64,000 nucleotides of DNA from a bacterium (GTDB lineage Bacteria; Bdellovibrionota; UBA1018): NCBI GenBank assembly GCA_019751945.1, contig JAIEMT010000005.1, forward strand, positions 1 through 64,000, written 5' to 3'. The notes under the pieces were generated by a model. The model ran no database searches and was not told where the DNA came from. It saw only the letters and a list, made by a program, of their open reading frames with translations. Positions 1-64,000 of the stretch are shown here, piece by piece (within the stretch, counting starts at the first letter, position 1; the number at the start of each line of letters is the position of its first letter). The position numbers and the translations under genes are program-made.

Positions 1-110
1 GATTTCCACGCATGGAAAAAAGCTTAGAACGATTTTACTTTTTTGAAACCTCAAAATTTGAGTTTTTCATCAGCCTGCTAATTGTATTAATGATAAAATT
101 AAGTCGATGA
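1..110 (+). CDS. C-terminal fragment of a membrane-associated protein (cut by window edge)
   Basis: A frame is open from position 3 to a TGA at 108-110 and encodes about 35 residues rich in Phe, Leu and Ile, with a hydrophobic segment close to the C-terminus. Its stop overlaps the next start as ATGA (107-110), the usual arrangement for translationally coupled genes, so I take it as the 3' end of a real gene in the same operon as the following glycosyltransferases. The fragment is too short for a family assignment. Confidence 0.55.
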   Translation, partial: FPRMEKSLERFYFFETSKFEFFISLLIVLMIKLSR

Positions 111-847
111 AAGTTTGGACCGTTCTTCCGGCTTACAATGAAGCAGGAAGTCTTTTACCGCTTTTAGATTCTCTTCTGTCCCGATTCCAAGAAGCGGGCG
201 TCGCTATCGAAGTGCTTGTGATCGATGATGGCAGCACGGATTCCACGCCAGACATTGCTGGGAGTTATTCTTCCCGAAACGTTCGGACTCTTCGAAACAG
301 TACAAACCAAGGACTCGCTGAAACCCTGAAGAGAGGCCTATTAGAAACGACTCGTCAAGCTTCACAAGACGATATCATCATCACGATGGATGCCGACAAC
401 ACTCATCCGGTTGAAGTTACTTTTCAAATGCTGGACTCCATCGAAAAAGGGGCGGACGTTGTTATTGCGAGTCGCTACCGAGAAGGAAGTGCCGTTCGAG
501 GACTCTCCTCCTTTCGAAGAACGATGAGTTTTGGTGCTTCTTGGCTGTTTCGAATTTTCTTTCCCACTCCAGGAGTTCGAGATTTTACCTGCGGATTCAG
601 AGCGTACCGCGCGAGTGCTTTACGCACAGTTATTGCGAAACATGGGCCCCTTTTTATTTCAGAAAAGGGATTCACCTGCATGGTCGATCTTTTACTTCGA
701 ATGCGTCAGGAAAACTTCACCTTCAGCGAAGTCCCCATGATTTTGCGATACGACTTAAAAAACAATCACAGTAAAATGAAAGTGGCTCGAACCATTGCCG
801 AGACTCTGACCCTACTTTTTAGAAGAAGGCTGGGAGCTCCCCTCTGA
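107..847 (+). CDS. Family 2 glycosyltransferase (dolichyl-phosphate-sugar synthase type)
   Basis: The 246-residue protein has a GT-A fold sequence: N-terminal VLPAYNE, nucleotide-binding DDGSTD at residues 40-45 and the metal-binding DAD at 95-97 followed by NTHP. This matches enzymes that transfer a sugar from a nucleotide sugar to a polyprenyl phosphate carrier at the inner face of the membrane. There is no long C-terminal membrane domain, so it is a soluble or peripheral type. It sits between a partial gene (ATGA overlap) and a GT-C membrane glycosyltransferase (CTGA overlap). A DPM1-like enzyme supplying a lipid-linked sugar to a GT-C enzyme is a common pairing. The exact sugar cannot be read from sequence. 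Confidence 0.9.
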   Translation: MKVWTVLPAYNEAGSLLPLLDSLLSRFQEAGVAIEVLVIDDGSTDSTPDIAGSYSSRNVRTLRNSTNQGLAETLKRGLLETTRQASQDDIIITMDADNTHPVEVTFQMLDSIEKGADVVIASRYREGSAVRGLSSFRRTMSFGASWLFRIFFPTPGVRDFTCGFRAYRASALRTVIAKHGPLFISEKGFTCMVDLLLRMRQENFTFSEVPMILRYDLKNNHSKMKVARTIAETLTLLFRRRLGAPL

Positions 848-2166
848 AGCATCGCGGGTTCGCGGTTCTGATTGCGTTTGGAGTTCTGCTTCACTTCATC
901 AACCTCGAAAATAAATTCTTCTGGGCAGATGAAGTCCACACCTTTCTAACGATTTCCCGCGTAGATAGAGATGATGCAGTAAAGGAAATTGAAAAAACCA
1001 CGGACTACGAAGGCCTTCGAAGGAAGTTTGAGAACAGTGCCCCTAAAAATCCGGCAGAAGTGATTTCCTATCTTTGGAATCGAGACCCCTATCACACTCC
1101 AGTTTATTTCATCGGGGCCGCTCTCTATTCGAAAGCCATCGGTAAGATGACGCCATTTTCGCTGAGACTCTACTCTGCATTGCTGAGCCTGCTTTGGATT
1201 CCAGCGCTATTCTTCTTACTCCGACAGCTGGGCATTCATCGAGAAGAGGTCTTCATCATCTCAGCGCTCTTTCTTTTTTCTCCCTTTTTTCTCATTTACG
1301 CCCAACAAGCACGGGAATACGGACTTTGGGTGGCGGTGATCCTTTTCCTCCTCAACAGAACCCTCGCCTTTCAAAAAAAAACCAACCTCCGTAACGGTGG
1401 ACTTTTTATTTTTTCCCTAACGCTGAGCATCTATACTGACCTCCTTACCTTAGGAGTTTGGGGTGGAATTCTGGTTTGGACGTTTTCCAAACAGAAGTTT
1501 CTAAAGTCCTTTCTGCTCGCCTCTGGAGTGGGTTTGGTTCTATCGCTTCCTTGGATCGCGCACGTGGTGTTTCGATACCTGAATCAAGGTACAGTCGATG
1601 TTCCCCTCCATGAATCCGTTTCAATCCTTTCTTACTTGGGTAACTTAGCGGTGAACCTGGCTCGAGTGTTTTGGGATCTTGGGTATGAGATTGGGCCAAA
1701 TTTTCCTTATTGGAGTTTCTCCTTTCTTATTCCGTCGCTGGCAGTGATGGGTATCCTAATATTCCGACTCTTGGAAAACCCTGAGGGACTTAAAAAACAC
1801 GGGCTTCTCATTTTCTCAGGACTAGGAATTCCGTTCGCCCTCATTGCTATGGACATCGTCTTAGGAGGAAAACGTGGTCTCATTCCCCGATACTACCTCC
1901 CCACTTGGATCAGTCTCGTCATCATGGTCGGCAGCGAACTTTCTCAAGTTCGTAAAAATAGGAAGCACCCGACTATTACCGGACTTGTCATTTTGACCAG
2001 CCTCGGATTCCTCTCTTCTCTTTTGTACTTGAGATCAAACTCGTGGTGGACGACCAAGCCCTTCCATCTCGCCGATAAAAATCTAAACACCTCCGAGCTA
2101 TTGAGCAGAGCTTCCAATCCTGCAGAAAAAATCGCAGTGATCTTCTCCACACCCCGCAATCGGTAA
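844..2166 (+). CDS. GT-C membrane glycosyltransferase (ArnT/PMT-like), probable CTG start
   Basis: This is a multi-pass membrane protein of about 440 residues. The first ATG (1060) would discard the first membrane helix and the WADE motif, whose acidic pair in the first periplasmic loop is the catalytic signature of GT-C enzymes. The frame is open upstream to a stop at 820-822 and contains no ATG, GTG or TTG before the motif. A CTG at 844 overlaps the preceding stop as CTGA and has a Shine-Dalgarno-like GGGAG at 832-836, seven bases upstream. I therefore start the gene there. About ten hydrophobic helices follow. Its likely role is transfer of a sugar from a polyprenyl-phosphate donor, made by the preceding GT2, to a periplasmic acceptor. 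The acceptor is unknown. Confidence 0.85.
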   Translation: MKHRGFAVLIAFGVLLHFINLENKFFWADEVHTFLTISRVDRDDAVKEIEKTTDYEGLRRKFENSAPKNPAEVISYLWNRDPYHTPVYFIGAALYSKAIGKMTPFSLRLYSALLSLLWIPALFFLLRQLGIHREEVFIISALFLFSPFFLIYAQQAREYGLWVAVILFLLNRTLAFQKKTNLRNGGLFIFSLTLSIYTDLLTLGVWGGILVWTFSKQKFLKSFLLASGVGLVLSLPWIAHVVFRYLNQGTVDVPLHESVSILSYLGNLAVNLARVFWDLGYEIGPNFPYWSFSFLIPSLAVMGILIFRLLENPEGLKKHGLLIFSGLGIPFALIAMDIVLGGKRGLIPRYYLPTWISLVIMVGSELSQVRKNRKHPTITGLVILTSLGFLSSLLYLRSNSWWTTKPFHLADKNLNTSELLSRASNPAEKIAVIFSTPRNR

Positions 2167-2182
2167 GAAAGGTAGCGCGTCT

Positions 2183-2217
2183 CACTTGTGTTGGCTTTTC
2201 GAAAAGCCTCACAAATG
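2183..2217. terminator. Inverted repeat after the glycosyltransferase operon
   Basis: A perfect 16-bp palindrome (GGCTTTTCGAAAAGCC, 2193-2208) is flanked by a second imperfect arm pair (2183-2190 with 2210-2217). It lies 17 bases after the upstream stop codon. No T-run follows, so it is a weak candidate for an intrinsic terminator. It could instead be a processing site or an operator for the downstream gene. Confidence 0.4.
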
Positions 2218-2278
2218 TCTGTTAGGGGCAACCGTAAAAATCTCAACGACTAATGCTCCCATTTTTGTTCGACGTGTG

Positions 2279-2284
2279 TAATAT
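2279..2284 (+). promoter_or_regulatory. Possible -10 box of a leaderless terC-like transcript
   Basis: TAATAT lies nine bases before the ATG at 2294, and no Shine-Dalgarno sequence is visible. Transcription starting about seven bases after this box would give a leader of only a few bases. No convincing -35 hexamer is seen at the expected distance. Confidence 0.35.
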
Positions 2285-2293
2285 GACCTTTCT

Positions 2294-2995
2294 ATGGATA
2301 TTGTCCCACAGGACATCTTTGTCGTTCTTTTCTTAGCGTTCCTGGAAGGGATTCTCTCTCTCGACAACGCGGTAGTTCTCGCCATCATGGCTCGCGGTTT
2401 ACCGAAGGAGCAGCAGAAAAAAGCGCTGACTTACGGAATGGCTGGCGCTGTGATTTTCCGCCTCTTCTTTTTGATGATTGCTGCGAAGCTCATTCACCTG
2501 GCCTGGGTAAAGCTTCTCGGCGGCAGCTACTTGATTTTTATTGCCGGCAAACATTTTCTTTTTCCAACACCCGCTGAAGCTTCTGTAAACGCCCCAAAGA
2601 AAAATGGCGGAAAATTTCACTTTTGGAAAACCGTAATTCTCATCGAATTGGCAGACATTGCTTTTGCCATCGATTCCATTCTGGCTGGCGTCGGTGTTTC
2701 ACCCAAGTTTTGGATTGTGTTCACAGGCGGTGTGATCGGCTTGATCATGATGCGATTTGCGGCCACGTTCTTCTTGAAAGTTCTGGAAAAGTTCCCGAAC
2801 TTCGAAACCACCGCTTACATGCTCGTCGGACTGATCGGCACCAAGCTGCTTTTGGAAGGCCATATTATTCCGGGCGCGAAGTTCAATTTTCATTCTGCAA
2901 AGGCTCCCGATTTCTGGATTTTTTGGCTCTCTATGGCGCTCTGCATCGCCTATGGTTTCATGCCGAAAAAACAGAAGAAATCCAAATCGCGCTAA
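2294..2995 (+). CDS. TerC-family integral membrane protein (putative Mn2+ exporter)
   Basis: The 233-residue polytopic membrane protein carries the paired TerC signatures: LEGILSLDNA near residue 18 and ELADIAFAIDSI near residue 118, whose acidic residues lie inside membrane helices. A charged cytoplasmic loop sits between the two halves and the C-terminus is Lys-rich. Characterised TerC relatives export manganese or act in metallation of secreted proteins, and the tellurite link is historical. I looked for a yybP-ykoY manganese riboswitch upstream and found none. The gene appears monocistronic. Substrate is inferred from the family only. Confidence 0.88.
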   Translation: MDIVPQDIFVVLFLAFLEGILSLDNAVVLAIMARGLPKEQQKKALTYGMAGAVIFRLFFLMIAAKLIHLAWVKLLGGSYLIFIAGKHFLFPTPAEASVNAPKKNGGKFHFWKTVILIELADIAFAIDSILAGVGVSPKFWIVFTGGVIGLIMMRFAATFFLKVLEKFPNFETTAYMLVGLIGTKLLLEGHIIPGAKFNFHSAKAPDFWIFWLSMALCIAYGFMPKKQKKSKSR

Positions 2996-3041
2996 GCGTT
3001 AAAAGCTAACCTCCTCGCGTAAATATTCCGATCCGTCATTG

Positions 3042-3224
3042 ATGAGTCGTCCATTGCGATCAGCCCGATATCGGGAATGGCCCCTGTGGTTTGGATTCGT
3101 TCTGGGGTTCGTTTTCGCCGCAGCGAGTCTAGCCTGGGAGAAATCCGCGTCGGATTCTCGTCCGGAAGCGCTGAATCGCACCACGGCGAGCACGCTCACC
3201 TCGACGGAGGGTCAGCCCCGATGA
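3042..3224 (+). CDS. Possible small single-pass membrane protein
   Basis: A 60-residue frame begins with an Arg-rich stretch, has one hydrophobic segment at about residues 14-33 (from WPLWFGFV), and ends in a polar tail. This is the layout of a small N-in membrane protein. There is no clear ribosome-binding site. The frame overlaps the 3' end of the opposite-strand CheY-like gene by 13 bases. It occupies the only unassigned stretch between the TerC-like gene and the regulator. No homologue is recognised and it may be spurious. Confidence 0.3.
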   Translation: MSRPLRSARYREWPLWFGFVLGFVFAAASLAWEKSASDSRPEALNRTTASTLTSTEGQPR

Positions 3225-3628
3225 GGTTTGAACGTGAGAACGGCGCTAATCTTTTCACCCAATTGAGCGGCGTTAAAGGGTTTCACCACGTAGTCGGTGA
3301 CGCCAGCTTGAGTGGCTTCAGCGATGTGACCTTGATCGCCCCGAGCGGTAACCATCAGGAAGGGAATGTCGCGGGTTTCCTTGGCACTTCGCAGGGCGCG
3401 AAGCAAATCCACGCCGGTCATCCCGGGCATGTTCCAGTCCGAAATAACCAGAGCAAATCCACCCGAAGGTTCGGTAGCAGCAGCTTGGAGCATTTCCCAA
3501 GCCAAATCCCCGTCCTCGGCCTCATGAATTTCTTTGAATCCCAGCTCTTCCAACATTCCACGCAAGATGCTTCGCATCGCGGGCATGTCATCGACGACCA
3601 AGATCTTCAACGTCAGGTCCAGACCCAT
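3212..3628 (-). CDS. CheY-like single-domain response regulator
   Basis: The 138-residue protein is a lone receiver domain. It has KILVVDD with the acidic pair near the N-terminus, a phospho-acceptor Asp in VISDWNMPGM, a switch Thr in MVTARG, and the conserved Lys in DYVVKPFN. No output domain is attached, so it probably works by phosphorylation-dependent protein contact like CheY. I start at the ATG at 3628. A TTG at 3649 in frame would add seven residues and overlap the divergent cyclase start. No chemotaxis kinase is nearby, so its partner is unknown. Confidence 0.9.
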   Translation of the reverse strand: MGLDLTLKILVVDDMPAMRSILRGMLEELGFKEIHEAEDGDLAWEMLQAAATEPSGGFALVISDWNMPGMTGVDLLRALRSAKETRDIPFLMVTARGDQGHIAEATQAGVTDYVVKPFNAAQLGEKISAVLTFKPHRG

Positions 3629-3648
3629 CTCCACAAGGATACCAGACA

Positions 3649-5991
3649 ATGAAGAATCGCATCTGGCTATTCCAAATTCCGGTAATCCTCCTCTTCGCGT
3701 GTGGACTTTTTGTCACCCAACAAGGCGCCAAAGGTTCGCTCGAAAATAAGTTTCTCCGCGAAAAAACCTATAAATCTTTGCAAGTCTTGAGCGGCTGGTT
3801 CACGAACGTCAAATTTAAGACACGTGGCCCGGTTCCTCCGAAAAATAAAATCGTGATTGTAGAGATTGATAGCGATGCGTTGGAACAAGTCGGTCGCTGG
3901 CCCTGGCACCGAGATGCAACGGCCCTTTTGATTGAAAGAATTTTTGCAGCAGGCGCTAAAGCGGTTGCGCTCGATATCGTGTTCTCCGAAGAAGACCGCC
4001 GGGTGAGCGAAGAAGTCGCTGCGGTTCTCAAGCAAAAGGGAATGGGAGATAAGATCGCCTCTCTCGAAACCGATCCCATTTTACGCGACACGATTCAGCA
4101 TCACCAAAATCAACTCGTCACAGGCTGGTTCACCGAAGTGGATTGCCAACCCCTCTTCTGGGGAGACGACTGCCCGGTCAATCACCCCGAATACATTCAG
4201 CGCATTCAACCTGAGTTTAAAAAGTTCGCATTTCAACGCGCCATTTTTCCAGCAAACTTTGACCGTACGAAGACACCGCTGATTTCTGTTCCACTTCCGA
4301 TCGTCAATCTCCCGATGTTCAACGAAGTTTCAAAACACTCCGGCTTCGTTCAGGCCTGGGCAGATGAAGACGGCTACATTCGTCGCACCAATCTCTTGAT
4401 GCTGGTAGATGGAAAGCCCTACCCCGCCTTGGCACTGGAAATGGCCCGCGTTGCTCTCGACGAGGAATTAGAAATTCAACTCGACGACAAGCAGAAAGTA
4501 GAACGCCTGGCTTTTGGAAAATCAGGGCGAGCTATTCCTGTCAGTCCGCTCGGCGCAATGGAAATCAATTTCCGGGGTCCATCGTACACGAGCTTTCAAT
4601 ACCTCCGCGCGCTCGAGGTGATGCAGCCTGAAGACCAGATGCAAATCGAAGTGAATCGCACCATTGCTTCTGCTTCCAAAAGCGAACTCCTCAAGGACGC
4701 GCTGGTTTTTGTCGGGCTCACCGCCAAAGGCGCCTACGATATGCGAGCCTTTCCGTTTGATTCGCTCTCTCCCGGAGTAGAAGGACACGCCAACATCCTG
4801 GACAACCTGCTTTCCAACGACATGCTCACTCAAGGGTCCCGTTCGAGCTCAGCGACCTTCTGGCTTCTCTTCCTGATGACGGTCGGAGCGGGTCTCTTCG
4901 CATTTTATGCGCAAAGACTCGAGTCTGTGCCGGGTCTCGCTCTCTTCATCAGCGTCATGGCAGTGGTGAGCATTGTCGATTTCAATATCCTCTTTAATCG
5001 CAACAACATGAATTGGAACACGGGTCTGCTCTACATCGAGCTCATCACGATCTTTGTTTCCACTCTTGCCGTGAAGTACGTCCTGGAAGAGAAGAATAAG
5101 AAATTCATCCGAGGCGCCTTTTCTAAATACGTCGCACCCGCAATCGTCGATTCGATTTTGAAAGATCCGAGCAAACTCTCTGTCGGTGGTGAGAAGAAAG
5201 ACCTTTCCATTCTTTTCTCAGATATTCGAAACTTCACCTCGTTTAGTGAAGTAATGGACGCAAAACTTCTGGCTCAGTTCCTAAACGACTATCTTGGAAT
5301 CATGACCGATATCGTCTTCGAGTGCAGTGGCACGCTAGACAAATACATCGGCGACGCCGTGATGTCCTTTTGGGGAGCTCCGCTGGGCCAAGTAAACCAC
5401 GGCGAGAACGCATGTAAGGCTGCCATCAAAATGATGGAAGCTTTGAAAAAGAATCAGGCCCGATTCAAGTCCCAGTATGGCGTGGACGTGAACATCGGAA
5501 TTGGAATCAACTCGGGTCCAGTGAACGTCGGAAACATGGGCTCGAGCCGAATCTTTGAATACACCGTCATCGGCGATCACGTGAACCTAGCATCGCGCCT
5601 GGAAGGTCTCACCAAGACTTATGGTGCTGATATTCTCACCTCACGCTTCACGCTCGACGGAATTCAGAAGGCCGGCGGGCAGCTTCCGCCTCATCGCACC
5701 TTAGATTTAGTGAAGGTGAAGGGAAAGCAGAATGCCGTTGAACTGATTCAAGTTTTCGCAGAGGAATGGCCGCAAGAAGCGATCAAGACTTTTGAATCGG
5801 CCATCGGACTCTATCGGTCGCAGAATTGGGACTTAGCGATTCAGTCTTTTAAAGAAGCGAGCAGGATTAAAGAAGCTAAACTCGGCCAACCCGATCATAC
5901 TTCTTTAATGTACATCGAGCGTTGTGAGGAATTTAAAAAGCTTCCGCCCCAAGCAGGTTGGGATGGAAGTTGGGAGATGCATAGCAAGTAG
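3649..5991 (+). CDS. CHASE2-domain class III adenylate cyclase
   Basis: The 780-residue protein has an N-terminal membrane anchor (residues 5-24), an extracytoplasmic CHASE2 sensor (about 45-395), three membrane helices (about 400-460) and a class III cyclase domain (about 515-700). Metal-binding Asp residues are visible in LFSDIRNFTSF and DKYIGDAV. The purine-selecting Lys lies in TLDKYIGD with a Thr in EYTVIGD, the ATP-specific class IIIb pattern. The Asn/Arg pair for the transition state is in VNLASRLE. The tail has a TPR-like stretch and ends in the WDGSWEM block common in this family. The ribosome-binding site is AAGGAT at 3635-3640. The next gene, nine bases away, encodes a cyclic-nucleotide receptor, pointing to a local cAMP module. 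Confidence 0.95.
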   Translation: MKNRIWLFQIPVILLFACGLFVTQQGAKGSLENKFLREKTYKSLQVLSGWFTNVKFKTRGPVPPKNKIVIVEIDSDALEQVGRWPWHRDATALLIERIFAAGAKAVALDIVFSEEDRRVSEEVAAVLKQKGMGDKIASLETDPILRDTIQHHQNQLVTGWFTEVDCQPLFWGDDCPVNHPEYIQRIQPEFKKFAFQRAIFPANFDRTKTPLISVPLPIVNLPMFNEVSKHSGFVQAWADEDGYIRRTNLLMLVDGKPYPALALEMARVALDEELEIQLDDKQKVERLAFGKSGRAIPVSPLGAMEINFRGPSYTSFQYLRALEVMQPEDQMQIEVNRTIASASKSELLKDALVFVGLTAKGAYDMRAFPFDSLSPGVEGHANILDNLLSNDMLTQGSRSSSATFWLLFLMTVGAGLFAFYAQRLESVPGLALFISVMAVVSIVDFNILFNRNNMNWNTGLLYIELITIFVSTLAVKYVLEEKNKKFIRGAFSKYVAPAIVDSILKDPSKLSVGGEKKDLSILFSDIRNFTSFSEVMDAKLLAQFLNDYLGIMTDIVFECSGTLDKYIGDAVMSFWGAPLGQVNHGENACKAAIKMMEALKKNQARFKSQYGVDVNIGIGINSGPVNVGNMGSSRIFEYTVIGDHVNLASRLEGLTKTYGADILTSRFTLDGIQKAGGQLPPHRTLDLVKVKGKQNAVELIQVFAEEWPQEAIKTFESAIGLYRSQNWDLAIQSFKEASRIKEAKLGQPDHTSLMYIERCEEFKKLPPQAGWDGSWEMHSK

Positions 5992-6000
5992 GGGAACACC

Positions 6001-7092
6001 ATGGCAGAACCAGTGAGACCTATCAATAGTGCCGCAGCAGCCGCCAAGGCCACCATTCTGAAGTTAAAGAAGGGTGAGCTTCTTTTTAAAGAGGGCGACA
6101 ATTCTCGCGCAATGTACCTCTTGAAAAAGGGCATGATTCGAATTTTTAAGAATCGCGGCGACTCCTTCATTGAAATCGACACGATTCATTCCGGACAGAT
6201 TCTCGGTGAATTAGCGTTCTTGGATGGCAATCCCCGCTCTGCATCCGGAGAAGCTCTCACGGATTGTGAACTAGTAGAAATTTCGGGCCCCACCTTTTTA
6301 GCAGTTTTAGGCAGCTTGCCGGATTGGTTAAAAGCCCTGTTAAAAACCATCGTGGGAAGGCTTCGCGCTGCGAGCACCCGCATTCGCCAACTAGAAAGCG
6401 CAAGCACGGCCTACGATTACTCAGACAAAGACGGCGGAGCAAGAAACGCAAACTATGTCTACCTTTCGCCGAGCGAAATTCTTAAATCAGGAGCCGCTCT
6501 CCTCTTGGTTGCTGCGCGAGCCCCTCAGGGTGACGACGGCAGCTTTACCATTTCAAGTGGCATGCTGATTCGCTACGCCAACCAAATCATGAACGTTCCG
6601 GTCGCCAAGGTTTCTAGCTTCCTCGACGTGATGGAAACAGTCGGCGTCACTCGGGGTGCAACCGGCGGTGCAGCTCAAAACTTCTTCGTTACAGACATGG
6701 GCTTCTTGGAAGAACTCATTGCGTACTTAAATGAAGAGAATTTGCTGGAACCTCGAAAACGCCACGACATCAGTGCCAATGGCTTCAAAATCATGGAATG
6801 CATCATGAGCCACTTCGATCAGTTCCCGATCGATGCCAAAACAGGGTTCCGAATCGTCAATATGGGTGAAGTGAAACGCCGTGAAGTCCTTCCTGATGGC
6901 CGCGATCCGTTCCGATTTGAAGAGTTCCAAGAACTCGTCAAAATCGGTTATGCCACGAACCTGGTTTTTAAAGGCAGTGACGACGCGTTTACGTCGATTC
7001 ACCCTGAGGACTTCTTAAGAGTCTTCCGTTTTCAGAGCGTTTGTACTAAATTTCGTGCTGTAAATGAGCAGAAACGAAAAGGCGCAGCCTAA
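6001..7092 (+). CDS. Cyclic-nucleotide-binding effector protein
   Basis: Residues 15-130 form a cNMP-binding domain of the CRP type. The phosphate-binding cassette reads GELAFLDGNPRSAS, with the conserved Glu and Arg that hold the cyclic phosphate and ribose. Residues 150-360 are a separate region with no DNA-binding motif I can name, although a stretch near 185-250 could be a winged-helix fold. It starts nine bases after the CHASE2 adenylate cyclase, so it is very likely a receptor for the product of that enzyme. Its output is unknown. Confidence 0.85.
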   Translation: MAEPVRPINSAAAAAKATILKLKKGELLFKEGDNSRAMYLLKKGMIRIFKNRGDSFIEIDTIHSGQILGELAFLDGNPRSASGEALTDCELVEISGPTFLAVLGSLPDWLKALLKTIVGRLRAASTRIRQLESASTAYDYSDKDGGARNANYVYLSPSEILKSGAALLLVAARAPQGDDGSFTISSGMLIRYANQIMNVPVAKVSSFLDVMETVGVTRGATGGAAQNFFVTDMGFLEELIAYLNEENLLEPRKRHDISANGFKIMECIMSHFDQFPIDAKTGFRIVNMGEVKRREVLPDGRDPFRFEEFQELVKIGYATNLVFKGSDDAFTSIHPEDFLRVFRFQSVCTKFRAVNEQKRKGAA

Positions 7093-7513
7093 TCCGGTTT
7101 CAAAAACCATTGTTCTTTTCGATGGCGTCTGCAACCTCTGCATCGCTACAATTCGATTTGTAATTGAAAGAGACCCGCAAAAGAAATTTCTTTTCGCCCC
7201 CCTTCAATCCGAAGCGGCATTGAAAATTCTGCGCGCACTAGGTCATGAAGAACTTGCCTCTACGAGTAGCGCTATGCCGTCCACGTTAGTGGTGGTAGAT
7301 CAGAATCGAGTCTACACCGGATCTTCTGCAGACCTTCGGCTGGTCCGACGTCTTCGCGGGCTTTGGCCCCTTCTCTACTCATTGATTATTATTCCTCGAC
7401 CCATTCGAGATGGTATCTATGAATGGATTTCGCAAAACCGCTACAAATGGTTTGGCAAACAAAATGAGTGCGCCCTACCAAAGCCCGAAGACGCCGACCG
7501 CTTTCTCAAATAG
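7064..7513 (+). CDS. DCC-family thiol-disulfide oxidoreductase-like protein (DUF393)
   Basis: The 149-residue protein has the family hallmark FDGVCNLC near residue 20, a CxxC after an Asp-Gly in a thioredoxin-like fold, followed by the typical KKFLFAPLQSEAA and VYTGSSA segments. Members are predicted redox proteins but biochemical evidence is thin. The start overlaps the end of the cyclic-nucleotide effector gene by 29 bases, so it is probably co-transcribed with the cyclase module. No signal peptide is present, so it is cytoplasmic. Confidence 0.85.
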   Translation: MSRNEKAQPNPVSKTIVLFDGVCNLCIATIRFVIERDPQKKFLFAPLQSEAALKILRALGHEELASTSSAMPSTLVVVDQNRVYTGSSADLRLVRRLRGLWPLLYSLIIIPRPIRDGIYEWISQNRYKWFGKQNECALPKPEDADRFLK

Positions 7514-7516
7514 TTT

Positions 7517-8038
7517 CTATTGATCGAGCGGAATTAAACTAGGATCTGGAAACGTGTTGTACCCGCTGAACTTGGAAATCTCTTGAAGAGAACCCCGGGT
7601 CCAACCCTGAGTCGTGTACTGGAGGCGAACATCTGCGTCGCCTTCTTTTTTCGGACACTGGCTGTTGAGAGTGCGTTCGTTGAGAAGCAGAGTTTCCTCA
7701 TCGAGATCGCCAATCATTCGCTCTTTCTTGCCTCGAATCATGATCATTCCGCACTGAGCAGAAGCCGTTTTCTCAATTTTAAAAACAATCTTCACCGGAG
7801 TTGCCGGATCCAAACAGGCCCCTTTTTCAGGTTCGCAGGCGGGATGGTTGTCGCTGAGATTCAAAGTCATGGTTTGAGCCTGAGTGTCGATTTCTAAAGA
7901 ACCTGCATTCATTCCCCGGAACTTCCAATGATTGGAATGGAACTGAAAACCATTCAACACGTAGACATCGTTTTCCGCAAATGCGAATGGGGAAACTACG
8001 AGTGAAAAAAGAACCGCTACCGCCGCTTGAATCTTCAT
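7517..8038 (-). CDS. Secreted protein of unknown function
   Basis: The 173-residue protein starts at the ATG at 8038, behind a good GGAGG six bases upstream. An upstream in-frame start would bury the signal sequence. Residues 1-20 form a signal peptide ending in AFA. The mature part is polar with four or five Cys residues that could pair in the periplasm. I recognise no family. It converges with the DCC-family gene, with three bases between stop codons, and lies downstream of a histidine kinase gene on the same strand. Confidence 0.75.
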   Translation of the reverse strand: MKIQAAVAVLFSLVVSPFAFAENDVYVLNGFQFHSNHWKFRGMNAGSLEIDTQAQTMTLNLSDNHPACEPEKGACLDPATPVKIVFKIEKTASAQCGMIMIRGKKERMIGDLDEETLLLNERTLNSQCPKKEGDADVRLQYTTQGWTRGSLQEISKFSGYNTFPDPSLIPLDQ

Positions 8039-8112
8039 GACGTCCCTCCAGGTTAGCTCGATGCGACGAGCCATTTCTGGGGGCCATTATCAGAGGAGTT
8101 TTAGATTTCCAA

Positions 8113-9624
8113 TTAAAATACGCCGCACTGCAGGCTACCGTTCACTGCTCGACGAACCACTTCTAATAAGGTGCGGGTATTGGCGGGCTTTCGAACCAAA
8201 ATGACTTTAGAATTGAGACCTTGCTGATTTAAAACCAGGTCTTCAGAGTACCCCGACATGAAAATGATTTTAAGATTCGGAGTCTTTTGATGTAGCGCGC
8301 TAGCTAGGTGCACCCCATTGGTTTGCGGTAACGTGACATCCGTTAAAAGTAATTGGATGTCCTTTCCTTCTCGCTCAAAAACTTTGCGACCCGACTCTGC
8401 CGAATCACAAGCCAGAACTCGATAACCCGCGTCTCCCAAAACGCTCCGCAAAGTTTCGCGAAGCTCTGCATCGTCTTCTACTAGAAGAATCGTTCCGGAC
8501 TGGAGCTTTCCTTCTTCCTGAGGTTCGGATGACGACGCCTTATCAGAGTCCCCTTGAGCTTTCGGGAAGAAAACCTGAAACGTACTTCCCACACCGGGCT
8601 GGCTGGTTACCGAAACGTGACCATTACATTGTTTGACGATTCCATGCACCGTGGAGAGCCCCAATCCCACGCCATAACCCCGATTCTTCGTGGTGTAGTA
8701 AGGATCGAAAATCTTCTCGAGAATTTCCTTCGGCATTCCTTTTCCGGTATCGGAGACAGAAAGCACAAAATAGTCGCCAGGGATCAAATCGCGAACGAGT
8801 GATGAATTTTTATCCACTTTCTGTACTCCTGTTTCTATGGTTAATTTTCCACCGTCAGGCATGGCATCTCGAGCATTCATACAGAGATTGAGGATCACTT
8901 GGTCGAACTGCGAAGTATCCACGCGAACATTCCCTGTGGTGTTCGAAAGTCGAAACTCTGTTTGAATCGAATCTCCCATGAGCTTCGGAAGATTCTTCTG
9001 ATGGGGCTCGAGCAATTGATTCAAATTAACAACTTTGAAATCTAAAATCTGTTTTCGGCTGAAGGCGAGCAACTGCTTGGTAATGCTGGCCGACTGATTA
9101 ACAGAATCCAGAAGCGACTTAAAGGTTCGGGTGGTAAATTCGTCCGCAGTTTTTCCAAGGGCCATCTCGCAACGTAAAGTCATAATGGCAAAACGATTGC
9201 CCAGGTCGTGCGCTATTTCACCACTCAGCTTTCCTACCGCATCGAGCTTTTGAGAATGCCAAAGCTGTTCCTGAAGTTTCTTCTTCTCGGTGATATCGAT
9301 CGAGCGAATCAAGAGACCTTCGGTATGAGGTTCCACGAAAAGCTCAAACCACCGCCTGTGACCGTCGGGATATTCAAATTCATTTTCCATCTGGCGAGAC
9401 ACGTCTTTTTCCAGGCAGCCGCGCAGGGTTTGAAACATCTCCGTCTTTTCAATGCCGGGATAAACGTCCATCATCGTCCGGCCAATCATGTTTTCCCGCT
9501 GATTCTGACCGTGCAAAACCGCCGCTTTATTTAAGTAGAGGTAGGTCCAATCGCGAGAAATGACCTGGATCCCCTCGTGCATTTGTTCGAGGGTGGTCTC
9601 GTAAATTTTTTGGAGTTCTGGCAT
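8113..9624 (-). CDS. PAS-containing hybrid histidine kinase with C-terminal receiver
   Basis: The 503-residue cytosolic protein has a PAS domain (about 1-115), a HisKA dimerisation helix with the phospho-accepting His in GEIAHDLGN, and a HATPase domain with the N-box LCMNARDAMP and G-boxes SDTGKGMP and GYGVGLGLS. A receiver domain (about 380-500) carries its Asp in LLLTDVTLP and a Lys in VRKPAN. There is no membrane segment, so it senses an internal signal. The layout resembles PAS-kinase-receiver proteins of deltaproteobacteria. No dedicated response regulator lies next to it. It appears to have its own promoter overlapping the manC stop codon. Confidence 0.95.
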   Translation of the reverse strand: MPELQKIYETTLEQMHEGIQVISRDWTYLYLNKAAVLHGQNQRENMIGRTMMDVYPGIEKTEMFQTLRGCLEKDVSRQMENEFEYPDGHRRWFELFVEPHTEGLLIRSIDITEKKKLQEQLWHSQKLDAVGKLSGEIAHDLGNRFAIMTLRCEMALGKTADEFTTRTFKSLLDSVNQSASITKQLLAFSRKQILDFKVVNLNQLLEPHQKNLPKLMGDSIQTEFRLSNTTGNVRVDTSQFDQVILNLCMNARDAMPDGGKLTIETGVQKVDKNSSLVRDLIPGDYFVLSVSDTGKGMPKEILEKIFDPYYTTKNRGYGVGLGLSTVHGIVKQCNGHVSVTSQPGVGSTFQVFFPKAQGDSDKASSSEPQEEGKLQSGTILLVEDDAELRETLRSVLGDAGYRVLACDSAESGRKVFEREGKDIQLLLTDVTLPQTNGVHLASALHQKTPNLKIIFMSGYSEDLVLNQQGLNSKVILVRKPANTRTLLEVVRRAVNGSLQCGVF

Positions 9625-9633
9625 CGTTTTGTG

Positions 9634-9661
9634 ATTATAACTATCGGAATATCGGAATCAA
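9634..9661 (-). promoter_or_regulatory. Promoter of the hybrid kinase, giving an almost leaderless mRNA
   Basis: On the minus strand a perfect TATAAT (9634-9639) and a TTGATT (9656-9661) are separated by 16 bases. The kinase ATG begins nine bases after the -10 box and no Shine-Dalgarno sequence is present, so the mRNA would have a leader of only one to three bases. The -35 box overlaps the manC stop codon. Confidence 0.6.
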
Positions 9662-10707
9662 GCTAACTCGGGACGGATCTTCTTCACACCGTCAACGATT
9701 TGGCGAATATCTTGGGCGCGACTCTTATCAGCAATGAGAATGGCATCGCCACTTTCAACCACAATCAAATCCCGAACGCCAAGAAGTGCCACTAATTTTT
9801 TCGGGGCGTCGACGATGTTTCCACTCGAATCTACAGCTAAAACCTCACCGCTCGTCACAACGCCGCCCGACTTTTGGGCGCCCAACACTTCGGCAATCCC
9901 TTCGAGAGAGGTCCAACTTCCCAGATCATCCCACCCGCAATCCAGCACAAATGTTACGACGTTTCGGGCCTTTTCCATCACTCCGTAGTCGATAGAAGTT
10001 GCCGTCATTTTTGGATACGCCGCTTCAACTTTTCCTTCGGACGAGTCCCAAGCCTTCTTCATTTCCGGCATGCTCTGGTCAAAAGCCTTCAAAATCACTT
10101 CAGCCCGCCAAACAAACATGCCGCCGTTCCAAAGGTAGCCCCCCTTGAAAAACTCCCGAGCCTTTTCAAGATTCGGTTTCTCGACAAAAGCTTCCACAGC
10201 AACAGCTTCACCTTTTAAATTTTTTCCGAGCTTCAAATAGCCATAACCGGTTTCGGGGCGGGAAGGCTTCACTCCCAATGTCACCAAATCATCCAGTCGC
10301 TGCGCCCACTTCATGGCTTCACCCAGCGTGCGCTTAAAAGCATCCACCTTTGGAATATAATGATCAGCCGGCATCACCAACATCACGGCATTCGGATCTC
10401 TTTCGGCAATCGCGCGAGCCGCCCAGTACACACACGGAGCCGTGTTCCTACCTTGGGGCTCTGCAAGCACTGTCACATCTTTTGAAACTTGTTCGGCCAC
10501 CGCTCCCTGCAATGCTTGCGTGGTGACAATGATTCGATTCTTCGCTGGAACGATGCCGTCAAAACGTTCGAGTGTTTCAACTAAGAGCGATTTATCCCCA
10601 TCTCCAAAAGAGAGGAGTTGCTTCGGTTTCCGCGAAGTACTCTTCGGCCAGAAGCGAGTTCCGCTACCTCCAGCCATGATGACGAGATAAGTCGAAGCAG
10701 AGTTCAT
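9658..10707 (-). CDS. manC: Mannose-1-phosphate guanylyltransferase
   Basis: The 349-residue enzyme makes GDP-mannose from mannose-1-phosphate and GTP. The nucleotidyltransferase signature MAGGSGTRFWP with Lys-rich PKQLLSF is at residues 11-35, and the active-site FVEKP and WNGGMFVW blocks follow. The length fits the single-function form. The bifunctional ManC form carries an extra C-terminal isomerase cupin, which is absent here. A separate cupin gene of the phosphomannose isomerase type lies at 11924-12280. GDP-mannose would feed the surface polysaccharide genes at 15.8-20.3 kb. A TATAAC box ends ten bases before the ATG with no ribosome-binding site. Confidence 0.95.
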   Translation of the reverse strand: MNSASTYLVIMAGGSGTRFWPKSTSRKPKQLLSFGDGDKSLLVETLERFDGIVPAKNRIIVTTQALQGAVAEQVSKDVTVLAEPQGRNTAPCVYWAARAIAERDPNAVMLVMPADHYIPKVDAFKRTLGEAMKWAQRLDDLVTLGVKPSRPETGYGYLKLGKNLKGEAVAVEAFVEKPNLEKAREFFKGGYLWNGGMFVWRAEVILKAFDQSMPEMKKAWDSSEGKVEAAYPKMTATSIDYGVMEKARNVVTFVLDCGWDDLGSWTSLEGIAEVLGAQKSGGVVTSGEVLAVDSSGNIVDAPKKLVALLGVRDLIVVESGDAILIADKSRAQDIRQIVDGVKKIRPELA

Positions 10708-10735
10708 AACTGAAATGGTTATAGACAGCCCAGAT

Positions 10736-10767
10736 AGGTTTCGCCAGCACTAATCCTTGCGAAACCT
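10736..10767. repeat. Inverted repeat in the manC / barrel-protein divergent region
   Basis: AGGTTTCGC (10736-10744) is repeated in perfect inversion at 10759-10767 with a 14-base spacer. It lies between two divergent genes, 29 bases upstream of the manC ATG and 38 bases upstream of the other start, a position suited to an operator. It could also form a hairpin. No T-run follows it. Confidence 0.45.
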
Positions 10768-10805
10768 GTTTGGCTTTGTCAGAGTTTTAAAAAAAATGAG
10801 GAAAA

Positions 10806-11483
10806 ATGAAAACACTGAAAACTCTTTCAATTGCTCTACCCTTACTCCTCTGTACCTCTGTATTTGCTGATGAAAATTCTATTCCTGGAACCTCCAATGC
10901 GGAGGTGGAAAGCTCTTCCACCGAAACATCTTATATTGGTCGATTTCAGGTGGAAATCCGAGGCACCGCGCTTGGAGAATACGTCGGAAACAAAGTTGGC
11001 AAAACTGACGCCACGGTCTCAATGGATGACTCCCCCCCTCAAAGCTTCGGGGTCGCTGGCTCTCCTTATTCCGACATCAGCTTGGATATTTCGGTCTACC
11101 GTTTCTTGACGAATAATGCAGCCATTGGCATCACTGGGCCTGTCTTCATTTTTGGAGATTTTCTTCCTAAAAACGCCGTTCCCAATCTCTATACTTTCGT
11201 GAAACCAGTCATGCTAGGAATGAAGTATCAGCTTCATTCCTTCCTGGATACTCCTCAACTTCGTCCGGCATTTGGCTTGGAATTTGGGGCAGTCTTGCTC
11301 GACCGCTTCGCATTTGGAGAACGGCTTCCACTTCAAGCGCGATTTGGAGTTCGACCTTCTGCCAACTTAGATTACTTCCCATTTCAAAAGTCTGATTTTT
11401 TTATGGGAACGAAGCTGAGTTATCTTTTTGTAAAGGACTACAGCAATATGGAGGCAGGAGTTTCGTTAGGATATCTCTTCTAA
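10806..11483 (+). CDS. Putative outer-membrane beta-barrel protein
   Basis: The 225-residue protein has a signal peptide of about 21 residues ending in VFA. Its mature part alternates polar and hydrophobic residues and finishes in GYLF, a terminal Phe typical of barrels recognised by the BAM machinery. The ribosome-binding site is a GAGG a few bases before the ATG. I do not recognise a family. The upstream inverted repeat may regulate it. Confidence 0.7.
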   Translation: MKTLKTLSIALPLLLCTSVFADENSIPGTSNAEVESSSTETSYIGRFQVEIRGTALGEYVGNKVGKTDATVSMDDSPPQSFGVAGSPYSDISLDISVYRFLTNNAAIGITGPVFIFGDFLPKNAVPNLYTFVKPVMLGMKYQLHSFLDTPQLRPAFGLEFGAVLLDRFAFGERLPLQARFGVRPSANLDYFPFQKSDFFMGTKLSYLFVKDYSNMEAGVSLGYLF

Positions 11484-11503
11484 AACTCAGTCGAGCTCGA
11501 CGG

Positions 11504-11854
11504 TCATTTCTGAACAATACTCTCGATTCGATCCTGACGCTGCCAAACAGCCTGAAGCCCTTCTAGAACGATTCGATTATTGGAGTTCTGCTCCTCTAAG
11601 AGAATCTGCATTCTAGAAAAATCAGAGCGCATTTCAGACTGCATTCTGGACATATCCGAGCGTATGCTGGAAATATCCGAGCGTATGCTGGAAATATCCG
11701 AGCGCATGCTGGAAATATCCGAGCTGACCTGACTGAACCCGGCCTCCATCTTCCCTAATAGCTCATCCCGAACTAAATAGACCAATCTGCGCGTGGCAGG
11801 TTGGTCTTCAGATCTCGCAGACGGAATTTGGATTTTGTTCGATTTCTTCGGCAT
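11504..11854 (-). CDS. Coiled-coil protein with tandem heptad repeats
   Basis: The 116-residue protein has no signal peptide. Residues about 40-90 consist of SDISSIR-type heptads repeated several times, predicting a long parallel coiled coil. The DNA underneath is a near-perfect 21-bp tandem repeat. A strong AAGGAGAG precedes the ATG. Such short coiled-coil proteins often act as trimerising or scaffolding pieces, but no specific role can be given. The repeat number probably varies between strains. Confidence 0.65.
   Translation of the reverse strand: MPKKSNKIQIPSARSEDQPATRRLVYLVRDELLGKMEAGFSQVSSDISSMRSDISSIRSDISSIRSDMSRMQSEMRSDFSRMQILLEEQNSNNRIVLEGLQAVWQRQDRIESIVQK
11651..11724. repeat. 21-bp tandem repeat inside the coiled-coil gene
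   Basis: Three full 21-bp units (11651-11671, 11672-11692, 11693-11713) and part of a fourth differ at only one or two positions. A more diverged unit sits at 11630-11650. Each unit encodes one seven-residue heptad, so gain or loss of units keeps the reading frame. Confidence 0.9.
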
Positions 11855-11923
11855 AAAAAATACTCTCCTTTTGGTTAGCCTAAAGAGGCAATCCCTGTAA
11901 AGAGAGCAAATTCTATTCCGTGT

Positions 11924-12280
11924 CTAACTTCGGCCGTAGCCGTCTTCGAGACGAACCACGTCGTCCAAGTGTGGAGTGGAAACTTCGAAAATATCGCAGT
12001 CTTCGACAGCGATCATGCGATGTTTTTTTCCAGTGGGAATGTGATGGGCTTCGCCAGCATTCAAAGGAATTTCTTTTAAGTGCCCGGCTTCATCTTCAAA
12101 AATGAAAAGCATCTTTCCGGAGCTGACGAAAATCGTCTCTTCTTTGATCTTGTGGTACTGAAGCGAAAGTTTGTGACCTTTATTGATATGGAGAATCTTG
12201 CCGACGTAATCTTTGGTTTCAGCCCAGATTAGTTCATATCCCCAGGGCTTTTCGACGCGCCTGATCTTCTGCTTACCCAT
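11924..12280 (-). CDS. Phosphomannose isomerase type cupin protein
   Basis: The 118-residue single-domain cupin contains EKPWGYE near the N-terminus, the metal-binding LSLQYHKIKEE block and a second-motif HHIPTGKKHR. This matches the C-terminal isomerase domain of bifunctional ManC proteins and stand-alone mannose-6-phosphate isomerase-like cupins. With the single-domain ManC nearby, it could complete GDP-mannose synthesis. I chose the ATG at 12280, because an upstream in-frame ATG overlaps the SPOR gene. Substrate specificity among sugar-phosphate cupins is not certain. Confidence 0.85.
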   Translation of the reverse strand: MGKQKIRRVEKPWGYELIWAETKDYVGKILHINKGHKLSLQYHKIKEETIFVSSGKMLFIFEDEAGHLKEIPLNAGEAHHIPTGKKHRMIAVEDCDIFEVSTPHLDDVVRLEDGYGRS

Positions 12281-12296
12281 GTAAGAAGTTGTACTT

Positions 12297-13001
12297 TTAA
12301 TTGGCAGTATTGGCGACAACAAAAGAATCGATCAGCTTCGCCGTGCGGTACTGGTTACCGGCTTTCATGGCGTCATCACGAGAGGAATAGCCGCCTAAGT
12401 AGATTCGATACCAGCGACCTTTTTCACCCAAATCCACCGCTCTTAAATAGGGCTTCATCGACAGGCCTTCGAGGCTGAGGACCTGGTTCTGAGCTTCCTT
12501 CAAATCCGTGTGGGAACCGACTTGAAGCGTATACTTTCCATGGGGGGCTTCGCGCATTCCTGCCGCAATCGATTTCACCAGCTCCGCGCCCGTTTCCAAC
12601 TTATGGGTAGGTGCAATCTTGGCATGGGGTTCTTTTAAAGTCGTTGCGCCAGCGTTCGGCGCTTTGGGAGTGCCTGGCAGGTTCACCTGACGACCCGGGG
12701 TGAGCTTAATCCCCGTTCGGTTCACCTCTTCATGGAGGATCTGCGTCATAGTTTCGTCTGCGGCCTGCGGGCCATTTTTGCCCTGTTCGTTCAATTCGGT
12801 CTTCTCCGGAACGCGATCATCGACTGTTTCAGCCAACAAAGTCTCCGGATTCGAGTGGGCAACAGCGCCCTTAGGTGCAACGCGCTTTCCCAAATGAACC
12901 CCCAAGGTAAACGCAAAAAGCGCCACCAGCACGGCGAGGAGGACGAGTACTCCCATTTCACGGCGGTCATAAATGAAGAAACGCGGCTTAGAAGAAGCCA
13001 T
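12297..13001 (-). CDS. SPOR-domain membrane protein
   Basis: The 234-residue protein has a short basic cytoplasmic start, one membrane helix (about residues 18-38), a Pro/Ala/Thr-rich linker, and a C-terminal SPOR domain (about 155-230) beginning YTLQVGSHTDLKEA. SPOR domains bind denuded glycan strands and place proteins at the division septum, so a role in division or peptidoglycan remodelling is likely. The start at 13001 puts a normal N-in anchor at the terminus. An in-frame start 36 bases upstream is less likely. The cupin gene follows 16 bases later. Confidence 0.88.
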   Translation of the reverse strand: MASSKPRFFIYDRREMGVLVLLAVLVALFAFTLGVHLGKRVAPKGAVAHSNPETLLAETVDDRVPEKTELNEQGKNGPQAADETMTQILHEEVNRTGIKLTPGRQVNLPGTPKAPNAGATTLKEPHAKIAPTHKLETGAELVKSIAAGMREAPHGKYTLQVGSHTDLKEAQNQVLSLEGLSMKPYLRAVDLGEKGRWYRIYLGGYSSRDDAMKAGNQYRTAKLIDSFVVANTAN

Positions 13002-13134
13002 ACCAAAATCATACGGGTGGACGACCCGCGCTGTCAATTCGGTCTCATAGGCAGAAAGATCGTCCGATTTTCAGGTAAGTCTTGGGATTTCCAACCGGAA
13101 TGGGGCGGTCCATTTCTTTCATTTCCCGGCTTTC

Positions 13135-13341
13135 ATGACGTTTCAAAACATTCGCAATCAAAAAGGCCAGGGACTGACCGAATACGTAATTCTGCTTCTG
13201 CTGATCTCCGTAGTTTCCATTGCTGCAGTACGAGGTTTAGGGAGCACGATTCGAGTAAAAATTCGGGAAGTGAAAAATGAAATCAAAAGAGAAGTCGTCA
13301 ATCGTCCACGAGCGGATTTGGATTCCGGCGAAGAAGATTGA
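13135..13341 (+). CDS. Flp-type class IVb pilin-like protein
   Basis: The 68-residue protein has a short basic leader, then GQG before LTEYVILLLLI. The Gly, the Glu at mature position 3-5 and the Tyr after it form the prepilin processing motif of Flp pilins, followed by a hydrophobic helix and a charged tail. A TadV/PilD-type peptidase would cut after the Gly. No ribosome-binding site is obvious. It opens a run of nested pseudopilin-like genes. The main tad machinery genes are not in the window. Confidence 0.8.
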   Translation: MTFQNIRNQKGQGLTEYVILLLLISVVSIAAVRGLGSTIRVKIREVKNEIKREVVNRPRADLDSGEED

Positions 13342-13588
13342 GACCGGACAAGCCCTGGTGGAATTTACAATCGTCGGGACCCTAATCGTTGGAATTCTCG
13401 CTGCGAGCTTTCAAGTTCTGAGGTGCGAATGGGTTCGCTTGCGATGCGCACATCAGCTCTTCGAGAAGGTTCACCTAAAAAGAGTCATGAACGACTCCCC
13501 CGAGTGGATCTCTGAAGAAGCCGACTGCGGACTAGGAATGAAAGAGCGAGTAAAACTTCCGGCACTGGAGGCCCGTGAATGGGAGTAG
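13277..13588 (+). CDS. TadE-like pseudopilin
   Basis: The 103-residue protein carries GQALVEFTIVGTLIVGIL at about residues 24-41, the TadE pattern of a Gly-Gln, a Glu four residues later and a hydrophobic helix. The ATG at 13277 has GGAAG six bases upstream and lies inside the preceding pilin gene in another frame (65-base overlap). No later ATG, GTG or TTG precedes the motif. Two Cys residues lie after the helix and one further on. TadE-type proteins are minor pilins that help Flp fibre assembly. Confidence 0.7.
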   Translation: MKSKEKSSIVHERIWIPAKKIETGQALVEFTIVGTLIVGILAASFQVLRCEWVRLRCAHQLFEKVHLKRVMNDSPEWISEEADCGLGMKERVKLPALEAREWE

Positions 13589-14190
13589 ACAGAAGTGGCA
13601 CGCTCCTCGTTCCCCTCCTACTTTTCCTTCTTTTGATCGCGAGCGCGGGTTTGGGAGTGGGATGGATTCTCCACGATTGGAAGAAGCTCGTAGAAACTCA
13701 GTTTCGGCTAGACCAGTGCGTGGCCCGTGCTTCATTGAAACTCAAGCGACACCTCAATCGAATAGAAAGAATGAATACAGAGATGACTTTACTTCGAGCC
13801 ACGATTGCAGCCGGTACCCTCGTGGGTGAACCTTTGATTCTTTTGAAGTCTCAACTCACTGGTTTAGCGCTAGCGCAGGAGGCGGATCTCACTGTTTGGA
13901 AAACAAGTCGAGCGGCTTGGATCTCTCGAGTGGGGTGCACGGAGTGGCGAGATCGCGTTTCCCCACTCCCAGAAATGCCGTGGGTAAGAGACCCGGATGA
14001 CGTCATCGGTCCGAAGCCTCTGCGATGGCCTGAGACAGAATCCAAAGCTTTGGAAGTTCACCTGGCTCGATCTCCTCGTGCCGCTTCTGCAAAAATTTCA
14101 AAAGAAGGATGGACTCATGTGGGCAGGTGGAAAGCGGTTTGGCAAATTCCCCACCTCGGGGAAACAAAAATCTGGCCAGGTATTGATTGA
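13579..14190 (+). CDS. Tad-associated membrane-anchored protein of unknown family
   Basis: The 203-residue protein has a single N-terminal hydrophobic helix (about residues 8-30), a helical region and a polar C-terminal part. The position after a TadE-like gene and the N-terminal anchor suggest a TadF or TadG-like role, but the GQxxxE motif is missing. A GGAGG lies eight bases before the ATG and the start overlaps the previous gene by ten bases. No family is recognised. Confidence 0.6.
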   Translation: MGVDRSGTLLVPLLLFLLLIASAGLGVGWILHDWKKLVETQFRLDQCVARASLKLKRHLNRIERMNTEMTLLRATIAAGTLVGEPLILLKSQLTGLALAQEADLTVWKTSRAAWISRVGCTEWRDRVSPLPEMPWVRDPDDVIGPKPLRWPETESKALEVHLARSPRAASAKISKEGWTHVGRWKAVWQIPHLGETKIWPGID

Positions 14191-14320
14191 ATCATGCGTC
14201 TGGATCTTCCTCGTCGTCTTCACCAGCATTTTGATTGGTCTGCGATTCAAGCTCGAGTCCGCTCGGTATCATCGTGCGCTCAATCGCTATCTAGAAACTC
14301 GAAGCATCGGAAAACTCTAA
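14117..14320 (+). CDS. Second TadE-like pseudopilin, nested start
   Basis: A 67-residue frame has a basic leader and SGQVLIESCVWIFLVVFTS, again the Gly-Gln plus Glu prepilin-like motif and a hydrophobic helix. The ATG at 14117 is preceded by GAAGG and lies 74 bases inside the previous gene. A much longer upstream extension of the frame reads as shadow sequence, so I use this start. It resembles the protein at 13277-13588 in layout. Confidence 0.6.
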   Translation: MWAGGKRFGKFPTSGKQKSGQVLIESCVWIFLVVFTSILIGLRFKLESARYHRALNRYLETRSIGKL

Positions 14321-14772
14321 CGGGCGTTTTACTGCTGATAGCCGCACTTTGTTTGGCGACCGCCGCTCATCAAAGTGCGTGGAGCTCGTTTGTCGAAAGC
14401 TGGAGGAGACAAGAAGGACCCTCTCATCGACTCCTTCAAAGATCTCTTTCGGCATGGGGCTATCGAAACCTGCCGTCAACGTCATTAGAGCAAAAACTCT
14501 TTTCTACCCTTCCCCAATCAGAAGACATGGTTGGATTCTGGTTGAGTGAGAATCATTCTTGGGTTCTGGTCCTTTCGGCGCATTCCGAAGGAACTCCCCT
14601 CGCCCTCTGTCACACGAGCGCCTGTGGTGCAGCGCCCCCAACTTTGCTTTGGAAAAACCTGGGCCTCGGCTGGGAAGGATTTCAATCGTTAGTTCACACT
14701 CTCGACAAGAGCCGTCCAGTGAGCCGGATCCGATCCCCAGAAAAACCCGATGCTCGTGCCATCATTTTTTAA
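14194..14772 (+). CDS. Secreted or anchored protein ending the pseudopilin cluster (start uncertain)
   Basis: From about residue 45 of this 192-residue frame there is a basic stretch and a hydrophobic helix (GVLLLIAALCLATAA), then a polar domain with two Cys residues. The first 40 residues overlap the previous gene and are Arg/Ser/His-rich, like out-of-frame sequence. The ATG at 14194 lies four bases after an upstream stop, but the true start may be a CTG at 14332. No family is recognised. Position suggests a pilus-related product. Confidence 0.5.
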   Translation: MRLDLPRRLHQHFDWSAIQARVRSVSSCAQSLSRNSKHRKTLTGVLLLIAALCLATAAHQSAWSSFVESWRRQEGPSHRLLQRSLSAWGYRNLPSTSLEQKLFSTLPQSEDMVGFWLSENHSWVLVLSAHSEGTPLALCHTSACGAAPPTLLWKNLGLGWEGFQSLVHTLDKSRPVSRIRSPEKPDARAIIF

Positions 14773-14819
14773 ATCTTCCCCTGGACAGGAGCTCCAAGAA
14801 CGGTTTACCTAGCGGCTAT

Positions 14820-15767
14820 ATGAATACTCATCAATCCTCGATTTTAGCCGTCGGCTCCCTTGCCTTTGACTCCATCAGCACTCCTGCTGGAAAAGCAGAC
14901 CAAGTATTGGGAGGTTCGGCGAATTACTTTTCTATCGCCGCTTCATTTTTCGCCCCTGTAAAAATTGTGGGCGTAGTTGGAAAAGATTTTCCGAAAAACC
15001 ACCTCGACTGGCTTTCTAACCACCGCATTGACACGAGCGGTGTTCAAGTTCAGGAAGGCAAAACTTTTCACTGGGTGGGTTCCTACGACCAGAATTTGAA
15101 TGAGGCGAAAACTCTATCTACCGCGCTGAATGTTTTTGAACACTTCAATCCGACATTGGCCGATCATCATAAGAAGTCGCCCTGGGTTTTCTTGGGCAAC
15201 ATCGATCCGGTTTTGCAAAATCGAGTTTTAGATCAGATCGAAAACCCCCAACTCATCGCCTGCGATAGCATGAACTTTTGGATCACCGGCAAGCCTGATG
15301 AATTGAAGAAGATGCTCAAACGCGTCGACATTCTTTCAATCAACGAAGGGGAAGCGTACTTATTGTCAGGCGAGAAAAACATCCCTGCTGCCGCAGAAGC
15401 CATTCGTAAACTAGGGCCCTCGGTCGTCATCATTAAACGAGGCGAATATGGCGCTATTTTGTTCACTAAGGATTCAACTTTCTTGGCTCCGGCTTATCCC
15501 GTTGCCCGTGTGGTAGATCCCACCGGTGCTGGCGATAGCTTCGCCGGTGCCTTCATGGGATTCATGGCCGAACAAGGCCTAACGCGCGAAACTCGCACCA
15601 AAGATCCGAAGCAATGGGATTTGATTTTGCGTCGAGCCGTTCTCGCCGGATGTGTGATGGCCAGCTTCACAGTAGAAGATTTCAGCATGAAACGACTGAT
15701 GCACCTAGAAATCGAAGAGCTCGTGTCGCGCCAAAAAGCGCTGATGAAAATGATTTCGGTCGGCTGA
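14820..15767 (+). CDS. PfkB-family carbohydrate kinase
   Basis: The 315-residue protein has the N-terminal GGSANYFSIAA substrate-binding stretch and the C-terminal signature DPTGAGDSFAGAF, where the Asp is the catalytic base and GAGD forms the anion hole. It phosphorylates a sugar or nucleoside with ATP. The absence of Pfk-1-specific features leaves ribokinase- or adenosine-kinase-like substrates open. I start at the ATG at 14820, where homology begins. It converges with the polysaccharide operon, with no spacing between stop codons. Confidence 0.9.
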   Translation: MNTHQSSILAVGSLAFDSISTPAGKADQVLGGSANYFSIAASFFAPVKIVGVVGKDFPKNHLDWLSNHRIDTSGVQVQEGKTFHWVGSYDQNLNEAKTLSTALNVFEHFNPTLADHHKKSPWVFLGNIDPVLQNRVLDQIENPQLIACDSMNFWITGKPDELKKMLKRVDILSINEGEAYLLSGEKNIPAAAEAIRKLGPSVVIIKRGEYGAILFTKDSTFLAPAYPVARVVDPTGAGDSFAGAFMGFMAEQGLTRETRTKDPKQWDLILRRAVLAGCVMASFTVEDFSMKRLMHLEIEELVSRQKALMKMISVG

Positions 15768-16925
15768 TTAAAACGACCGGTCTGGAATTTCTGTCGGAAG
15801 CTGGCCGGGATCCTTCCCTGCTTTTTCCCAAGCAGCACGAACCTTGGCTAAGAACTCTTTTTGAAATCGTTCTCTAGAAAATTGAGAGGCTCGATCTCGG
15901 CAATCTTGTTCACTGAACCGGCCAGGGTTCGCCTCTAACTGGTCTACCGCTTCCATCAAACCTTCCACGGTTTGATGCTCAAACAAAATTCCGGTTCGAT
16001 CGGTGACTGTATCGAGCGCCCCACCTTTGCCATACGCAATGACCGGCATCCCAGCGGCCATCGCTTCCAGGGGTGTGATGCCAAAATCTTCTAAGCCCGG
16101 AAAAACCAAAGCCCTACATTTTGCATAGAGATCAGTAATAGCAGCGTTGGAAAGCGATCCTAGAAGCTGAACGGTCGGTCCCGCTTTCTTTTTTAGCTTG
16201 GAATAATCTTGGCCGGAACCCACAATCATCAACGAACGCTTCATCCGATTGAAGGCCTCAATGGCTAGGTCAATTCTTTTGTACGGCGCAAATGCGCCGA
16301 TCATAAAATAACTCGAGCCCGATTTCCTTTCACACTTCGCAAATCTCTGCAAATTGACGAACGGAAAGACGACGCTCGCTTCTCGGCCATAATGGGTTTT
16401 GATTTGGTCCGCAATATAATGACTGTTCGCCACCAATGCATCGACCCGATCTTCACCACTGGATTGACGATCCCAATTGCAAAGGTACTTCCGCACCGAT
16501 CGAGCGGCCATTCGAGTGGCGATCGAGGCGCGACCTGGACCAAAGTAATCGTCGAAGCGGTCCCACATGTAGCGCATGGGAGCGTGGACGTAGCTCATAT
16601 GCACCGACCCTGGTGGCTTTCGAATTCCCTTAGCCACGCAATGAGAGGAAGAAATCACCAAGTCAAAATCCTTCAGCTCGAAGCTTTCAATCATCTGAGG
16701 CATGAGCGGAAGGAAGTGGCGGTAGCGTCTTTCCGCTTTGGGCACCTTCTGAAGCCAGCTCGTATGCCGCTTCAAAGTGGTGATCATAGGAGAAGTCGAA
16801 CCCGGAATATAAAGAAGCGTGTAAAGCTCGGCCTTCGGAAAAAGTTCGGCGATCGCTTCCAACACGTATTCGCCCCCGCGCATGCCGGTGAGCCAATCGT
16901 GTACTAAAGCGACCTTCAAATTCAT
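15768..16925 (-). CDS. Family 4 glycosyltransferase
   Basis: The 385-residue GT-B enzyme begins KVALVHDWLTGMRGGE, the donor-site Gly-rich loop of WbaZ-like mannosyltransferases, and contains the EDFGITPLEAMAAGMPVIA block that binds the nucleotide sugar. It probably adds a sugar, perhaps mannose, to a surface polysaccharide or O-antigen unit at the cytoplasmic face. The start overlaps the stop of the UXS gene as ATGA, so translation is coupled. It is the last gene of the minus-strand operon. Confidence 0.92.
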   Translation of the reverse strand: MNLKVALVHDWLTGMRGGEYVLEAIAELFPKAELYTLLYIPGSTSPMITTLKRHTSWLQKVPKAERRYRHFLPLMPQMIESFELKDFDLVISSSHCVAKGIRKPPGSVHMSYVHAPMRYMWDRFDDYFGPGRASIATRMAARSVRKYLCNWDRQSSGEDRVDALVANSHYIADQIKTHYGREASVVFPFVNLQRFAKCERKSGSSYFMIGAFAPYKRIDLAIEAFNRMKRSLMIVGSGQDYSKLKKKAGPTVQLLGSLSNAAITDLYAKCRALVFPGLEDFGITPLEAMAAGMPVIAYGKGGALDTVTDRTGILFEHQTVEGLMEAVDQLEANPGRFSEQDCRDRASQFSRERFQKEFLAKVRAAWEKAGKDPGQLPTEIPDRSF

Positions 16926-17908
16926 TTTACCTTCAGTTGCTTCTTAAAGTCCTCGAGCGTGTGACGAAGTCCTTCATCTAAACCCACCTTCGGGCTCCAA
17001 CCCAAATGGGTTTTGGCACGAGTGATATCGGGACATCGTCGGCGAGGATCGTCTTCACGAGCAGGTAAGTGCTGAATGGGTGAAGAACTGCCCACGGCTT
17101 TGTTCACAGCCTGAGCAAATTCTAAAATAGTATTCTCGGTAGGATTGCCGATATTGCACGGCTGTTTGAAATCGCTTTCAAACAAGCGAACAATTCCGTC
17201 TACCAAGTCCGAGACGTAACAGAAACTTCGCGTCTGTTTTCCTTCGCCGTGCACGGTAAGCGGCTTGCCTGACATCGCCTGCACCAATAGTTCCGGTACC
17301 ACGCGGCCGTCGTTCGGGCGCATGCGGGGACCATAGGTATTAAAGATACGAACAATTCGCGCATTCAGCTGTTTTCCAACCTTATTGCCCTTCATCACGC
17401 CACGAGCAGCAGTGCTGACATAGGCTTCAGCGAAACGTTTCGTTTCGTCGTAGCATGCGCGGGGACCAATCGTGTTCACATTGCCCCAATAGTCCTCTTT
17501 CTGAGGATGTTCGAGCGGATCACCGTAAATTTCAGAAGTAGATGCTACGATGTAACGAGCTTTGTACTTCATAGCGAGATCGACCGTACGCATCGTGCCC
17601 AAGCTATCGACTGCTAAAATTTCAAATGGGATCTTTGCAAAATCCACCGGACTCGCAGGACAAGCAAAGTGGAAAACGCCAAAGAGCTTGTGCTTTTTGA
17701 AAAACTTAAATTTTTTCTCAGGAATGGGTTCGCAAGTATCCCATTCTAAAAATTGAAAATTTTTATTCTTTAGTGCTTCAGCCAGATTCTTTTTTGAACC
17801 GGTGATGAAGTTATCAATTCCACTGACTGCGTATCCCTTCTTTAGAAGTAAATCGCAGATGTGTGATCCAATAAATCCAGCCGCCCCCGTAATAAAAACG
17901 TGCTTCAT
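16922..17908 (-). CDS. UDP-glucuronate decarboxylase-like epimerase/dehydratase
   Basis: The 328-residue short-chain dehydrogenase-fold protein has GAAGFIGSH for NAD binding, the catalytic YDETK (Tyr and Lys), STSEIYGDP, and YGPRMRPNDGRVV with RSFCYVSDLV, the combination typical of UDP-xylose synthases. It would convert UDP-glucuronate to UDP-xylose. The segment after the decarboxylase region holds a short insertion (near VMKGNKVGKQ) relative to what I expect. A perfect AAGGAG precedes the ATG. The neighbouring GT4 genes are likely users of the product. A related 4,6-dehydratase activity cannot be fully excluded. Confidence 0.88.
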   Translation of the reverse strand: MKHVFITGAAGFIGSHICDLLLKKGYAVSGIDNFITGSKKNLAEALKNKNFQFLEWDTCEPIPEKKFKFFKKHKLFGVFHFACPASPVDFAKIPFEILAVDSLGTMRTVDLAMKYKARYIVASTSEIYGDPLEHPQKEDYWGNVNTIGPRACYDETKRFAEAYVSTAARGVMKGNKVGKQLNARIVRIFNTYGPRMRPNDGRVVPELLVQAMSGKPLTVHGEGKQTRSFCYVSDLVDGIVRLFESDFKQPCNIGNPTENTILEFAQAVNKAVGSSSPIQHLPAREDDPRRRCPDITRAKTHLGWSPKVGLDEGLRHTLEDFKKQLKVK

Positions 17909-17928
17909 AGGTCTCCTTACCTGTTTTG

Positions 17929-19071
17929 CTAGTTCTCTATTTTTAGCATACGGCGGTAGATGTGGTCCATGGATTGTCCAAGGCGTTGGATGCTAAAATG
18001 TTCTAGCAGAGCGCGACGATTCTCCAAGGACGGGGATTTCAACTCCCCTCGCTGCACCTTTGCAAAACTTTCCGTCCAGCCTTGAAGATCGTGGGGTTCC
18101 AGCCAAATCACACATGAACCTTGATCGCTCTGTAAAGGACGGACCCCTTCTTGTACCGGCGGAATTTTGGCAGTAACGACCGGCACTCCGGAACAAAGTG
18201 CCTCGATGGGAGGAAGCCCGAATCCTTCGTAAGTCGAAGGGAAGTAAAGTGCAGCCGCGCCCTGCAGGAGCGCTCGAATCTGGTCCCCACTAATGAAATC
18301 GCTTAAACAGACAATACTCTTATTCTTAAGCGCTTCTTCGGGAATTTCGGATCGCTCACAGGTCAGAACCAACGGCCACGCCTCTGTTCCCGTTTTCTTT
18401 TGGTAGTCTTGATGTGCCGCAATCAGAATTTGTAAATTTTTATGCGGTTTGGAATTTGCCAAGCTAACGAAGTACTTCCCTTTCACCAGACCGTGGCGAA
18501 TTAAAATTCCATCTAACTCCGAGTCAGAAATCATCTCGCCAAACCGAGGTTCGATCGCGTTGTAAACAATTTCAATGGCCGACTCGTTCCGACCCAACCA
18601 GTCCGCAATCTCTTTTCGAGAGAACTCTGAAATGCTCAAAACACTTCGAGCTTTTTTCGCGAAACGCTTTAGTACCAGCTGATAATAAATTTTTTGTCCC
18701 GTGCCGCCGTAATGCAGATGATTCAAATCGTGAATGGTCACGACATGGGGACACGGCGAATCCCAAAGACTCGAAAAACTGGGACTGTGATAAAGACCCG
18801 CACCAGATTCCTTCAAGATCCGCGAAATTTCGAACATCTCCAACTTGCTCAAAAAAGGGGACTCGGTAGGAATGCATCGAAACGATGAAAGCGTCGGACA
18901 TTTAAAATCTTTGCGAACCAAGAAGACCGGTTCGTAGGGAAGCTCTCCCTGATCCCGAATTTCTGCCAATCCCTGGGCCATCAACGAAACATACCGCGCA
19001 ATTCCATGCCCGCGCGGTCCGATCATGCGCCCATCGATGACAACGACGGGAAGATTCGCTCTCGAGGTCAT
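17929..19071 (-). CDS. Family 4 glycosyltransferase
   Basis: The 380-residue GT-B enzyme has an N-terminal HGIARYVSLMAQGL acceptor-side loop, an SISEFSRKEIADWLG motif and the donor-binding YEGFGLPPIEALCSGVPVVT block with its Glu pair. It belongs to the broad group that builds O-antigen or exopolysaccharide repeats. It starts three bases after the ligase stop codon and is followed, 20 bases on, by the UXS gene. The sugar transferred is unknown. Confidence 0.92.
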   Translation of the reverse strand: MTSRANLPVVVIDGRMIGPRGHGIARYVSLMAQGLAEIRDQGELPYEPVFLVRKDFKCPTLSSFRCIPTESPFLSKLEMFEISRILKESGAGLYHSPSFSSLWDSPCPHVVTIHDLNHLHYGGTGQKIYYQLVLKRFAKKARSVLSISEFSRKEIADWLGRNESAIEIVYNAIEPRFGEMISDSELDGILIRHGLVKGKYFVSLANSKPHKNLQILIAAHQDYQKKTGTEAWPLVLTCERSEIPEEALKNKSIVCLSDFISGDQIRALLQGAAALYFPSTYEGFGLPPIEALCSGVPVVTAKIPPVQEGVRPLQSDQGSCVIWLEPHDLQGWTESFAKVQRGELKSPSLENRRALLEHFSIQRLGQSMDHIYRRMLKIEN

Positions 19072-19074
19072 GCC

Positions 19075-20340
19075 CTAAGCTTTCCCAGATTTCGGCCACT
19101 TTTGCCACAATAACACCCAGGCCATCACCCACATCAGCTGATGGATGACCTTTCCTTCCCAGAAGTTTACTTGAGTGAGTCCGTTGAGCTGTAGGACAAT
19201 GAGTGCGCAAAAAATTCCCCAACCCAAATTCGGTGCTGTCTTCGAAGCCTTCACGGCCTTCCAGCAGAGATACAGGGTTCCTCCCACCCAAAATAGCCAC
19301 GCTAAAAGTCCGACAATACCTGTACCTGCGGCCATTTCCAAAACCATGTTATGAGCATGACCGACGAAGTAAATCTCTCCGTGGGTTTCCTTCTGCTTAA
19401 AAGAATTCTCGGCCGCTTCATAAGTATGCTTCCAACCGACTCCCGTGAGGGGACGAGCTTTAAAGAACTCGTAGTTCACTTGCCACAAACGGTAGCGATC
19501 GAGTTGCCCCATTTGACTATTTAGACGGCTTTGAATCATCGGAAGTTGCGAAGCGGCAATCGCGAGGAGGCCGGCGGTAACCACCGACGGAGCCCTCCAT
19601 TTCTTCGGAATCACTCCCAACAACCAAATGAGAATGCCCAAAGGTAACGCCAGCCAAAGAGTTCTGGAGTATGTGGCGTAGAGAGTAATGGCGCCAGCAA
19701 TGGCTCCCACCCAGAGCAGCTTTTTATTCACCCAGGAACACTTGGCTTTCTCACGATTGCTCAAAAGTTCCAGTGTCGCGAAAAATGGAAAAATCAAGAT
19801 ACTGGCAATCGAGAGATGATGCCCCAAAAACAAAGTCGAATGATAGAGCGAGGTCAGAGGAATCGGTTGCTTCCTAGGCCACCCCGTCTTGTGTTGAATG
19901 ACGCCAATGACTGCCATCACTAGAAAGGTAAAAATCCAAATCGACAGGACTTGAACGACGTCACGCGACTTCAACTGACGGAGTGCCACTACCAAAACAA
20001 ACGGCCAAAACAAATACCAGGCCTTCAAAAGATCCGGGAAGAATCGAATCTGAATTTGATGCTTCCCGATCCAGACGGGCCAAATCAGGGCAGCTAGCAA
20101 ACTCAGGGCACAAGCCCCCGCCAGAAGGAGAGAGAGTTTTAGAAAAATTCTAGAACCACGATTCTCTCGATATTCTTTTACAAAGAGTTTCTTCAGATTT
20201 GAAAAACTGCCGGCACTAAAAATCAATCCTAAGAAAACGAGCGCGGCCCCAATATTCATAGGAGCCATGGCCAGCAGTGTAGTTACCGCGTAGAGCCCGA
20301 GGCACCAGACCAAGATTTTTTTCCGTTCGAATTCAGACAT
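19075..20340 (-). CDS. O-antigen ligase/polymerase family membrane protein
   Basis: The 421-residue protein has about twelve hydrophobic helices and a large periplasmic loop containing TGVGWKHTYEAAE and HAHNMVLEMAAGTGIVGL, the Wzy_C/WaaL-type pattern with the conserved His. It could join an undecaprenyl-linked glycan to lipid A core or polymerise repeats. Sequence alone does not separate the two. A GGGGGA six bases before the ATG at 20340 supports a start that overlaps the upstream gene by 58 bases. It heads a glycan operon with the two GT4 genes and the UXS gene. Confidence 0.85.
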   Translation of the reverse strand: MSEFERKKILVWCLGLYAVTTLLAMAPMNIGAALVFLGLIFSAGSFSNLKKLFVKEYRENRGSRIFLKLSLLLAGACALSLLAALIWPVWIGKHQIQIRFFPDLLKAWYLFWPFVLVVALRQLKSRDVVQVLSIWIFTFLVMAVIGVIQHKTGWPRKQPIPLTSLYHSTLFLGHHLSIASILIFPFFATLELLSNREKAKCSWVNKKLLWVGAIAGAITLYATYSRTLWLALPLGILIWLLGVIPKKWRAPSVVTAGLLAIAASQLPMIQSRLNSQMGQLDRYRLWQVNYEFFKARPLTGVGWKHTYEAAENSFKQKETHGEIYFVGHAHNMVLEMAAGTGIVGLLAWLFWVGGTLYLCWKAVKASKTAPNLGWGIFCALIVLQLNGLTQVNFWEGKVIHQLMWVMAWVLLWQKWPKSGKA

Positions 20341-21182
20341 GCAGTTCCCCCATCGACGATCCCCAATCTTGCGAGAGCAAAATCATAGCGCGTCGGATCC
20401 TTCGGATCGTATTCGCGCAAACTCTGAGTCGCCTCGACGGCCATCTTCCAATTGACCGACTTTCGCTGGCTCAGACCCAAGTAGCGAGACACCCGCGCAA
20501 CATGCGTGTCGAGCGGAAGCACCAGCTGATCCGATCGCAGCGATCGACCTGGCGCCGCTTGAGCCAACAGCGGACTCCCCAAAGTCCAAAGCCCCGGATC
20601 CAAAGAATCCTTTCTCCCCATCCAACGCAAAAACATGCACCACCGTTTGCAACAGCTCCCATCCGAAGGCGCGGTGAGAAGGTATTCAAAAGATTTTCCA
20701 CTCGAGAAGCGGAATTCTTTTTTCCAGCGTCTCCAGTCGCTCATCAGTCCATTGAGGCCGATCTCAAAATTCAAATGGTCGGGAGAGTGATGGTTCAAAA
20801 AATGAGAACCCAAAGAACCGTACTCTCGCCAAGATCGACTGAGCAGTAAGAAAAGCAATACCACGTCCGGCCCAGTGTTAAAGCGATGAACGAATTTTGA
20901 AAACGCACGACGCGCGTCAGAGACTCGACTGGCGTCGTCGAGACTTCGAACAAATGCGGAGGGACTTTTTGCCAAGCTCCCCAGGAGTTCAATGACACCG
21001 GTAATCGAATTGCGAATCTGTTTTACATTGCCGTAGGCCAAGACGGCGGAAACTAATGCAATCGCCTCTTGGTCCCACGGTTCGTTGTAGCGATGAACAA
21101 ACTCCAGGGGATCCGAACCGAGGTGACGCGGGTGGTGATACTTCTCGAAGAGGTCGTCTAAATATTTCTGTAAGGAGGCCAA
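20283..21182 (-). CDS. TIGR02757 (DUF2400) family protein
   Basis: The 299-residue protein begins LQKYLDDLFEKYH, contains the DQEAIALVSAVLAYGNVKQIRNS block and later LDTHVARVSRYLGL. This is the all-helical TIGR02757 fold, which resembles helix-hairpin-helix DNA glycosylases. The activity of the family is not established to my knowledge. The start is a TTG at 21182, the earliest position consistent with family length. Its 3' end overlaps the O-antigen ligase gene in a different frame for 58 bases. Confidence 0.85.
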   Translation of the reverse strand: MASLQKYLDDLFEKYHHPRHLGSDPLEFVHRYNEPWDQEAIALVSAVLAYGNVKQIRNSITGVIELLGSLAKSPSAFVRSLDDASRVSDARRAFSKFVHRFNTGPDVVLLFLLLSRSWREYGSLGSHFLNHHSPDHLNFEIGLNGLMSDWRRWKKEFRFSSGKSFEYLLTAPSDGSCCKRWCMFLRWMGRKDSLDPGLWTLGSPLLAQAAPGRSLRSDQLVLPLDTHVARVSRYLGLSQRKSVNWKMAVEATQSLREYDPKDPTRYDFALARLGIVDGGTACLNSNGKKSWSGASGSTR

Positions 21183-21229
21183 GCCAAACTCATTACTCCA
21201 GAATCGATCTATGGTACATGCAAAGGACG

Positions 21230-21784
21230 ATGAGACGCGGGTTTCAAACAGCCGTCACTTTGATTGCCTTGGTGAGTTTTCAGACTGCTGCTCTAGCGGC
21301 CAACACCAAGCCTCTTCAAACAGAAGCCCCGGCGCCCCTGAGGCAGCCCACTCCCCAAGATCATTTCGACTGTAATCGGGAGTTCCTCTACCGAGGCAAT
21401 GTCCTGAAATGCGACTCGGATCGCGCTGCCGACGGCGCAGGCCTCCGACCGATTTTAAGTCCCGTCCCCAACGCGATCTCGGAATTGGATGCCTATCAAA
21501 AGTCACGCAACAGCGCGAAAATCTTCGGATATACCGGAACCTTAGGGGTTGCAGCGGTGGCCGGGGGATGGATTGCTGGTCACCAGATTCAAGGAGACCG
21601 GGGAATCATTGTCCGAAACACGGTCGCAGGCATCGGGGTTCTCCTGCTGGTTGGGAGTCTGCTCGGCGGACTTATCTTGTTGAATATCAGCGAGAATCAC
21701 TTGTATGATGCGGTCAAGAATTATAATACAGCTAAACCGAATGACCCGATTGAACTGAGATTTAGCCATCAGTTCAGTCTCTAG
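21230..21784 (+). CDS. Secreted or membrane protein of unknown function
   Basis: The 184-residue protein has a signal peptide ending near ALA (residues 1-23), a region with two Cys residues (DCNREF and LKCDSD) and, near the C-terminus, two hydrophobic segments (about 95-115 and 130-150). The ATG at 21230 has AAGGA very close upstream and a TATGGT box about 15 bases away. An in-frame ATG at 21218 is an alternative. No family is recognised. It is divergent from the TIGR02757 gene and precedes carB by 33 bases. Confidence 0.6.
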   Translation: MRRGFQTAVTLIALVSFQTAALAANTKPLQTEAPAPLRQPTPQDHFDCNREFLYRGNVLKCDSDRAADGAGLRPILSPVPNAISELDAYQKSRNSAKIFGYTGTLGVAAVAGGWIAGHQIQGDRGIIVRNTVAGIGVLLLVGSLLGGLILLNISENHLYDAVKNYNTAKPNDPIELRFSHQFSL

Positions 21785-21817
21785 GTGAAGCTTGTAGTCA
21801 GCCTGTGAGAAGTCGTC

Positions 21818-24800
21818 ATGCCTAAGCGTCAGGACATTCAAAGTATCCTCGTAATCGGAAGTGGTCCTATTGTTATTGGACAAGCCTGTGAGTTTGATTA
21901 CTCGGGCACCCAAGCTCTCAAGGCTCTCAAAGAAGAAGGTTATAAAGTCATCCTGGTGAATTCGAATCCGGCCACGATCATGACGGATCCGGATCTCTCC
22001 GATCGCGTCTACGTGGAACCGCTCAACGTTCATTTCTTAGAGCGCATCATTGAAAAAGAAAGACCGGATGCTCTCCTTCCAACCATGGGTGGACAAACTG
22101 CGCTCAACCTCACCATGGCGCTGCATGAAAAAGGGATCTTAGAAAAATACGGAGTGAAACTCCTTGGCGCCAATCCCGAAGCCATCAAAAAAGCGGAAGA
22201 CCGCGAAACTTTCAAAGCCATCATGGATTCCATCGGAGTGGACTCCGCCCGAAGTGCAGTGGCCCGTTCGATCGAAGATGGTCATAAAATTATTCAGAAG
22301 CTGGGCCTCCCCCTGATTCTTCGCCCGTCGTTTACTCTCGGCGGGGAAGGCGGCGGAACCGCTCACACCGAAGAAGACTTCTTACAGAAGCTGGAACGCG
22401 CACTCTTTCTTTCACCCACGCACGATGTCCTCGTTGAAGAGAGCTTGTTGGGTTGGAAAGAATTTGAACTCGAAGTGGTTCGCGACCGCAAAGACAACGT
22501 GGTCATCATTTGCTCGATTGAGAATTTTGACCCGATGGGCGTACACACCGGCGACAGCATCACTGTGGCACCGGCACAAACGCTTACGGACCGCGAGTAC
22601 CAAAATCTTCGCGACCAGTCGATTCGCATCATCCGTGCCATTGGCGTTGAAACCGGCGGATCCAACATTCAGTTTGCAGTAGAACCGAATAGCGGACGAG
22701 TGATCGTCATTGAAATGAATCCCCGCGTGTCGCGCTCGAGCGCATTGGCTTCAAAAGCTACTGGCTTTCCAATTGCGAGAGTAGCGGCGAAACTAGCGGT
22801 CGGTTACACCCTCGATGAACTCACCAACGACATCACGGGTACGACGCCCTGTAGTTTTGAACCGAGCATCGATTACGTTGTGACCAAGATTCCGCGATTC
22901 GATTTTGAAAAGTTTCGTCCCTCTGAGCCCATCCTCACCACCCAGATGAAATCCGTGGGAGAAGTGATGGCCATTGGCAGAACCTTCGAAGAGTCTCTGG
23001 GCAAAGCCCTTGCGGGCTTGGAAGTCGACCACCCTTGGCCAAAACCGATGGGGGAACTGAAGAACCTTCCCGACTCTGTGAAGAACATGGACTTGATCAG
23101 CACCCCCACTCCCTATCGGATGTGGGCAATTGCAGACGCCCTTCGAAACGGTTCGTCACCAGCAGAAGTCTCTCGAAAATCTGGAATCGATCGCTGGTTC
23201 TTAGAGCGCATCTCCACTTACCTGAGCTTTGAAAAGAAACTCAAAGCTGAGAAATGGCCGGTCTCCGCTGCTCTTTTGAAAGAAGCTAAAACAAAAGGGT
23301 GGACCGATCGTGCGATTGCAAACCTTCTCGGGATCTCTGAAGAAAAAATTCGTCTAGACCGGGAGAAGATGGAGATTCACGGTGCCTTCCACTGTGTGGA
23401 CACTTGCGCTGCCGAATTCGAAGCCAAGACCCCCTACCTTTATAGTAGCTACGAGGGCGAAGACGAATCGCGCACCTCTTCGAAAACCAAAGTCATGGTT
23501 CTGGGTGGCGGACCGAACCGCATTGGACAAGGCATCGAATTCGACTACTGCTGCGTTCACGCAGCGATGTCCTTGAGGCAATCTGGAATTGAAACCGTCA
23601 TGGTCAATTCGAACCCTGAAACGGTCAGCACCGACTTTGATATTTCGGATCGGTTGTACTTTGAACCGCTCACTCCCGAACATGTTTTGAACATTGCCCG
23701 AATTGAAAAACCGCTCGGAGCTATTGTCCAGTTCGGTGGGCAAACTCCGCTAAAAATTGCGAAAGCCTTAGAAAGAGGCGGCCTGAAAATTTTAGGTACC
23801 TCGACAGCCAGCATCGACTTGGCCGAAGATCGCGAAAAAACTTCTGCCATCGTGGCCGAATTGAAAGCCCTGGGTCTTGAGCAACCCGAAGCCACCATTG
23901 CCAACAACCACAAAGAGGCCATTGAGCGCGCAAAGGCTCTCGGCTACCCCGTCTTAGTTCGTCCCTCTTACGTCTTGGGCGGAAAAGCGATGCGTATCGT
24001 GCACAGCGAAGAGGGTATGAAGCAGTGGATTGATGAAGCCCTTACAGTGAGCGGTGAACATCCCGTTTTGATTGACCGCTTCTTGAATCGCGCTACCGAA
24101 GTGGATGTGGATGCCTTAAGTGACGGAAAAGAAACTGTCGTCGCGGGTTTGATGGAGCACATCGAAGAAGCTGGCATTCACTCCGGCGACAGCGCATGCT
24201 GCCTCCCCGTCTTTACACTTTCGGTGAATATCTGCGACCGCATTCGGACTTATACCCGTGAACTGGCAAAGCGCTTGAAAGTTATCGGCCTCATGAACGT
24301 TCAATACGCCATTCAAGGTGACCGAATTTTCTTACTCGAAGTCAATCCACGGGGCTCCCGAACTATTCCCTTTATCAGCAAGGCGATTCGCAAACCGCTC
24401 GCTAAACTGGCCGTCCAAGTGATGCTCGGTAAATCACTGCATGATCTCGGAATTCGTGAAGACATGGATCTGAACTTAGACACCTACAATGTCAAAGCTC
24501 CGGTCTTCCCGTTTAATAAATTTCCGGGAGTCGATGTGCTGCTCGGACCTGAAATGAAATCCACCGGTGAAGTCATGGGTCGCGGAAGAACGTTTGCCGG
24601 AGCTTACGCAAAAGCCCTGGGTGCTGCCGGAATGCCCCTGCCCCAGAGCGGTGATATTTTTCTCTCTATTCGTGACGAAGACAAGGCCGAGATTCTCCCG
24701 ATTGCTCGCGGCTTAAAAGATTTAGGATTCAAAATCTGGGCGACTCGAGGGTCGGCGGAATTTCTAAACGGTCATGACATTGGCGCTCACCCCATCAACA

Positions 24801-25027
24801 AGGTTCGAGAGGGATCTCCTCATTGCGTTGACGCCATTCGCGAAGGTCGCTTTAGCTTGGTGATCAACACGACTTCTGATGAAGGCGCGATTCGCGACAG
24901 CTTCTCGATTCGTCGGGCGGCTTTGGAAAAGAAAATCCCCTACAGCACCGTTGTTTCATCAGCGCGCGCAATGCTGGAAGCCATTCGCGAAGAAAGAAAG
25001 GGCCCGTTGGAGGTCCTACCACTATGA
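21818..25027 (+). CDS. carB: Carbamoyl-phosphate synthase large subunit
   Basis: The 1069-residue protein contains two ATP-grasp halves, the first starting with [20 protein letters not shown] and the second near residue 565 with [21 protein letters not shown], and a C-terminal MGS-like regulatory domain. Length is standard. It makes carbamoyl phosphate from bicarbonate, ammonia from the CarA glutaminase, and two ATP, for pyrimidine and arginine synthesis. carA is not adjacent. A GAGAAG precedes the ATG. The next gene overlaps the stop by four bases. Confidence 0.98.
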
Positions 25028-25326
25028 TGGAAGGCGCGACTGGAGCGTGCTGGTACTGCCATTCTCAGCTCGAACATTTGGACTACGGGCGGGCCGACAC
25101 TTGTAAAAAATGCGGCCGAGACACTCGCGTTTGTAAGAATTGCGAATTTTATGACAAGAATTACAACAACGAGTGTAGAGAATCTCAGGCGGATCGGACT
25201 ACCGAAAAGGAAAAGTCCAATTTTTGCGATTACTTCAAGCCCACCAGCAAAGTCTCTGGAAATGCCGGGGCTGAACGCACTGCCCTGAAGTCAGCCGCTG
25301 AAGCGTTATTTAAGAAGAAAACCTAA
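25024..25326 (+). CDS. Small zinc-ribbon-like protein
   Basis: The 100-residue protein begins with ACWYCHSQL, then [24 protein letters not shown] and NFCDYF. Three CxxC pairs and two further Cys residues predict two structural zinc sites. The C-terminal third is polar and Lys-rich. The start overlaps the carB stop as ATGA, so it is co-translated. I know no function for it. Proteins of this sort often sit near greA or carB in related genomes, but I cannot check that here. Confidence 0.75.
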
Positions 25327-25352
25327 AATAACTGTGCTAAGAAATCGGGCTT

Positions 25353-25853
25353 ATGTCGCAGGAAACAACAACAGTAACCTCAGACAAAGTACCCATGACG
25401 GTCAATGGCAAAAAGCGCCTCGACGAGGAGCTCAAGCACTTAATGACTGTGGAACGTCCGGCAGTCATTAAAGCCATTGAAGTCGCGCGAGGTCACGGGG
25501 ACCTTTCTGAGAACGCGGACTATTCCGCTGCCAAAGAGCGACAGAGTTTTATTGAAGGCCGCATTCAGGAGATCAATGCCAAGATGGCTCGTTGCCAAGT
25601 CATTGATCCCACGACCATCAAAACAGAGAAGATTGTTTTTGGTGCAACGGTTGTGATCGAAGAACAAGAAACCGGCAAATCGATTACGTATCAGATCGTC
25701 GGTGTGGATGAAGCGGATATTAAAAACAGCAAAATTGGAATCACCTCACCGATCGCCCGTGCTTTGATTGGAAAATCGGCCGGGGATGAAGTGGTGGTTA
25801 ATGCTCCCAAGGGATCCATCAAATACGACGTCATCGAAGTCCGTTACGAGTAA
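25353..25853 (+). CDS. greA: Transcription elongation factor GreA
   Basis: The 166-residue protein matches GreA. The N-terminal coiled coil includes MTVNGKKRLDEELKHL and ARGHGDLSENADYSAAKERQ with the acidic tip, and the C-terminal FKBP-like domain runs from FGATVV to the end. GreA inserts through the RNA polymerase secondary channel and stimulates cleavage of backtracked RNA. The ATG at 25353 adds a 14-residue Thr/Ser-rich extension compared with the usual start at MTVNG. No clear ribosome-binding site precedes either. Confidence 0.96.
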   Translation: MSQETTTVTSDKVPMTVNGKKRLDEELKHLMTVERPAVIKAIEVARGHGDLSENADYSAAKERQSFIEGRIQEINAKMARCQVIDPTTIKTEKIVFGATVVIEEQETGKSITYQIVGVDEADIKNSKIGITSPIARALIGKSAGDEVVVNAPKGSIKYDVIEVRYE

Positions 25854-28011
25854 AGGACCCGCTCAGGGCCTTTCTACTCCGATTCAATTCCTAAAAGGCG
25901 TTGGGCCCAAACTCGGTTTCATTCTCGGAGGCCGAGGGATTGAAACAGTGGGCGACCTCCTGACCTTCTTTCCCCGCGCCTACGAAGATCGCACCAAAAT
26001 TCTGACTGTCAATCAGCTGAAGGATGGGCAGCTGGTCAATGTTTCCGTCGAAGTTCTCAAGCTCCGTAGAATTCCACTTCGCAAATCCGGACGAATGATG
26101 GTCGAAGTTCAATGCAAAGATTCCACCGGAGTTCTCAATCTGAAGTGGTTCCATTTTCCGCGAGGCATGGAAGCGCGCTTCTTACCTGGAACCGAAATCA
26201 TGGTGACGGGAACCGTGAAAGCGTTCATGGGTCGGCCCGAAATCCTGCACCCAGAAATCAGCTGGAGCCTTCAATCTCAAGAAACCAACACGGGCCGAGT
26301 CGTTCCTGTTTATACGGAAATCGAAGGGGTTCCGAGCCGAACTTTTCGGAAAATTCTTTGGGAAGCCCTGCAGCGAAACACTCAGCTCATCGCTGAGGAT
26401 CTCCCTCAGCAATACGTTCAGAAACACCAGCTCCCCACCAAGAAGGAATCGATTCACTCCATTCACTTCCCGGAAGAAGACGAAGTGGAAGCGCTGGTGG
26501 CATTTCGAAGCCCCGGACATCAACGTCTGATCTACGAAGAATTCTTCAAATTTGAATATCTGGTTTTGAGAAAGCGCCTCAATATGGAGCGACGATTCGC
26601 CACTCCGTTCGGAGAAAATGGCGGATCCGCTGAAGCCAAAGCCCTTGAAAAAGTAATCCCCTTTTCGCTCACGGGCGATCAGAAAAAGGCCATCGCAGAG
26701 ATTTTAAAAGATCTGGGCAGCGACCACCCGATGAATCGACTCATCCAAGGGGATGTCGGCTCCGGAAAAACACTGGTCGCCTTTTTAACAGCTGCCGCGG
26801 TCATTGCGGAAGGTGGCCAGGTCGCGCTGATGGTGCCTACTGAAATTCTGGCCGAACAACATTACAAGAATGCTGTGAAGTTCTTTGGTGGAAGACTTCC
26901 CGCTGCACTTCTCACCGGAAAAACTCCTGGGAGCGAACGTGCGGTGCTTCAGCAAAAGCTCGCCAATGGTCAGCCGATGATTCTAATTGGTACCCATGCG
27001 CTGATCGAAGAGCCGGTGCAGTTTAAGAATCTGGTCTACGTCATGATCGACGAGCAACATCGCTTCGGGGTAGAACAACGGCGCATTTTGAAAACCAAGG
27101 GCGCGCGGAAAGACGGGACACGAGTACTTCTTCCCCACACCCTCATTCTTACGGCCACTCCGATTCCTCGAACCCTGGCTCTCACTGCTTATGGGGACTT
27201 GCACATCTCGACCATCAAAGAGATGCCGCCCGGGCGAACTCCGGTGAAAACTCATGTTGTCACTCCACAGAAAATGGGACCGGCTTACAATAAAATTCGC
27301 CAAGAACTCAAAGCAGGACACCAGGCCTACTTCATCTATCCGCTGATTCATGAAAAAGAAGAGGACGAAGACGAGAAGCCTAAGGCTGTCCCTGCGGTGC
27401 AGTTAAAATCCGCGGTAGCAGAAGCAGAGAGATTACAAAAAGAAGTATTCCCGGAGTTTCGTGTGGGACTGCTTCACGGCCAGCTCCGACCCGACGAAAA
27501 AGCGGAAGTCATGGATCGCTTTAAACGGAAGGAGCTCGACATCCTGGTTTCTACCACTGTCATCGAAGTGGGTGTGGATGTCGCTAATGCTACTGTCATG
27601 GTGATTGAGCACGCGGAACGATTTGGCCTATCGCAATTACACCAGCTCCGAGGCCGCGTGGGTCGAAGCAATCTCGAGTCGTTCTGCTTTTTATTTACAA
27701 AGAGCCAGCTCTCGGAAATTTCTACTCAACGACTAGGGGTACTTGAACAAACCCACGACGGATTTAAAATCGCCGAGGCAGATTTAGAAATTCGAGGCCC
27801 CGGCGAATTTTTGGGTACCCGTCAATCAGGAGATCTTCCTTTTCGAATGGCAAACCTGGTACGCGACCGCGACTGGCTTTTAAAAGCTCGAGAAGATGCG
27901 GAAGAACTTTTAAATACGGATTCGAACCTGGAACGCCCCAGCAACCAGGAACTCCGCCGCTACTTTGAGCGCGAAGGAAAGATTCAATTCGAACGCTTGG
28001 GCACTAGTTAA
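25801..28011 (+). CDS. recG: ATP-dependent DNA helicase RecG (start uncertain)
   Basis: RecG remodels stalled replication forks and Holliday junctions. The wedge domain starts at FLKGVGPKLG and PRAYEDRTK. Helicase motifs include GDVGSGKT (Walker A), DEQHRFGVEQR (Walker B region), TATPIPRTLAL, and the C-terminal QLRGRVGRSN. Homology begins just after the greA stop codon, but no standard start exists there. The nearest is the ATG at 25801, behind GTGGTGG, which overlaps greA by 53 bases. That gives about 736 residues. Two in-frame ATGs further upstream are less likely. The stop overlaps the opposite-strand gene by eight bases. Confidence 0.95.
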   Translation: MLPRDPSNTTSSKSVTSKGPAQGLSTPIQFLKGVGPKLGFILGGRGIETVGDLLTFFPRAYEDRTKILTVNQLKDGQLVNVSVEVLKLRRIPLRKSGRMMVEVQCKDSTGVLNLKWFHFPRGMEARFLPGTEIMVTGTVKAFMGRPEILHPEISWSLQSQETNTGRVVPVYTEIEGVPSRTFRKILWEALQRNTQLIAEDLPQQYVQKHQLPTKKESIHSIHFPEEDEVEALVAFRSPGHQRLIYEEFFKFEYLVLRKRLNMERRFATPFGENGGSAEAKALEKVIPFSLTGDQKKAIAEILKDLGSDHPMNRLIQGDVGSGKTLVAFLTAAAVIAEGGQVALMVPTEILAEQHYKNAVKFFGGRLPAALLTGKTPGSERAVLQQKLANGQPMILIGTHALIEEPVQFKNLVYVMIDEQHRFGVEQRRILKTKGARKDGTRVLLPHTLILTATPIPRTLALTAYGDLHISTIKEMPPGRTPVKTHVVTPQKMGPAYNKIRQELKAGHQAYFIYPLIHEKEEDEDEKPKAVPAVQLKSAVAEAERLQKEVFPEFRVGLLHGQLRPDEKAEVMDRFKRKELDILVSTTVIEVGVDVANATVMVIEHAERFGLSQLHQLRGRVGRSNLESFCFLFTKSQLSEISTQRLGVLEQTHDGFKIAEADLEIRGPGEFLGTRQSGDLPFRMANLVRDRDWLLKAREDAEELLNTDSNLERPSNQELRRYFEREGKIQFERLGTS

Positions 28012-29140
28012 TCGGCTTCTGCTGATTCAGCCAAGCCTCCGTAAAACTCACGTGCTTAATCGCCGCACGACCTCCCCAGGTGTAAACGAGCTGAAACACT
28101 CCGTTCGAATCTCGGAAGATCGTAGGATAAGAGAATTCCCAACTCGATTCGGGACGCTTGTCGAAATCAAAAACATGCTCGAATTTTTTACCATTCGTAG
28201 AAATGGCCAAGCTCAAAATATTTCGACCTCCTAAAACCGAATTGTAAACCAGGAGAACTCGGCCATCCGAAGTCGAAGTAGCGGCCACACTAGAATTAGG
28301 ATTATCCAATTCCAGGTCCGGTTCCTTCGTCCAACCCGCAGGATCCAACATTTGGTGCACCTGAAAGTCGATGCTAGCCGATTCGATTTTGTGGGCGTCG
28401 TTACTCGACCGAAGGTACGCAAAAACACGCCCTCCCACTTCCACCAATGTCGGCTGCAAGTGGCCATTTCCAGGAATGTTCATGCACTTCACTTTGCGTA
28501 CTTCTTTTTTGGTCGCACTGATTAGATCAATCAGACAGGTGTATCCGGCGCGAGGAACCAAATCGTAATAAAGAGGAAGAAGAATTTGACCCCGATCAAT
28601 GCGAATCGGTAGCGCTCGCGGAAGACGTCCTCCCCAGCGGCGAGAAAACAGGGTGTCTAAAATCTTGCCGTGGCTCCAGGTTTTGCCCAAATCTTCAGAA
28701 ACCTTGAAAGCCAATTCCGAAAGAGTCCAACCCCCGAACATTCGAACGGCATAAAAAAGATAGAGCCGATCGTCGTCGTCTCGGTAAAGCACCGGATTTC
28801 CAATCGTGTCGTTGAACAGAAAATTTCCGTGGGTCGCTTCGTGTCGAGCTACAGCGACGGTCAAATCCTCGTTCCAGATTGGGCTGCCCAGGTTCTGAGT
28901 GCGACAATAAATCTGAGTGTCTGAAGCGCCCTCGTAAGCACCTGCGTACCAACAGGCCATCAACTTCTTGCCCGGAAGCTCTGCCAATGTGGCCGAGTGA
29001 TTGGCCGGATACGCTCCTGGCGGGGAGAGAAACTCCTCCGTGTAATCCGCCTGTGCAACTGCTGCCGTTTGAAATCCGAATGTCCCTAAAACCGCTAGGA
29101 ACGCCAAAACCCCCGATTGGATCTTTCCTGCCCCGTCCAT
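28004..29140 (-). CDS. Secreted sialidase-like (BNR/Asp-box fold) protein
   Basis: The 378-residue protein starts at the ATG at 29140, behind GGGGGTAGGG, with a signal peptide ending in VAQA. The body looks like a six-bladed beta-propeller of the exo-sialidase superfamily: repeated SxDxGKTW-like turns (SEDLGKTWSHG, SEFSY-type blades, SNDAHK) and the NHSATLAELPG segment. Enzymatic residues of true neuraminidases cannot be confirmed. The propeller may bind or cleave a carbohydrate outside the cell. It converges with recG. Confidence 0.75.
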   Translation of the reverse strand: MDGAGKIQSGVLAFLAVLGTFGFQTAAVAQADYTEEFLSPPGAYPANHSATLAELPGKKLMACWYAGAYEGASDTQIYCRTQNLGSPIWNEDLTVAVARHEATHGNFLFNDTIGNPVLYRDDDDRLYLFYAVRMFGGWTLSELAFKVSEDLGKTWSHGKILDTLFSRRWGGRLPRALPIRIDRGQILLPLYYDLVPRAGYTCLIDLISATKKEVRKVKCMNIPGNGHLQPTLVEVGGRVFAYLRSSNDAHKIESASIDFQVHQMLDPAGWTKEPDLELDNPNSSVAATSTSDGRVLLVYNSVLGGRNILSLAISTNGKKFEHVFDFDKRPESSWEFSYPTIFRDSNGVFQLVYTWGGRAAIKHVSFTEAWLNQQKPIN

Positions 29141-29198
29141 CCCTACCCCCGCGGCCCAACTACCGCTAAACCTGCGGAAACCCCAGTACAATTTAAAT

Positions 29199-29229
29199 AG
29201 TTGACTTAATTTATCAACTGATTTAATCT
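29199..29229 (+). promoter_or_regulatory. Promoter with overlapping palindromic operator for the XRE gene
   Basis: TTGACT (29201-29206) and TAATCT (29224-29229) are separated by 17 bases. The -35 box lies in one arm of an inverted repeat, AGTTGA / TCAACT (29199-29204 and 29214-29219). A protein bound to the repeat would block RNA polymerase. This layout is common for self-repressing regulators. Confidence 0.55.
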
Positions 29230-29246
29230 AGGGGATGAGGAGTCCT

Positions 29247-29708
29247 ATGAACGAGGGTAAGAGTCCACGAATCGTGGGCAACTACATTCGCGAACGCAGA
29301 GAATCGGCAGGCCTGTCTCAAAAGGCCCTAGGGCAGCTTTTTAGCCCTCCGGTGACTACGCAGTTCATCTCGAACATCGAGCGAGGAGTGACTCCCTTGC
29401 CCCCGGTGCATATTTCAACACTCACAAAGGCTCTGAATATTCCTGAAAACGAGCTCCTGACGCTGATGGAGAAAGAGTATCTTGCCAAGCTCAGCGGGCG
29501 CCTTGATCCCCATTCCAACGGGGTTGCCCATGGAGCTCACGATCCGTCGGCCACCTGGCCCGACGTGAAAGTCGCTCCGGAAGATTTCTTACTGATCCAT
29601 AAACTCTACGACGCCTATAAAAACGCAGGCCCAGAGAAACGCCAGGAATTCCTAGCCCTCTGTGAATCCGTTTTGAATTTCTCAGCGAGTCGTCTAAACA
29701 AGGGCTGA
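29247..29708 (+). CDS. XRE-family helix-turn-helix regulator
   Basis: The 153-residue protein has a lambda-repressor-type DNA-binding domain at about residues 9-65: GNYIRERRESAGLSQKALGQLF, then QFISNIERG in the recognition helix. The C-terminal part (about 95-150) is helical and probably mediates dimers. The ATG at 29247 has GAGGAG five bases upstream and is preferred over an in-frame ATG four codons earlier. The stop overlaps the hydrolase start as TGATG, so the regulator likely controls that two-gene unit. Confidence 0.88.
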   Translation: MNEGKSPRIVGNYIRERRESAGLSQKALGQLFSPPVTTQFISNIERGVTPLPPVHISTLTKALNIPENELLTLMEKEYLAKLSGRLDPHSNGVAHGAHDPSATWPDVKVAPEDFLLIHKLYDAYKNAGPEKRQEFLALCESVLNFSASRLNKG

Positions 29709-30679
29709 TGTCCGAAAAGCTCGATAAATCCAACACACCTGCGAAGCCCAGACCCCATGGTGCGCGAAAGCTCAGCCTGCAGGAGCGGGAGTTGCTTCGC
29801 CACAACGAAAACCACCCCGCCGTGAGCCACGGGTATTTCAATAGCTACGATGGAACGCGTTTGTTCTACAGCATTGAGGGAACGGGCAAGCCTCTGATTT
29901 TCTGCTACGGCCTGGTTTGCTCGAGCCTGCACTGGACCTATCAGATTGAACACTTTCGTCGTTCCTATAAAACGGTGTGGTTCGATTACCGCGGACACCA
30001 AAATTCAGATGCCCCAAAAGACCTCAACACCCTTTCGGTCGACTGCATTTCGCGGGATTTAGAAACCCTGCTCGACGAGCTGAAAATCGAAGATGCCGTT
30101 TTTCTAGGTCACAGCATGGGCGTGAATGTGCTCTTAGACTTTTATAAACGCAATCCTAAACGCGTTCACGGAATGGTTCTCTGTAACGGAACGCCGAGAC
30201 GACCGCTGGAGTCGCTCTTTAAAAGCAACGCCACTGAGGCCGTCTTTAAGTTATTGACCCAGCTCGAAAACAAAGCTCCCACGCTGGTGAAAAAAATCTG
30301 GCCGATGCAGAAGAGAAATCCGGTACTGAAGTCTCTGATCCGACTGGGTGGCTTTAATCCGAATCTCACCCCACGCGAAGACATCGACCTTTACGTGGAC
30401 CAAGTGGCAGAAATGGATCCCAAAGTATTCGTTCACCTCATCAACAACTACAGCCACTATGATGCCACAGCGTGGCTCCATAAAATCAATGTGCCTTCCT
30501 TGATTCTCGGCGGTGAGCGCGATCGCGTGATTCCCAAAGAAGAGCAGGAGCTCATGGCTCAGCTCATTCCCTCGAGCCAGCTGGAAATTATCAAGCACGG
30601 CAGTCATTGCCCGCAGATGGACATGCCGGAATTCATAAATGGAAAAGTCGACACTTTTCTAAAAAGCCTGAAGTACTAA
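29708..30679 (+). CDS. Alpha/beta hydrolase
   Basis: The 323-residue protein has a Lys/Pro-rich N-terminal extension (about 40 residues) and then an alpha/beta hydrolase fold. The nucleophile elbow is GHSMGVN with Ser as nucleophile, the acid is probably Asp in GGERDRVIP, and the His is in KHGSHCPQMD. It probably hydrolyses an ester or lactone, but no substrate can be inferred. It is translationally coupled to the XRE regulator. There is no signal peptide. Confidence 0.88.
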   Translation: MSEKLDKSNTPAKPRPHGARKLSLQERELLRHNENHPAVSHGYFNSYDGTRLFYSIEGTGKPLIFCYGLVCSSLHWTYQIEHFRRSYKTVWFDYRGHQNSDAPKDLNTLSVDCISRDLETLLDELKIEDAVFLGHSMGVNVLLDFYKRNPKRVHGMVLCNGTPRRPLESLFKSNATEAVFKLLTQLENKAPTLVKKIWPMQKRNPVLKSLIRLGGFNPNLTPREDIDLYVDQVAEMDPKVFVHLINNYSHYDATAWLHKINVPSLILGGERDRVIPKEEQELMAQLIPSSQLEIIKHGSHCPQMDMPEFINGKVDTFLKSLKY

Positions 30680-30681
30680 AA

Positions 30682-32610
30682 TTATTCGTGAGACCCGGGA
30701 GTGATCACCCACTCCGTCCAGGGAAAACTCCAGTCGATCCAATTGGTGGCGTCGAGCTTTTGTTTCGCGAGCAGCCGACGAAACGGTTCGTGGCAGAGCT
30801 GCCCTTTGCAGTTTCCACTTCCAACATGGGTCATGGAATGAATGGCTTCGGGAGATCCAAGTTTTCCCAAGTGAATGCGATTGACGATCTGGTCGCGCGT
30901 CACACCATTACACGGGCAGATCACGTCACTCTTTCCATCGCCCTCATTGACTTCTGCAGCATCGCTCAGACGGATGGCCATTCCGCGATGAACTTGAGTT
31001 TGGCAGGCCTTCTTATCCGTTCCGTCGATTGAAATCGTGCAAAGCCCACAGCTTCCATCGGGGCAGAATAAAACATCTTCCGGGCGAGCGCGGCCGGTTT
31101 CAAAAAGTGCCAATGAAACGGGAACTTTGTCCCGAACCAAACGCTTCTCACCATTCAGAGTGATGTCGACTCGCTCCGCTGGAGCTTCCAGAATAGTAGT
31201 ATCCGCCTGACTTTGAGCCCGCGGATTTTTCACCTTCCGAATGGTGCGAGCATCCCAAATCAAATGCGTGGGCACCTCCACTTCAATGAGGTTTTCATTC
31301 ACGCCCATGGCGCGGCCGTTTCCCAAGCTCTCACCCATGCGATTCACTAACGTCACAAAACTTCCGACCTCGATCTTTCCTGGCCCTTGCCAAGAAAAAG
31401 TAACACGCGAATTGGGATGATTTTCTTTCTCGTGCATCATGACCGGAATTCCAGCGGGGCAAGCATTCAAACAAATCCCGCAAGCCGTGCAGTCCATTTC
31501 CTTCAGCTGACGATCTTTAATTTTAGAAAAGTCGATGGCATTTTCAGGGCAGGATTTTTCGCAGAGATTGCAAGGAATCTGTTCGAAGCATTCGATCGAA
31601 ACCATGTTCCGAACTTTTTGCTGCCCCTGCGGAACCAGTTTGAATGAACGCAAATCACGGCCATCTTGTTGAGACAACCACTTGCCTTCGTAAATCGGAA
31701 TGTACGGTTGCTCGCGATGATGAGCGTACTGCTTCAAGCGAGTACGAGCCCGACGCTGAATCTTATCGAGCTCCTCCCGCTTTCCTGAAACATCGGAAAC
31801 CAGGCTCTTCACTATTTTGAGAGCGAGGAGCCGGCCGCGTTCTTCTTCCACCACCCAACCTTCAAAGTCATCGATGCGAACATACGGAGCAGTCTGCTCC
31901 AACTCGAAGAGAAGCGAACCCGGGGGATTTTCGCGAATCCCGCTGCTCTGCGAATAGGGCCCCACCCCAATCACGCGCGAAACTTCGATCACGCGAATTC
32001 CCTTGGCATCCGCCAAGCGCAGTTCCCAAAGCAATGCTGACTTCTGTGAAAGCTTTACCGGCTTTGCTTCCACGAGTTTGCCACCATTCATTTCAAAGCG
32101 ACGTTTCTCAACTTCCCAACCCGAGATTCGTTTTGCGCCCCACTGACTCGCGCTCTCGATACAGAACACTTCGGGCACGCCCATGGTCAGAAATCGATTC
32201 CCAAGACGAAGCGCTTGATTGCCACTTCCGAGAATCGCAATCGAGTTATTCCAGGTCATTTGACCTTCTTGCAAAAGGCGCTCAACCGTTGAAAGCGGAA
32301 TCAGACCTTGAGAACGCGAACCCGGAAAAGGATCTGGCATGTGAGACGGTGCGACGACTCGAACAATCGCGCGAGCCTGCATGCGATGAACGCGATGCTG
32401 AACATCTTCCGCCAAAACCAATCCGCCCGTTCCCGAAAGGGGAATCACTCCGCGGGTGAAAAGCGTTTCACCGCCCAAGAGCCCCACCGATAAATTTAAA
32501 TCTGCGCAGATGGCAGAAAGCGCGCGAACTCCTGCCGAAGGCCAGTGTGAAATGCGAGGACCTGCCGCTACGAGCACATCGAATTTTCCATCTCGGACAG
32601 AGAAACTCAT
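30682..32610 (-). CDS. Multidomain iron-sulfur pyridine-nucleotide oxidoreductase-like protein
   Basis: The 642-residue protein combines four modules. Residues 1-290 resemble a disulfide-reductase-type flavoprotein, but the N-terminal GxGxxG is degenerate, while AILGSGNQALRLG is intact. A bis-[4Fe-4S] ferredoxin follows (CNLCEKSCPENAID and CTACGICLNACPAGIP). Next comes a plant-type [2Fe-2S] domain (CPDGSCGLC then a later Cys), and then a BFD-like [2Fe-2S] domain (CPCNG and GNCKGQLC). Similar module sets occur in amino-acid and opine dehydrogenase or hydrogen-cyanide synthase-like complexes. The start overlaps the FAD gene by four bases. The substrate is unknown. Confidence 0.8.
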   Translation of the reverse strand: MSFSVRDGKFDVLVAAGPRISHWPSAGVRALSAICADLNLSVGLLGGETLFTRGVIPLSGTGGLVLAEDVQHRVHRMQARAIVRVVAPSHMPDPFPGSRSQGLIPLSTVERLLQEGQMTWNNSIAILGSGNQALRLGNRFLTMGVPEVFCIESASQWGAKRISGWEVEKRRFEMNGGKLVEAKPVKLSQKSALLWELRLADAKGIRVIEVSRVIGVGPYSQSSGIRENPPGSLLFELEQTAPYVRIDDFEGWVVEEERGRLLALKIVKSLVSDVSGKREELDKIQRRARTRLKQYAHHREQPYIPIYEGKWLSQQDGRDLRSFKLVPQGQQKVRNMVSIECFEQIPCNLCEKSCPENAIDFSKIKDRQLKEMDCTACGICLNACPAGIPVMMHEKENHPNSRVTFSWQGPGKIEVGSFVTLVNRMGESLGNGRAMGVNENLIEVEVPTHLIWDARTIRKVKNPRAQSQADTTILEAPAERVDITLNGEKRLVRDKVPVSLALFETGRARPEDVLFCPDGSCGLCTISIDGTDKKACQTQVHRGMAIRLSDAAEVNEGDGKSDVICPCNGVTRDQIVNRIHLGKLGSPEAIHSMTHVGSGNCKGQLCHEPFRRLLAKQKLDATNWIDWSFPWTEWVITPGSHE

Positions 32611-33899
32611 GCGCCACCTTCTTTTTCAGGATGAGAAACCCCGAGCGCAGCACGAGTTCTACGAACCACATCGAAGATCGGGCCGTCGCAGCCCCCAACC
32701 ACCGTGGCCTTCACTCCTCGTCCGGGGATCTGCCAGTTAAAGCCTTTCAGATTGTCTTCGGGCCACTCAAAAACCATTCGTGGTCGCATCGAAGAAACCG
32801 AAAACTTTTCCCACTTCAAAAATTCGCGGCAAAGATCCCAAAGCGCAGTAAACGATCCAGACGATGCCCAAGAAGCTTCGGCACCTGAGAGACTCGAGCC
32901 CCCCATTCCCGGTTGAAGCACACGAGAATCAATGAGAGGCCCTGCCCGCAACAAAGAAAGCCGTTTGCCCGGATTGGTTTCACCCGGCGCCCCCTCTACT
33001 TCAGTCCAAGCGAGCAAATCATTCATTCCACCCACGCTAGTAGGATCAAGAATGGGTGCGGGCGCTGCCGAACCCACGGGAGTTAAGCTCCACTGCTCCC
33101 AGAGTCGAAGTCCCTGCGGCAGGATGGGCTTGGCTTCAGATTCCTTTGCTTGCGTCAGCACCCAGTTACTCAGCTGAGGTGTCCAGAAAACGTAAACCCC
33201 TTCATGAATATAGGCCGAGTGCGACGCGCCGAGAGCGTGGAAGCGCAGCCCCTTCGGAACAAAGTGAATCTGGGAAACCTCGTTGAAAATCTTTTCGCTC
33301 TCCAAACGCTCTTGAACAAACTCCAAATACCCACCGCGATACCGACTCACATCCACATCGCAAAGTTTCGGCAGAAGGAGTCCCTTCACCGAATCGGCCT
33401 CCGCACCAGAACCGATAAAACCTGGAAATTTTTTGAGCGCAGAAATTCCTTCGACAATCTGCGGATTCAATCCCGCATCCGAACCTTCGACATAGAGAGA
33501 CTCCAAAAATTCCCAGGCTCGAGCCTGCTCCATTCGCGAAGGGCCAGAAGCATTTTGCAACCAAAGACGTTGGCGAACCCGCGTGTAAGGCGCCATCGGA
33601 TCTCGAAATCCGGAAGATTTTTTATCCGAAGGCCATACTTCTACCGCGCCCGGAAAATTTGGACGCAATTCATTCAGAACCTGTTCCGGGGAATTTCTTT
33701 TCAACCGCTGAACGCTGATGAAATTCGAATTGAAGGGCCAGAGGGGATCCAAAGGGAGCTCGGAGTCTTCTCGAAAAAAGTCATAGTCAGGATTGAGTAA
33801 AAGAACCGACTTTCCTTCAGCGAGAAGGATGCTCGCCGCCACGAGCGGGGCCAAACCCGTTCCGATCAACGCCACGTCGCTATCGAGCGACATCCACAA
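32607..33899 (-). CDS. FAD-binding protein with degenerate oxidoreductase fold
   Basis: The 430-residue protein starts with a Rossmann dinucleotide fingerprint, VALIGTGLAPLVAASILLAEGKSVLLLN, and has a later Gly-rich segment (GMGGSSLSGAEASWASSG). The rest matches no family I know well. The overlap with both neighbours (20 bases with the upstream gene, four with the downstream one) suggests a fixed three-gene unit. It may be the catalytic flavin subunit served by the iron-sulfur protein. Which amine, opine or other donor it uses is not predictable. Confidence 0.7.
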   Translation of the reverse strand: MWMSLDSDVALIGTGLAPLVAASILLAEGKSVLLLNPDYDFFREDSELPLDPLWPFNSNFISVQRLKRNSPEQVLNELRPNFPGAVEVWPSDKKSSGFRDPMAPYTRVRQRLWLQNASGPSRMEQARAWEFLESLYVEGSDAGLNPQIVEGISALKKFPGFIGSGAEADSVKGLLLPKLCDVDVSRYRGGYLEFVQERLESEKIFNEVSQIHFVPKGLRFHALGASHSAYIHEGVYVFWTPQLSNWVLTQAKESEAKPILPQGLRLWEQWSLTPVGSAAPAPILDPTSVGGMNDLLAWTEVEGAPGETNPGKRLSLLRAGPLIDSRVLQPGMGGSSLSGAEASWASSGSFTALWDLCREFLKWEKFSVSSMRPRMVFEWPEDNLKGFNWQIPGRGVKATVVGGCDGPIFDVVRRTRAALGVSHPEKEGGA

Positions 33900-35124
33900 G
33901 CGCTCCCATGACTCGCCTTAAAGCTGTCTGCAACTGCGCCTTCTTGTATTCACTATGAGCGCTTCTGCCGCGCTCATTTTCTTCGAAACTCTTCTTATCC
34001 ACGATTTGAACTTCGTAGGGATAGAAGAAACGAATTTCCTTTTGGACGTATTTGAGATCGATGCGATCGATAATTTTTAACATGTGCTCTTCGACCGTGT
34101 GACTCTTAGCGTAGGACTTCAGATCCCGCACTTCTCTATAGGCTGGGTTTTCTAATTTAATCAGCTGACGAGCGGTGAACTGAATGGCGCGATAAAATTC
34201 GCTCGTATGAGGATTGTCGGGATTAGTCCACTGAGTCTGAGCCGCTTGCTCCAATTCCTTAATTAACTCTGCTTCAGACATTCCTTCTTTTTCAGCGCGG
34301 TCCATTAAACCGGAAAGCTGTTCCCGAAACGCATCCATATTGATCAACGTATTGCGGGAACGGCTGGGTTTAATATTCGGTGGCATCACAATCATTTTGT
34401 CTTTGAGATATTTCACCACTCTCAGCGCATCAAAGCGCGACTCGGTAACAAAGCGAATGCCGACGCGATCAAAAATGTCTTCAGCCACGTTTTCTGGCTT
34501 GTGTAAAAGTTTCAGCAACGTGGAGTCCCGAGATTTTTTAGGCTTCGTTTCAAACGCCACTAAGTTTACTCGAGACGGGTCGTCCGCCTTATCGCCTAAG
34601 AAAAGCCGTTCTTCTGAATCCCGATGAATGGCTTTGTAAAAACGATCGAAGATCTGTTTTTGAATATCCGCAAAATAAGAAGTTCGCAGGTCCTGATCAA
34701 TGTGCGCCAAAGTGTGCATCACTTTCAGAATGCTGCAGGCAAAAAGTTTTAAAAGATTTCCCGGAGTGTCGTTTCCTTGTCCCGGAAGTGAGGCATTGGC
34801 CATCAAAAGCAAATCGCGAATGTCCGTCAGTTCTAAAATTTTTCGGGGAACTTCTAACTTCAGTCCTTGAGGGTTTTCTGGCTGGAGAAAATACTTTCGA
34901 ATGAAGCTGATAGACTCTTGATAAAGACCAAACGCTTCGGCGCGTTCAATCGGATTCTCGACATCGTACCCGTAACTGCCGAAGAACCGGCCTGCCTCTT
35001 CAGACGAACTAATGCGAAAACCCACACCAGAATCAATGGACGATTTTCCGCTGATGATGATGTCCAAGACATCCCACCGAAGGTCATATTTTTTTCGCAA
35101 AGATTCAGGCGCTGCTGGACACAT
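33880..35124 (-). CDS. RelA/SpoT-like domain protein of the TIGR04552/TIGR04562 type
   Basis: The 414-residue protein has a segment DIFDRVGIRFVTESRFDALRVVKYLKDK that resembles the DxxGxR core of (p)ppGpp synthetases, with a charged helical C-terminus. I recall related proteins in Bdellovibrio and myxobacteria under TIGR04552/TIGR04562, but could not verify. Classic RelA GTP/ATP-binding motifs are incomplete, so it may be an inactive or divergent nucleotidyltransferase. It heads an operon with the flavin and iron-sulfur proteins. The ATG at 35124 has GGAG directly adjacent, an unusual spacing. Confidence 0.6.
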   Translation of the reverse strand: MCPAAPESLRKKYDLRWDVLDIIISGKSSIDSGVGFRISSSEEAGRFFGSYGYDVENPIERAEAFGLYQESISFIRKYFLQPENPQGLKLEVPRKILELTDIRDLLLMANASLPGQGNDTPGNLLKLFACSILKVMHTLAHIDQDLRTSYFADIQKQIFDRFYKAIHRDSEERLFLGDKADDPSRVNLVAFETKPKKSRDSTLLKLLHKPENVAEDIFDRVGIRFVTESRFDALRVVKYLKDKMIVMPPNIKPSRSRNTLINMDAFREQLSGLMDRAEKEGMSEAELIKELEQAAQTQWTNPDNPHTSEFYRAIQFTARQLIKLENPAYREVRDLKSYAKSHTVEEHMLKIIDRIDLKYVQKEIRFFYPYEVQIVDKKSFEENERGRSAHSEYKKAQLQTALRRVMGALVDVAR

Positions 35125-35226
35125 CTCCGGACATTCCTCAACCTGAGCTTATTCGAACGGCCCAGCAAGGGCTAGCCTCTTTTCGCCCTTTTCAGTCAAC
35201 TCGTTTTTAAGGTAAGACGTTGCGGT

Positions 35227-35619
35227 ATGCCAAAGGTCTACTCTTGTCTGATCGAAGTTCGCGGCTATGAGCTCGACAGCTTTAATCATGTCAATCATTC
35301 AGTTTACTTAAACTACCTGGAGTTTGCCCGCTGGAAGATGCTGCATGCTGAAGAAATCACCCTAGAAAAACTCCAAGCCTGGAAACTTTGGCCAGTCATT
35401 GCAAAAATCGAAATTCAGTACCTAAAACCCACTTTCATGGGCGATCAGCTGGAGGTTCGAACCCAGATTCTTGAACACAGCAAAACGTCGTTCGTCATCA
35501 AACAAGACATCTATAAAGGAAATATGCACGTGGTGGACGCCAAGGTCTTGTCCGTCACCGTCAATGAAAAAGGTCGGCCAGCAGCCAACCCACCAGAAGT
35601 ATCGAGACTCTGGACATGA
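35227..35619 (+). CDS. Acyl-CoA thioesterase (hotdog fold, 4HBT type)
   Basis: The 130-residue protein has the 4HBT signature ELDSFNHVNHSVYLNYLEFARW, with the active-site Asp in the first strand-to-helix turn. This places it with YbgC/FadM-like acyl-CoA thioesterases, which release fatty acids or act with membrane lipid synthesis. The next gene, pgpA, overlaps as ATGA, which fits a membrane-lipid context. The substrate chain length is unknown. Confidence 0.9.
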   Translation: MPKVYSCLIEVRGYELDSFNHVNHSVYLNYLEFARWKMLHAEEITLEKLQAWKLWPVIAKIEIQYLKPTFMGDQLEVRTQILEHSKTSFVIKQDIYKGNMHVVDAKVLSVTVNEKGRPAANPPEVSRLWT

Positions 35620-36119
35620 TCGGCGATTACAAGAAGTTTCAAAACTTTCTTGCCCGCACCACCACCAGCTTCTTTGGAGCAGGCTATAGCCCAATTGCTC
35701 CTGGTACCGTCGGCAGTCTCGCTGCCATTCCCCTAATTTATTGGATGGCTCCTTTTGCGAACTCCCTGAAAATCTTTCTCTGGTTAGGGATTTTCATCGC
35801 TGGCTGGATGGGCTGTAAGCGCATCGACCAGATCACCAAAATTCGCGACAATCAAAGCATCGTCATCGACGAAGTGATTGGAATGGGTATTGCGACTTGG
35901 ACGGTAGGCCGCGACTGGAAAGGGTTGGCAGCTGCATTTGTCTTGTTTCGATTCTTCGACATCTTGAAACTTTGGCCGGTTCGACAAGTAGATGGCTGGT
36001 CCAAAACTGGATCAACCCCCACACAGCGGGGCTTCATGGTGATTCTAGATGACGTTGGAGCGGGCCTGCAAGCGCTGGCTCTGGTCCTCCTCCTTCAACA
36101 CTTGGGAGTACTTTCTTGA
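35616..36119 (+). CDS. pgpA: Phosphatidylglycerophosphatase A
   Basis: The 167-residue membrane protein has GYSPIAPGTVGSLAAIP near the N-terminus, the family signature, with the acidic IVIDEVIGMG and FRFFDILKLWP blocks that include catalytic residues. It removes phosphate from phosphatidylglycerol phosphate at the inner membrane. Three or four hydrophobic segments are present. Starts and stops overlap on both sides (ATGA with the thioesterase, TTGA with the pncC gene), so it is part of a four-gene set leading to recA. Confidence 0.95.
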   Translation: MIGDYKKFQNFLARTTTSFFGAGYSPIAPGTVGSLAAIPLIYWMAPFANSLKIFLWLGIFIAGWMGCKRIDQITKIRDNQSIVIDEVIGMGIATWTVGRDWKGLAAAFVLFRFFDILKLWPVRQVDGWSKTGSTPTQRGFMVILDDVGAGLQALALVLLLQHLGVLS

Positions 36120-36628
36120 GCCTGGAGACTGAAGCTCGAAAGCTCGCACTCGCGCTGGAAAAGAAAAATCTCAAAATCGTTTTTGCAGAAAGCTGCACGG
36201 CAGGAATGGTTGCTGCGACATTGGCGCAAACTCCCGGGATCTCCCGCTTCTTATGCGGCTCGGCAGTCGTTTACCGTGACGCAACCAAGAGCAGTTGGTT
36301 GGGGATTTCGAAAAAAATCTTACGCAGCTCTGGCGCTGTGAGCCGAGAGACAGCGATTGCCATGGCTCGCCAAGTGCTTCGCAAGACTCGCGAAGCAGAT
36401 GTCGCTGCGGCGATTACCGGAGATCTGGGACCTCTCGAAGATTTCAAAAACGCCGGAATTGTTTTTGTCGCAGTCGCCCGCAGAGGTCGCTCGAATGTGA
36501 GCGTTAAAAAATTTCATCTGTTGCCGCAGCGCCACAGCCTTGGCGCAAAACCGGCGCTCCGTCTGCGAATAAAAAGACAGGCTCTTGCTTCTCAGTCCAT
36601 CATTTCAATGGTACGGTCTTTGCTCTAA
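36116..36628 (+). CDS. pncC: CinA C-terminal domain protein, nicotinamide-nucleotide amidohydrolase
   Basis: The 170-residue protein has AESCTAGMVAATLAQTPG and GSAVVYRDATK, the PncC signature, and an ITGDLGP turn. It deamidates NMN to nicotinate mononucleotide in the NAD salvage route. The N-terminal MoCF-like domain of full CinA is absent, so this is the short form. Its start is a TTG overlapping the pgpA stop. Placement before recA matches the cinA-recA order of many bacteria. Confidence 0.93.
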   Translation: MSLETEARKLALALEKKNLKIVFAESCTAGMVAATLAQTPGISRFLCGSAVVYRDATKSSWLGISKKILRSSGAVSRETAIAMARQVLRKTREADVAAAITGDLGPLEDFKNAGIVFVAVARRGRSNVSVKKFHLLPQRHSLGAKPALRLRIKRQALASQSIISMVRSLL

Positions 36629-36638
36629 CGACATTGCG

Positions 36639-36658
36639 CCGTTCTCCTGAGGGAACGG
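36639..36658. promoter_or_regulatory. Inverted repeat upstream of recA, candidate SOS operator
   Basis: CCGTTC (36639-36644) and GAACGG (36653-36658) are in perfect inversion with an 8-base spacer, 24 bases before the recA ATG. The location suits a LexA-type operator or an end-of-operon hairpin. It does not match the TTAC-N3-GTAA box I recall for Bdellovibrio LexA. Confidence 0.4.
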
Positions 36659-36682
36659 TAAATCTTAAATTAAGGAGAGTTT

Positions 36683-37819
36683 ATGGAATCAGTGGAACGC
36701 AAGGAAGATCACGGTCAAAAAAACAAAGCAATCGATCTCGCAGTTCAAGCGATTGAAAAACAATTTGGAAAAGGTTCGATCATGCGCTTGGGCGAGAAAG
36801 ATACTCTCGTTGCTCAAGACATTGCGGCTGTTCCTACTGGCTCTCTGGGCTTAGACATCGCGCTCGGAATCGGCGGTCTGCCCCGCGGTCGTATCGTAGA
36901 AATTTATGGACCGGAAGCTTCCGGTAAAACCACGCTCACTCTGCACGCTATTGCTGAAGTTCAAAAGCAAGGCGGAATCGCAGCATTCGTCGATGCTGAG
37001 CACGCACTCGATGTGGTGTATGCCCGCAAGCTGGGCGTTCGCACGGATGACTTGCTGATCTCTCAGCCCGACACCGGGGAACAAGCTCTCGAAATCGCCG
37101 ACATGTTGGTTCGCTCCGGCGGTGTGGATCTCTTGGTCATCGACTCGGTGGCCGCTCTCGTACCGCGCGCGGAAATCGAAGGTGAAATGGGCGACTCTCA
37201 CATGGGCTTGCAAGCTCGCTTGATGAGCCAAGCTCTCCGTAAACTCACGGGCACCATTAACCGCAGCAAAACATTGGTCGTCTTCATTAACCAAATTCGT
37301 ATGAAGATCGGTGTGATGTTCGGTAATCCGGAAACCACCACCGGCGGTAACGCTCTCAAGTTCTACTCTTCGGTTCGCATGGACATTCGCCGAATCGCAG
37401 CCATCAAGGATGGCGAGAACGTGATCGGAAACCGCACTCGCGTGAAGGTCGTGAAAAACAAAATGGCTCCTCCGTTTAAGGAAGTCGAATTCGACATCAT
37501 CTACGGCGAAGGCATTTCCCGAGAAGGCGATATCTTGGATCTCGCTGCAGCTCACAACGTGGTTGAAAAGAGCGGCACTTGGTACACCTATAAAGATGAA
37601 CGCATCGGTCAGGGCAGAGACAATGCCCGTAATTATCTCAAGGAACATCCGGAGATGACCAAGACCATGCGCGAAGAAGTGCTGAAAAAAGTGGGTATCG
37701 GTCAGGTGGCGGTAAAGACTTCGGCTCAAATTCAAGCCGAAGCCCACACCGCTTCAGTGGCAGCAAACGCTCAGAAGCCTGCCGCTAAGCCAGCTGCTCC
37801 GGCACCGACTAAGCGCTAA
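36683..37819 (+). CDS. recA: Recombinase RecA
   Basis: The 378-residue protein is typical RecA: GPEASGKT (Walker A, residues 76-83), the [19 protein letters not shown] region, [12 protein letters not shown] for L1/L2, and [28 protein letters not shown]. The C-terminal tail is Ala/Pro/Lys-rich and lacks the acidic end seen in E. coli. A perfect AAGGAG precedes the ATG. It catalyses strand exchange and triggers LexA cleavage. It ends at a strong terminator. Confidence 0.99.
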
Positions 37820-37840
37820 TCTTTAGAAAGAGCTCAAAAC

Positions 37841-37874
37841 AAAAAGGCCTCCCTAAAAGGGGAGGCCTTTTTTA
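37841..37874. terminator. Bidirectional intrinsic terminator after recA
   Basis: AAAAAGGCCTCCC (37841-37853) pairs with its perfect inverse (from 37860) around a 6-base loop, ending in T-rich sequence. Because the arm starts with A and ends with T, it can stop transcription from recA and from the opposite-strand gene. Confidence 0.95.
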
Positions 37875-37896
37875 TTTCCATTTCGGGCAGGATTTC

Positions 37897-38274
37897 TTAG
37901 AAACAGCCGCCCCTTTTTTCAGTCGTAGTGGCACCCTCTTTACACTCGAATCGGTGCTTAGAAATTCGATAAGCCATGTTCACATGCCAAAGCAGACCCT
38001 TTTTATCCTTACCCTCTACGCGAAGCCGATAAGAAAAAGGGCTCTTCTCGTTGTCTTCTCGATCCTTTCTATAGAGATTGAAATCCTTATCCCGAGTATC
38101 AATCCCCTTGGCCTTCAGTTTATTTAAGCAGGCACTAAAGCTGCTATTCTGACCATATTCTTCAGCCGCCTTTTGCGGGTTCAAAGCAGGGACAACCCCC
38201 TGTTGAAAACACGCAAGAGCCGCCGGTGCAGCCAAAATCCCTAAAACCAAAAACAGATTCATAAAACGTTTCAT
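37897..38274 (-). CDS. Small secreted protein of unknown function
   Basis: The 125-residue protein has a signal peptide ending near ALA (residues 1-21), immediately followed by a Cys, and a polar body with further Cys residues (SACLNK, FECKEG and a terminal GGCF). A GGGAGG eight bases before the ATG at 38274 supports the start. No family is recognised. It occupies the place often held by recX between recA and alaS. Confidence 0.75.
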   Translation of the reverse strand: MKRFMNLFLVLGILAAPAALACFQQGVVPALNPQKAAEEYGQNSSFSACLNKLKAKGIDTRDKDFNLYRKDREDNEKSPFSYRLRVEGKDKKGLLWHVNMAYRISKHRFECKEGATTTEKRGGCF

Positions 38275-38369
38275 TTTTTAGCCCTCCCAAAGCTAAGGGC
38301 TTGATAGATCTTATGGTGCCTCATGTCAATCCTTGAGTCTAACGCGCGAGTATGAGAAGAAAAAATGGC

Positions 38370-41012
38370 ATGAAAACCGCTGAGATCCGTTCCAAATTCC
38401 TCAAATTCTTTGAAAAAAACGGGCACACCATTGTGGAGAGTTCTTCACTGGTTCCCCAGAATGATCCCACTCTGCTTTTCACGAACGCCGGAATGGTTCA
38501 GTTCAAAGATGTGTTTCTCGGCAAAGATAAACGCCCCTATTCTCGCGCTACCACTTCGCAGAAGTGCGTTCGCGCCGGCGGCAAGCACAACGATTTAGAA
38601 AACGTGGGCTTCACCGCGCGCCACCACACTTTTTTTGAAATGCTCGGAAACTTTTCTTTCGGGGATTATTTTAAAAAAGACGCCATCAAATATGCATGGC
38701 AATTCGTCACTCAAGAGTTAAAACTTCCCAAAGACCGCCTTTACGTCACCGTTTTTGAGAAAGACGACGAAGCTGCTGAGATCTGGCACAAGCAGGAAGG
38801 CATTCCGAAAGATCGAATCTACCGCTTTGGCGAAAAAGATAACTTCTGGCAAATGGGTGACACCGGCCCCTGCGGCCCTTGTAGCGAAATTTTTATCGAC
38901 CGCGGTGAAAAATATTCTTGCGGCAAACCCACCTGTAAAATGGGTTGCGATTGCGATCGCTACATGGAGTTCTGGAATCTGGTCTTCATGCAGTTCGACC
39001 GAGACCAAACCGGCAAGCTCACTCCCCTTCCAAAACCGTCTGTCGATACTGGTGCAGGCTTAGAGCGAATCGCTGCGATCTTACAAAACGTCGACACCAA
39101 CTACGATACCGATGCGTTCAAGGCCATCATCGAAAAGACGGCCCAGCTGGTTGGGAAAAAATACAACCCTTCAGATGAGCTTGGCGTTTCTTATCGAGTC
39201 ATTGCAGATCACTCTCGCGCTACGGCTTTCTTAATCGGCGACGGCGTGATGCCCTCGAACGAAGGCCGCGGCTACGTCTTGCGCCGAATCATGCGCCGGG
39301 CGATTCGGCACGGAAAGAAACTGGGCTTCAATGGTCCGTTCCTTTTCAAAACAGCCGGCTTCGTCATGGAGCAGATGAAAGACGCTTACCCAGATTTGAT
39401 GGAGAAGAAAGCCTTCATCGAAAAAGCGATCGTCGCAGAAGAAGAACAGTTTCTGCGCACCCTAGAGCGCGGCCTGGCCCTGATGGATGAAGAGATCCAG
39501 AAACTGGGAGGCAAGAAAGTCATTCCCGGTGAAGTCGCTTTTAAACTCTACGATACTTACGGATTTCCACTCGACCTCACTCGCGTGATCGGCGCAGAAA
39601 AAGGGCTTTCCATTGATGAAATTGGTTTCGAAAAAGCCATGGATCGTCAAAAGTCGGAATCGCGCAAGCACTGGAAAGGCTCTGGCCAGGAAGCTGTGAA
39701 CGATATTTATATGAAGCTCTCGGCCGAACTTAAGGCGGCCGGCAAACTTCCCAAATTCTTAGGATACGAACAGCTCAGTGTGGAATCGGAATGCGTGGCG
39801 TTCATGGAATCGCCGACAGATCCCAAACTGGTGGAAGCAGTCTTTCGTGAAACTCCTTTCTACGGTGAAAGCGGGGGTCAAGTGGGCGATCGGGGTCGGG
39901 TCACTGGCCAAGGCTTCGAAGGCGAAGTGGTCGACGTTCAAAGACCCATACCCGAATTAATCGTAGCTCTTATCAAACCCATTAAAGGCATCTTGAAAAA
40001 GGGCACAACCTACCGCCAAGAAACCGATCAAGAACTGCGCGCGCTCACCGCAAGAAATCATACCGCGACTCACTTACTGCATTGGGCTTTACGCGAAGTC
40101 CTGGGCACTCACGTCAAACAGGCCGGCTCGCTCGTTGCTCCTGATCTGCTTCGTTTTGACTTCTCTCACTTTCAAGCCATGACCGAAGCCGAGCTCATCA
40201 AAATCGAAAACTTGATCAATGAAAAGATCTGGTCCGCTCAAGCTGTCAGCAAAAAGGAGATGGAAAAAGAAAAAGCTATCGCTGCCGGGGCCATTGCGAT
40301 GTTCGGTGAAAAATATGGTGACCGCGTCCGAGTTGTTCAGGTGGGAAGTTTCTCAGTAGAACTCTGTGGTGGCACACACGTCGACAATTCTTCAGACATC
40401 CACCTTTTCAAAATTGGCAGCGAAGGCGGTATTGCAGCAGGAGTTCGTCGTATGATCGCTTATACCTCTAAGGGCGCTTTTGATTACCTTCGAACCAAAG
40501 AACAAGATCTCAAGAACCTTCGGGACAAGCTCAAGGTCACGTCCACAGACGAGATTGCTTCCCGAATCGACAAACTTCTGGGTAGCGAAAAAGATCTTAA
40601 AAAGCAGCTGGAACAGCTTCAGGCTAAAAATGCGAGCGGTGAAGTAGACGAAATTTTGAAATCCGCCGCAGACGTGGGGGGAGCGAAGATCATCGCAGCC
40701 GTTTGCGCTCCCAGTACCGACGGCATCAAGCGTTTACGGGACATGGCCGATCGACTCAAACAGAAGGCACCCAACGGAATTCTGGTTCTGGTTTCGCGCG
40801 ATCCTCAGGAAGAAAAAGTTGCCCTTCTCATTCTTGTTGGACCTAACGCACCGAAAAAGATCTCAGCCAATGATCTGATGAAAGAATTGGCTCCCATGGT
40901 CAGCGCCAAAGGCGGTGGCAAGCCCGACCTGGCTCAGGCGGGTGGAACCCAGCCGGCTGGCATGCAAGACCTTGTCGCAAAAGCACGGTCTTGGATTCCG
41001 AGTTTACTGTAA
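38370..41012 (+). CDS. alaS: Alanyl-tRNA synthetase
   Basis: The 880-residue protein has the catalytic start KTAEIRSKFLKFFEKNGH, the FTNAGMVQFKD and RAGGKHNDLENVG blocks, the editing-domain Zn motif (HTATHLLH and CGGTH), and the C-Ala region. The start at 38370 matches the family N-terminus. An in-frame ATG six codons upstream is possible. It charges tRNA-Ala and clears mischarged Ser or Gly. Confidence 0.98.
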   Translation: MKTAEIRSKFLKFFEKNGHTIVESSSLVPQNDPTLLFTNAGMVQFKDVFLGKDKRPYSRATTSQKCVRAGGKHNDLENVGFTARHHTFFEMLGNFSFGDYFKKDAIKYAWQFVTQELKLPKDRLYVTVFEKDDEAAEIWHKQEGIPKDRIYRFGEKDNFWQMGDTGPCGPCSEIFIDRGEKYSCGKPTCKMGCDCDRYMEFWNLVFMQFDRDQTGKLTPLPKPSVDTGAGLERIAAILQNVDTNYDTDAFKAIIEKTAQLVGKKYNPSDELGVSYRVIADHSRATAFLIGDGVMPSNEGRGYVLRRIMRRAIRHGKKLGFNGPFLFKTAGFVMEQMKDAYPDLMEKKAFIEKAIVAEEEQFLRTLERGLALMDEEIQKLGGKKVIPGEVAFKLYDTYGFPLDLTRVIGAEKGLSIDEIGFEKAMDRQKSESRKHWKGSGQEAVNDIYMKLSAELKAAGKLPKFLGYEQLSVESECVAFMESPTDPKLVEAVFRETPFYGESGGQVGDRGRVTGQGFEGEVVDVQRPIPELIVALIKPIKGILKKGTTYRQETDQELRALTARNHTATHLLHWALREVLGTHVKQAGSLVAPDLLRFDFSHFQAMTEAELIKIENLINEKIWSAQAVSKKEMEKEKAIAAGAIAMFGEKYGDRVRVVQVGSFSVELCGGTHVDNSSDIHLFKIGSEGGIAAGVRRMIAYTSKGAFDYLRTKEQDLKNLRDKLKVTSTDEIASRIDKLLGSEKDLKKQLEQLQAKNASGEVDEILKSAADVGGAKIIAAVCAPSTDGIKRLRDMADRLKQKAPNGILVLVSRDPQEEKVALLILVGPNAPKKISANDLMKELAPMVSAKGGGKPDLAQAGGTQPAGMQDLVAKARSWIPSLL

Positions 41013-41039
41013 ACCCGAGCTGAGTTACTTTCTAAAGGA

Positions 41040-42875
41040 ATGAAACCCTTCCGAAATATTGGATTTTTCGGATTTATCTTCGCGCTTAGTGCACTTGGCG
41101 TGCTCACCGCAGCCACCTTTTCAGGGTGCAGCTCCGACGAAAACGAAGAAGGCCTCCGCGTATTTCATGGTTCCATTCGGGACTACCTTTCTTCGGTCGA
41201 CCCCGCGAATGCTTACGACGAAATCAGCATGGAAATTCTGCCCAATATTTACGAGACGCTTTATCAATACTCGTACACTTCTTCGACTTTTCGAGTCGTT
41301 CCTCTTCTGGCAGCCGACATGCCCACGATTTCCAAAGATCAACTCGTGGTGACCATTCCTATTCGCAGAGGAATTCGCTTTCACCACGATTCAGTTTTTA
41401 AAACCGAGGATGGTGCCGGACGAGAATTAAAAGCCAAAGACTTTGTCTACGCACTCAAGCGATTGGCTGTTCCGTCGATTCGCTCAAAAGGTTGGTTCAT
41501 CCTGGATGGTCGCATCAAGGGCATCAACGCATTTCACGATGATTTGATGACCGTACCACCAGAAAACTTTGAAAACGCCTTCAATAAGGCCATCGAAGGT
41601 CTTCAAGCTCTCGATGACTATGTTTTAAGAATTCGTCTCACTCGTCCGTATCCCCAACTTCTCTACGCACTTTCAATGACGTTTGCAGCGCCACTCGCTC
41701 AAGAAGCAGTTGAAAAATATTCGGACGAAAAGGGAAATATTACGGACCATCCGATTGGGACTGGGCCTTTCAAAATGAAGGTTTGGAATCGACATAATCG
41801 GGTGATTTTGGAACGAAACGAAAAATTCCGCCCGGAGTTCTACCCCACCGAAGGGTCGTCAGAATTTTCTAGAAGTGGTTTAATGGAAGACGGCGGCAAA
41901 ACACTTCCCTTCCTAGATCGGGTTGTTTTCAAAACCATTCGGGATCCTGCAAAAGTTTGGAAAGAGTTTGTGGAAGGAAAACTTGAAAAGGTCATTCTTC
42001 CGAGAGAACAAACGGACAAGGCCATTGTTCACCATACGAATCTGAGCCCGGCCTATTCTTCAAAAGGACTTCGACTCAATATCAATTCTAGTTCGGCCTT
42101 CTACTATCTCTCTTTGAATTTGCGGGACCCCATTCTCGGTCGGAACAAGTACATTCGCCAAGCCATCTCCTCCGCCATCGATCGAGACAAGTGGATTGAT
42201 ATTGTTTCTCAGGGACGCGGAGTGAAGATGACCTCCATCCTTCCGAAGGGGCTTGCAGACCGCCCGAAGAACTCCCATATCAAGTACGACTTCAATCTCA
42301 AGAAGGCGAAAGAACTCTTGATCAAGGCCGGCTTTCCGGGTGGCAAAGGAATCGGTCCAGTGACCATCGAAATGCGCGGCGCGGATGCCCTCAACCGAGA
42401 CCTGGGAGAGTTTTTTGAAAAATCTCTCGGTGCGATTGGCATTCGAGTAAAAATTTCATTCAACTCGTTTCCATCTTTCTTAGAAAAACAATCCACCGGC
42501 GCTTTCCAAATTTCGTACGGCGGTTGGACTCTCGACTATCCTGACGCAGAAAATATTTTCCAACTCGCTTACGGCCCCAATAAAGTTCCTGGCATGAACG
42601 AATCCAGCTTTGATGACTCGAAATTCAACGACCTCTTTAAGAAAATGGCATCCATGCCCGTGGGACCTGCGCGCGCCGAGATCATCGAGAAGATGGAAGA
42701 CATCTTACAAGAAGAGGCTCCTTGGATACTCGGTTACTTCCACGCCGACTACGAACTCTCGCAGCCCTGGCTCTTCAACTACCGAACTGGCGACCTCTTT
42801 GGAAATCGCTACAAGTATTTGCGAATTAATCAAGACGTGAAGAAGCGGTACTTAGATTCTCGACAAGGCCTTTAA
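41040..42875 (+). CDS. Peptide/oligopeptide ABC transporter substrate-binding lipoprotein
   Basis: The 611-residue protein has a signal peptide with lipobox-like TFSGC and then the bacterial SBP family 5 fold: LRVFHGSIRDYLSSVDP, HPIGTGPFKM-type blocks and NIFQLAYGPN. It should bind peptides or similar solutes in the periplasm and feed an ABC permease. No permease or ATPase genes adjoin it, so it is an orphan or works with components elsewhere. An AGGA sits directly before the ATG, an unusually short spacing. Confidence 0.88.
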   Translation: MKPFRNIGFFGFIFALSALGVLTAATFSGCSSDENEEGLRVFHGSIRDYLSSVDPANAYDEISMEILPNIYETLYQYSYTSSTFRVVPLLAADMPTISKDQLVVTIPIRRGIRFHHDSVFKTEDGAGRELKAKDFVYALKRLAVPSIRSKGWFILDGRIKGINAFHDDLMTVPPENFENAFNKAIEGLQALDDYVLRIRLTRPYPQLLYALSMTFAAPLAQEAVEKYSDEKGNITDHPIGTGPFKMKVWNRHNRVILERNEKFRPEFYPTEGSSEFSRSGLMEDGGKTLPFLDRVVFKTIRDPAKVWKEFVEGKLEKVILPREQTDKAIVHHTNLSPAYSSKGLRLNINSSSAFYYLSLNLRDPILGRNKYIRQAISSAIDRDKWIDIVSQGRGVKMTSILPKGLADRPKNSHIKYDFNLKKAKELLIKAGFPGGKGIGPVTIEMRGADALNRDLGEFFEKSLGAIGIRVKISFNSFPSFLEKQSTGAFQISYGGWTLDYPDAENIFQLAYGPNKVPGMNESSFDDSKFNDLFKKMASMPVGPARAEIIEKMEDILQEEAPWILGYFHADYELSQPWLFNYRTGDLFGNRYKYLRINQDVKKRYLDSRQGL

Positions 42876-43864
42876 GCAGCGCGGCTGCCGATGTCGCTCT
42901 TCGAAAAAATCGACGCTAGAATTTTTACCAGCTCTCGATCGTACTTCCCTGTTTCCGATTGAAGAATGTGAATGGCTTGCTCGATGGTATACGCCGGCCG
43001 GAAGGGGCGCTTGCTGATCAGCGCGCTAAACGCATCTGCCAAAGAAACAATCTTTGCCGGATAATAGATCACCGGACCATGTAGACCATTGGGGTAGCCG
43101 TGACCACTGGGCTCTTCATGGTGTTGATATACGATGTAACGAACTTCATCGGGAATGTTCGGGGTGTTTTCAATCATCTGCAAGCCGAGCTTCGGATGGT
43201 TGCGCATTTCTTTCCACTGAGCGGGCGTGAGCTCCATCGGACTGCAGGAAATTTCTTTCGAAATCTGCGTGGTGCCGATGTCGTGAATAAAGCCCCCCAT
43301 CCCGACGATCTCCAGCGTGCGCTGATTGAATTGCCCGGAGGCCTTCGCAATGAACATGCTGAAAATCGCGACAGCGATAGAATGGTAGTAGAGATATTCG
43401 CCGTGAGAAACCAGCTTCAAAATGATGGCGACCGTCTTAGGCGACTCCATCATCAAGTTCACGTAGTTCGTGACGACCTTCTTGGTATTCTCCGCTGTCT
43501 CTTCTGAAATATTGTGCTGAACAAAAATTTCGGCCATGTTCTGCTCGGTCATGTTGAGCAGGGTGGCAATCTTCTTTTCTTGGGTGGTCTTGGAGTCGTT
43601 GAAAATGAGATCTGCCGTGCGTGCGACAAACTCTTCGTATGCTGGCACGTCTTCTGTCTTGATGAACAATTCTTTGACGCCCTTGTGGATATACTGAGCC
43701 AAGCGCTTGTAATCGAGGCCCGTGCTCTTCGAAAACACGTGCGCAATATTGTCATCCGAAATTTTCAGATACACGTCGAACGTAATATCGCGCGTAGTGT
43801 TCCTAAAGCTTTGGATATCAACGGCTTTGAAGGCAGATGTGATATTTATGGGCGAATCGGCCAA
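42872..43864 (-). CDS. HD-GYP domain protein (putative cyclic-di-GMP phosphodiesterase)
   Basis: The 330-residue protein has an N-terminal region (about 1-145) and a C-terminal HD-GYP domain. Visible motifs are HSIAVA, GGFIHDIGT (HD pair), HHEEPSGHGYP (GYP triad) and LADAFSALI. These coordinate a metal centre that hydrolyses cyclic-di-GMP. The full GYP is present, unlike the unconventional Bdellovibrio HD-GYP protein Bd1817 as I recall it. The start is a TTG at 43864 behind AGGGGG. It overlaps the binding-protein gene tail-to-tail by four bases. Confidence 0.92.
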   Translation of the reverse strand: MADSPINITSAFKAVDIQSFRNTTRDITFDVYLKISDDNIAHVFSKSTGLDYKRLAQYIHKGVKELFIKTEDVPAYEEFVARTADLIFNDSKTTQEKKIATLLNMTEQNMAEIFVQHNISEETAENTKKVVTNYVNLMMESPKTVAIILKLVSHGEYLYYHSIAVAIFSMFIAKASGQFNQRTLEIVGMGGFIHDIGTTQISKEISCSPMELTPAQWKEMRNHPKLGLQMIENTPNIPDEVRYIVYQHHEEPSGHGYPNGLHGPVIYYPAKIVSLADAFSALISKRPFRPAYTIEQAIHILQSETGKYDRELVKILASIFSKSDIGSRAA

Positions 43865-44002
43865 ACGGACCCCCTACAGATACCTTTCGGCTAATACCCA
43901 AGATGCTTTAACAACGCTTTAGGTTTTTTAACGCACCCAGTAACTCAAACGAAAACTTAAAGACCTACCCCAAATTGCCGATAGGAAATTTGAGGTCATG
44001 GA

Positions 44003-44431
44003 ATGACGAAACATTCTTACCAATCCAATCTGCTCAAAGTTCTAGCCGCGGCATTGCTCGTGGCTGGCGTTTTTTCGCCCACTCAGCGGGCAAACGCCGA
44101 AGACTTCAGTGTCTACAGCGTTTACCGCGGAGTAGATTTAGGCAATCCCGGCGAAGCCGCTCCTCAACGTGATTATTACGTCAACATGGGAAGCGCTCAG
44201 GGCCTTGGGGTTGGAAGCAGTCTCGAAGTCTTTCGTCGTATTTCCACTTACGACCTGACCAGCCAGAAGCTCTACAAAGATGTGATGTTCCCGTTTGCTC
44301 GACTCAAGGTGATTCACGTCGAGAAAAACGCTGCGATCACTCGCGTAGAAAAGATTGCTTCCACCGATGAAACGCCCAGTTTTTCACCCCGGGCTGTCAT
44401 GGTGGGCGATCTGGTTCGTCCAGCGCGGTAA
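44003..44431 (+). CDS. Secreted protein of unknown function
   Basis: The 142-residue protein has a signal peptide ending in NAEDF (cut after about residue 32) and a compact domain, YYVNMGSAQGLGVGSSLEVFRR, that looks like the C-terminal beta domain of FlgT-like or lipoprotein carrier folds. A GAGG precedes the ATG, and an inverted repeat near 43975-43995 flanks it. The 3' end overlaps the opposite-strand ssb gene by 48 bases. No function can be given. Confidence 0.6.
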   Translation: MTKHSYQSNLLKVLAAALLVAGVFSPTQRANAEDFSVYSVYRGVDLGNPGEAAPQRDYYVNMGSAQGLGVGSSLEVFRRISTYDLTSQKLYKDVMFPFARLKVIHVEKNAAITRVEKIASTDETPSFSPRAVMVGDLVRPAR

Positions 44432-44764
44432 GAAACTAATCGACTCAGCATGAATTTCGAAACTCATTCGGGAAACTCCCGAGGAGTCGTCATACTTTCT
44501 CGATCGCATCGAGCCCTCCACTAAGACTGGATTTCCCTTTTGAAGGTACTGAGCGCAGACCTCTCCCTGTTTTCCCCAAACCACGACTTTGTGCCACTGC
44601 GTTTCCTCCTTCAACTCTGATTCAACCCCTTCTTCTCCGCCAACTTTGGTCTTCTTTGACGTTGCCATTGAAAAATGAGTGACCACCGTTCCGTTCTTGG
44701 TTTCTCTACGAACCGGCTGGCTTCCCAATCTGCCCAACAAAAATACTTTGTTTAAATCTTTCAT
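44384..44764 (-). CDS. ssb: Short single-stranded DNA-binding protein without an acidic tail
   Basis: The 126-residue protein has the OB-fold of SSB: NKVFLLGRLGSQPVRRETKNGTVVTHFSMATS, WHKVVVWGKQGEVCAQYLQKGNPVLVEG and a final strand. It stops about 20 residues after the fold, at HDSPG, with no Gly/Pro-rich linker and no acidic DDDIPF-type tip that recruits partner proteins. It may be an accessory or truncated SSB. The start at 44764 has GGA about seven bases upstream. Confidence 0.85.
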   Translation of the reverse strand: MKDLNKVFLLGRLGSQPVRRETKNGTVVTHFSMATSKKTKVGGEEGVESELKEETQWHKVVVWGKQGEVCAQYLQKGNPVLVEGSMRSRKYDDSSGVSRMSFEIHAESISFLPRWTNQIAHHDSPG

Positions 44765-44965
44765 TTGATTTCCTTTCGATACTTTTGTTAGTGCCAAAAA
44801 AATGCCAGGAAACTGACGCTTCCCTACGAAAAATCCATTGAAAGGACGACGCGCTATTTAGAAGCCGGACTCGCGGTTTTTACTTTTAGATTTCTGCCAA
44901 AAAGGAGTAGACTTGATCAAGAAATTATCCAAAGTATTGAAATCATGTCTATCTTAGGAGGACTC

Positions 44966-45469
44966 ATGAGAACCCCATCCGTTTTCAATCGTATTGCATT
45001 GGTGCTTACCTTGGCCGCTGTTGCGGGAGCACAGGGCTGTAAATCAGCTCAAAAAACCCCGGAAGATACCGCTCCATCTGGCGATATCTCTGCCATCGAT
45101 AACACCATGGGCGATTCGGATTCTGGAAAGGCCATGGGCCTTGAGACCGTTCACTTCGGTTACGATACGTTTGCGCTCGATGCTGAAGGAAAGAGAGTCC
45201 TGGCCGCAAATGCCGACATTCTTAAAAATCAAAGTTCTGTTAAAATCCAAGTAGAAGGTCATTGCGACCAACGCGGCGGCATTCAATACAACATCGCTCT
45301 GGGCGAAAAGAGAGCCAATGCTGTTCGCCGATACCTGGTGGACCTAGGTGTTTCGAAAGATCGCATGACGGTGATCAGCTATGGAAAAGAAAGACCGATC
45401 GATCCAGGTACGAGCGAAGATGCTTATGCGAAGAATCGCAGAGCGAACTTCGTTATCACTTCGAAGTAA
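44966..45469 (+). CDS. pal: Peptidoglycan-associated lipoprotein Pal
   Basis: The 167-residue protein has a lipoprotein signal ending AGAQGC, with Cys at residue 25, and an OmpA-like domain with VHFGYDTFALDAEGK, VEGHCDQRGG and KNRRANFVI, which binds meso-diaminopimelate. Pal ties the outer membrane to peptidoglycan in the Tol-Pal system. The ATG at 44966 has AGGAGG four bases upstream. cpoB is two genes downstream, but tolB, tolA, tolQ and tolR are not in the window. Confidence 0.93.
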   Translation: MRTPSVFNRIALVLTLAAVAGAQGCKSAQKTPEDTAPSGDISAIDNTMGDSDSGKAMGLETVHFGYDTFALDAEGKRVLAANADILKNQSSVKIQVEGHCDQRGGIQYNIALGEKRANAVRRYLVDLGVSKDRMTVISYGKERPIDPGTSEDAYAKNRRANFVITSK

Positions 45470-45473
45470 TCGG

Positions 45474-46121
45474 GTGAACTTGAGTCCTCTAAAATTCAAA
45501 ACGGGAGCTAACTTCAAGGTTGGCTCCCGTTTTCTTTTTCTACCCATCGCCGCCATCGCACTTTGGGCGGGGTGTTCCCTGGTCCAAACCCGACCGGTGC
45601 AAGAAATGTCGGATGCCGCTGCAGCGATTCGCGCAGCCCGAGAAGTTCAAGCCGACACCCTGTCGCCTGAACTCTTCCGCCAGGCGAACGAAACTTTTTT
45701 CCGAGCCAAGAACGAATACCGCTTAAAAAACTTTGTCGAAGCCAAGCAGTTTGCAGATCAAGCCAAAGACTTTGCCGAACGTTCAGAATTTGAAGTCATT
45801 CGATTTGGAACCGCCAGAAACGCGAACCAATTGCCCGACCCCCTTGCAGAAGGTGGCTTAGGAAGTGCTGAAGCTGCTGCTCAAGAAACGCAGAGAGCCG
45901 CGCGCCCTAAACCCACCCTGGCTCCCAACGCCTATGCTTCCCCTTCCGGAGTTCCCGTCGAAGCTTACGACTCCTGGGAAAAAGAATATAAAGCCGAACA
46001 AGCAAAGAAATCTCAATACAAGTACGGCAATAGTGGCGGAAATAATACCAACACTCAGGGCGTGGCTCGCCCCAACATCTACATTCAGGGTGGTAGCCAG
46101 CAACATCAACAACCGAACTAA
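45474..46121 (+). CDS. Lipoprotein with DUF4398-like helical repeat
   Basis: The predicted 215-residue lipoprotein has Cys at residue 34 (ALWAGC). Its first 33 residues are a basic-hydrophobic signal sequence. Residues about 45-110 fit a DUF4398-like pattern of ARxA and AKxxA heptads (PELFRQANETFFRAKNE). The start is a GTG at 45474 or a TTG at 45480. The intrinsic terminator of pal lies inside the first 23 codons. The C-terminus is Gln/Asn/Gly-rich. It probably anchors to the envelope alongside Pal and CpoB. Confidence 0.75.
   Translation: MNLSPLKFKTGANFKVGSRFLFLPIAAIALWAGCSLVQTRPVQEMSDAAAAIRAAREVQADTLSPELFRQANETFFRAKNEYRLKNFVEAKQFADQAKDFAERSEFEVIRFGTARNANQLPDPLAEGGLGSAEAAAQETQRAARPKPTLAPNAYASPSGVPVEAYDSWEKEYKAEQAKKSQYKYGNSGGNNTNTQGVARPNIYIQGGSQQHQQPN
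45498..45541 (+). terminator. Intrinsic terminator inside the start region of the next gene
   Basis: AAAACGGGAGCTAAC (45498-45512) pairs along 15 positions with 45519-45533, one of them a G-T pair, closed by a 6-base loop and followed by TTCTTTTT. It is 28 bases past the pal stop. It lies in the coding sequence of the downstream lipoprotein, so that gene is either attenuated or depends on read-through. Confidence 0.85.
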
Positions 46122-46169
46122 TTTGTAAGGCTTGAGCACGCCTGCAATCCGGGCTATTCTATCCCCACT

Positions 46170-46907
46170 ATGATGACTACTAAAAGAAGCCTTGTTCTTG
46201 CTGCAGTGCTTACCGTCAGCCTGTCCGGCTGCTTGAAAACCCGGGCCCAACTTTTTGGAGATAAAGACGGCGATTCCGAACAGGCTTCGAAACCTGTTCC
46301 CAGCAAAGTTCAAGACGTCCCTCAACAAGGGAACTATGCCATCGATGAAATCAAGGGCGAGATCACGCGCATGTCGGGGCGTATCGAAGACCTGGAGCGC
46401 AGCCAGAAGAATGGCCAAGAAAAATCTGAGAAGGCAACGCAAGAAGAGCTCAAGCAGCTCAATAGCCGCATGGCCGATTTAGAAAAAGCTCAGACCAATA
46501 TTTTAGAAGCTCTCAAGAAATATGAAAGTAAGGCAGTGCCTGCATCAGACCCCACTCAGGAGTTTGACCAAGGTAAAGCTCGATTCAAAAAGAACGACTA
46601 CGAGGCCGCGATTGACTCCTTCACCTCATACTTGAAATTTCCGAAGGGAAAGCACACCGAAGAAGCAACTTATCTGCGCGCTGAAAGTTACTACCAACTC
46701 AAGCAATATAAAAAGGCGATCGTAGACTATTCCAAGTTTCCTGAAAAATTCACCAAGTCGAAAAGAGTTCCTACCGCTCTCTACAAGATCGGTTTGTCTT
46801 TCGACGCTTTGGGTTTGCATGACGATGCCAAAGGATTTTACCAAGAATTGGCAGATCGCCATCCCAATGCGCCAGAAACCAAGAAGGTTCGACAGAAGCT
46901 GAGGTAA
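46170..46907 (+). CDS. cpoB: Tol-Pal system lipoprotein CpoB/YbgF-like
   Basis: The 245-residue protein has a lipobox SLSGC (Cys 21), an N-terminal coiled coil (about 60-115, ITRMSGRIEDLERS) and C-terminal TPR repeats beginning with FDQGKARFKKNDYEAAIDSF. This is the CpoB architecture, coordinating peptidoglycan synthesis with outer-membrane constriction. The E. coli protein is periplasmic and lacks the lipid, so the lipobox is a difference. It is followed by the CTG-started phosphoesterase-cytochrome gene. Confidence 0.85.
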   Translation: MMTTKRSLVLAAVLTVSLSGCLKTRAQLFGDKDGDSEQASKPVPSKVQDVPQQGNYAIDEIKGEITRMSGRIEDLERSQKNGQEKSEKATQEELKQLNSRMADLEKAQTNILEALKKYESKAVPASDPTQEFDQGKARFKKNDYEAAIDSFTSYLKFPKGKHTEEATYLRAESYYQLKQYKKAIVDYSKFPEKFTKSKRVPTALYKIGLSFDALGLHDDAKGFYQELADRHPNAPETKKVRQKLR

Positions 46908-46910
46908 TCT

Positions 46911-48461
46911 CTGCGTTTCACAACCGGGATTTTTCTTCTTCCAATCTTAGGCCTTCTCTTATCTTCCTCGTCACAGGCCACGACACTTGTCTATTCTAAC
47001 GACGTGCTGGGTGAACTCGAACCCTGCGGCTGCCGCTCCAATCCTTACGGCGGCATGATTCGAAAATCCCACTTGCTGAAAAGGCAGGAAGATAAGGACC
47101 TGATTTTGGTGGACGGAGGGGACTTGCTCTATCCCACCACTCCCATGCCCCAAATACTAAAGAAGCAGGCTGAGCTTCAAGCCGGATATTTGTTGAAAGC
47201 CATGGAGATGACCGGACACGATGTCGTTGTTCCGGGAGAAAGAGACTTTGCCCTCGGAACAGCTTCGTTTGAAAAACTTATCAAAGCTTCAAAGATAAAA
47301 TTTCTCGCCGCGAATTTGAAAAAGAAATCTGGGACATTTCTTCCCGCCTCGACAGTCATTAAACGGGGGGGAATCCGCGTTGGAATTCTGGGCCTGGTGG
47401 GCGAATCGATACCCTGGCCTTCTGACTTAAAAGTCACTTCGGCTATTGCGGCAGCAAAAAAAGAAGTTCCGGAACTGAAAAGCAAGTCGGACGTTCTGAT
47501 AGTCGTCACCCACCAAGGCTTAGATGAAGACGTCAAACTCGCCAAAGCGGTGCCGGGAATCGATATTATTGTCGGCGCTCACTCTCAGTCGTTTCTGCAA
47601 ATGCCCGCCCAGATTGGGAAGACCACCATTTATCAATCTTCCTATCGCAATCAGTACGTGGGAATTGTTCCACTACACTCTCCCTTCTCCGGCAAGGGGC
47701 ACGAGCTGGTGGGCCTGGATGCTTCGTTGGATGACCCCGAAGGAAAGCCCAGCAAGATGGGTGAATTCGTTGCCGAGTTCAAAAAGAAAATTACCGAACT
47801 GAACGACAAAGAAGAAGTTCGTCTGAACCAGGTCGAAGTTAAAAATCCTGAAGCCCCAGAAAATAAATTTCATACCTTTGTGGGATGTGCGGAGTGCCAC
47901 CGAACGCAATTCGATTTCTGGAGAAAGACTTCGCACGCGAAGGCGTTGCACCCGCTTCTGAAAGATAAACAGTTTCAAAACAAGGAGTGCTTAGGCTGTC
48001 ACTCTGTCGGGCTCGGCGACCCTGCTGGGTTCTCATCGGTAAACGCGTTGGCGGTTCTTCACCCCACGGAAGAGGGGAAGAAGGGTGTTCCGTTGGGAGC
48101 CGAAGAGCTTGCGCCCTTTCTTAAGGAAATGGCTGAAGCTTCGTCCATGGACTCGAAGGTGACCTTGAAGAGAGACGAATCGGAGAGCCAACCCCTCTCC
48201 ATGCAGCTGGCTCGAATAGAGAAGAGCTGGGCCCCCGTTCAGTGTGAAAACTGCCACAACCCGGCCAAAAGCCACCCCTTTTCCGGGTCCTATACAAAGG
48301 TAGTAGAAAAAAACGCCTGTTTTAAGTGCCACAGCAAGGAACGCGCTCCGGAATGGTACACAACTGCTGGACAACCGGATTGGGATAAGATAGCTCAAAA
48401 GCGTAAGCTGATTACCTGCCCGGCCACCCCGTCACCCAGTTCAGACGACAAGTCCGGTTAA
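46911..48461 (+). CDS. UshA-like metallophosphoesterase with tetraheme cytochrome domain (CTG start)
   Basis: The frame runs on from a CTG at 46911, three bases after the cpoB stop, with GAGG (46901-46904) six bases upstream. This adds a clear signal peptide (LLPILGLLLSSSSQA) that an internal GTG at 47004 would remove, giving 516 residues. The N-terminal part has GELEPCGCRSNPYGG and VDGGDLL, as in UshA-type phosphoesterases, and I recall a group annotated as UshA-like (seleno)protein with Cys or Sec in that position. The C-terminal part has four CxxCH heme motifs (CAECH, CLGCH, CENCH, CFKCH). It is probably a periplasmic heme protein. The activity is unknown. Confidence 0.85.
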   Translation: MRFTTGIFLLPILGLLLSSSSQATTLVYSNDVLGELEPCGCRSNPYGGMIRKSHLLKRQEDKDLILVDGGDLLYPTTPMPQILKKQAELQAGYLLKAMEMTGHDVVVPGERDFALGTASFEKLIKASKIKFLAANLKKKSGTFLPASTVIKRGGIRVGILGLVGESIPWPSDLKVTSAIAAAKKEVPELKSKSDVLIVVTHQGLDEDVKLAKAVPGIDIIVGAHSQSFLQMPAQIGKTTIYQSSYRNQYVGIVPLHSPFSGKGHELVGLDASLDDPEGKPSKMGEFVAEFKKKITELNDKEEVRLNQVEVKNPEAPENKFHTFVGCAECHRTQFDFWRKTSHAKALHPLLKDKQFQNKECLGCHSVGLGDPAGFSSVNALAVLHPTEEGKKGVPLGAEELAPFLKEMAEASSMDSKVTLKRDESESQPLSMQLARIEKSWAPVQCENCHNPAKSHPFSGSYTKVVEKNACFKCHSKERAPEWYTTAGQPDWDKIAQKRKLITCPATPSPSSDDKSG

Positions 48462-48473
48462 AGAGTTTTACCC

Positions 48474-49550
48474 ATGCTTTTGGCCATCGAAACCTCCTGC
48501 GACGAATGTAGCGCTTCAGTGCTGGAACGAAATGCGAAGAACCGCCTTCGCGTCCTGAGCGTGAAAACCTTTTCTCAGGTCGCCATTCACCGTCCCTATG
48601 GTGGCGTGGTTCCAGAAGTCGCCTCCCGCAATCATTTAGAAACCGTGAGTCAGATCATCGACGACGCCATTCGATCGGCGAAGGTAAAGCCATCGGAGTT
48701 AGAAGCTATCGCCGTTACTAATCGTCCGGGTCTGGTGGGTGCCCTGCTTGTGGGGGTGAGCGCTGCAAAAGCCATGGCCTACGCACTCGATTTACCCATC
48801 GTTCCCGTTCACCATCTCGAGGGACATGCCGCGAGCATCTTCTTGGATCAGCCCGAGGACTTTCCACTCTGGGAGAGTGCAAACTACCCGCTCCTGCTTT
48901 GCATTGTTTCCGGAGGTCATACGAATCTCCATGTGGTGCAAACACCTCCCGATGAATGGCCGAAGAACTTTTTGAAATCAACTCTCGTCGGCCGATCTCG
49001 CGATGATGCTGCAGGCGAGGCCTTTGACAAAACTGCCAAGCTTTTAGGTTTTCCTTATCCGGGGGGCGTGAAAATTGATCAGATGTCTCAAGGTGCAAAT
49101 CCCAAGGCCTTTGATTTGCCCCGAGCCCTCCCGCAAAAAGCAGTTCATGATTTTTCTTTCAGTGGTTTGAAAACCGCTGTTTCGCTGGTGGTGGACAAAT
49201 TGAAGGCATCCGGAGAATTGGAATCTCGAAAGGCTGATCTCTGTGCCTCGATTCAAGAGGCCATTGTGGATGCCCTCCTCTCCAAGATTTTCTTGGCGGC
49301 TGAAAAATACGGCTGTAAGTCATTAGCCGTAGTGGGCGGCGTTGCTGCTAATTCGCGATTGAGAAAGCGGCTTGAAACGGAGTGGTCCCAACACGGATTA
49401 AAACATCCTCCCATTTTCCCCAAGATGGAGTACTGCACCGACAACGCCGCCATGATTGGAGCCGCGGGTGCGTTTCGATTTGCTCAAAAAGGATTTCTCA
49501 CCCAGCCTGATCTCCTGCGGCTGAATGCGATTGCGAACCCCGAGAGCTAA
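48474..49550 (+). CDS. tsaD: tRNA N6-adenosine threonylcarbamoyltransferase TsaD
   Basis: The 358-residue protein begins LLAIETSCDE and contains HHLEGH, the metal-binding motif, and SGGHTN for nucleotide binding. It adds threonylcarbamoyl to adenosine 37 of tRNAs that read ANN codons. Length is normal for the family (about 340-360). It is followed immediately by rsmA. Confidence 0.97.
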   Translation: MLLAIETSCDECSASVLERNAKNRLRVLSVKTFSQVAIHRPYGGVVPEVASRNHLETVSQIIDDAIRSAKVKPSELEAIAVTNRPGLVGALLVGVSAAKAMAYALDLPIVPVHHLEGHAASIFLDQPEDFPLWESANYPLLLCIVSGGHTNLHVVQTPPDEWPKNFLKSTLVGRSRDDAAGEAFDKTAKLLGFPYPGGVKIDQMSQGANPKAFDLPRALPQKAVHDFSFSGLKTAVSLVVDKLKASGELESRKADLCASIQEAIVDALLSKIFLAAEKYGCKSLAVVGGVAANSRLRKRLETEWSQHGLKHPPIFPKMEYCTDNAAMIGAAGAFRFAQKGFLTQPDLLRLNAIANPES

Positions 49551-49551
49551 A

Positions 49552-50385
49552 ATGGACCCCCAGAGAAAACGCCACGCCTTTGGTCAGCACTTTTTAAAAG
49601 ATCCCCGAATCTGCAATGCCATTGTGGAAGCAGCCCTGAACGATGCGCACACCTTCGGGTGTAAAACCCTCTTAGAAATTGGACCAGGGCGAGGAGCCAT
49701 CACAGATCTCCTCATCGAACGGCAGCGCTCCGAGCCTGGAAAGTACTCCTTTATACTGGTGGAAAAAGACCGCGACCTAGCCGCGGGCTGGAGGGAATCC
49801 CAACCCGGCGTGACCGTTGAATGCGCAGACTTTCTTCGACTTCCGGAAGAGCGCTGGATCTCGAGCCCGCCCGTCGCGGTCGTTTCAAACCTCCCTTACT
49901 CGGCTGGAACGGCGATCGTCATTGCTCTCGCAAAGCATCCCGACAAGATTCCCACCATGACTTTGATGTTTCAGGCAGAGGTAGCCCAGAGGCTGTACGC
50001 CCAACCCGGTACAAAAAACTGGGGTAGCCTATCGATCTGGATTCAGAATCGCTGGGACGTGAAGCGCCTCCTCCACGTCCCGCCGGGCGCGTTTCATCCC
50101 CGACCAAAAGTGAATTCTGAGGTGGTGAGTTTCCACCCAAGAAAAGAACCCCGAATTGTGATAGCTCCCACTGCTGAAGCCGATCAGCACTGGGAGAAAC
50201 TCTTAAAAGTCTGCTTCCTTCATAGAAGAAAGATGCTCCGTTCGGCGCTGCCTAAGAACTCGATTTGGAGTCGAGCTTTGGAGAAATCGGGCATCGATCC
50301 CACCTTGAGAGCAGAAGCCCTGAGTTGGGAGAATTGGGAACAGCTTTATCGGGCTAGCTTGGCTGGCTGCGATAACGTAGGATAG
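49552..50385 (+). CDS. rsmA: 16S rRNA dimethyladenosine transferase RsmA (KsgA)
   Basis: The 277-residue protein has the start FGQHFLKDPRICNAIVEA, the SAM-binding LLEIGPGRGAITD and the NLPYSAGTAIV catalytic motif. It dimethylates two adenosines in helix 45 of 16S rRNA. It begins two bases after the tsaD stop codon. Confidence 0.96.
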   Translation: MDPQRKRHAFGQHFLKDPRICNAIVEAALNDAHTFGCKTLLEIGPGRGAITDLLIERQRSEPGKYSFILVEKDRDLAAGWRESQPGVTVECADFLRLPEERWISSPPVAVVSNLPYSAGTAIVIALAKHPDKIPTMTLMFQAEVAQRLYAQPGTKNWGSLSIWIQNRWDVKRLLHVPPGAFHPRPKVNSEVVSFHPRKEPRIVIAPTAEADQHWEKLLKVCFLHRRKMLRSALPKNSIWSRALEKSGIDPTLRAEALSWENWEQLYRASLAGCDNVG

Positions 50386-50389
50386 CACT

Positions 50390-51190
50390 ATGGTGGATGA
50401 GTCTGGACCGCAGCAACATCAACAGCAAAGACGCGAATTGAATCGCCTGAAGAGATTGAAGCGACTCGAGCGCTTGCGCCGAATTAGTCGCTTCCGAAGT
50501 CCCTTTGGAGATCCGGCTTCGGGTTCTCTCATCTCCCGTTTTTCGCTTCTGCTTCGCGGGCATTTCTTCACTGGGCTTTTGGTTTTTATTCCCTTCGGTG
50601 TCATTGCCTGGATCCTGGCCATCGCGGTGAGTTGGCTCTGGCAACTTCAACTGCTGTTGCCTCAAGAATGGCAACCCAGTTCTTTCATTCAAGATCAAGG
50701 CTGGGCCTTAGTATTTAATGTCCTGTTTACCGCTGGTGCGGCTCTCGCCATTGCCCTGGGCCTTTCTTTTCTGGGATGGATTTCAAAACAGTTCTTAGGA
50801 AAAAAGATTCTCGAAATCGCTGGTGACATTGTTCAACGCATTCCGGTGGTTCGAAGTATCTACAGCGCGCTCGATCAACTGCTTCGCACTCTCGCAGCCG
50901 GTGGCGGTCAGCAGTTTAGTCGCGTGGTGTATGTCGAGTATCCCCGAAAAGGCACCTGGGCTCTGGCCTTTGTCACGGGTCCGGTGAAATCGAAAGCTCT
51001 GCCCTCGGGAATGTTGAACCTCTACGTTCCAACGACTCCGAACCCCACTTCTGGATTCCATCTCATTGTTCCAGAAACGGAAGTGAAAGAAAGCGGCCTT
51101 CGCGTCGAAGAAGCTTTCAGAACCATCCTTTCACTCGGAATTGCTCAGGGCGATCCGACCGCGACCGACACTGAGAATGCTCATGGCTGA
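50390..51190 (+). CDS. DUF502 family membrane protein
   Basis: The 266-residue protein has a basic, Gln-rich cytoplasmic start, then two membrane helices (about 65-85 and 105-130) and the conserved VQRIPVVRSIYSALDQL block of DUF502, with the YVEYPRKGTWALAFVTG segment that follows. No biochemical role is known to me. The end overlaps the smpB start. Confidence 0.88.
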   Translation: MVDESGPQQHQQQRRELNRLKRLKRLERLRRISRFRSPFGDPASGSLISRFSLLLRGHFFTGLLVFIPFGVIAWILAIAVSWLWQLQLLLPQEWQPSSFIQDQGWALVFNVLFTAGAALAIALGLSFLGWISKQFLGKKILEIAGDIVQRIPVVRSIYSALDQLLRTLAAGGGQQFSRVVYVEYPRKGTWALAFVTGPVKSKALPSGMLNLYVPTTPNPTSGFHLIVPETEVKESGLRVEEAFRTILSLGIAQGDPTATDTENAHG

Positions 51191-51677
51191 AGAAAAGAAA
51201 GGCGGGGGAGAAAAACTCATCGCCTCCAATCCCACTGCTCGCTCGAACTACGTCATTGAAGAAGTGGTGGAAGCGGGAATCGTTCTCACCGGGACCGAAG
51301 TGAAAAGCCTTCGGAGTCAAACCCCGGCGTTGAAAGACTCCTATGTAGAAGTGACTGGCAAAGGAAGCAATTCCGTAGAAGCGTGGTTACTCAATACTCA
51401 TATTGGTCCTTATACCCATGGCAACATCTGGAACCATGAACCTTCTCGACGTCGAAAGCTCCTACTCCATCGCCACCAGCTGGAGAAGCTCCATGGAGCA
51501 ACGATTAAGAAGGGAATCACGATTGTTCCCACCAAGATGTATTTTAAAAAAGGGATGGTAAAAGTAGAGCTCGCCCTCGGTAAGGGAAAGAAAAAGGGCG
51601 ACAAGCGCGAGGACGTGAAGAAAAAATCCGCTCAACGAGAGATGGACCGCGCCATGAAGTCTAAAAACTCAAGATAG
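51183..51677 (+). CDS. smpB: SsrA-binding protein SmpB
   Basis: The 164-residue protein contains ASNPTARSNYVIEEVVEAGIVLTGTEVKSLR and the YTHGNIWNHEPSRRRKLLLH block of SmpB, with a Lys-rich C-terminal tail. It brings tmRNA to stalled ribosomes. The ATG at 51183 overlaps the DUF502 stop. No tmRNA gene is seen near it. Confidence 0.96.
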   Translation: MAEEKKGGGEKLIASNPTARSNYVIEEVVEAGIVLTGTEVKSLRSQTPALKDSYVEVTGKGSNSVEAWLLNTHIGPYTHGNIWNHEPSRRRKLLLHRHQLEKLHGATIKKGITIVPTKMYFKKGMVKVELALGKGKKKGDKREDVKKKSAQREMDRAMKSKNSR

Positions 51678-51685
51678 GTCTCAAA

Positions 51686-53359
51686 ATGAAAAACCTTGCT
51701 CTCTTCGTCACGCTAGGGATTGCTACGGCCTGTAGTTCGGCAAACTTGCGACAAACGCATGAGGCCTCGGGACAAAAGATCGCTGTTTCCACCCAGGGCG
51801 AAGCCGCAACACGTGCCGCCATCTGGGCGAGCGAAAATGGGGGCAATCTGGTCGATGCGGCGGTGGCGGCTTCCTTCACCGTATCCGTCGAAAGACCCCA
51901 GTCCACCGGGTTGGGCGGGGGTGGATTCTTTCTGTACCGAGAAGGGAAGACAGGAAAAGTCTACGCCGTCGATTTTCGAGAACGTGCGCCTTATAAAAAA
52001 GTCGAACCCCAATCTGCGCAGGATCTCAAAGAAGGAATCTTAGCAGTCGCCACCCCGGGATTGGTGGCGGGACTTTTAGAAGTCCATCAACGCTTTGGAA
52101 AACTTTCTCTTGCCCAAGTTCTTACTCCTGCCATTGAACTCGCTGAAAAGGGATTTCCTATCTATCCCCACCTCGCCAGACGACTGGAAGAAGAAAAAGA
52201 GGTTTTGGCAAAATATTCGGACTCTAGGAAAATCTTCCTGAAAGCGGATGGCACTCCCTATAAAAAGGGGGAGATTCTCATCCAGAAAGACCTGGCTCAA
52301 ACTCTACGATTGATTGCAAAGGAGGGAAAGAAAGCGTTCTATTCCGGCGCAATCGCAAAGGCGATTTTAGACGAATCGAAAAACCGGGGAGGAGCCCTCA
52401 GCGCTGAAGATTTCAAAAAGTACAAAGTAAAATGGCGGACGGCTCTGAAGTCTGATTTTTTGGGAAATACTATTTACACTTTTCCGCCGCCGAGCTCAGG
52501 AGGAACTCATGTCCTCCAAATTTTGAATATTCTAGAGAAAGATTCATTGGCCACTCGAGGCTACGGCTCTGTTCCCAACATTCACCTTTTCGCGGCTGCC
52601 TCGCAGCAAGCCTTTGCAGACCGAGCCAAGTTCATGGGCGATCCGGATTTTGTAAAAGTTCCGGTCGAGAAACTGATTTCCAAAAAATATGCTTCTGAAG
52701 TTCGAAAAAGGATTTCTCTAGATCGCGCTCGCCCAGCGGATGAAGTTCAAGCCGGCTTAGAACCCAAGAACGAGTCTACTGAAACCACACACATCTCGCT
52801 CATCAACAGCGAGGGAGACATGATTGCAACCACCCAGACCGTGAACGGCTACTTTGGGTCGGGGATTGTGGCGCAAGGAACGGGAATTGTTCTCAACAAT
52901 GAAATGGATGACTTTGCTTTCCAGGTCGGCGCAACCAACCTCTTTGGTGCTGTGGGTGGCGAACGAAATCTCATCGAACCGGGAAAAACTCCGCTAAGCA
53001 GCATGGCTCCCACGCTAGTCGTGCGCGACTCTCGCCCGCTGCTTTCATTGGGAGCCCCCGGTGGTACTCGCATCATCACTTGTGTCGCTCAAACGCTGCT
53101 TCGCTATTTCGAATATGGAATGCCGCTCTATGAGTCGATTGAACGTCCCCGAATTCATCATCAATGGAAACCCGATGTCCTCAAACTAGAAAGCCCGGGA
53201 CCGGATTCTGCTGTGGTCGAAGGCCTTCAACGGATGGGTTACAAAACTCAGATTTCGAAAGATGCAGTTCCCTGCCACGTCATGGCCGTCGCTAAAGAAG
53301 GCGCGGAACTTCATGCCGTTTCAGACCCCCGCGACGCCGGAATTGCCTTAGCTTACTGA
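51686..53359 (+). CDS. ggt: Gamma-glutamyltranspeptidase (lipoprotein)
   Basis: The 557-residue protein has a lipoprotein signal (IATAC, Cys 16) and the Ntn-hydrolase fold of GGT. The autocleavage/nucleophile Thr is in the ETTHISLI stretch, and the TGLGGGGFFLY and SSMAPTLVVRD blocks match the family. It cleaves glutathione and transfers gamma-glutamyl groups. Anchoring by lipid is unusual relative to the soluble periplasmic enzyme of E. coli. It overlaps the next minus-strand gene tail-to-tail by seven bases. Confidence 0.92.
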   Translation: MKNLALFVTLGIATACSSANLRQTHEASGQKIAVSTQGEAATRAAIWASENGGNLVDAAVAASFTVSVERPQSTGLGGGGFFLYREGKTGKVYAVDFRERAPYKKVEPQSAQDLKEGILAVATPGLVAGLLEVHQRFGKLSLAQVLTPAIELAEKGFPIYPHLARRLEEEKEVLAKYSDSRKIFLKADGTPYKKGEILIQKDLAQTLRLIAKEGKKAFYSGAIAKAILDESKNRGGALSAEDFKKYKVKWRTALKSDFLGNTIYTFPPPSSGGTHVLQILNILEKDSLATRGYGSVPNIHLFAAASQQAFADRAKFMGDPDFVKVPVEKLISKKYASEVRKRISLDRARPADEVQAGLEPKNESTETTHISLINSEGDMIATTQTVNGYFGSGIVAQGTGIVLNNEMDDFAFQVGATNLFGAVGGERNLIEPGKTPLSSMAPTLVVRDSRPLLSLGAPGGTRIITCVAQTLLRYFEYGMPLYESIERPRIHHQWKPDVLKLESPGPDSAVVEGLQRMGYKTQISKDAVPCHVMAVAKEGAELHAVSDPRDAGIALAY

Positions 53360-54099
53360 GATAATCGGTTCAACTCGTCGAAGCCCGGGAGCTGTGAAAG
53401 ATCCGGCACAATCACAATCGCGATACGGCGATTGGCAGTGCGGCCTTCTGCAGTCTTATTTTCTGTCACCGGCTGAGTACTGCCGTAGCTTGCAGCGCTG
53501 ATCTGAGTATCCGGAACTCCCGATGCAATCATCGTATTCAAAACGGACATGGCGCGAGCGCTAGCCAGTTCCCAGTTCGAAGGATATTGACTCGACTTGA
53601 TTGGAATCGAATCGGTGTGCCCTTCGATTTGATAGTTGCGACCTTTGAGTTGTTTCAAGAGGCCTGCAACATCCCGAATGGCGAGCTTTCCTTCAGTGGA
53701 AAGAGCTGCAGATCCTGAAGAGAAAAGCACGTCGGTGGACAGGGCAATCATCATGCGGCCCCGCACGACTTTCACCGTCAGCTTACCCGCATCGATCAAC
53801 TCTTTAAACTTGGCGGTGAGTTCTCGAAACTCTGCAAGGCGTTTTTCAGCTTCTTGCTTGCGCTGACGAAGTTCATCGAGAGCTTTTTGCATTTCATCCA
53901 CAGAACCCTGGAGCTTGGTCTTTTCAGAAGAAGCGATACCGAGCTTGCTTTCAAGTTCCGCCACTCGGGTCTGACAAGCGGCGAGATCGGCCTTGCATTG
54001 ATTATTGTCCTTTTCGAGTTCTTTGTACTTCCCGGCACTCACACAGCCAGTGGAAACGAGGACAAACGCCATCAGAGAACTGCGGAGTATGTTTTTCAT
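53353..54099 (-). CDS. OmpA-domain lipoprotein with coiled coil
   Basis: The 248-residue protein has a lipobox VSTGC, a coiled coil (residues about 30-105) and a C-terminal OmpA/MotB-like peptidoglycan-binding domain (VLFSSGSAALSTEGK, IEGHTDSIPI, ASARAMSVLN and RTANRRIAI). It probably spans from outer membrane to cell wall. It is a second such protein in the window, besides Pal. Confidence 0.88.
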   Translation of the reverse strand: MKNILRSSLMAFVLVSTGCVSAGKYKELEKDNNQCKADLAACQTRVAELESKLGIASSEKTKLQGSVDEMQKALDELRQRKQEAEKRLAEFRELTAKFKELIDAGKLTVKVVRGRMMIALSTDVLFSSGSAALSTEGKLAIRDVAGLLKQLKGRNYQIEGHTDSIPIKSSQYPSNWELASARAMSVLNTMIASGVPDTQISAASYGSTQPVTENKTAEGRTANRRIAIVIVPDLSQLPGFDELNRLSQ

Positions 54100-54167
54100 A
54101 GGTCTCTTAGGATAACAAAGACCATTTTTTAAACAACTGGACTTCCTAGGCTCGCCGCATCATGCAA

Positions 54168-56051
54168 TCAGTTTAAAAGCAAAGCTACTTCTTGCTGAAG
54201 AGCTTCGGCAGTAGCGGTAGCCGGTTTCAATGAACCGATTCTCAGTTCAATTTTTCGCCACTTCGGATGAGGCATGCGGCCCAAGGCCCGGCCCCCGAAG
54301 CGGCTGAAAATACTGCCCCAAAGTCCGATGAGGGCCATCGGGATTACTGGCACTGGAGATCTTTCTAGAATTCTTTCGACTCCCTTTTTAAAGGGACCCA
54401 TTTTTCCATCGGCACTCAAGCGCCCTTCCGGAAAAATACAGACCAGGTGCCCCGCCTTTAATTCCTGCTCAATCATTTCAAAAGACCGCTGCAAAATCTG
54501 TGGATCTTCTTTCGCTGTAGCAATCGGAATGACTTTGGCTCTCTGAATAAAGCGACGAACTAAGAAGTTCTTTTGAAAGCTGTAGTCCATCACATAACGA
54601 ATGGGGCGCTTGATTCCTGCACTGATAATGAGCCAATCAATGAAGCTGACGTGATTACAAATCAAAACAGCCGCGCCCGTTTTTGGAATTTGGTGAGCGC
54701 CCGTCACTTTCAAGCGGTACATACAGTGAGCCAGCATCCAAGCAATGAATCGAAAGAGAAACTCCGGGATGACCGTGTAAATATAGATAGCCACAATTGC
54801 GTTCAAGATGCCCAAGATTCCGAAGAGGGTCGGAATAGAAACGGATTGCTTCAAAAGATAGGCAATCATTCCCGAACCGATCACCATGTAGAGCGCATTT
54901 AAAATATTATTAGCGGCGATGACGCGAGATTGATGGCTCTTCTCGGATCGTTCCTGAATCAAGGTATAGAGGGGAACATTGTAAAACCCGCTCATCACCG
55001 AAAGCACGCTCAGATCAAAAATCACACGCAGACTTTTTCCATGAACAAAGAGTTCGCTGGCAGGAACAGGTGCGCCGTCTCCCTTGAGGCTGAAAGCCCC
55101 GACCCACCAAAGGTCGAGAAGACAGAGCGTCATCCCAATAGAACCCAGGGGAACCAAGCCCAACTCCAAGCGATCTTTCGAAAGCTTTCCACAGAGCACG
55201 GACCCCACGCCAATCCCAATTGAAAAGCAGGTGAGAAAAAGAGTAACGCCCGACTCCGTGGTTCCAATCACGTCCTTACAGTAAATCGGAAGGATCGAAA
55301 GAATTCCGGCTCCCAAAAGCCAGAACCACGAAATACCCATCACCGAAAGGTAGACGCCTCGGTCTTTCTTCAAAAATCGAATGATTGAAAGAGTGGGCCG
55401 AATGGGATTGAGATCAATTTTCAGTTTCGGGTCTACCGGTGGAGCTGCCGGAATGGACCGAGATGCTAGATATCCCAGACCCGCACAGAGCAGGAGACCA
55501 ATGCTCGCCTTCCACTCCCCCGGGCCCCCTCTTTCCGCAGCGAAAACTCCACCCAAGAGTGAGCCCGTTAAAATGGCTAAGAAGGTGCCCATCTCAATCA
55601 ACGCATTTCCGCCGACCAATTCAGAATCGGAAAGATGAGTGGGCAAAAGGCTGTACTTAATGGGACCGAAAAATGTGGAGTGCAGACCCATTCCAAAAAG
55701 CACGAGCATCAACGCATTAAAGTCATGACGAATAAATCCGTAGGCCGCGACCACCATGAGCCCGATTTCGACTTGTTTAATGATGCGAACGATCCGCGTT
55801 TTTTCAAATCGATCCGCAATCTGTCCTGCTGTGGCAGAAAATAGAAAATAAGGGAGAACAAAAATTCCACTCGCGAGCGGAACCAGCTGTTCTGCCGGAA
55901 TTCCCATCCACGCCACGCCACTGTAGGCGATGAGAATGACCAGGGTGTTTTTTAAAAGGTTGTCATTAAACGCCCCAAAGAACTGAGTGATGAAGAGCGG
56001 AGCAAACCGACGTGTTCGAAAGAGCTGGGACGATCCAGAAGCGTGCGACAT
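54168..56051 (-). CDS. LplT-like MFS transporter fused to a lysophospholipid acyltransferase
   Basis: The 627-residue protein has about twelve transmembrane helices starting FITQFFGAFNDNLLKNTLVIL, an LplT-like lysophospholipid flippase pattern, then a PlsC-type domain with the CNHVSFIDWLIIS (HxxxxD) and FPEGRLSADG motifs. It lacks the acyl-ACP synthetase domain of the longer LplT-Aas fusions. It probably imports and reacylates lysophospholipids. The ATG at 56051 has GAGG five bases upstream, and an upstream TTG is less likely. Its promoter region shares the TGTCTAA boxes with the divergent peptide gene. Confidence 0.9.
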   Translation of the reverse strand: MSHASGSSQLFRTRRFAPLFITQFFGAFNDNLLKNTLVILIAYSGVAWMGIPAEQLVPLASGIFVLPYFLFSATAGQIADRFEKTRIVRIIKQVEIGLMVVAAYGFIRHDFNALMLVLFGMGLHSTFFGPIKYSLLPTHLSDSELVGGNALIEMGTFLAILTGSLLGGVFAAERGGPGEWKASIGLLLCAGLGYLASRSIPAAPPVDPKLKIDLNPIRPTLSIIRFLKKDRGVYLSVMGISWFWLLGAGILSILPIYCKDVIGTTESGVTLFLTCFSIGIGVGSVLCGKLSKDRLELGLVPLGSIGMTLCLLDLWWVGAFSLKGDGAPVPASELFVHGKSLRVIFDLSVLSVMSGFYNVPLYTLIQERSEKSHQSRVIAANNILNALYMVIGSGMIAYLLKQSVSIPTLFGILGILNAIVAIYIYTVIPEFLFRFIAWMLAHCMYRLKVTGAHQIPKTGAAVLICNHVSFIDWLIISAGIKRPIRYVMDYSFQKNFLVRRFIQRAKVIPIATAKEDPQILQRSFEMIEQELKAGHLVCIFPEGRLSADGKMGPFKKGVERILERSPVPVIPMALIGLWGSIFSRFGGRALGRMPHPKWRKIELRIGSLKPATATAEALQQEVALLLN

Positions 56052-56082
56052 GGCCGCCTCTATAGCCTCGAAATCAGCCAAA

Positions 56083-56199
56083 GTCTAATGATGTCTAAGC
56101 GTTAGACACCCCCTGTTACGCCTCTAACACCTCCGTTTTGGCGCTACTGGAGGCCTTAGACAGAGCCTCTTTTTTTATGTACTGAAAATCGGTGTCTAA
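56083..56199. promoter_or_regulatory. Cluster of TGTCTAA boxes between two divergent genes
   Basis: The 7-mer TGTCTAA or its complement occurs four times: 56092-56098, 56102-56108 (inverted, forming the perfect palindrome TGTCTAAGCGTTAGACA), 56156-56162 (inverted) and 56193-56199. A near copy, GTCTAA, is at 56083-56088. About 0.01 would be expected by chance in this length. It looks like a binding site for a dimeric regulator, at a distance suited to enhancers of a sigma-54 promoter. Confidence 0.65.
56150..56176 (+). terminator. Short terminator-like hairpin with T7 tail
   Basis: GAGGC (56150-56154) pairs with GCCTC (56165-56169) and is followed by seven T residues. It is a compact intrinsic terminator by shape, but no gene on this strand ends just upstream. 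It could end a short RNA starting nearby, or guard the peptide promoter from read-through. Confidence 0.4.
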
Positions 56200-56249
56200 A
56201 GTTTTGTCACTCAGAAAGGAGCCCTCTCGACGACGGCTCGGGCCGGGGC

Positions 56250-56266
56250 TGGCACGGATCGAGCAA
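56250..56266 (+). promoter_or_regulatory. Candidate sigma-54 promoter of the mini-peptide gene
   Basis: TGGCACG (56250-56256) gives a full -24 element. GG (56251-56252) and GC (56263-56264) are separated by exactly ten bases, the sigma-54 hallmark. The -12 element reads GAGCA rather than TTGCA. A start about 12 bases after the GC (near 56276) leaves room for GGGAG at 56281-56285 before the ATG. Confidence 0.5.
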
Positions 56267-56294
56267 TAGAGAGATGCATCGGGAGATTATGAAT

Positions 56295-56417
56295 ATGAAA
56301 AAAGCAATCGTGTTAGTCCTTTTCGGTATCGCTCTTTTGGCTGGTTCTTTCGTTGTTTCGACGACTTCGAATAGCAAAGCCTCTGCAGCTTACGCTTGCA
56401 GCACGAATCCTTGCTAA
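56295..56417 (+). CDS. Small secreted peptide with two cysteines
   Basis: The 40-residue frame (42 from the in-frame ATG at 56289) begins with two Lys, a hydrophobic core and a Ser/Thr/Ala-rich stretch ending KASAA. Cleavage after an ASA-type site would leave a mature peptide such as AYACSTNPC. GGGAG at 56281-56285 is nine bases before 56295 and three before 56289, so the later ATG is favoured. The two Cys could form a disulfide ring. It resembles precursors of signalling peptides or small bacteriocins in length, but matches none I know. It has a sigma-54-like promoter and repeated upstream boxes, and converges with the membrane cyclase gene six bases away. Confidence 0.6.
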   Translation: MKKAIVLVLFGIALLAGSFVVSTTSNSKASAAYACSTNPC

Positions 56418-56422
56418 GCTAG

Positions 56423-58454
56423 CTAAGCGGATCTCTGAACCGAGCTTGCATCTGGAATCAGATGCAGAACGGAAATGATCCTGGGTTTCTGATCACTGTC
56501 CGTGAGGCGGTGGTGGCGTAACAGCAATCGCTCCGAGAATCCCGGATCTAATTTTTCCGCCGCGTCAAAGTCCGAGTCCTCTAAAACAATCAGCGTCTTT
56601 CCCTTGTTCTCTGGAATTTCATATTCGAGATCGAGCAATCGACTTGCATTGACCAAAACATTCCCTTCAAAGCTGGGAACTTTAAACGGTCCGGAGTTTT
56701 TCCAAACTGGGAAAAGATCGCCGCTGACAATCGCCCCTCGAAAACAAACTCTTCGCCGGATCTAAACCCAGCATTTCAAAAACCTGCGAAAGCCCCGCCT
56801 GGGAGCTCGACATTTTCTGAGCAGCCCATACGGCAGACAAGAGCGGGTTCTTTTGAGACTCGGAATCAAAGAACGCGATGAGAGAATCCCCCTCTTCCTT
56901 GATGATTTCGCCTCCAAATTCAAACACGACTTGAGCCATCATCGAAAACCAAACGGTCGAGAGCTTTCCGTATTCTTGAGCCCCACTTCGGGCTCCGGCT
57001 TCCTTCTCAAGAACGGTCGATTCTTTGAGGTCGATTTTCAACATCACGCCCGGAACACGGGTCGGGAGAATGGGGCGCTTGTGATACTTCGACAGGTGGG
57101 AAACTCGCACTGCCTTTTCCGTTTCGCTGTATTCCAGTACAACCACTCCACCCAAGAGTAAAACCAAGGCAAGAGGAATGAAACGCGAGGCCACTTCGAA
57201 TTGATTGGGTGAAGCGAGGCCGCTAGCACGAAGATAGGTAATCGTACCCAATACGGCCAGAGTCATTCCAAAAAACAGCAGACGATTCCGACGAACTGGA
57301 CGGAAGTGATTCCCGTGGTGGAGTTTGAGATAAGCTGCCTGCAGCAAGCAGATGACAGAGGCACTCCAATAGCAGATGGGAACGAAAAACATTCCCAGAC
57401 TGGCAGAGAAGAACATTTTTGAAGAAGCATCTGGAAACGGCATCGCCAAAACTGCAAGAGGCATGAACAAGAACATCGGCAAGGCGTATTGGAAAAACGC
57501 CCGAGACGTTCTGGCAAAAGAGAGCCCCAAGAACAGCGCAAAGACACCGTCGTAAATCCTGAGAACCAGATCGAGTGAATAAGTGACGTTCGGTTCCAGC
57601 GCCCGGAAAACGAAATCAATCTGCCGCGCTTGAAACCAGGCCTGCACCAAAACAAAACAGGCCATGTAAAAGTATTCCTGCTTCCGTTTGGCGGAAATCC
57701 AGAAAAAGAAAAAGAGTAGAGCTAAAACCAGTTGAACCAAAGCAAATGCGAAGGGTCGCACTTCTCCGTGAAAAATCGTAACGCCGAGGAGCCCCGTCAC
57801 TTCCCTCTGTCCCGAAAAACCCTCTCCCCCAAAGGCGGCATTGAAATAATCGGGAACGAGATTGCCGACATCATGCTCAATGCGCACCGCGATCTGGAGA
57901 TTTTCTTGGTGTGAGAATTCCGCCGGAGAAATTCTCAAGATGATGGGCATGAGATTGCTGGAGTAGTTTCCCTTCTCGGCAGGGTGACCGTTAATCCAAA
58001 TCTGATAGGTGCCACTCACGAATCCTAAGATGAAAGAAGTTTTCTGCTGATCGATCGCTGCCTGGACGGTGGCGTGATCGATCGTGGTTCCTACCCAAAA
58101 AACTTTTCCTTGAAGCGCTCGAACTTTTTCTAAGTGAGCGGCGTCCCCTCGGTGAAACGAACTCCCCCAAAGGTCTTTGCGAGATGGGAGCTCCAGCCCC
58201 TTCTGATCGCCGTAGAAAACTTTCCAGCTCTGACGCGCTACAGGGAACGCGGGTTTTCCTTCCACCCAGTTTCGAATCTGTAGGTCGATGAAGAAGACAG
58301 AAAACGCAAAGAACCCGAGACAGGCCACGCCAAAGAGGGCGTACTTGCTTCGAACAGACCAGCCCCCCTCTAAGCGAGAGGTCTCTTCCGGGCTTCGCGC
58401 CAGCCAGTTGCTTGCCGACAAAATCGCCTGCTTCAGAGCATAAGTTCGTGGCAT
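56423..58454 (-). pseudogene. Membrane-bound class III nucleotide cyclase, frameshifted
   Basis: The first frame (from 58454) gives residues 1-590: a membrane anchor (38-57), an extracytoplasmic domain (about 60-235) that may be DISM-like, several helices (about 235-440), and a class III cyclase domain with the metal-binding pair in KIDLKEST and KEEGDSLIAFF. It then runs off-frame at a T4 run (minus strand; A4 at 56741-56744 on plus) and stops at 56682. Removing one T restores RGAIVSGDLFP through VNASRLLDLE and on to a stop at 56423, about 676 residues in total. The Asn/Arg transition-state pair lies only after the shift. It is a pseudogene, a sequencing error or a +1 programmed frameshift. 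Confidence 0.85.
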
Positions 58455-58507
58455 TTCTTAAGAATTATCGGAATCTTCCAGCCTAAAAATGAGCCGACAA
58501 TAATGTA

Positions 58508-58537
58508 TTGACGCATGGCATTGTGGCGGACTAAAAG
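58508..58537 (+). promoter_or_regulatory. Promoter of the 58543 gene, probably leaderless
   Basis: TTGACG (58508-58513) and TAAAAG (58532-58537) are separated by 18 bases. Only five bases lie between the -10 box and the ATG at 58543, and no Shine-Dalgarno sequence is present, so transcription would begin at or near the start codon. Confidence 0.5.
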
Positions 58538-58542
58538 TACAC

Positions 58543-59055
58543 ATGCGCACTTTAATTATGATGTTATTGACGATGGCTACCACCCTCAACGTTTGGGCCT
58601 TTGGTAAGGCCCGTCCGCAAGATGCGAAAGCCAAGGAACACAGCTTTCCAATCCAATCTATTGTAGGTGAGTATGTGGCAGACCCTCAGAACTCTGAAAG
58701 CTGTCCCGGTCCCGAACGACTTCGGGTCGAGGTGAAAGATTTTCACCGCTTAAACTATGAAGGTCCCTATTACAACCTGTCGCTAGCATTTGTAGAACCC
58801 AGCAGGAGAAATGCGACTCCTACCTTCCTAATTGAGTTCATCGACCAGGGCACCCAATATCTGGAAGGAATGAACCTTCGTAGCTACACCCGAGCAAACA
58901 GCATTATTCGAGAACAGATTGTAGGCACCGGGAAGAGACAAACTCGAAACACCGACTTCCTGGATTTCTCTCCTGGAAAAATGGTGCTCGAATCCTACTT
59001 GAATCACGATCTTTCTAGAAAATGCGTTTACAACTCTGCTACTCTGGCTCGGTGA
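58543..59055 (+). CDS. Secreted protein of unknown function
   Basis: The 170-residue protein has a Met-rich signal peptide (MLLTMATTLNVWA, cut near residue 19) and a mature part with two Cys (ESCPGP and KCVYN) and many aromatic residues. I recognise no family. Its stop overlaps the next start as GTGA, so both are probably translated together. Confidence 0.7.
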   Translation: MRTLIMMLLTMATTLNVWAFGKARPQDAKAKEHSFPIQSIVGEYVADPQNSESCPGPERLRVEVKDFHRLNYEGPYYNLSLAFVEPSRRNATPTFLIEFIDQGTQYLEGMNLRSYTRANSIIREQIVGTGKRQTRNTDFLDFSPGKMVLESYLNHDLSRKCVYNSATLAR

Positions 59056-59381
59056 AAGCACCCCAGCTCACCGTAGAAAATTTCAAAAATGGAATGCTCG
59101 TCGACGAGGAACTCTTAGGCGGAGTTGCAGAAAATTCGCCGGGCGAGTTTACCGCTTTTGTTCTACGCCCCGAGACCGGCGAATACCTGGGCTATCAAAC
59201 CTGCGCTTCTCTCGATCAAGCTCTTCAGATGATCAATCAAGTCGAAAGAGATTGGCAGTTTGAAGCGACCTCGAGCTGCGGTGAAAACTGTGGTGAAGGC
59301 GGTTGCGCTAAAAAAGCGGGGGGCGCCTGCAAAGCAAAAGCGTGCGAAAACTTTCAGTTTGCGGACTGTGAACTGAAGTAA
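59052..59381 (+). CDS. Cys-rich small protein coupled to the preceding gene
   Basis: The 109-residue frame starts at a GTG at 59052 overlapping the upstream stop. Residues 1-70 are ordinary, with a TAFVLRPETGEYLGYQT domain. The last 36 residues are packed with Cys (SSCGENCGEGGCAKKAGGAC and more), seven in all, spaced like a metal-binding or disulfide-rich tail. There is no signal peptide, so metal binding in the cytoplasm is more likely than disulfides. No family is known. Confidence 0.65.
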   Translation: MKAPQLTVENFKNGMLVDEELLGGVAENSPGEFTAFVLRPETGEYLGYQTCASLDQALQMINQVERDWQFEATSSCGENCGEGGCAKKAGGACKAKACENFQFADCELK

Positions 59382-59431
59382 CCACCCGATTTTGCCTTTA
59401 TTAGTATCTAGAAAAAGTATAGACGCGGTGC

Positions 59432-60187
59432 ATGATTATTTTTAAAATCTTGGCAGCCGCCCTCCTCTTCCCCCCAATCCATGCCCAAACCATTCAGGTT
59501 CGGGAATCCGAAGAATTTCGAATGGAATTCGATGGGATTGTTTACACCGCCGAGCTGAAGGTCATCCATCAGCGCCCGGCTGTTCCGAAGACTCCGTGCC
59601 AATACAGCGTCGTGAATCGTTACAATTACCACCCAGCACCGAGACCAGGAATGCGTACTGGCCCTGGTCCTGCGCCCCAAGATCCTGTACGAGCTGAACC
59701 AGGACCTTCCACTTACACCACTGAGGAATTTGGACAAAGCGAGCACGAATGCCAAACCCTCTACGCTTTTTGGACTTCAAAACAAACCAGGGGAGAAATC
59801 GAATCTTTCTACGCAGTTCGAGATTTTAAAAAAGGAACGCCAGCCACTCCCTACTACACTAAAACACGCCAACTCGATTCCAATCAGACATATGCCGTCT
59901 GGTCCGTCATCAGGGAAATGGAATATTTAAGAAGCGGTTTGGTAGCTCCGCATGTGGTTCAAACCCTGAAAGTTTTGGGAATTAGAAAAGTGGATATTCT
60001 GATCTTAGATAACTCAAAAGGGGCGAAGAAAGATTCTTCCTTAAAACTCGGCTTAGACTTTACGGTCCCTGGGCAACTGACGATAACAGACGCAATCTTG
60101 TCTTCTGGAGATCTCAGTAGGGCACTCGATTCAAGCGTAATTTCCGAGATGATCAGCGATTACGCCCACAAACACAGGATCTATTAG
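59432..60187 (+). CDS. Secreted protein of unknown function
   Basis: The 251-residue protein has a signal peptide (residues 1-18, ending IHA), a middle Pro/Arg-rich stretch (about residues 68-90) and two Cys residues. A TATAGA box ends eight bases before the ATG and no ribosome-binding site is clear, so the mRNA may be leaderless. It converges with the scramblase-like gene with a four-base overlap. No family is recognised. Confidence 0.65.
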   Translation: MIIFKILAAALLFPPIHAQTIQVRESEEFRMEFDGIVYTAELKVIHQRPAVPKTPCQYSVVNRYNYHPAPRPGMRTGPGPAPQDPVRAEPGPSTYTTEEFGQSEHECQTLYAFWTSKQTRGEIESFYAVRDFKKGTPATPYYTKTRQLDSNQTYAVWSVIREMEYLRSGLVAPHVVQTLKVLGIRKVDILILDNSKGAKKDSSLKLGLDFTVPGQLTITDAILSSGDLSRALDSSVISEMISDYAHKHRIY

Positions 60188-60834
60188 CTATCCGCTAAAA
60201 CAGAAATTCCGCCGCCGTCGCCTTTTTTCTCGAAGTAGAGCAGATCGATGTACAGGCTAGCAGCCAAAACCAGCGCCCGCTGAAACGCGGGCAGGCTGTG
60301 GTCGTTCCATTGAATTTCGAAATTGTCCGCATCCGTAAACGCTTCTTTTAAAAATCCTGTCCACTTCTTCTGAACCTGGGCCACTTGAATGCCCTGGCTC
60401 ATGAACTTGAATGTCCAGAAACGAAAAAAGGGCGATGCCACTTTCATGATGACTTGGCCGTGGGCGTCTTCAATATCGAAGCGTTTCGTGAAAATGCCCC
60501 AGCGACGTTGAATTACGCCGAAAAAAGTTCCGCTCGAATCGCGAAGCTCTAAGCGCTGGAAGAAAAAGCGGAAGGGATGCGTGGCGATGTAAACGGGTGC
60601 GCGCGTTTCATCAAAAATATGGAGCTCGAATGTTCTCCAATGACCCAAGAACTGGCGAAGAATGATGCCCAAGAAACCTTTTTGTTGTTCGGCAGCGAAC
60701 GCAAACTGCTGACCGTTTTCAAACTCGATGGAGTATTTGTTTCGAGTTTCAAAACCAATCAGTTCAATCAGCTCTTTCCTTTGGCGAACAAAGATGGAGC
60801 CGCCTTGAGTGAGGGCTGCTTCTAACGGAATCAT
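60184..60834 (-). CDS. Phospholipid scramblase/LURP1-like protein
   Basis: The 216-residue protein starts with FVRQRKELIELIGFETRNKYSIEF, matches the tubby-like barrel of the scramblase family through the body, and has a short hydrophobic C-terminal helix (residues about 190-205, RALVLAASLYIDLLYF) that may dip into the membrane. The role in bacteria is unknown. It is coupled to ymdB (ATGA). Confidence 0.82.
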   Translation of the reverse strand: MIPLEAALTQGGSIFVRQRKELIELIGFETRNKYSIEFENGQQFAFAAEQQKGFLGIILRQFLGHWRTFELHIFDETRAPVYIATHPFRFFFQRLELRDSSGTFFGVIQRRWGIFTKRFDIEDAHGQVIMKVASPFFRFWTFKFMSQGIQVAQVQKKWTGFLKEAFTDADNFEIQWNDHSLPAFQRALVLAASLYIDLLYFEKKGDGGGISVLADS

Positions 60835-61634
60835 ATGGTCGTTTCTCTCAGCCTGAGAATGGAATTGGCTAAGCCAGTCGTTTCATTCACATCAATCACG
60901 ACGGCGCCGTAACCACCGGGGCCTTCTGCCGGCTCATAACGCATCGGACGCTTGGTTAAAAACTTTTCAATCGAAATTTCTTTCTTCACGCCGATGACCG
61001 AATCAAAGCAGCCAGTCATTCCGACGTCGGTGATTGCCGCTGTTCCACCGGGTAAAATTCTTTCATCTGCCGTTTGAACGTGGGCGTGACTTCCCACCAC
61101 GGCACTCACTTTTCCATCCATGAAATGCGCAAAGGCCTGCTTCTCAGAAGAAGCTTCCCCGTGAAAATCGACCAAAATACAATTTACGTCGAGGTCATCT
61201 AAACGATTCACTTCCGCTTCCGCCGTCCAAAAGGGACAGTCCAAGGCATCCATGAAAACGCGACCCATGACTTGAACCAATCCGAGACGTAAACCCGGGC
61301 GGCGTCGACTTTCTAAAACAGTCGAACCCCTTCCCGGGGCGCGATGCGTGGGGTGATCCGGATAATTCGCGGGCCGAATGATTCGCGTGCTGGATTGCAT
61401 GTAGGGAATAATCTGCTTTTGATCCCACGCGTGATTTCCCGTGGTGATCGCATCGACTCCGAGTTCAAAAAACTCGTCGGCCATTTCTGGGAGAATGCCG
61501 TTGCCGTGGCACATGTTCTCACCGTTCACGACTAAGAAATCGATCTGATGTTGGGGGACTAATTTTTTGATGGCTGCCTTGAGCGCATCTCGACCCGGTC
61601 GGGCAAAGACATCGCCGAAATAAAGAATCTTCAT
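60831..61634 (-). CDS. ymdB: YmdB-family metallophosphoesterase
   Basis: The 267-residue protein has KILYFGDVFARPGR, VNGENMCHGNGI, TGNHAWDQKQI, LVDFHGEASSEK and VGSHAHVQTADERI, the full set of YmdB (TIGR00282) metal ligands. B. subtilis YmdB hydrolyses 2',3'-cyclic nucleotides and affects biofilm. It lies after zapA and fau. Confidence 0.92.
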   Translation of the reverse strand: MKILYFGDVFARPGRDALKAAIKKLVPQHQIDFLVVNGENMCHGNGILPEMADEFFELGVDAITTGNHAWDQKQIIPYMQSSTRIIRPANYPDHPTHRAPGRGSTVLESRRRPGLRLGLVQVMGRVFMDALDCPFWTAEAEVNRLDDLDVNCILVDFHGEASSEKQAFAHFMDGKVSAVVGSHAHVQTADERILPGGTAAITDVGMTGCFDSVIGVKKEISIEKFLTKRPMRYEPAEGPGGYGAVVIDVNETTGLANSILRLRETTI

Positions 61635-61637
61635 GAA

Positions 61638-62273
61638 CTACTTTTTAAAAAGCCTTTCTAATTCTGTTTCCAAGTCAGGACCTTCGGCCCATCGGGACTC
61701 GGTCACCACCCAGTGCACCGGCTGATCCCAACTCTTCTGCTTCAACTGAGGCAGGAGCTGAAAGTCAAAGGCGAGCGCCACTCGGACTGCTTGAGTGCAT
61801 CGGGATAAAAACCGGTCGTAAAAACCGCGGCCCATTCCCATGCGTTCGCCCTTCATACCGTAAGCGACACCTGGAATAAACACCAAATCCAGAGTCGCAG
61901 GATCGGCTATAGGTAGGGCTGCGGGCGGTTCTTCGATTCCGTAAGGCCCCTTCACCCAAGGGGTATTCTTGGCCATACGAATGACCTCGAACTGGCTGGT
62001 ATTGAAATCTACAATTCTTGGATAATAAAGAGCAGCCCCCAAGGTTCTGAGCTGGGCATCCAGAGAAGAGGTGTCCAACTCCCCTTCACGGGTTCGATAA
62101 AGAGCGATGTGCATTTGAGACCAGTTGATGGTCCTGCCCTGGGCTTTATCAGCCAATCCTTCGAAGAACCTCTCCACAATGAAGGGGCTGGTTTGCGTAA
62201 TCCACTCGGGCTCTAAAGATTTTCTTTTGGCAGAGATTCGAAGGCGAATCTGTTCAGGACTCTCGTCCTTCAC
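61638..62273 (-). CDS. fau: 5-formyltetrahydrofolate cyclo-ligase
   Basis: The 211-residue protein contains YYPRIVD, and GVAYGMKGERMGMGRGFYDRFL, the ATP- and folate-binding signature. It converts 5-formyl-THF to 5,10-methenyl-THF with ATP. The start overlaps the zapA stop as ATGA. Confidence 0.93.
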   Translation of the reverse strand: MKDESPEQIRLRISAKRKSLEPEWITQTSPFIVERFFEGLADKAQGRTINWSQMHIALYRTREGELDTSSLDAQLRTLGAALYYPRIVDFNTSQFEVIRMAKNTPWVKGPYGIEEPPAALPIADPATLDLVFIPGVAYGMKGERMGMGRGFYDRFLSRCTQAVRVALAFDFQLLPQLKQKSWDQPVHWVVTESRWAEGPDLETELERLFKK

Positions 62274-62557
62274 TTCAATTGAGCCTCGATCATTTTGAAC
62301 AGCTCTTTGGACTTGGTCTCGACGTTGCCTTGATAGTCTTTCATACGTCGTTTGGCTTGAATGTATTCTTCCGCCAATTCCAAAAGAGCCAATAAGAGGA
62401 CGTGATGGGGGGTCTTGGGAGCACCCGGGCGGGCCTCCGCAGCCTCAATTCGCTTGGCTACCAAGCCGAGCACTTCGCTCACCAGCTTGGGATCGCCTGA
62501 AGATTTCAGCGGGATTTTCTGACCTAAAAGCCGGACTTCCGTGTTGAGCGTTTCCAT
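62270..62557 (-). CDS. zapA: Cell division protein ZapA
   Basis: The 95-residue protein starts METLNTEVRLLGQKIPLK and has the LVAKRIEAAEAR and HHVLLLALLELAEEYIQAKRR helices of ZapA, which bundles FtsZ. The frame continues upstream, but the added sequence overlaps the thiolase gene and is not ZapA-like. zapA-fau adjacency is conserved. No room is left between them for a 6S RNA gene as in gammaproteobacteria. Confidence 0.9.
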   Translation of the reverse strand: METLNTEVRLLGQKIPLKSSGDPKLVSEVLGLVAKRIEAAEARPGAPKTPHHVLLLALLELAEEYIQAKRRMKDYQGNVETKSKELFKMIEAQLK

Positions 62558-62603
62558 CACTTCAAATGCTAAATCGGATCGGGGCGAATGCCAAGCCCCT
62601 CGA

Positions 62604-63791
62604 TTAGAAAGCTTCCAACACCAGGGCGATACCCTGACCCCCGCCAATACAGGCGGAAGCGAGGCCATACCGCTTCTTAGAACGGCGAAGCTGGTAAAGA
62701 AGGGTCTGGGTAATACGCACCCCGGTAGCCCCTAAGGGGTGGCCTACGGCAATCGCACCGCCGTTGGTATTCAGCTTTTCCATTGGAATCTTCAGCGCTT
62801 TTTGAACAGCGAGGGTCTGCGGAGCAAAGGCTTCGTTCACCTCGATCAGGTCCATTTGGTCCAATGTCATTCCTGCCTTTTTGAGAGCAATCTGAGACGC
62901 TGGAACGGGCCCGATCCCCATGATTTTGGGGTCACAGCCAGCAATTCCGTAGCTCACCAAACGGCCGAGGGGCTTCCACCCCTCCTTCTTCGCACGCTGT
63001 TCGGTTGCAACCACCATTGCGGCCGCACCGTCCACGATTCCGCTAGCGGCGCCCGCGGTCACTACACCGTCTTTTTTGAAAACGGGTTTGAGCTTAGCCA
63101 AACCTTCTGCGGTTGTTTCAGGACGAGGGTGTTCATCCTTTTCAAAATTCACGACGTTTCCTTTCCGATCCTTGATCGGAAACGGCGTGAGTTCGTCCGT
63201 GAATCGCCCATCATGGGCAGCTTGAGAATAGAGCTTTTGACTGCGAAGGGAGAATTCATCCGATTCTTCGCGAGAAATTTTATAATCCACCGCAAGATTC
63301 TCCGCGGTAATGGCCATCATGGCTTGAGCGTAAGTGTCGTTCAGCGATTCCATCAGAAGGTCGGTCGTTTGAAAATGTCCCATCTTCGCGCCCCAACGGA
63401 CATTGCGAAGCAGATACGGCGCCATGCTCATGTTTTCTACACCGCCCACCAGAGCGACTTCAGTGTCACCAGCGATCATTTGTTGAGAGGCATCGACGAT
63501 GGCCTGAAATCCCGTTCCACAAAGACGGTTTAAACCTAAAGATGGAACGGCCTGAGGCACGCCGACCTTCAATCCAACATGCCGAGGCAAGTAGAGAAAC
63601 TCCGGAGCGGAGGCCAGAATATTTCCGATGATGACATGATTAATTTGTTCGGGCGAGACGTGGGCTTGCTCGAGCGCAGCTTTGCAAGCCGCTACCGCGA
63701 GATCTACCGGATTCACATCTCGAAGCGCACCCCCATTGGCTCCAAAGGGAGTGCGCTTGCCAGAAAGAAAAACCAGACTAGGGTTGGACAT
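62604..63791 (-). CDS. Acetyl-CoA acetyltransferase (thiolase)
   Basis: The 395-residue protein has the thiolase motifs: the reactive Cys in [17 protein letters not shown], the His in [14 protein letters not shown] and the second Cys in SACIGGGQG. It condenses or splits acetoacetyl-CoA or longer 3-ketoacyl-CoA. The ATG at 63791 has GAGG six bases upstream and overlaps the peptidase gene by 14 bases. Confidence 0.95.
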
Positions 63792-64000
63792 CCACAACCT
63801 CTACTGAAGTGACGCCAGGAATTGCAGCCAAGATGGGTTGCAAGACTTTTGCATCGCCCACGACAGCAATCACCATGTTGTCCGTGTTTAAACGGTTTGC
63901 CACCGTTTGATTGATTCCCGTGAGAGTCAGAGCATTGAGTAGACGGCTATATTCGTAGGAGTCCTCAATGTACTTTCTTCCCGTCAATACTTCGCGCATC
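63778..64000 (-). CDS. C-terminus of an M16-family zinc peptidase (cut by window edge)
   Basis: About 73 residues are visible and the frame is open to the edge. LLNALTLTGINQTVANRLNTDNMVIAVVGDAKVL and the following SVEVVD match the end of M16 (insulinase/PqqL-like) peptidases. The HxxEH catalytic motif would lie outside the window. It heads the downstream thiolase-zapA-fau-ymdB series. Confidence 0.7.
   Translation of the reverse strand, partial: MREVLTGRKYIEDSYEYSRLLNALTLTGINQTVANRLNTDNMVIAVVGDAKVLQPILAAIPGVTSVEVVDVQP

What the first reader, a model, noticed from the sequence alone, without database searches (positions are those of the whole stretch)
30682..35124. Operon of a RelA-like protein, an FAD protein and a multi-cluster iron-sulfur protein
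Three minus-strand genes overlap in series (20 and 4 bases). The last combines a partly degenerate flavoprotein, two [4Fe-4S], a [2Fe-2S] and a BFD-like [2Fe-2S] domain. The redox pair may act as a dehydrogenase complex. Coupling with a (p)ppGpp synthetase-like protein has no known explanation.
Basis: partly seen in the sequence, partly recalled or inferred. Interest (0 to 1): 0.6.

Follow-up and report, generated by a model that had tools for sequence, protein, structure and literature searches.

The report
RelA-like enzyme plus four-cluster redox pair
A relative of the enzymes that make bacterial alarm nucleotides is encoded in one tightly coupled operon with a two-protein electron-transfer module, and this arrangement is kept across a whole order of Bdellovibrio-related bacteria, which makes a link between redox state and nucleotide signalling testable, though such a link is not shown.

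Summary
The operon is real: rel (33880-35124), mid (32607-33893) and fes (30682-32610), minus strand. Homology places mid's start at an ATG giving a 14-base overlap with rel, not 20; mid/fes overlap by 4. rel belongs to an uncharacterised family (NCBIfam TIGR04562/TIGR04552, E 4e-116) with a RelA/SpoT synthetase fold. The residues that align with the catalytic Asp and Glu are invariant in 74 sequences. rel occurs across the phylum (317 of 368 genomes). mid and fes occur only in the window's order (fes in 52 of 55 genomes, mid in 51 of 55). Where rel and fes are both found they are adjacent in 48 of 49; the exception lies at contig ends. fes is a two-Rossmann flavoprotein fold carrying 2[4Fe-4S], a ferredoxin-type [2Fe-2S] and a BFD-type [2Fe-2S]. 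All 16 ligand cysteines are invariant in 33 sequences, while canonical flavin motifs are lost. mid is a divergent DAO-type protein with an altered Rossmann motif. Sequence, fold and gene order place the pair near the alpha-beta-gamma flavin dehydrogenases (opine, D-hydroxyproline, L-proline). mid and fes co-vary strongly; rel does not exceed control genes, and persists without the pair. Complex of mid and fes: likely. Coupling with rel: open.

The parts
33880..35124 (-). rel: TIGR04562/TIGR04552-family protein, 414 aa; unassigned N-terminal helical part (about 1-140) followed by a RelA/SpoT-type synthetase fold (about 142-396) with an extra loop (259-303)
   Evidence: NCBIfam E 4e-116; RelA_SpoT in 25 of 25 members; AF2 pLDDT 87.4; Foldseek 6ex0 E 2.3e-3, prob 1.00; VIA Z 11.3 to 5xnx and 11.0 to 1vj7
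34453..34545 (-). rel first synthetase motif K194..K197-x-R199-x-S201..K205..K209..D219-x-x-G222-x-R224; D219 aligns with the catalytic Asp of RelA
   Evidence: invariant in 74 of 74; HMMER alignment to 1vj7
33943..34014 (-). rel second synthetase motif E371-x-Q373..G386-x-x-x-H390-x-x-Y393-K394; E371 aligns with the catalytic Glu of RelA
   Evidence: invariant in 74 of 74; HMMER alignment and hhalign to the genome's own RSH, E 0.012
32607..33893 (-). mid: DAO-like flavoprotein-type protein, 428 aa from the ATG; Rossmann motif GTGxAP and invariant N34-P35 in place of the usual third Gly and acidic residue
   Evidence: DAO in 10 of 22 members; column counts in 36 sequences; only in the window's order, 51 of 368 genomes of the phylum
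30682..32610 (-). fes: degenerate two-Rossmann flavoprotein fold fused to 2[4Fe-4S], [2Fe-2S] and BFD-type [2Fe-2S], 642 aa
   Evidence: AF2 pLDDT 88.6, pTM 0.88; Pfam; folds; 16 of 16 cluster Cys invariant in 33
31561..32592 (-). fes residues 7-350: two-dinucleotide-binding-domain fold without canonical FAD motifs (its end overlaps the first [4Fe-4S] ligands)
   Evidence: VIA Z 17.2 to 9bov_A, 3.7 A over 230 residues; hhalign to an OdhA-like protein E 9.6e-7 over residues 68-146
31459..31590 (-). fes 2[4Fe-4S] dicluster domain, ligands C341 C347 C350 C354 C374 C377 C380 C384
   Evidence: Fer4_7 E 8e-8; invariant in 33 of 33
31003..31065 (-). fes ferredoxin-type [2Fe-2S] ligands C516-x4-C521-x2-C524-x11-C536 (OdhC-like domain about 474-550)
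   Evidence: Fer2_4; hhalign to an OdhC-like protein E 2.5e-7
30793..30918 (-). fes BFD-type [2Fe-2S] ligands C565-x-C567-x33-C601-x4-C606
   Evidence: Fer2_BFD E 4e-9; invariant in 33 of 33
33880..33893 (-). 14-base rel/mid overlap
   Evidence: rel and mid overlap in 35 of 35 loci, median 14 bases

Best explanation
rel is an RSH-fold pyrophospho- or nucleotidyltransferase of the Bdellovibrionota-wide TIGR04562 family. In the ancestor of the window's order a redox gene pair derived from the alpha-beta-gamma flavin dehydrogenases (mid = beta, fes = alpha with gamma and a dicluster ferredoxin fused in) came to lie directly downstream of rel and became translationally coupled to it. mid and fes form a stable heteromer that carries electrons through four Fe-S clusters. 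With the flavin sites eroded and the clusters fixed, it works as an electron conduit or redox module rather than as a classical FAD amino-acid dehydrogenase. Co-translation sets its amount to that of rel. Shown: gene order, overlap, folds of rel and fes, cluster ligands, eroded motifs, taxonomic distribution, mid-fes co-variation. Inferred: the complex, electron flow, loss of flavin, catalytic activity of rel. Not shown: any action of the pair on rel.
For: rel/fes adjacency in 48 of 49 genomes that have both; rel/mid overlap in 35 of 35; all 16 ligand Cys invariant in 33, against 42 invariant columns of 642; rel D219/E371 and the Lys/Arg set invariant in 74; RelA/SAS fold; two-Rossmann fold of fes; profile matches to an OdhA-like (9.6e-7) and OdhC-like protein (2.5e-7) whose genes stand in the order beta-gamma-alpha; mid-fes partial correlation of distances 0.93 with 9 loci and RecA as control, the highest pair, and 0.85 with 8 loci and RecG as control, again the highest.
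Against: mid's link to OdhB is weak (hhalign E 0.006). The GxGxxG and C-terminal GD losses in fes were mapped by motif position; hhalign covers only residues 68-153. Loss of motifs does not prove loss of flavin. The Fe-S clusters are inferred from cysteines. No structure of mid was made. In 3 of the 10 further co-variation sets mid-fes was not the top pair (rel-mid 0.74 against 0.71; mid-hydrolase 0.59 against 0.46; fes-RecG 0.72 against 0.66). Loss of the pair in the other lineages rather than gain in this order is not excluded.
Confidence: 0.55

Rival explanations
1. Operon hitch-hiking: the pair is an independent redox enzyme that settled behind a well-placed promoter and translation context; it has nothing to do with what rel makes.
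For: rel is kept without the pair in all other classes searched and in G012 of the same order, where rel is followed directly by the hydrolase. The rel-hydrolase junction holds different cargo in a sister order: an SxtJ-like gene and a carbamoyltransferase in L191. rel-mid and rel-fes co-variation does not exceed rel with the neighbouring hydrolase in the 8-locus run with RecG as the control, and is only a little above it in the others.
Against: The overlap and order persist although the flanks are rearranged: the hydrolase directly follows fes in only 12 of the 26 loci with a downstream neighbour. mid and fes were never found away from rel.
Confidence: 0.35
2. The pair is still an active flavin dehydrogenase for an amino acid, opine or cyclic amine, with non-canonical flavin sites; rel senses or acts on the same metabolic state.
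For: Architecture, order beta-gamma-alpha and [2Fe-2S] motif agree with opine/D-hydroxyproline dehydrogenases. An R-x-W motif like the FMN-site motif of beta subunits is present in most mid sequences (R109 in 30 of 36, W111 in 30 of 36). MerA, whose first Rossmann motif aligned there also lacks the third Gly, is mid's best PDB hit (E 0.0012).
Against: mid has P, S, A or T at the third Gly in 36 of 36 and N-P at the end of strand 2 in 36 of 36; fes lacks GxGxxG, the acidic residue and ATG. No transporter or catabolic gene stands next to the operon, unlike the opine-type loci.
Confidence: 0.2
3. The three proteins form a biosynthetic pathway: rel transfers a pyrophosphate or nucleotide to an acceptor which the redox pair reduces or oxidises, making a modified nucleotide or cofactor.
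For: Co-translation of all three; rel keeps catalytic residues but has an extra loop and a different N-terminal part from RSH enzymes.
Against: rel persists without the pair across the phylum, so its product must be useful without it.
Confidence: 0.08

Closest known systems
TIGR04552/TIGR04562 family (NCBIfam), function unknown
   Same: rel is a full-length member (E 4e-116)
   Different: the library gives only a family number; one paper of the library mentions TIGR04552, as a gene hit by a small indel in evolved Bdellovibrio NC01 (one passage of PMC9888234 read), none mentions TIGR04562
RelA/SpoT homologue (RSH) synthetases and small alarmone synthetases (RelP/RelQ; 6ex0, 5dec, 1vj7)
   Same: synthetase fold and aligned Asp, Glu, Tyr, Gln, His, Tyr-Lys residues
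   Different: Pfam score below cut-off in the window protein, extra loop 259-303, unassigned N-terminal helical part; the genome has its own canonical RSH of 735 aa
Flavin-containing opine dehydrogenase OdhABC, D-hydroxyproline dehydrogenase and dye-linked L-proline dehydrogenase (PMC4575208, abstract and passages read); HcnABC from recall
   Same: DAO-type beta followed by [2Fe-2S] gamma and two-Rossmann alpha with BFD, overlapping genes; C-X4-C-X2-C-X11-C; P-x-P-x-x-G-W motif
   Different: gamma and a 2[4Fe-4S] domain are fused into alpha; canonical FAD motifs lost; the genes stand behind a RelA-like gene
NfnABC/StnABC electron-bifurcating transhydrogenases (9bov, 8oh5)
   Same: best structural match of fes: two-Rossmann flavoprotein part, Z 17.2 and 16.1
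   Different: those chains have about 1,170 residues and a different overall architecture; bifurcation is not suggested here

Membership tests
TIGR04562/TIGR04552 | score above the curated cut-off | tested here: met
   388 bits against a cut-off of 140; 369 against 125
RSH synthetase superfamily | RelA/SpoT synthetase fold | tested here: met
   rows 1-45 of Foldseek are RelA/SAS-type chains, best E 2.3e-3, none under 1e-3; VIA Z 11.3 against 6.4 for the next fold, DNA polymerase beta
RSH synthetase superfamily | catalytic Asp and Glu and the basic residues around them | tested here: met
   D219, E371, K197, R199, K205 invariant in 74 of 74; pairing with RelA from HMMER alignment; the roles in RelA are recalled
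RSH synthetase superfamily | Pfam RelA_SpoT above gathering score | tested here: not met
   window protein 19.4 bits against 27; not found in its own genome at E 0.001 with PF04607
RSH synthetase superfamily | makes (p)ppGpp or a related alarmone | not testable with these tools
   needs an enzyme assay
alpha-beta-gamma flavin dehydrogenases (OdhABC, D-HypDH, L-ProDH) | gamma [2Fe-2S] motif C-X4-C-X2-C-X11~12-C | tested here: met
   C516-x4-C521-x2-C524-x11-C536 invariant in 33; motif from a PMC4575208 passage
alpha-beta-gamma flavin dehydrogenases (OdhABC, D-HypDH, L-ProDH) | alpha [2Fe-2S] motif C-X-C-X15~20-C-X4-C | tested here: inconclusive
   fes has C-X-C-X33-C-X4-C; the OdhA-like protein of L210 reads C-X-C-X32-C-X4-C, so the published spacing may count another Cys
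alpha-beta-gamma flavin dehydrogenases (OdhABC, D-HypDH, L-ProDH) | ADP-binding GxGxxG at the N terminus of alpha and of beta | tested here: not met
   mid GTGxAP-type in 28 of 36, third Gly absent in 36 of 36; fes AGPR...WPS
alpha-beta-gamma flavin dehydrogenases (OdhABC, D-HypDH, L-ProDH) | FAD, FMN and dye-linked dehydrogenase activity | not testable with these tools
   needs purified protein
DAO family (PF01266) for mid | Pfam DAO match | tested here: inconclusive
   10 of 22 members, best E 7e-7; no hit in the window protein
Fer2_BFD / Fer4_7 / Fer2_4 domains in fes | Pfam match above cut-off with all ligands | tested here: met
   37.1/26, 33/27, 24.7/22.8 bits; 16 ligands invariant

The most novel reading that the evidence does not exclude
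A redox-gated nucleotide-signal synthetase: the mid-fes complex, a flavin dehydrogenase that lost its flavin sites but kept four Fe-S clusters, reads the cell's electron supply and switches the RelA-like enzyme with which it is co-translated, so that an alarmone-type signal is made according to redox state.
Probability: 0.13. Interest if true: 0.85.

Novelty: new variant of a known kind. Interest (0 to 1): 0.5.

Why it matters
A single-copy RelA-like enzyme kept across most of a phylum known for predators (317 of 368 genomes) has no assigned function in the libraries searched. In one order it is locked to a redox module of four invariant clusters with eroded flavin sites. If the two parts talk to each other this would be a direct route from electron supply to nucleotide signalling, with a natural control: sister classes that have the enzyme without the module.

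Tried and rejected
The long rel branch in the one near-complete genome of the order that lacks the pair (L128/G012, branch 1.45 against a median of 0.34) was first taken as a sign of released constraint. AlaS (2.11 against 0.24), RecA (0.48 against 0.23) and PgpA (1.30 against 0.48) of the same contig are also long, so the genome is fast-evolving as a whole; rejected as evidence for coupling.

Co-variation of distances: only 7 to 18 loci a run; rel with the pair did not clearly stand out from control genes. Inconclusive. For the neighbourhood and flank counts five of the 36 loci of the group (L104, L106, L114, L123, L126) were dropped because the simple gene caller missed rel there; one search shows the three genes in all five.

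RNA families, tRNAs: nothing in the window. rel in plasmids: no match. fes in viral contigs: none. fes in plasmids: three weak matches, two of them opine-type [2Fe-2S] genes. PDB sequence searches with rel (best RelA 1vj7, E 0.13), with mid (only the first Rossmann strands) and with the N-terminal part of fes (best 3ab1, E 0.008) gave no family by sequence alone. hhalign of rel against the genome's own RSH aligned only 31 residues. No L-proline dehydrogenase structure was among the 50 rows shown of the fold searches for fes, which excludes nothing. Five genomes outside the order with fes-profile matches align only over the ferredoxin region (profile positions 328-483) of open frames of 889-1190 aa; not counted as fes. 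Distribution outside the phylum was not tested beyond 14 control genomes (rel, none), plasmids and viral contigs. Paper searches for RelA-like enzymes in Bdellovibrio or with redox partners gave nothing relevant in the listings; PMC3153485, of which passages were searched, names no Bdellovibrio group.
Full report
What is there. On the minus strand lie rel (33880-35124, 414 aa), mid (start best placed at the ATG at 33893, end 32607) and fes (30682-32610, 642 aa). Loci with the same three genes carry titles such as Bdellovibrionales, Bacteriovoracaceae and Oligoflexia, so the window very probably belongs to Bdellovibrionota.

rel. NCBIfam puts rel in TIGR04562/TIGR04552 (E 4e-116 and 3e-110). 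Pfam RelA_SpoT matches 25 of 25 members (best 7e-8), although the window's own score is below cut-off. The predicted structure (pLDDT 87.4, pTM 0.76) is matched in its part 142-396 by RelA, Rel and small alarmone synthetases: Foldseek rows 1-45, best E 2.3e-3 with probability 1.00 and none under 0.001; VIA Z 11.3 with 5xnx (3.5 A over 133 residues) and 11.0 with 1vj7, against 6.4 for the first unrelated fold. Residues aligned with the RelA catalytic Asp (D219) and Glu (E371), and K194, K197, R199, S201, K205, K209, R224, R255, N258, Q373, H390, Y393 and K394, are invariant in 74 of 74 sequences from the window's order, its class and Bacteriovoracia (residue roles in RelA are from recall). It looks like an active enzyme, with unknown acceptor. 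The genome has a canonical RSH as well.

fes. Its model (pLDDT 88.6, pTM 0.88) shows a two-Rossmann flavoprotein fold over about residues 5-350 (VIA Z 17.2 with NfnABC 9bov, about 15 with thioredoxin reductases), followed by 2[4Fe-4S], a ferredoxin-type [2Fe-2S] and a BFD-type [2Fe-2S] domain. The protein has 18 cysteines; the 16 that would bind the clusters are invariant in 33 of 33 sequences, the other two are not; 42 of 642 columns are invariant in all. In the flavin domain the motifs that an OdhA-like protein still shows (GAGPAG, FDEN, ATGA, AGDG) are replaced. hhalign supports the pairing of residues 68-153, which hold the PxPxxGW and second Rossmann motifs (E 9.6e-7 and 2.8e-6); the loss of the first and last motif was read by position.

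mid. DAO matches 10 of 22 members. The first Rossmann motif is GTGxAP: the third Gly is P, S, A or T in 36 of 36, and strand 2 ends in Asn-Pro in 36 of 36. mid resembles an OdhB-like protein only weakly (hhalign E 0.006). It has an R-x-W stretch like the FMN-site motif reported for beta subunits (R109 and W111 each in 30 of 36; motif from a passage of PMC4575208).

Relation to known complexes. In the opine-type locus L210 the genes stand as beta, gamma, alpha with overlaps (domains), as in the published OdhB-C-A. In the window beta (mid) is followed by a fusion of alpha, a dicluster ferredoxin, gamma and the BFD part (fes). The pair is thus best described as derived from that group, without the ADP-binding motifs that define it.

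Distribution. rel: 317 of 368 genomes of the phylum, 218 of 234 of good quality; 55 of 58 of the class. fes: 57 of 368 at E 1e-20, of which 52 are in the window's order (55 genomes) and 5 match only in the ferredoxin region. mid: 51 of 368 at E 1e-10, all in the order. Both rel and fes: 49 genomes, in 48 of which fes lies downstream of rel on the same strand within 3 kb; in the other (G008) both are cut by contig ends. The 3 genomes with fes and no rel have fes at a contig end. Of the 3 order genomes with rel and no fes, G013 and G022 are fragmentary and G022 has mid at a contig end; G012 is 97% complete and lacks both, with rel followed directly by the hydrolase.

Neighbourhood. In Bacteriovoracia the order is AlaS, RecA, PgpA, rel, hydrolase, RecG, without mid and fes; in the window's order mid and fes stand between rel and the hydrolase (PgpA, hydrolase and others; AlaS, RecA and RecG named from their translations by recall). 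The pair was therefore inserted there, or lost elsewhere. The f2 lineage, the earliest branch of the order in the rel tree with weak support (80/61 and 82/49), has it in the same place (L122). The flanks are less stable than the three genes: the hydrolase directly follows fes in 12 of 26 loci that have a downstream gene. In a sister order the same junction holds an SxtJ-like gene and a carbamoyltransferase (L191), so this is a place where cargo settles.

Coupling. After control for RecA or RecG distances, mid-fes has the highest correlation (0.93 with 9 loci, 0.85 with 8); in further sets (7 to 18 loci) it ranges from 0.46 to 0.96 and is the top pair in 7 of 10. rel with mid and with fes gives 0.75 and 0.73 under RecA, where rel with the neighbouring hydrolase gives 0.65, and about zero under RecG. 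This supports mid and fes as a complex and leaves rel open.

Verdict. A conserved, translationally coupled operon of an uncharacterised RSH-fold enzyme and a derived four-cluster redox pair. Most likely the pair is an electron-transfer complex; a redox switch on rel is possible and testable, not supported beyond gene order and co-translation.

Noticed in passing
L191:6803-9094 and L190:271-1710: The junction between rel and the alpha/beta-hydrolase holds other cargo in sister orders: an SxtJ-like gene plus a carbamoyltransferase (L191); a family 5 solute-binding protein follows rel in L190 before the contig ends.
   Followed up: partly
L128:6947-8441 (G012): The only near-complete genome of the order without mid and fes; rel is kept, the genome is small (2.0 Mb) and fast-evolving (AlaS branch 2.11 against a median of 0.24).
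   Followed up: yes
window 28004-29191: BNR-repeat (sialidase-like) protein, PF13088 E 2.5e-40, that overlaps the end of RecG on the opposite strand; no relative of it among the neighbourhoods clustered.
   Followed up: no
window 29235-30679: HTH regulator and alpha/beta hydrolase form a small operon convergent with fes (2 bases between the two genes).
   Followed up: no
L099:3592-5450: fes is split into two ORFs in this MAG, with an unrelated ORF of 272 aa on the other strand between mid and fes: a broken copy, an insertion or an assembly error.
   Followed up: no
Bdellovibrio sp. NC01, DOE51_RS08710: PMC9888234 (one passage read) lists a small indel in a TIGR04552 family protein gene in evolved population B, so the gene may be dispensable in co-culture.
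   Followed up: no
L207, L208, L195, L197, L203, L204 (other classes): In other classes rel often follows a conserved unknown gene of about 209-264 aa and precedes an acyltransferase and 3-hydroxyacyl-CoA dehydrogenase genes, a different context from the window's.
   Followed up: partly

Follow-up and report, generated by a model that had tools for sequence, protein, structure and literature searches.

A putative two-gene peptide-signalling cassette in Gram-negative bacteria: a predicted exported hexapeptide with a sigma-54-type promoter and a convergent gene for a predicted membrane receptor of class III cyclase fold

Peptide pheromones that are genetically encoded and act through cognate membrane receptors are characteristic of Gram-positive bacteria, and there is hardly any precedent for them in Gram-negative ones. 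The Agr/AIP and Fsr/GBAP systems, both Gram-positive, use a peptide closed by a thiolactone or lactone ring, an AgrB-like processing enzyme and a receptor that is a histidine kinase. The RRNPP systems are minimal two-gene modules of a propeptide and its receptor (PMC10075063), the receptor being intracellular. Among membrane sensors, the 7TMR-DISM receptors combine a periplasmic galactose-binding-like domain and membrane helices with an exchangeable cytoplasmic output (PMC6107284), and the class III membrane adenylyl cyclases, such as Rv1625c of M. tuberculosis, have a catalytic fold with two metal-binding aspartates. Sigma-54 promoters with enhancer sites carry a GG-N10-GC element and have a binding site for an activator at some distance.

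The locus described here lies in a window of 64 kb, by which is meant the whole stretch of DNA that was analysed, and it shares features with each of these systems. As in Agr/AIP and Fsr/GBAP, a short and probably ring-shaped secreted peptide with a variable core is encoded beside its own polytopic receptor, but here the ring is inferred to be a disulfide, the output is cyclase-like, the host is Gram-negative and the promoter is of the sigma-54 type; no AgrB-like processing enzyme was found beside the peptide genes examined, a search that covered these loci only. The two-gene economy is that of RRNPP modules, but the predicted receptor is a membrane protein and the two genes are convergent. 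This receptor resembles 7TMR-DISM proteins in its predicted periplasmic domain, its membrane helices and its exchangeable output (a cyclase domain, or a histidine kinase in locus L143), but it is paired with a dedicated peptide gene and has no match to the Pfam 7TMR-DISM models, so it is said here to work like a 7TMR-DISM receptor and is not filed as a member. It shares the catalytic fold and both metal-binding aspartates with Rv1625c-type cyclases, and differs from them in its added periplasmic jelly roll, its peptide partner and a transition-state asparagine that is not conserved. The promoter has the usual sigma-54 form and activator site, with the difference that a -12 element reading GCAAT is characteristic of the peptide genes and that the activator is unidentified.

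By its sequence and predicted folds this looks like an undescribed system of peptide signal and receptor in Gram-negative bacteria, its function being inferred. No report of it was found in the open-access literature that was searched, which, given that scope, is only weak evidence of absence. The reading that we favour, by a modest margin over its competitors taken together, is that the locus is one copy of a two-gene cassette in which a sigma-54-controlled, Sec-exported peptide is paired with its own 7TM-type receptor cyclase. The features are collected in Table 1.

Table 1. Features of the peptide locus, in coordinates of the window.
Feature	Coordinates	Strand	Basis or remark
LplT-PlsC-like phospholipid transporter/acyltransferase fusion	54168..56081	-	divergent neighbour of the peptide gene
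Palindromic activator site (upstream activating sequence), TGTCTAA-GCG-TTAGACA	56092..56108	.	palindrome near sigma-54 promoters order-wide
TGTCTAA half-site	56156..56162	-	boxes also present before other family members
TGTCTAA half-site, GTGTCTAAAGT context	56193..56199	+	GTGTCTAAAAT in the own-genome paralog, GTGTCTAAAGT in G005
Sigma-54 promoter, TGGCACGGATCGAGCAATA	56250..56268	+	GG at 56251-56252, GC at 56263-56264, expected RNA start ~56276
Ribosome-binding site, GGGAG	56281..56285	+	
Peptide precursor gene, 40 codons, MKKAIVLVLFGIALLAGSFVVSTTSNSKASAAYACSTNPC + stop	56295..56417	+	nine family loci, 6 genomes
Predicted Sec signal sequence, residues 1-34, ending A-x-A	56295..56396	+	cleavage inferred from sequence alone
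Predicted mature hexapeptide CSTNPC, C-x4-C, probably disulfide-closed	56397..56414	+	invariant spacing, variable interior; inference
Convergent receptor gene, one frameshift	56423..58454	-	family alignments, AlphaFold, Foldseek

The 40-codon frame opens with a Lys-Lys signal sequence and ends in A-Y-A-C-S-T-N-P-C. An alternative version of 47 codons starts at 56274, and since this is at or before the RNA start expected near 56276, the shorter version is preferred. A cut by signal peptidase I after A-x-A would leave the hexapeptide CSTNPC, an inference from sequence alone for which no predictor was run, and closure of this hexapeptide by a disulfide is likely but likewise inferred. A profile search over 369 genomes of the phylum, inferred from named homologues to be Bdellovibrionota, recovers the family as nine peptides in six genomes of a single order, two of the genes being in the window's genome and two in genome G021; at 6 of 369 genomes, the family is small. 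Its members are found at E-values of 6.5e-14 or below, and the next matches appear only at 9e-4 and span mostly the signal sequence alone; these resemble false matches produced by hydrophobic stretches, and not every one of them was read.

All nine peptides share the end A-x-A-C-x4-C and a common design, in which a signal sequence is followed by A-x-A and then by C-x4-C placed at the stop or one residue before it. M1, A32, A34, C35 and C40 are invariant in the alignment; A-x-A stands directly before the first cysteine in nine of nine, with one extra glycine intervening in the own-genome paralog. The cysteines and the alanines of the cleavage site are thus fixed while the residues between the cysteines vary, the predicted mature cores being CSTNPC in the window, (G)CESGSC in the second copy of the same genome, and CATERC-N, CDREPC, CEGDSC, CGSSDC, CAGYGC, CSCQPC and CDQEPC elsewhere. 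The initial annotation, which described the 40-residue frame, was right about the frame and its GGGAG site but had the mature end as AYACSTNPC after an ASA site, for which CSTNPC after A-x-A is the better reading. It had also allowed that so short a peptide might arise by chance, and had proposed a search for the frame and promoter in related genomes; that check was run and passed, the frame being conserved at nine homologous loci and the promoter at eight of them, and the reading as a chance frame is thereby ruled out.

Several candidates were rejected as family members. Weak matches in G002:C12, G033, G042 and G020 are spurious; those at L003, L006-L010 and L020 are longer secreted proteins with no relation to the family, or overlapping frames, in which hydrophobic stretches caused the match; and a PHROGs match (E=0.003) covers the signal sequence only. 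A separate observation concerns genome G040, which has a second peptide gene in tandem with the first (L044:6883-7009, G040:C89); its upstream region is near-identical, but its -24 element is degraded and the peptide ends, without cysteines, in VVHA-DDEGGPR.

The evidence for sigma-54 control rests on sequence conservation. GG-N10-GC is present at -24/-12, and the fuller pattern TGGC-N9-GCAAT lies upstream of eight of the nine peptide genes, 39-93 bp before the ATG, the sole exception being a G005 copy beside a decayed receptor gene. This pattern occurs once in the 64-kb window, at the 56250 promoter, and the exact form TGGCAYN7GCAATA has only two sites in the 3.23 Mb genome, each before a peptide gene, with no sites for the reversed-pattern controls. 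A sigma-70-like promoter was looked for upstream of the peptide gene and none was found, and rpoN is present in the genome (PF04552 match at G000:C5:110538, E=4e-64). The start of transcription and its dependence on RpoN are inferred, as there are no RNA data.

Four exact TGTCTAA boxes, at 56092, 56102 (minus strand), 56156 (minus strand) and 56193, precede this promoter. The window as a whole contains eight such boxes where four are expected, and half of the eight fall in the region upstream of the peptide gene. Upstream of the nine peptide genes together there are nine exact boxes against an expectation of 0.39, and when the window is left out five remain against 0.38, a count reached in none of 300 shuffles. 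When no more than one mismatch is allowed, the palindrome TGTCTAA-N3-TTAGACA is over-represented throughout the order (14 sites in the window's own genome, none for the control), and a strong sigma-54 promoter lies 40-140 bp from it at 16 of 20 loci, compared with 4 of 115 control stretches (p=2.7e-10). Because the palindrome is enriched beside sigma-54 promoters order-wide, it is very likely that an unidentified sigma-54 activator binds at the boxes and controls a large regulon, of which the peptide gene is a member. Many of the genes behind the palindrome loci (L171-L190) encode secreted proteins or lipoproteins. Pattern searches with the palindrome halves inverted and with TGTCTAANNTNNTG were uninformative.

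The proposal that a sigma-54 promoter and repeated boxes regulate the peptide gene, made when the locus was first annotated, is therefore supported: promoter and four boxes are present as described, the promoter is conserved at eight of nine loci, and the other family members show an excess of boxes in their upstream regions. The -12 element that was then called imperfect is the family's own conserved form, GCAAT. The “perfect 17-bp palindrome” holds only in part, in that TGTCTAAGCGTTAGACA has perfect 7-bp arms around a 3-bp centre, GCG, that is not self-complementary. Two further features of the region were observed. Between palindrome and promoter, at 56150-56176, GAGGC-cttagacaga-GCCTC followed by seven T forms a terminator-like hairpin with one TTAGACA box in its loop, and both peptide genes of the window's genome share CACCCCCTGTTAC-CC further upstream, beyond the boxes (window 56108-56140; L073:4388-4420).

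At seven of the nine loci the stop codon of the peptide gene is within 30 bp of that of a convergent intact gene for a membrane protein; these are the window, the own-genome paralog, one locus each in G001, G002 and G005, and both loci of G021, and some of the paired genes touch or overlap by a few bases at their 3' ends. At the eighth locus, that of the second peptide of G005, the facing receptor gene is reduced to a decayed remnant, and the peptide promoter has also lost the GC (GC to GA), which fits a unit that lives and dies together. The ninth peptide, in G040, is 1.2 kb from the nearest cyclase-like membrane protein (943 residues, with the same cyclase signature as judged by eye), and the cysteine-free second peptide gene lies between. 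Distances among peptides and among receptors are correlated, though modestly (Mantel r=0.45, p=0.03, 7 pairs). The convergent arrangement, the joint decay and this weak co-variation support a pairing of peptide and receptor, for which there are no binding data.

The receptor family is wider than the peptide family. Its profile has more than 20 further matches, including nine in G042, eight in G044 and others in named records (two groundwater MAGs and Bdellovibrionales bacterium GWA2_49_15). No adjacent C-x4-C peptide gene was recognised at the unpaired receptor loci examined, a scan of receptor loci for short hydrophobic frames ending in C-x4-C gave none beyond the known peptides, and a search for related loci with a receptor alignment returned only receptors without peptides. 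Many of these receptors, having no recognised adjacent peptide, are so taken to sense something else, and it is likely, by inference, that the peptide is an add-on to an older sensor family, for which the galactose-binding fold points to sugars as an ancestral ligand.

Some further observations on these loci may be recorded in their own right. G042 and G044 have an expanded sensor family, mostly without adjacent peptide genes. In G021 a secreted protein of 306 residues ending in CEGEGCS (L154:176-1096, G021:C10) is convergent with a receptor paralog and might be a large precursor or presenter of a similar C-x4-C end. In G042 a secreted protein of 262 residues with CNPDPC near its mature N-terminus (L139:3603-4391, G042:C13) is convergent with an unpaired receptor. 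The periplasmic loop of one receptor (L072:4738-6735, G021:C37) contains CFGYGC where its own peptide ends in CAGYGC, which may be mimicry or chance.

The peptide-paired receptors are membrane proteins of 650-725 residues with a predicted layout of an N-terminal membrane helix, a periplasmic galactose-binding-like domain, a multi-helix membrane region and a class III cyclase domain. The receptor gene of the window is interrupted by a frameshift at about 56735-56765, beside short homopolymer runs, which divides it into a frame at 58454-56682 and a second ending at 56423, and this may be an error of assembly or a loss of recent date. The receptor has no match above cut-off in Pfam or NCBIfam, and a sequence search of the PDB gave nothing useful, so that its description depends on structure prediction. 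An AlphaFold model was made on L165, a complete homologue that is 37% identical to the window protein and encodes the same protein as L147 of G042; its mean pLDDT is 80, and the input alignments were shallow (9 sequences). In Foldseek the C-terminus of this model matches class III adenylyl cyclases, with CyaC 1wc1 at E=2e-9 and TM 0.79, and also Rv1625c and CyaB of P. aeruginosa. The periplasmic domain of the window receptor itself was modelled with pLDDT 86 and pTM 0.84, as a GH2-type galactose-binding jelly roll (Foldseek E=1.5e-5). Membrane helices by hydropathy number 1+7 in the G005 receptor and fewer in others, and in the L165 model they occupy residues 220-455. In G040 a histidine kinase (L143) carries the same sensor half, an argument for a sensory role of the N-terminal half.

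Both metal-binding aspartates are invariant in the seven aligned peptide-paired receptors. In the six receptor sequences that reach the region, the transition-state arginine is kept and the asparagine is replaced; the claim made here is therefore one of a class III fold and not of an active class III cyclase. For the same reason cyclase activity is uncertain, and activity and product alike are inferred.

In the proposed mechanism, the unidentified enhancer-binding protein would act at the TGTCTAA/TTAGACA sites to activate sigma-54 transcription of the 40-codon precursor, which would be exported by Sec and cleaved by signal peptidase I after A-x-A to give the C-x4-C hexapeptide (CSTNPC). The oxidising periplasm would close this hexapeptide by a disulfide, and the product, of about 0.6 kDa, could pass out of the cell by way of porins or remain and act periplasmically. 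It would bind the periplasmic jelly roll or the membrane part of the receptor, on the producing cell or on a neighbour, and the bound receptor would shift the activity of the class III cyclase domain on its cytoplasmic side and so alter a cyclic nucleotide. Conservation is shown for the gene, the C-terminal motif, the sigma-54 promoter with its boxes and the convergent pairing, and the receptor folds are predicted. Export, cleavage, the disulfide, binding of ligand to receptor, cyclase activity and its product are inferred, in the absence of binding, processing or activity data.

The main rival to this reading, which we consider unlikely, is that the 40-residue product is an uncleaved membrane microprotein that binds the neighbouring receptor within the membrane and tunes the cyclase of the same cell. 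The long hydrophobic segment favours it, as do the roughly ten residues that in some members separate this segment from A-x-A, and strict genetic pairing suits an accessory subunit as well as it does a ligand. However, an invariant A-x-A before an exactly spaced terminal C-x4-C is hard to explain in a plain anchor, and the part that varies is, as in ligands, the stretch between the cysteines. The initial annotation had left open an extracellular signal or a toxin, and had no knowledge of the receptor-like cyclase partner. A bacteriocin- or toxin-like peptide, with the adjacent membrane protein as its immunity or response factor, would agree with a short secreted cysteine peptide, a regulated promoter and a variable core, but the partner is a receptor-cyclase and neither an immunity protein nor an exporter, a peptidase-exporter is not found beside the peptide gene, six residues of C-x4-C are very few for a bacteriocin, and related receptors exist without peptides. 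This reading is very unlikely; with a receptor-like membrane cyclase as the conserved partner, a signal is favoured over a toxin, and the function remains inferred.

There is as little to recommend the view that the product is a small lipoprotein lipidated on its first cysteine, or an envelope redox switch formed by the cysteine pair, with the receptor reporting the state of the envelope. The cysteine directly after A-x-A, the conserved cysteine pair and a weak, sub-cut-off NCBIfam similarity to entericidin A (E=0.043) are in its favour, but the lipobox L-[AS]-[GA]-C is absent, position -3 being Ala and -2 being Tyr, His, Gln, Lys, Val or Met, and the own-genome paralog has Gly before Cys. A last alternative assigns the TGTCTAA boxes to the divergent LplT-PlsC gene and treats the peptide frame as incidental. 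The boxes do sit between the two genes, but they are also found in front of peptide genes that have different neighbours, and nine loci conserve the frame, so that as a full account this reading is refuted and all but excluded, while regulation of both genes is possible. The LplT-PlsC fusion is probably outside the peptide system, because it is absent beside the other peptide genes examined; the own-genome paralog has a different neighbour, and at the one LplT-PlsC locus of a relative that was read the surroundings are unrelated.

Under the favoured reading, that of a signal peptide with its own receptor, a bolder interpretation is available, for which the arguments on either side seem to us evenly balanced. 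It holds that this would be, in Gram-negative bacteria, a peptide-hormone system of the most compact sort, in which a Sec-exported, disulfide-closed hexapeptide made without a dedicated processing enzyme addresses one protein chain acting as 7TM-type receptor and adenylyl cyclase at once, and several signal-receptor pairs of differing specificity coexist in one genome. The favoured reading itself lends itself to a direct test with a synthetic hexapeptide, since a name can be put to its peptide, promoter, activator site and receptor alike. Should that reading be right, a secreted peptide would be linked to a cyclic-nucleotide receptor contained in one protein, and bacteria would follow the hormone scheme in which a peptide acts through a receptor on cAMP; a class of receptors with few known ligands would gain one; and a sigma-54 regulon of envelope and secreted proteins, extending across the order, would come to light.
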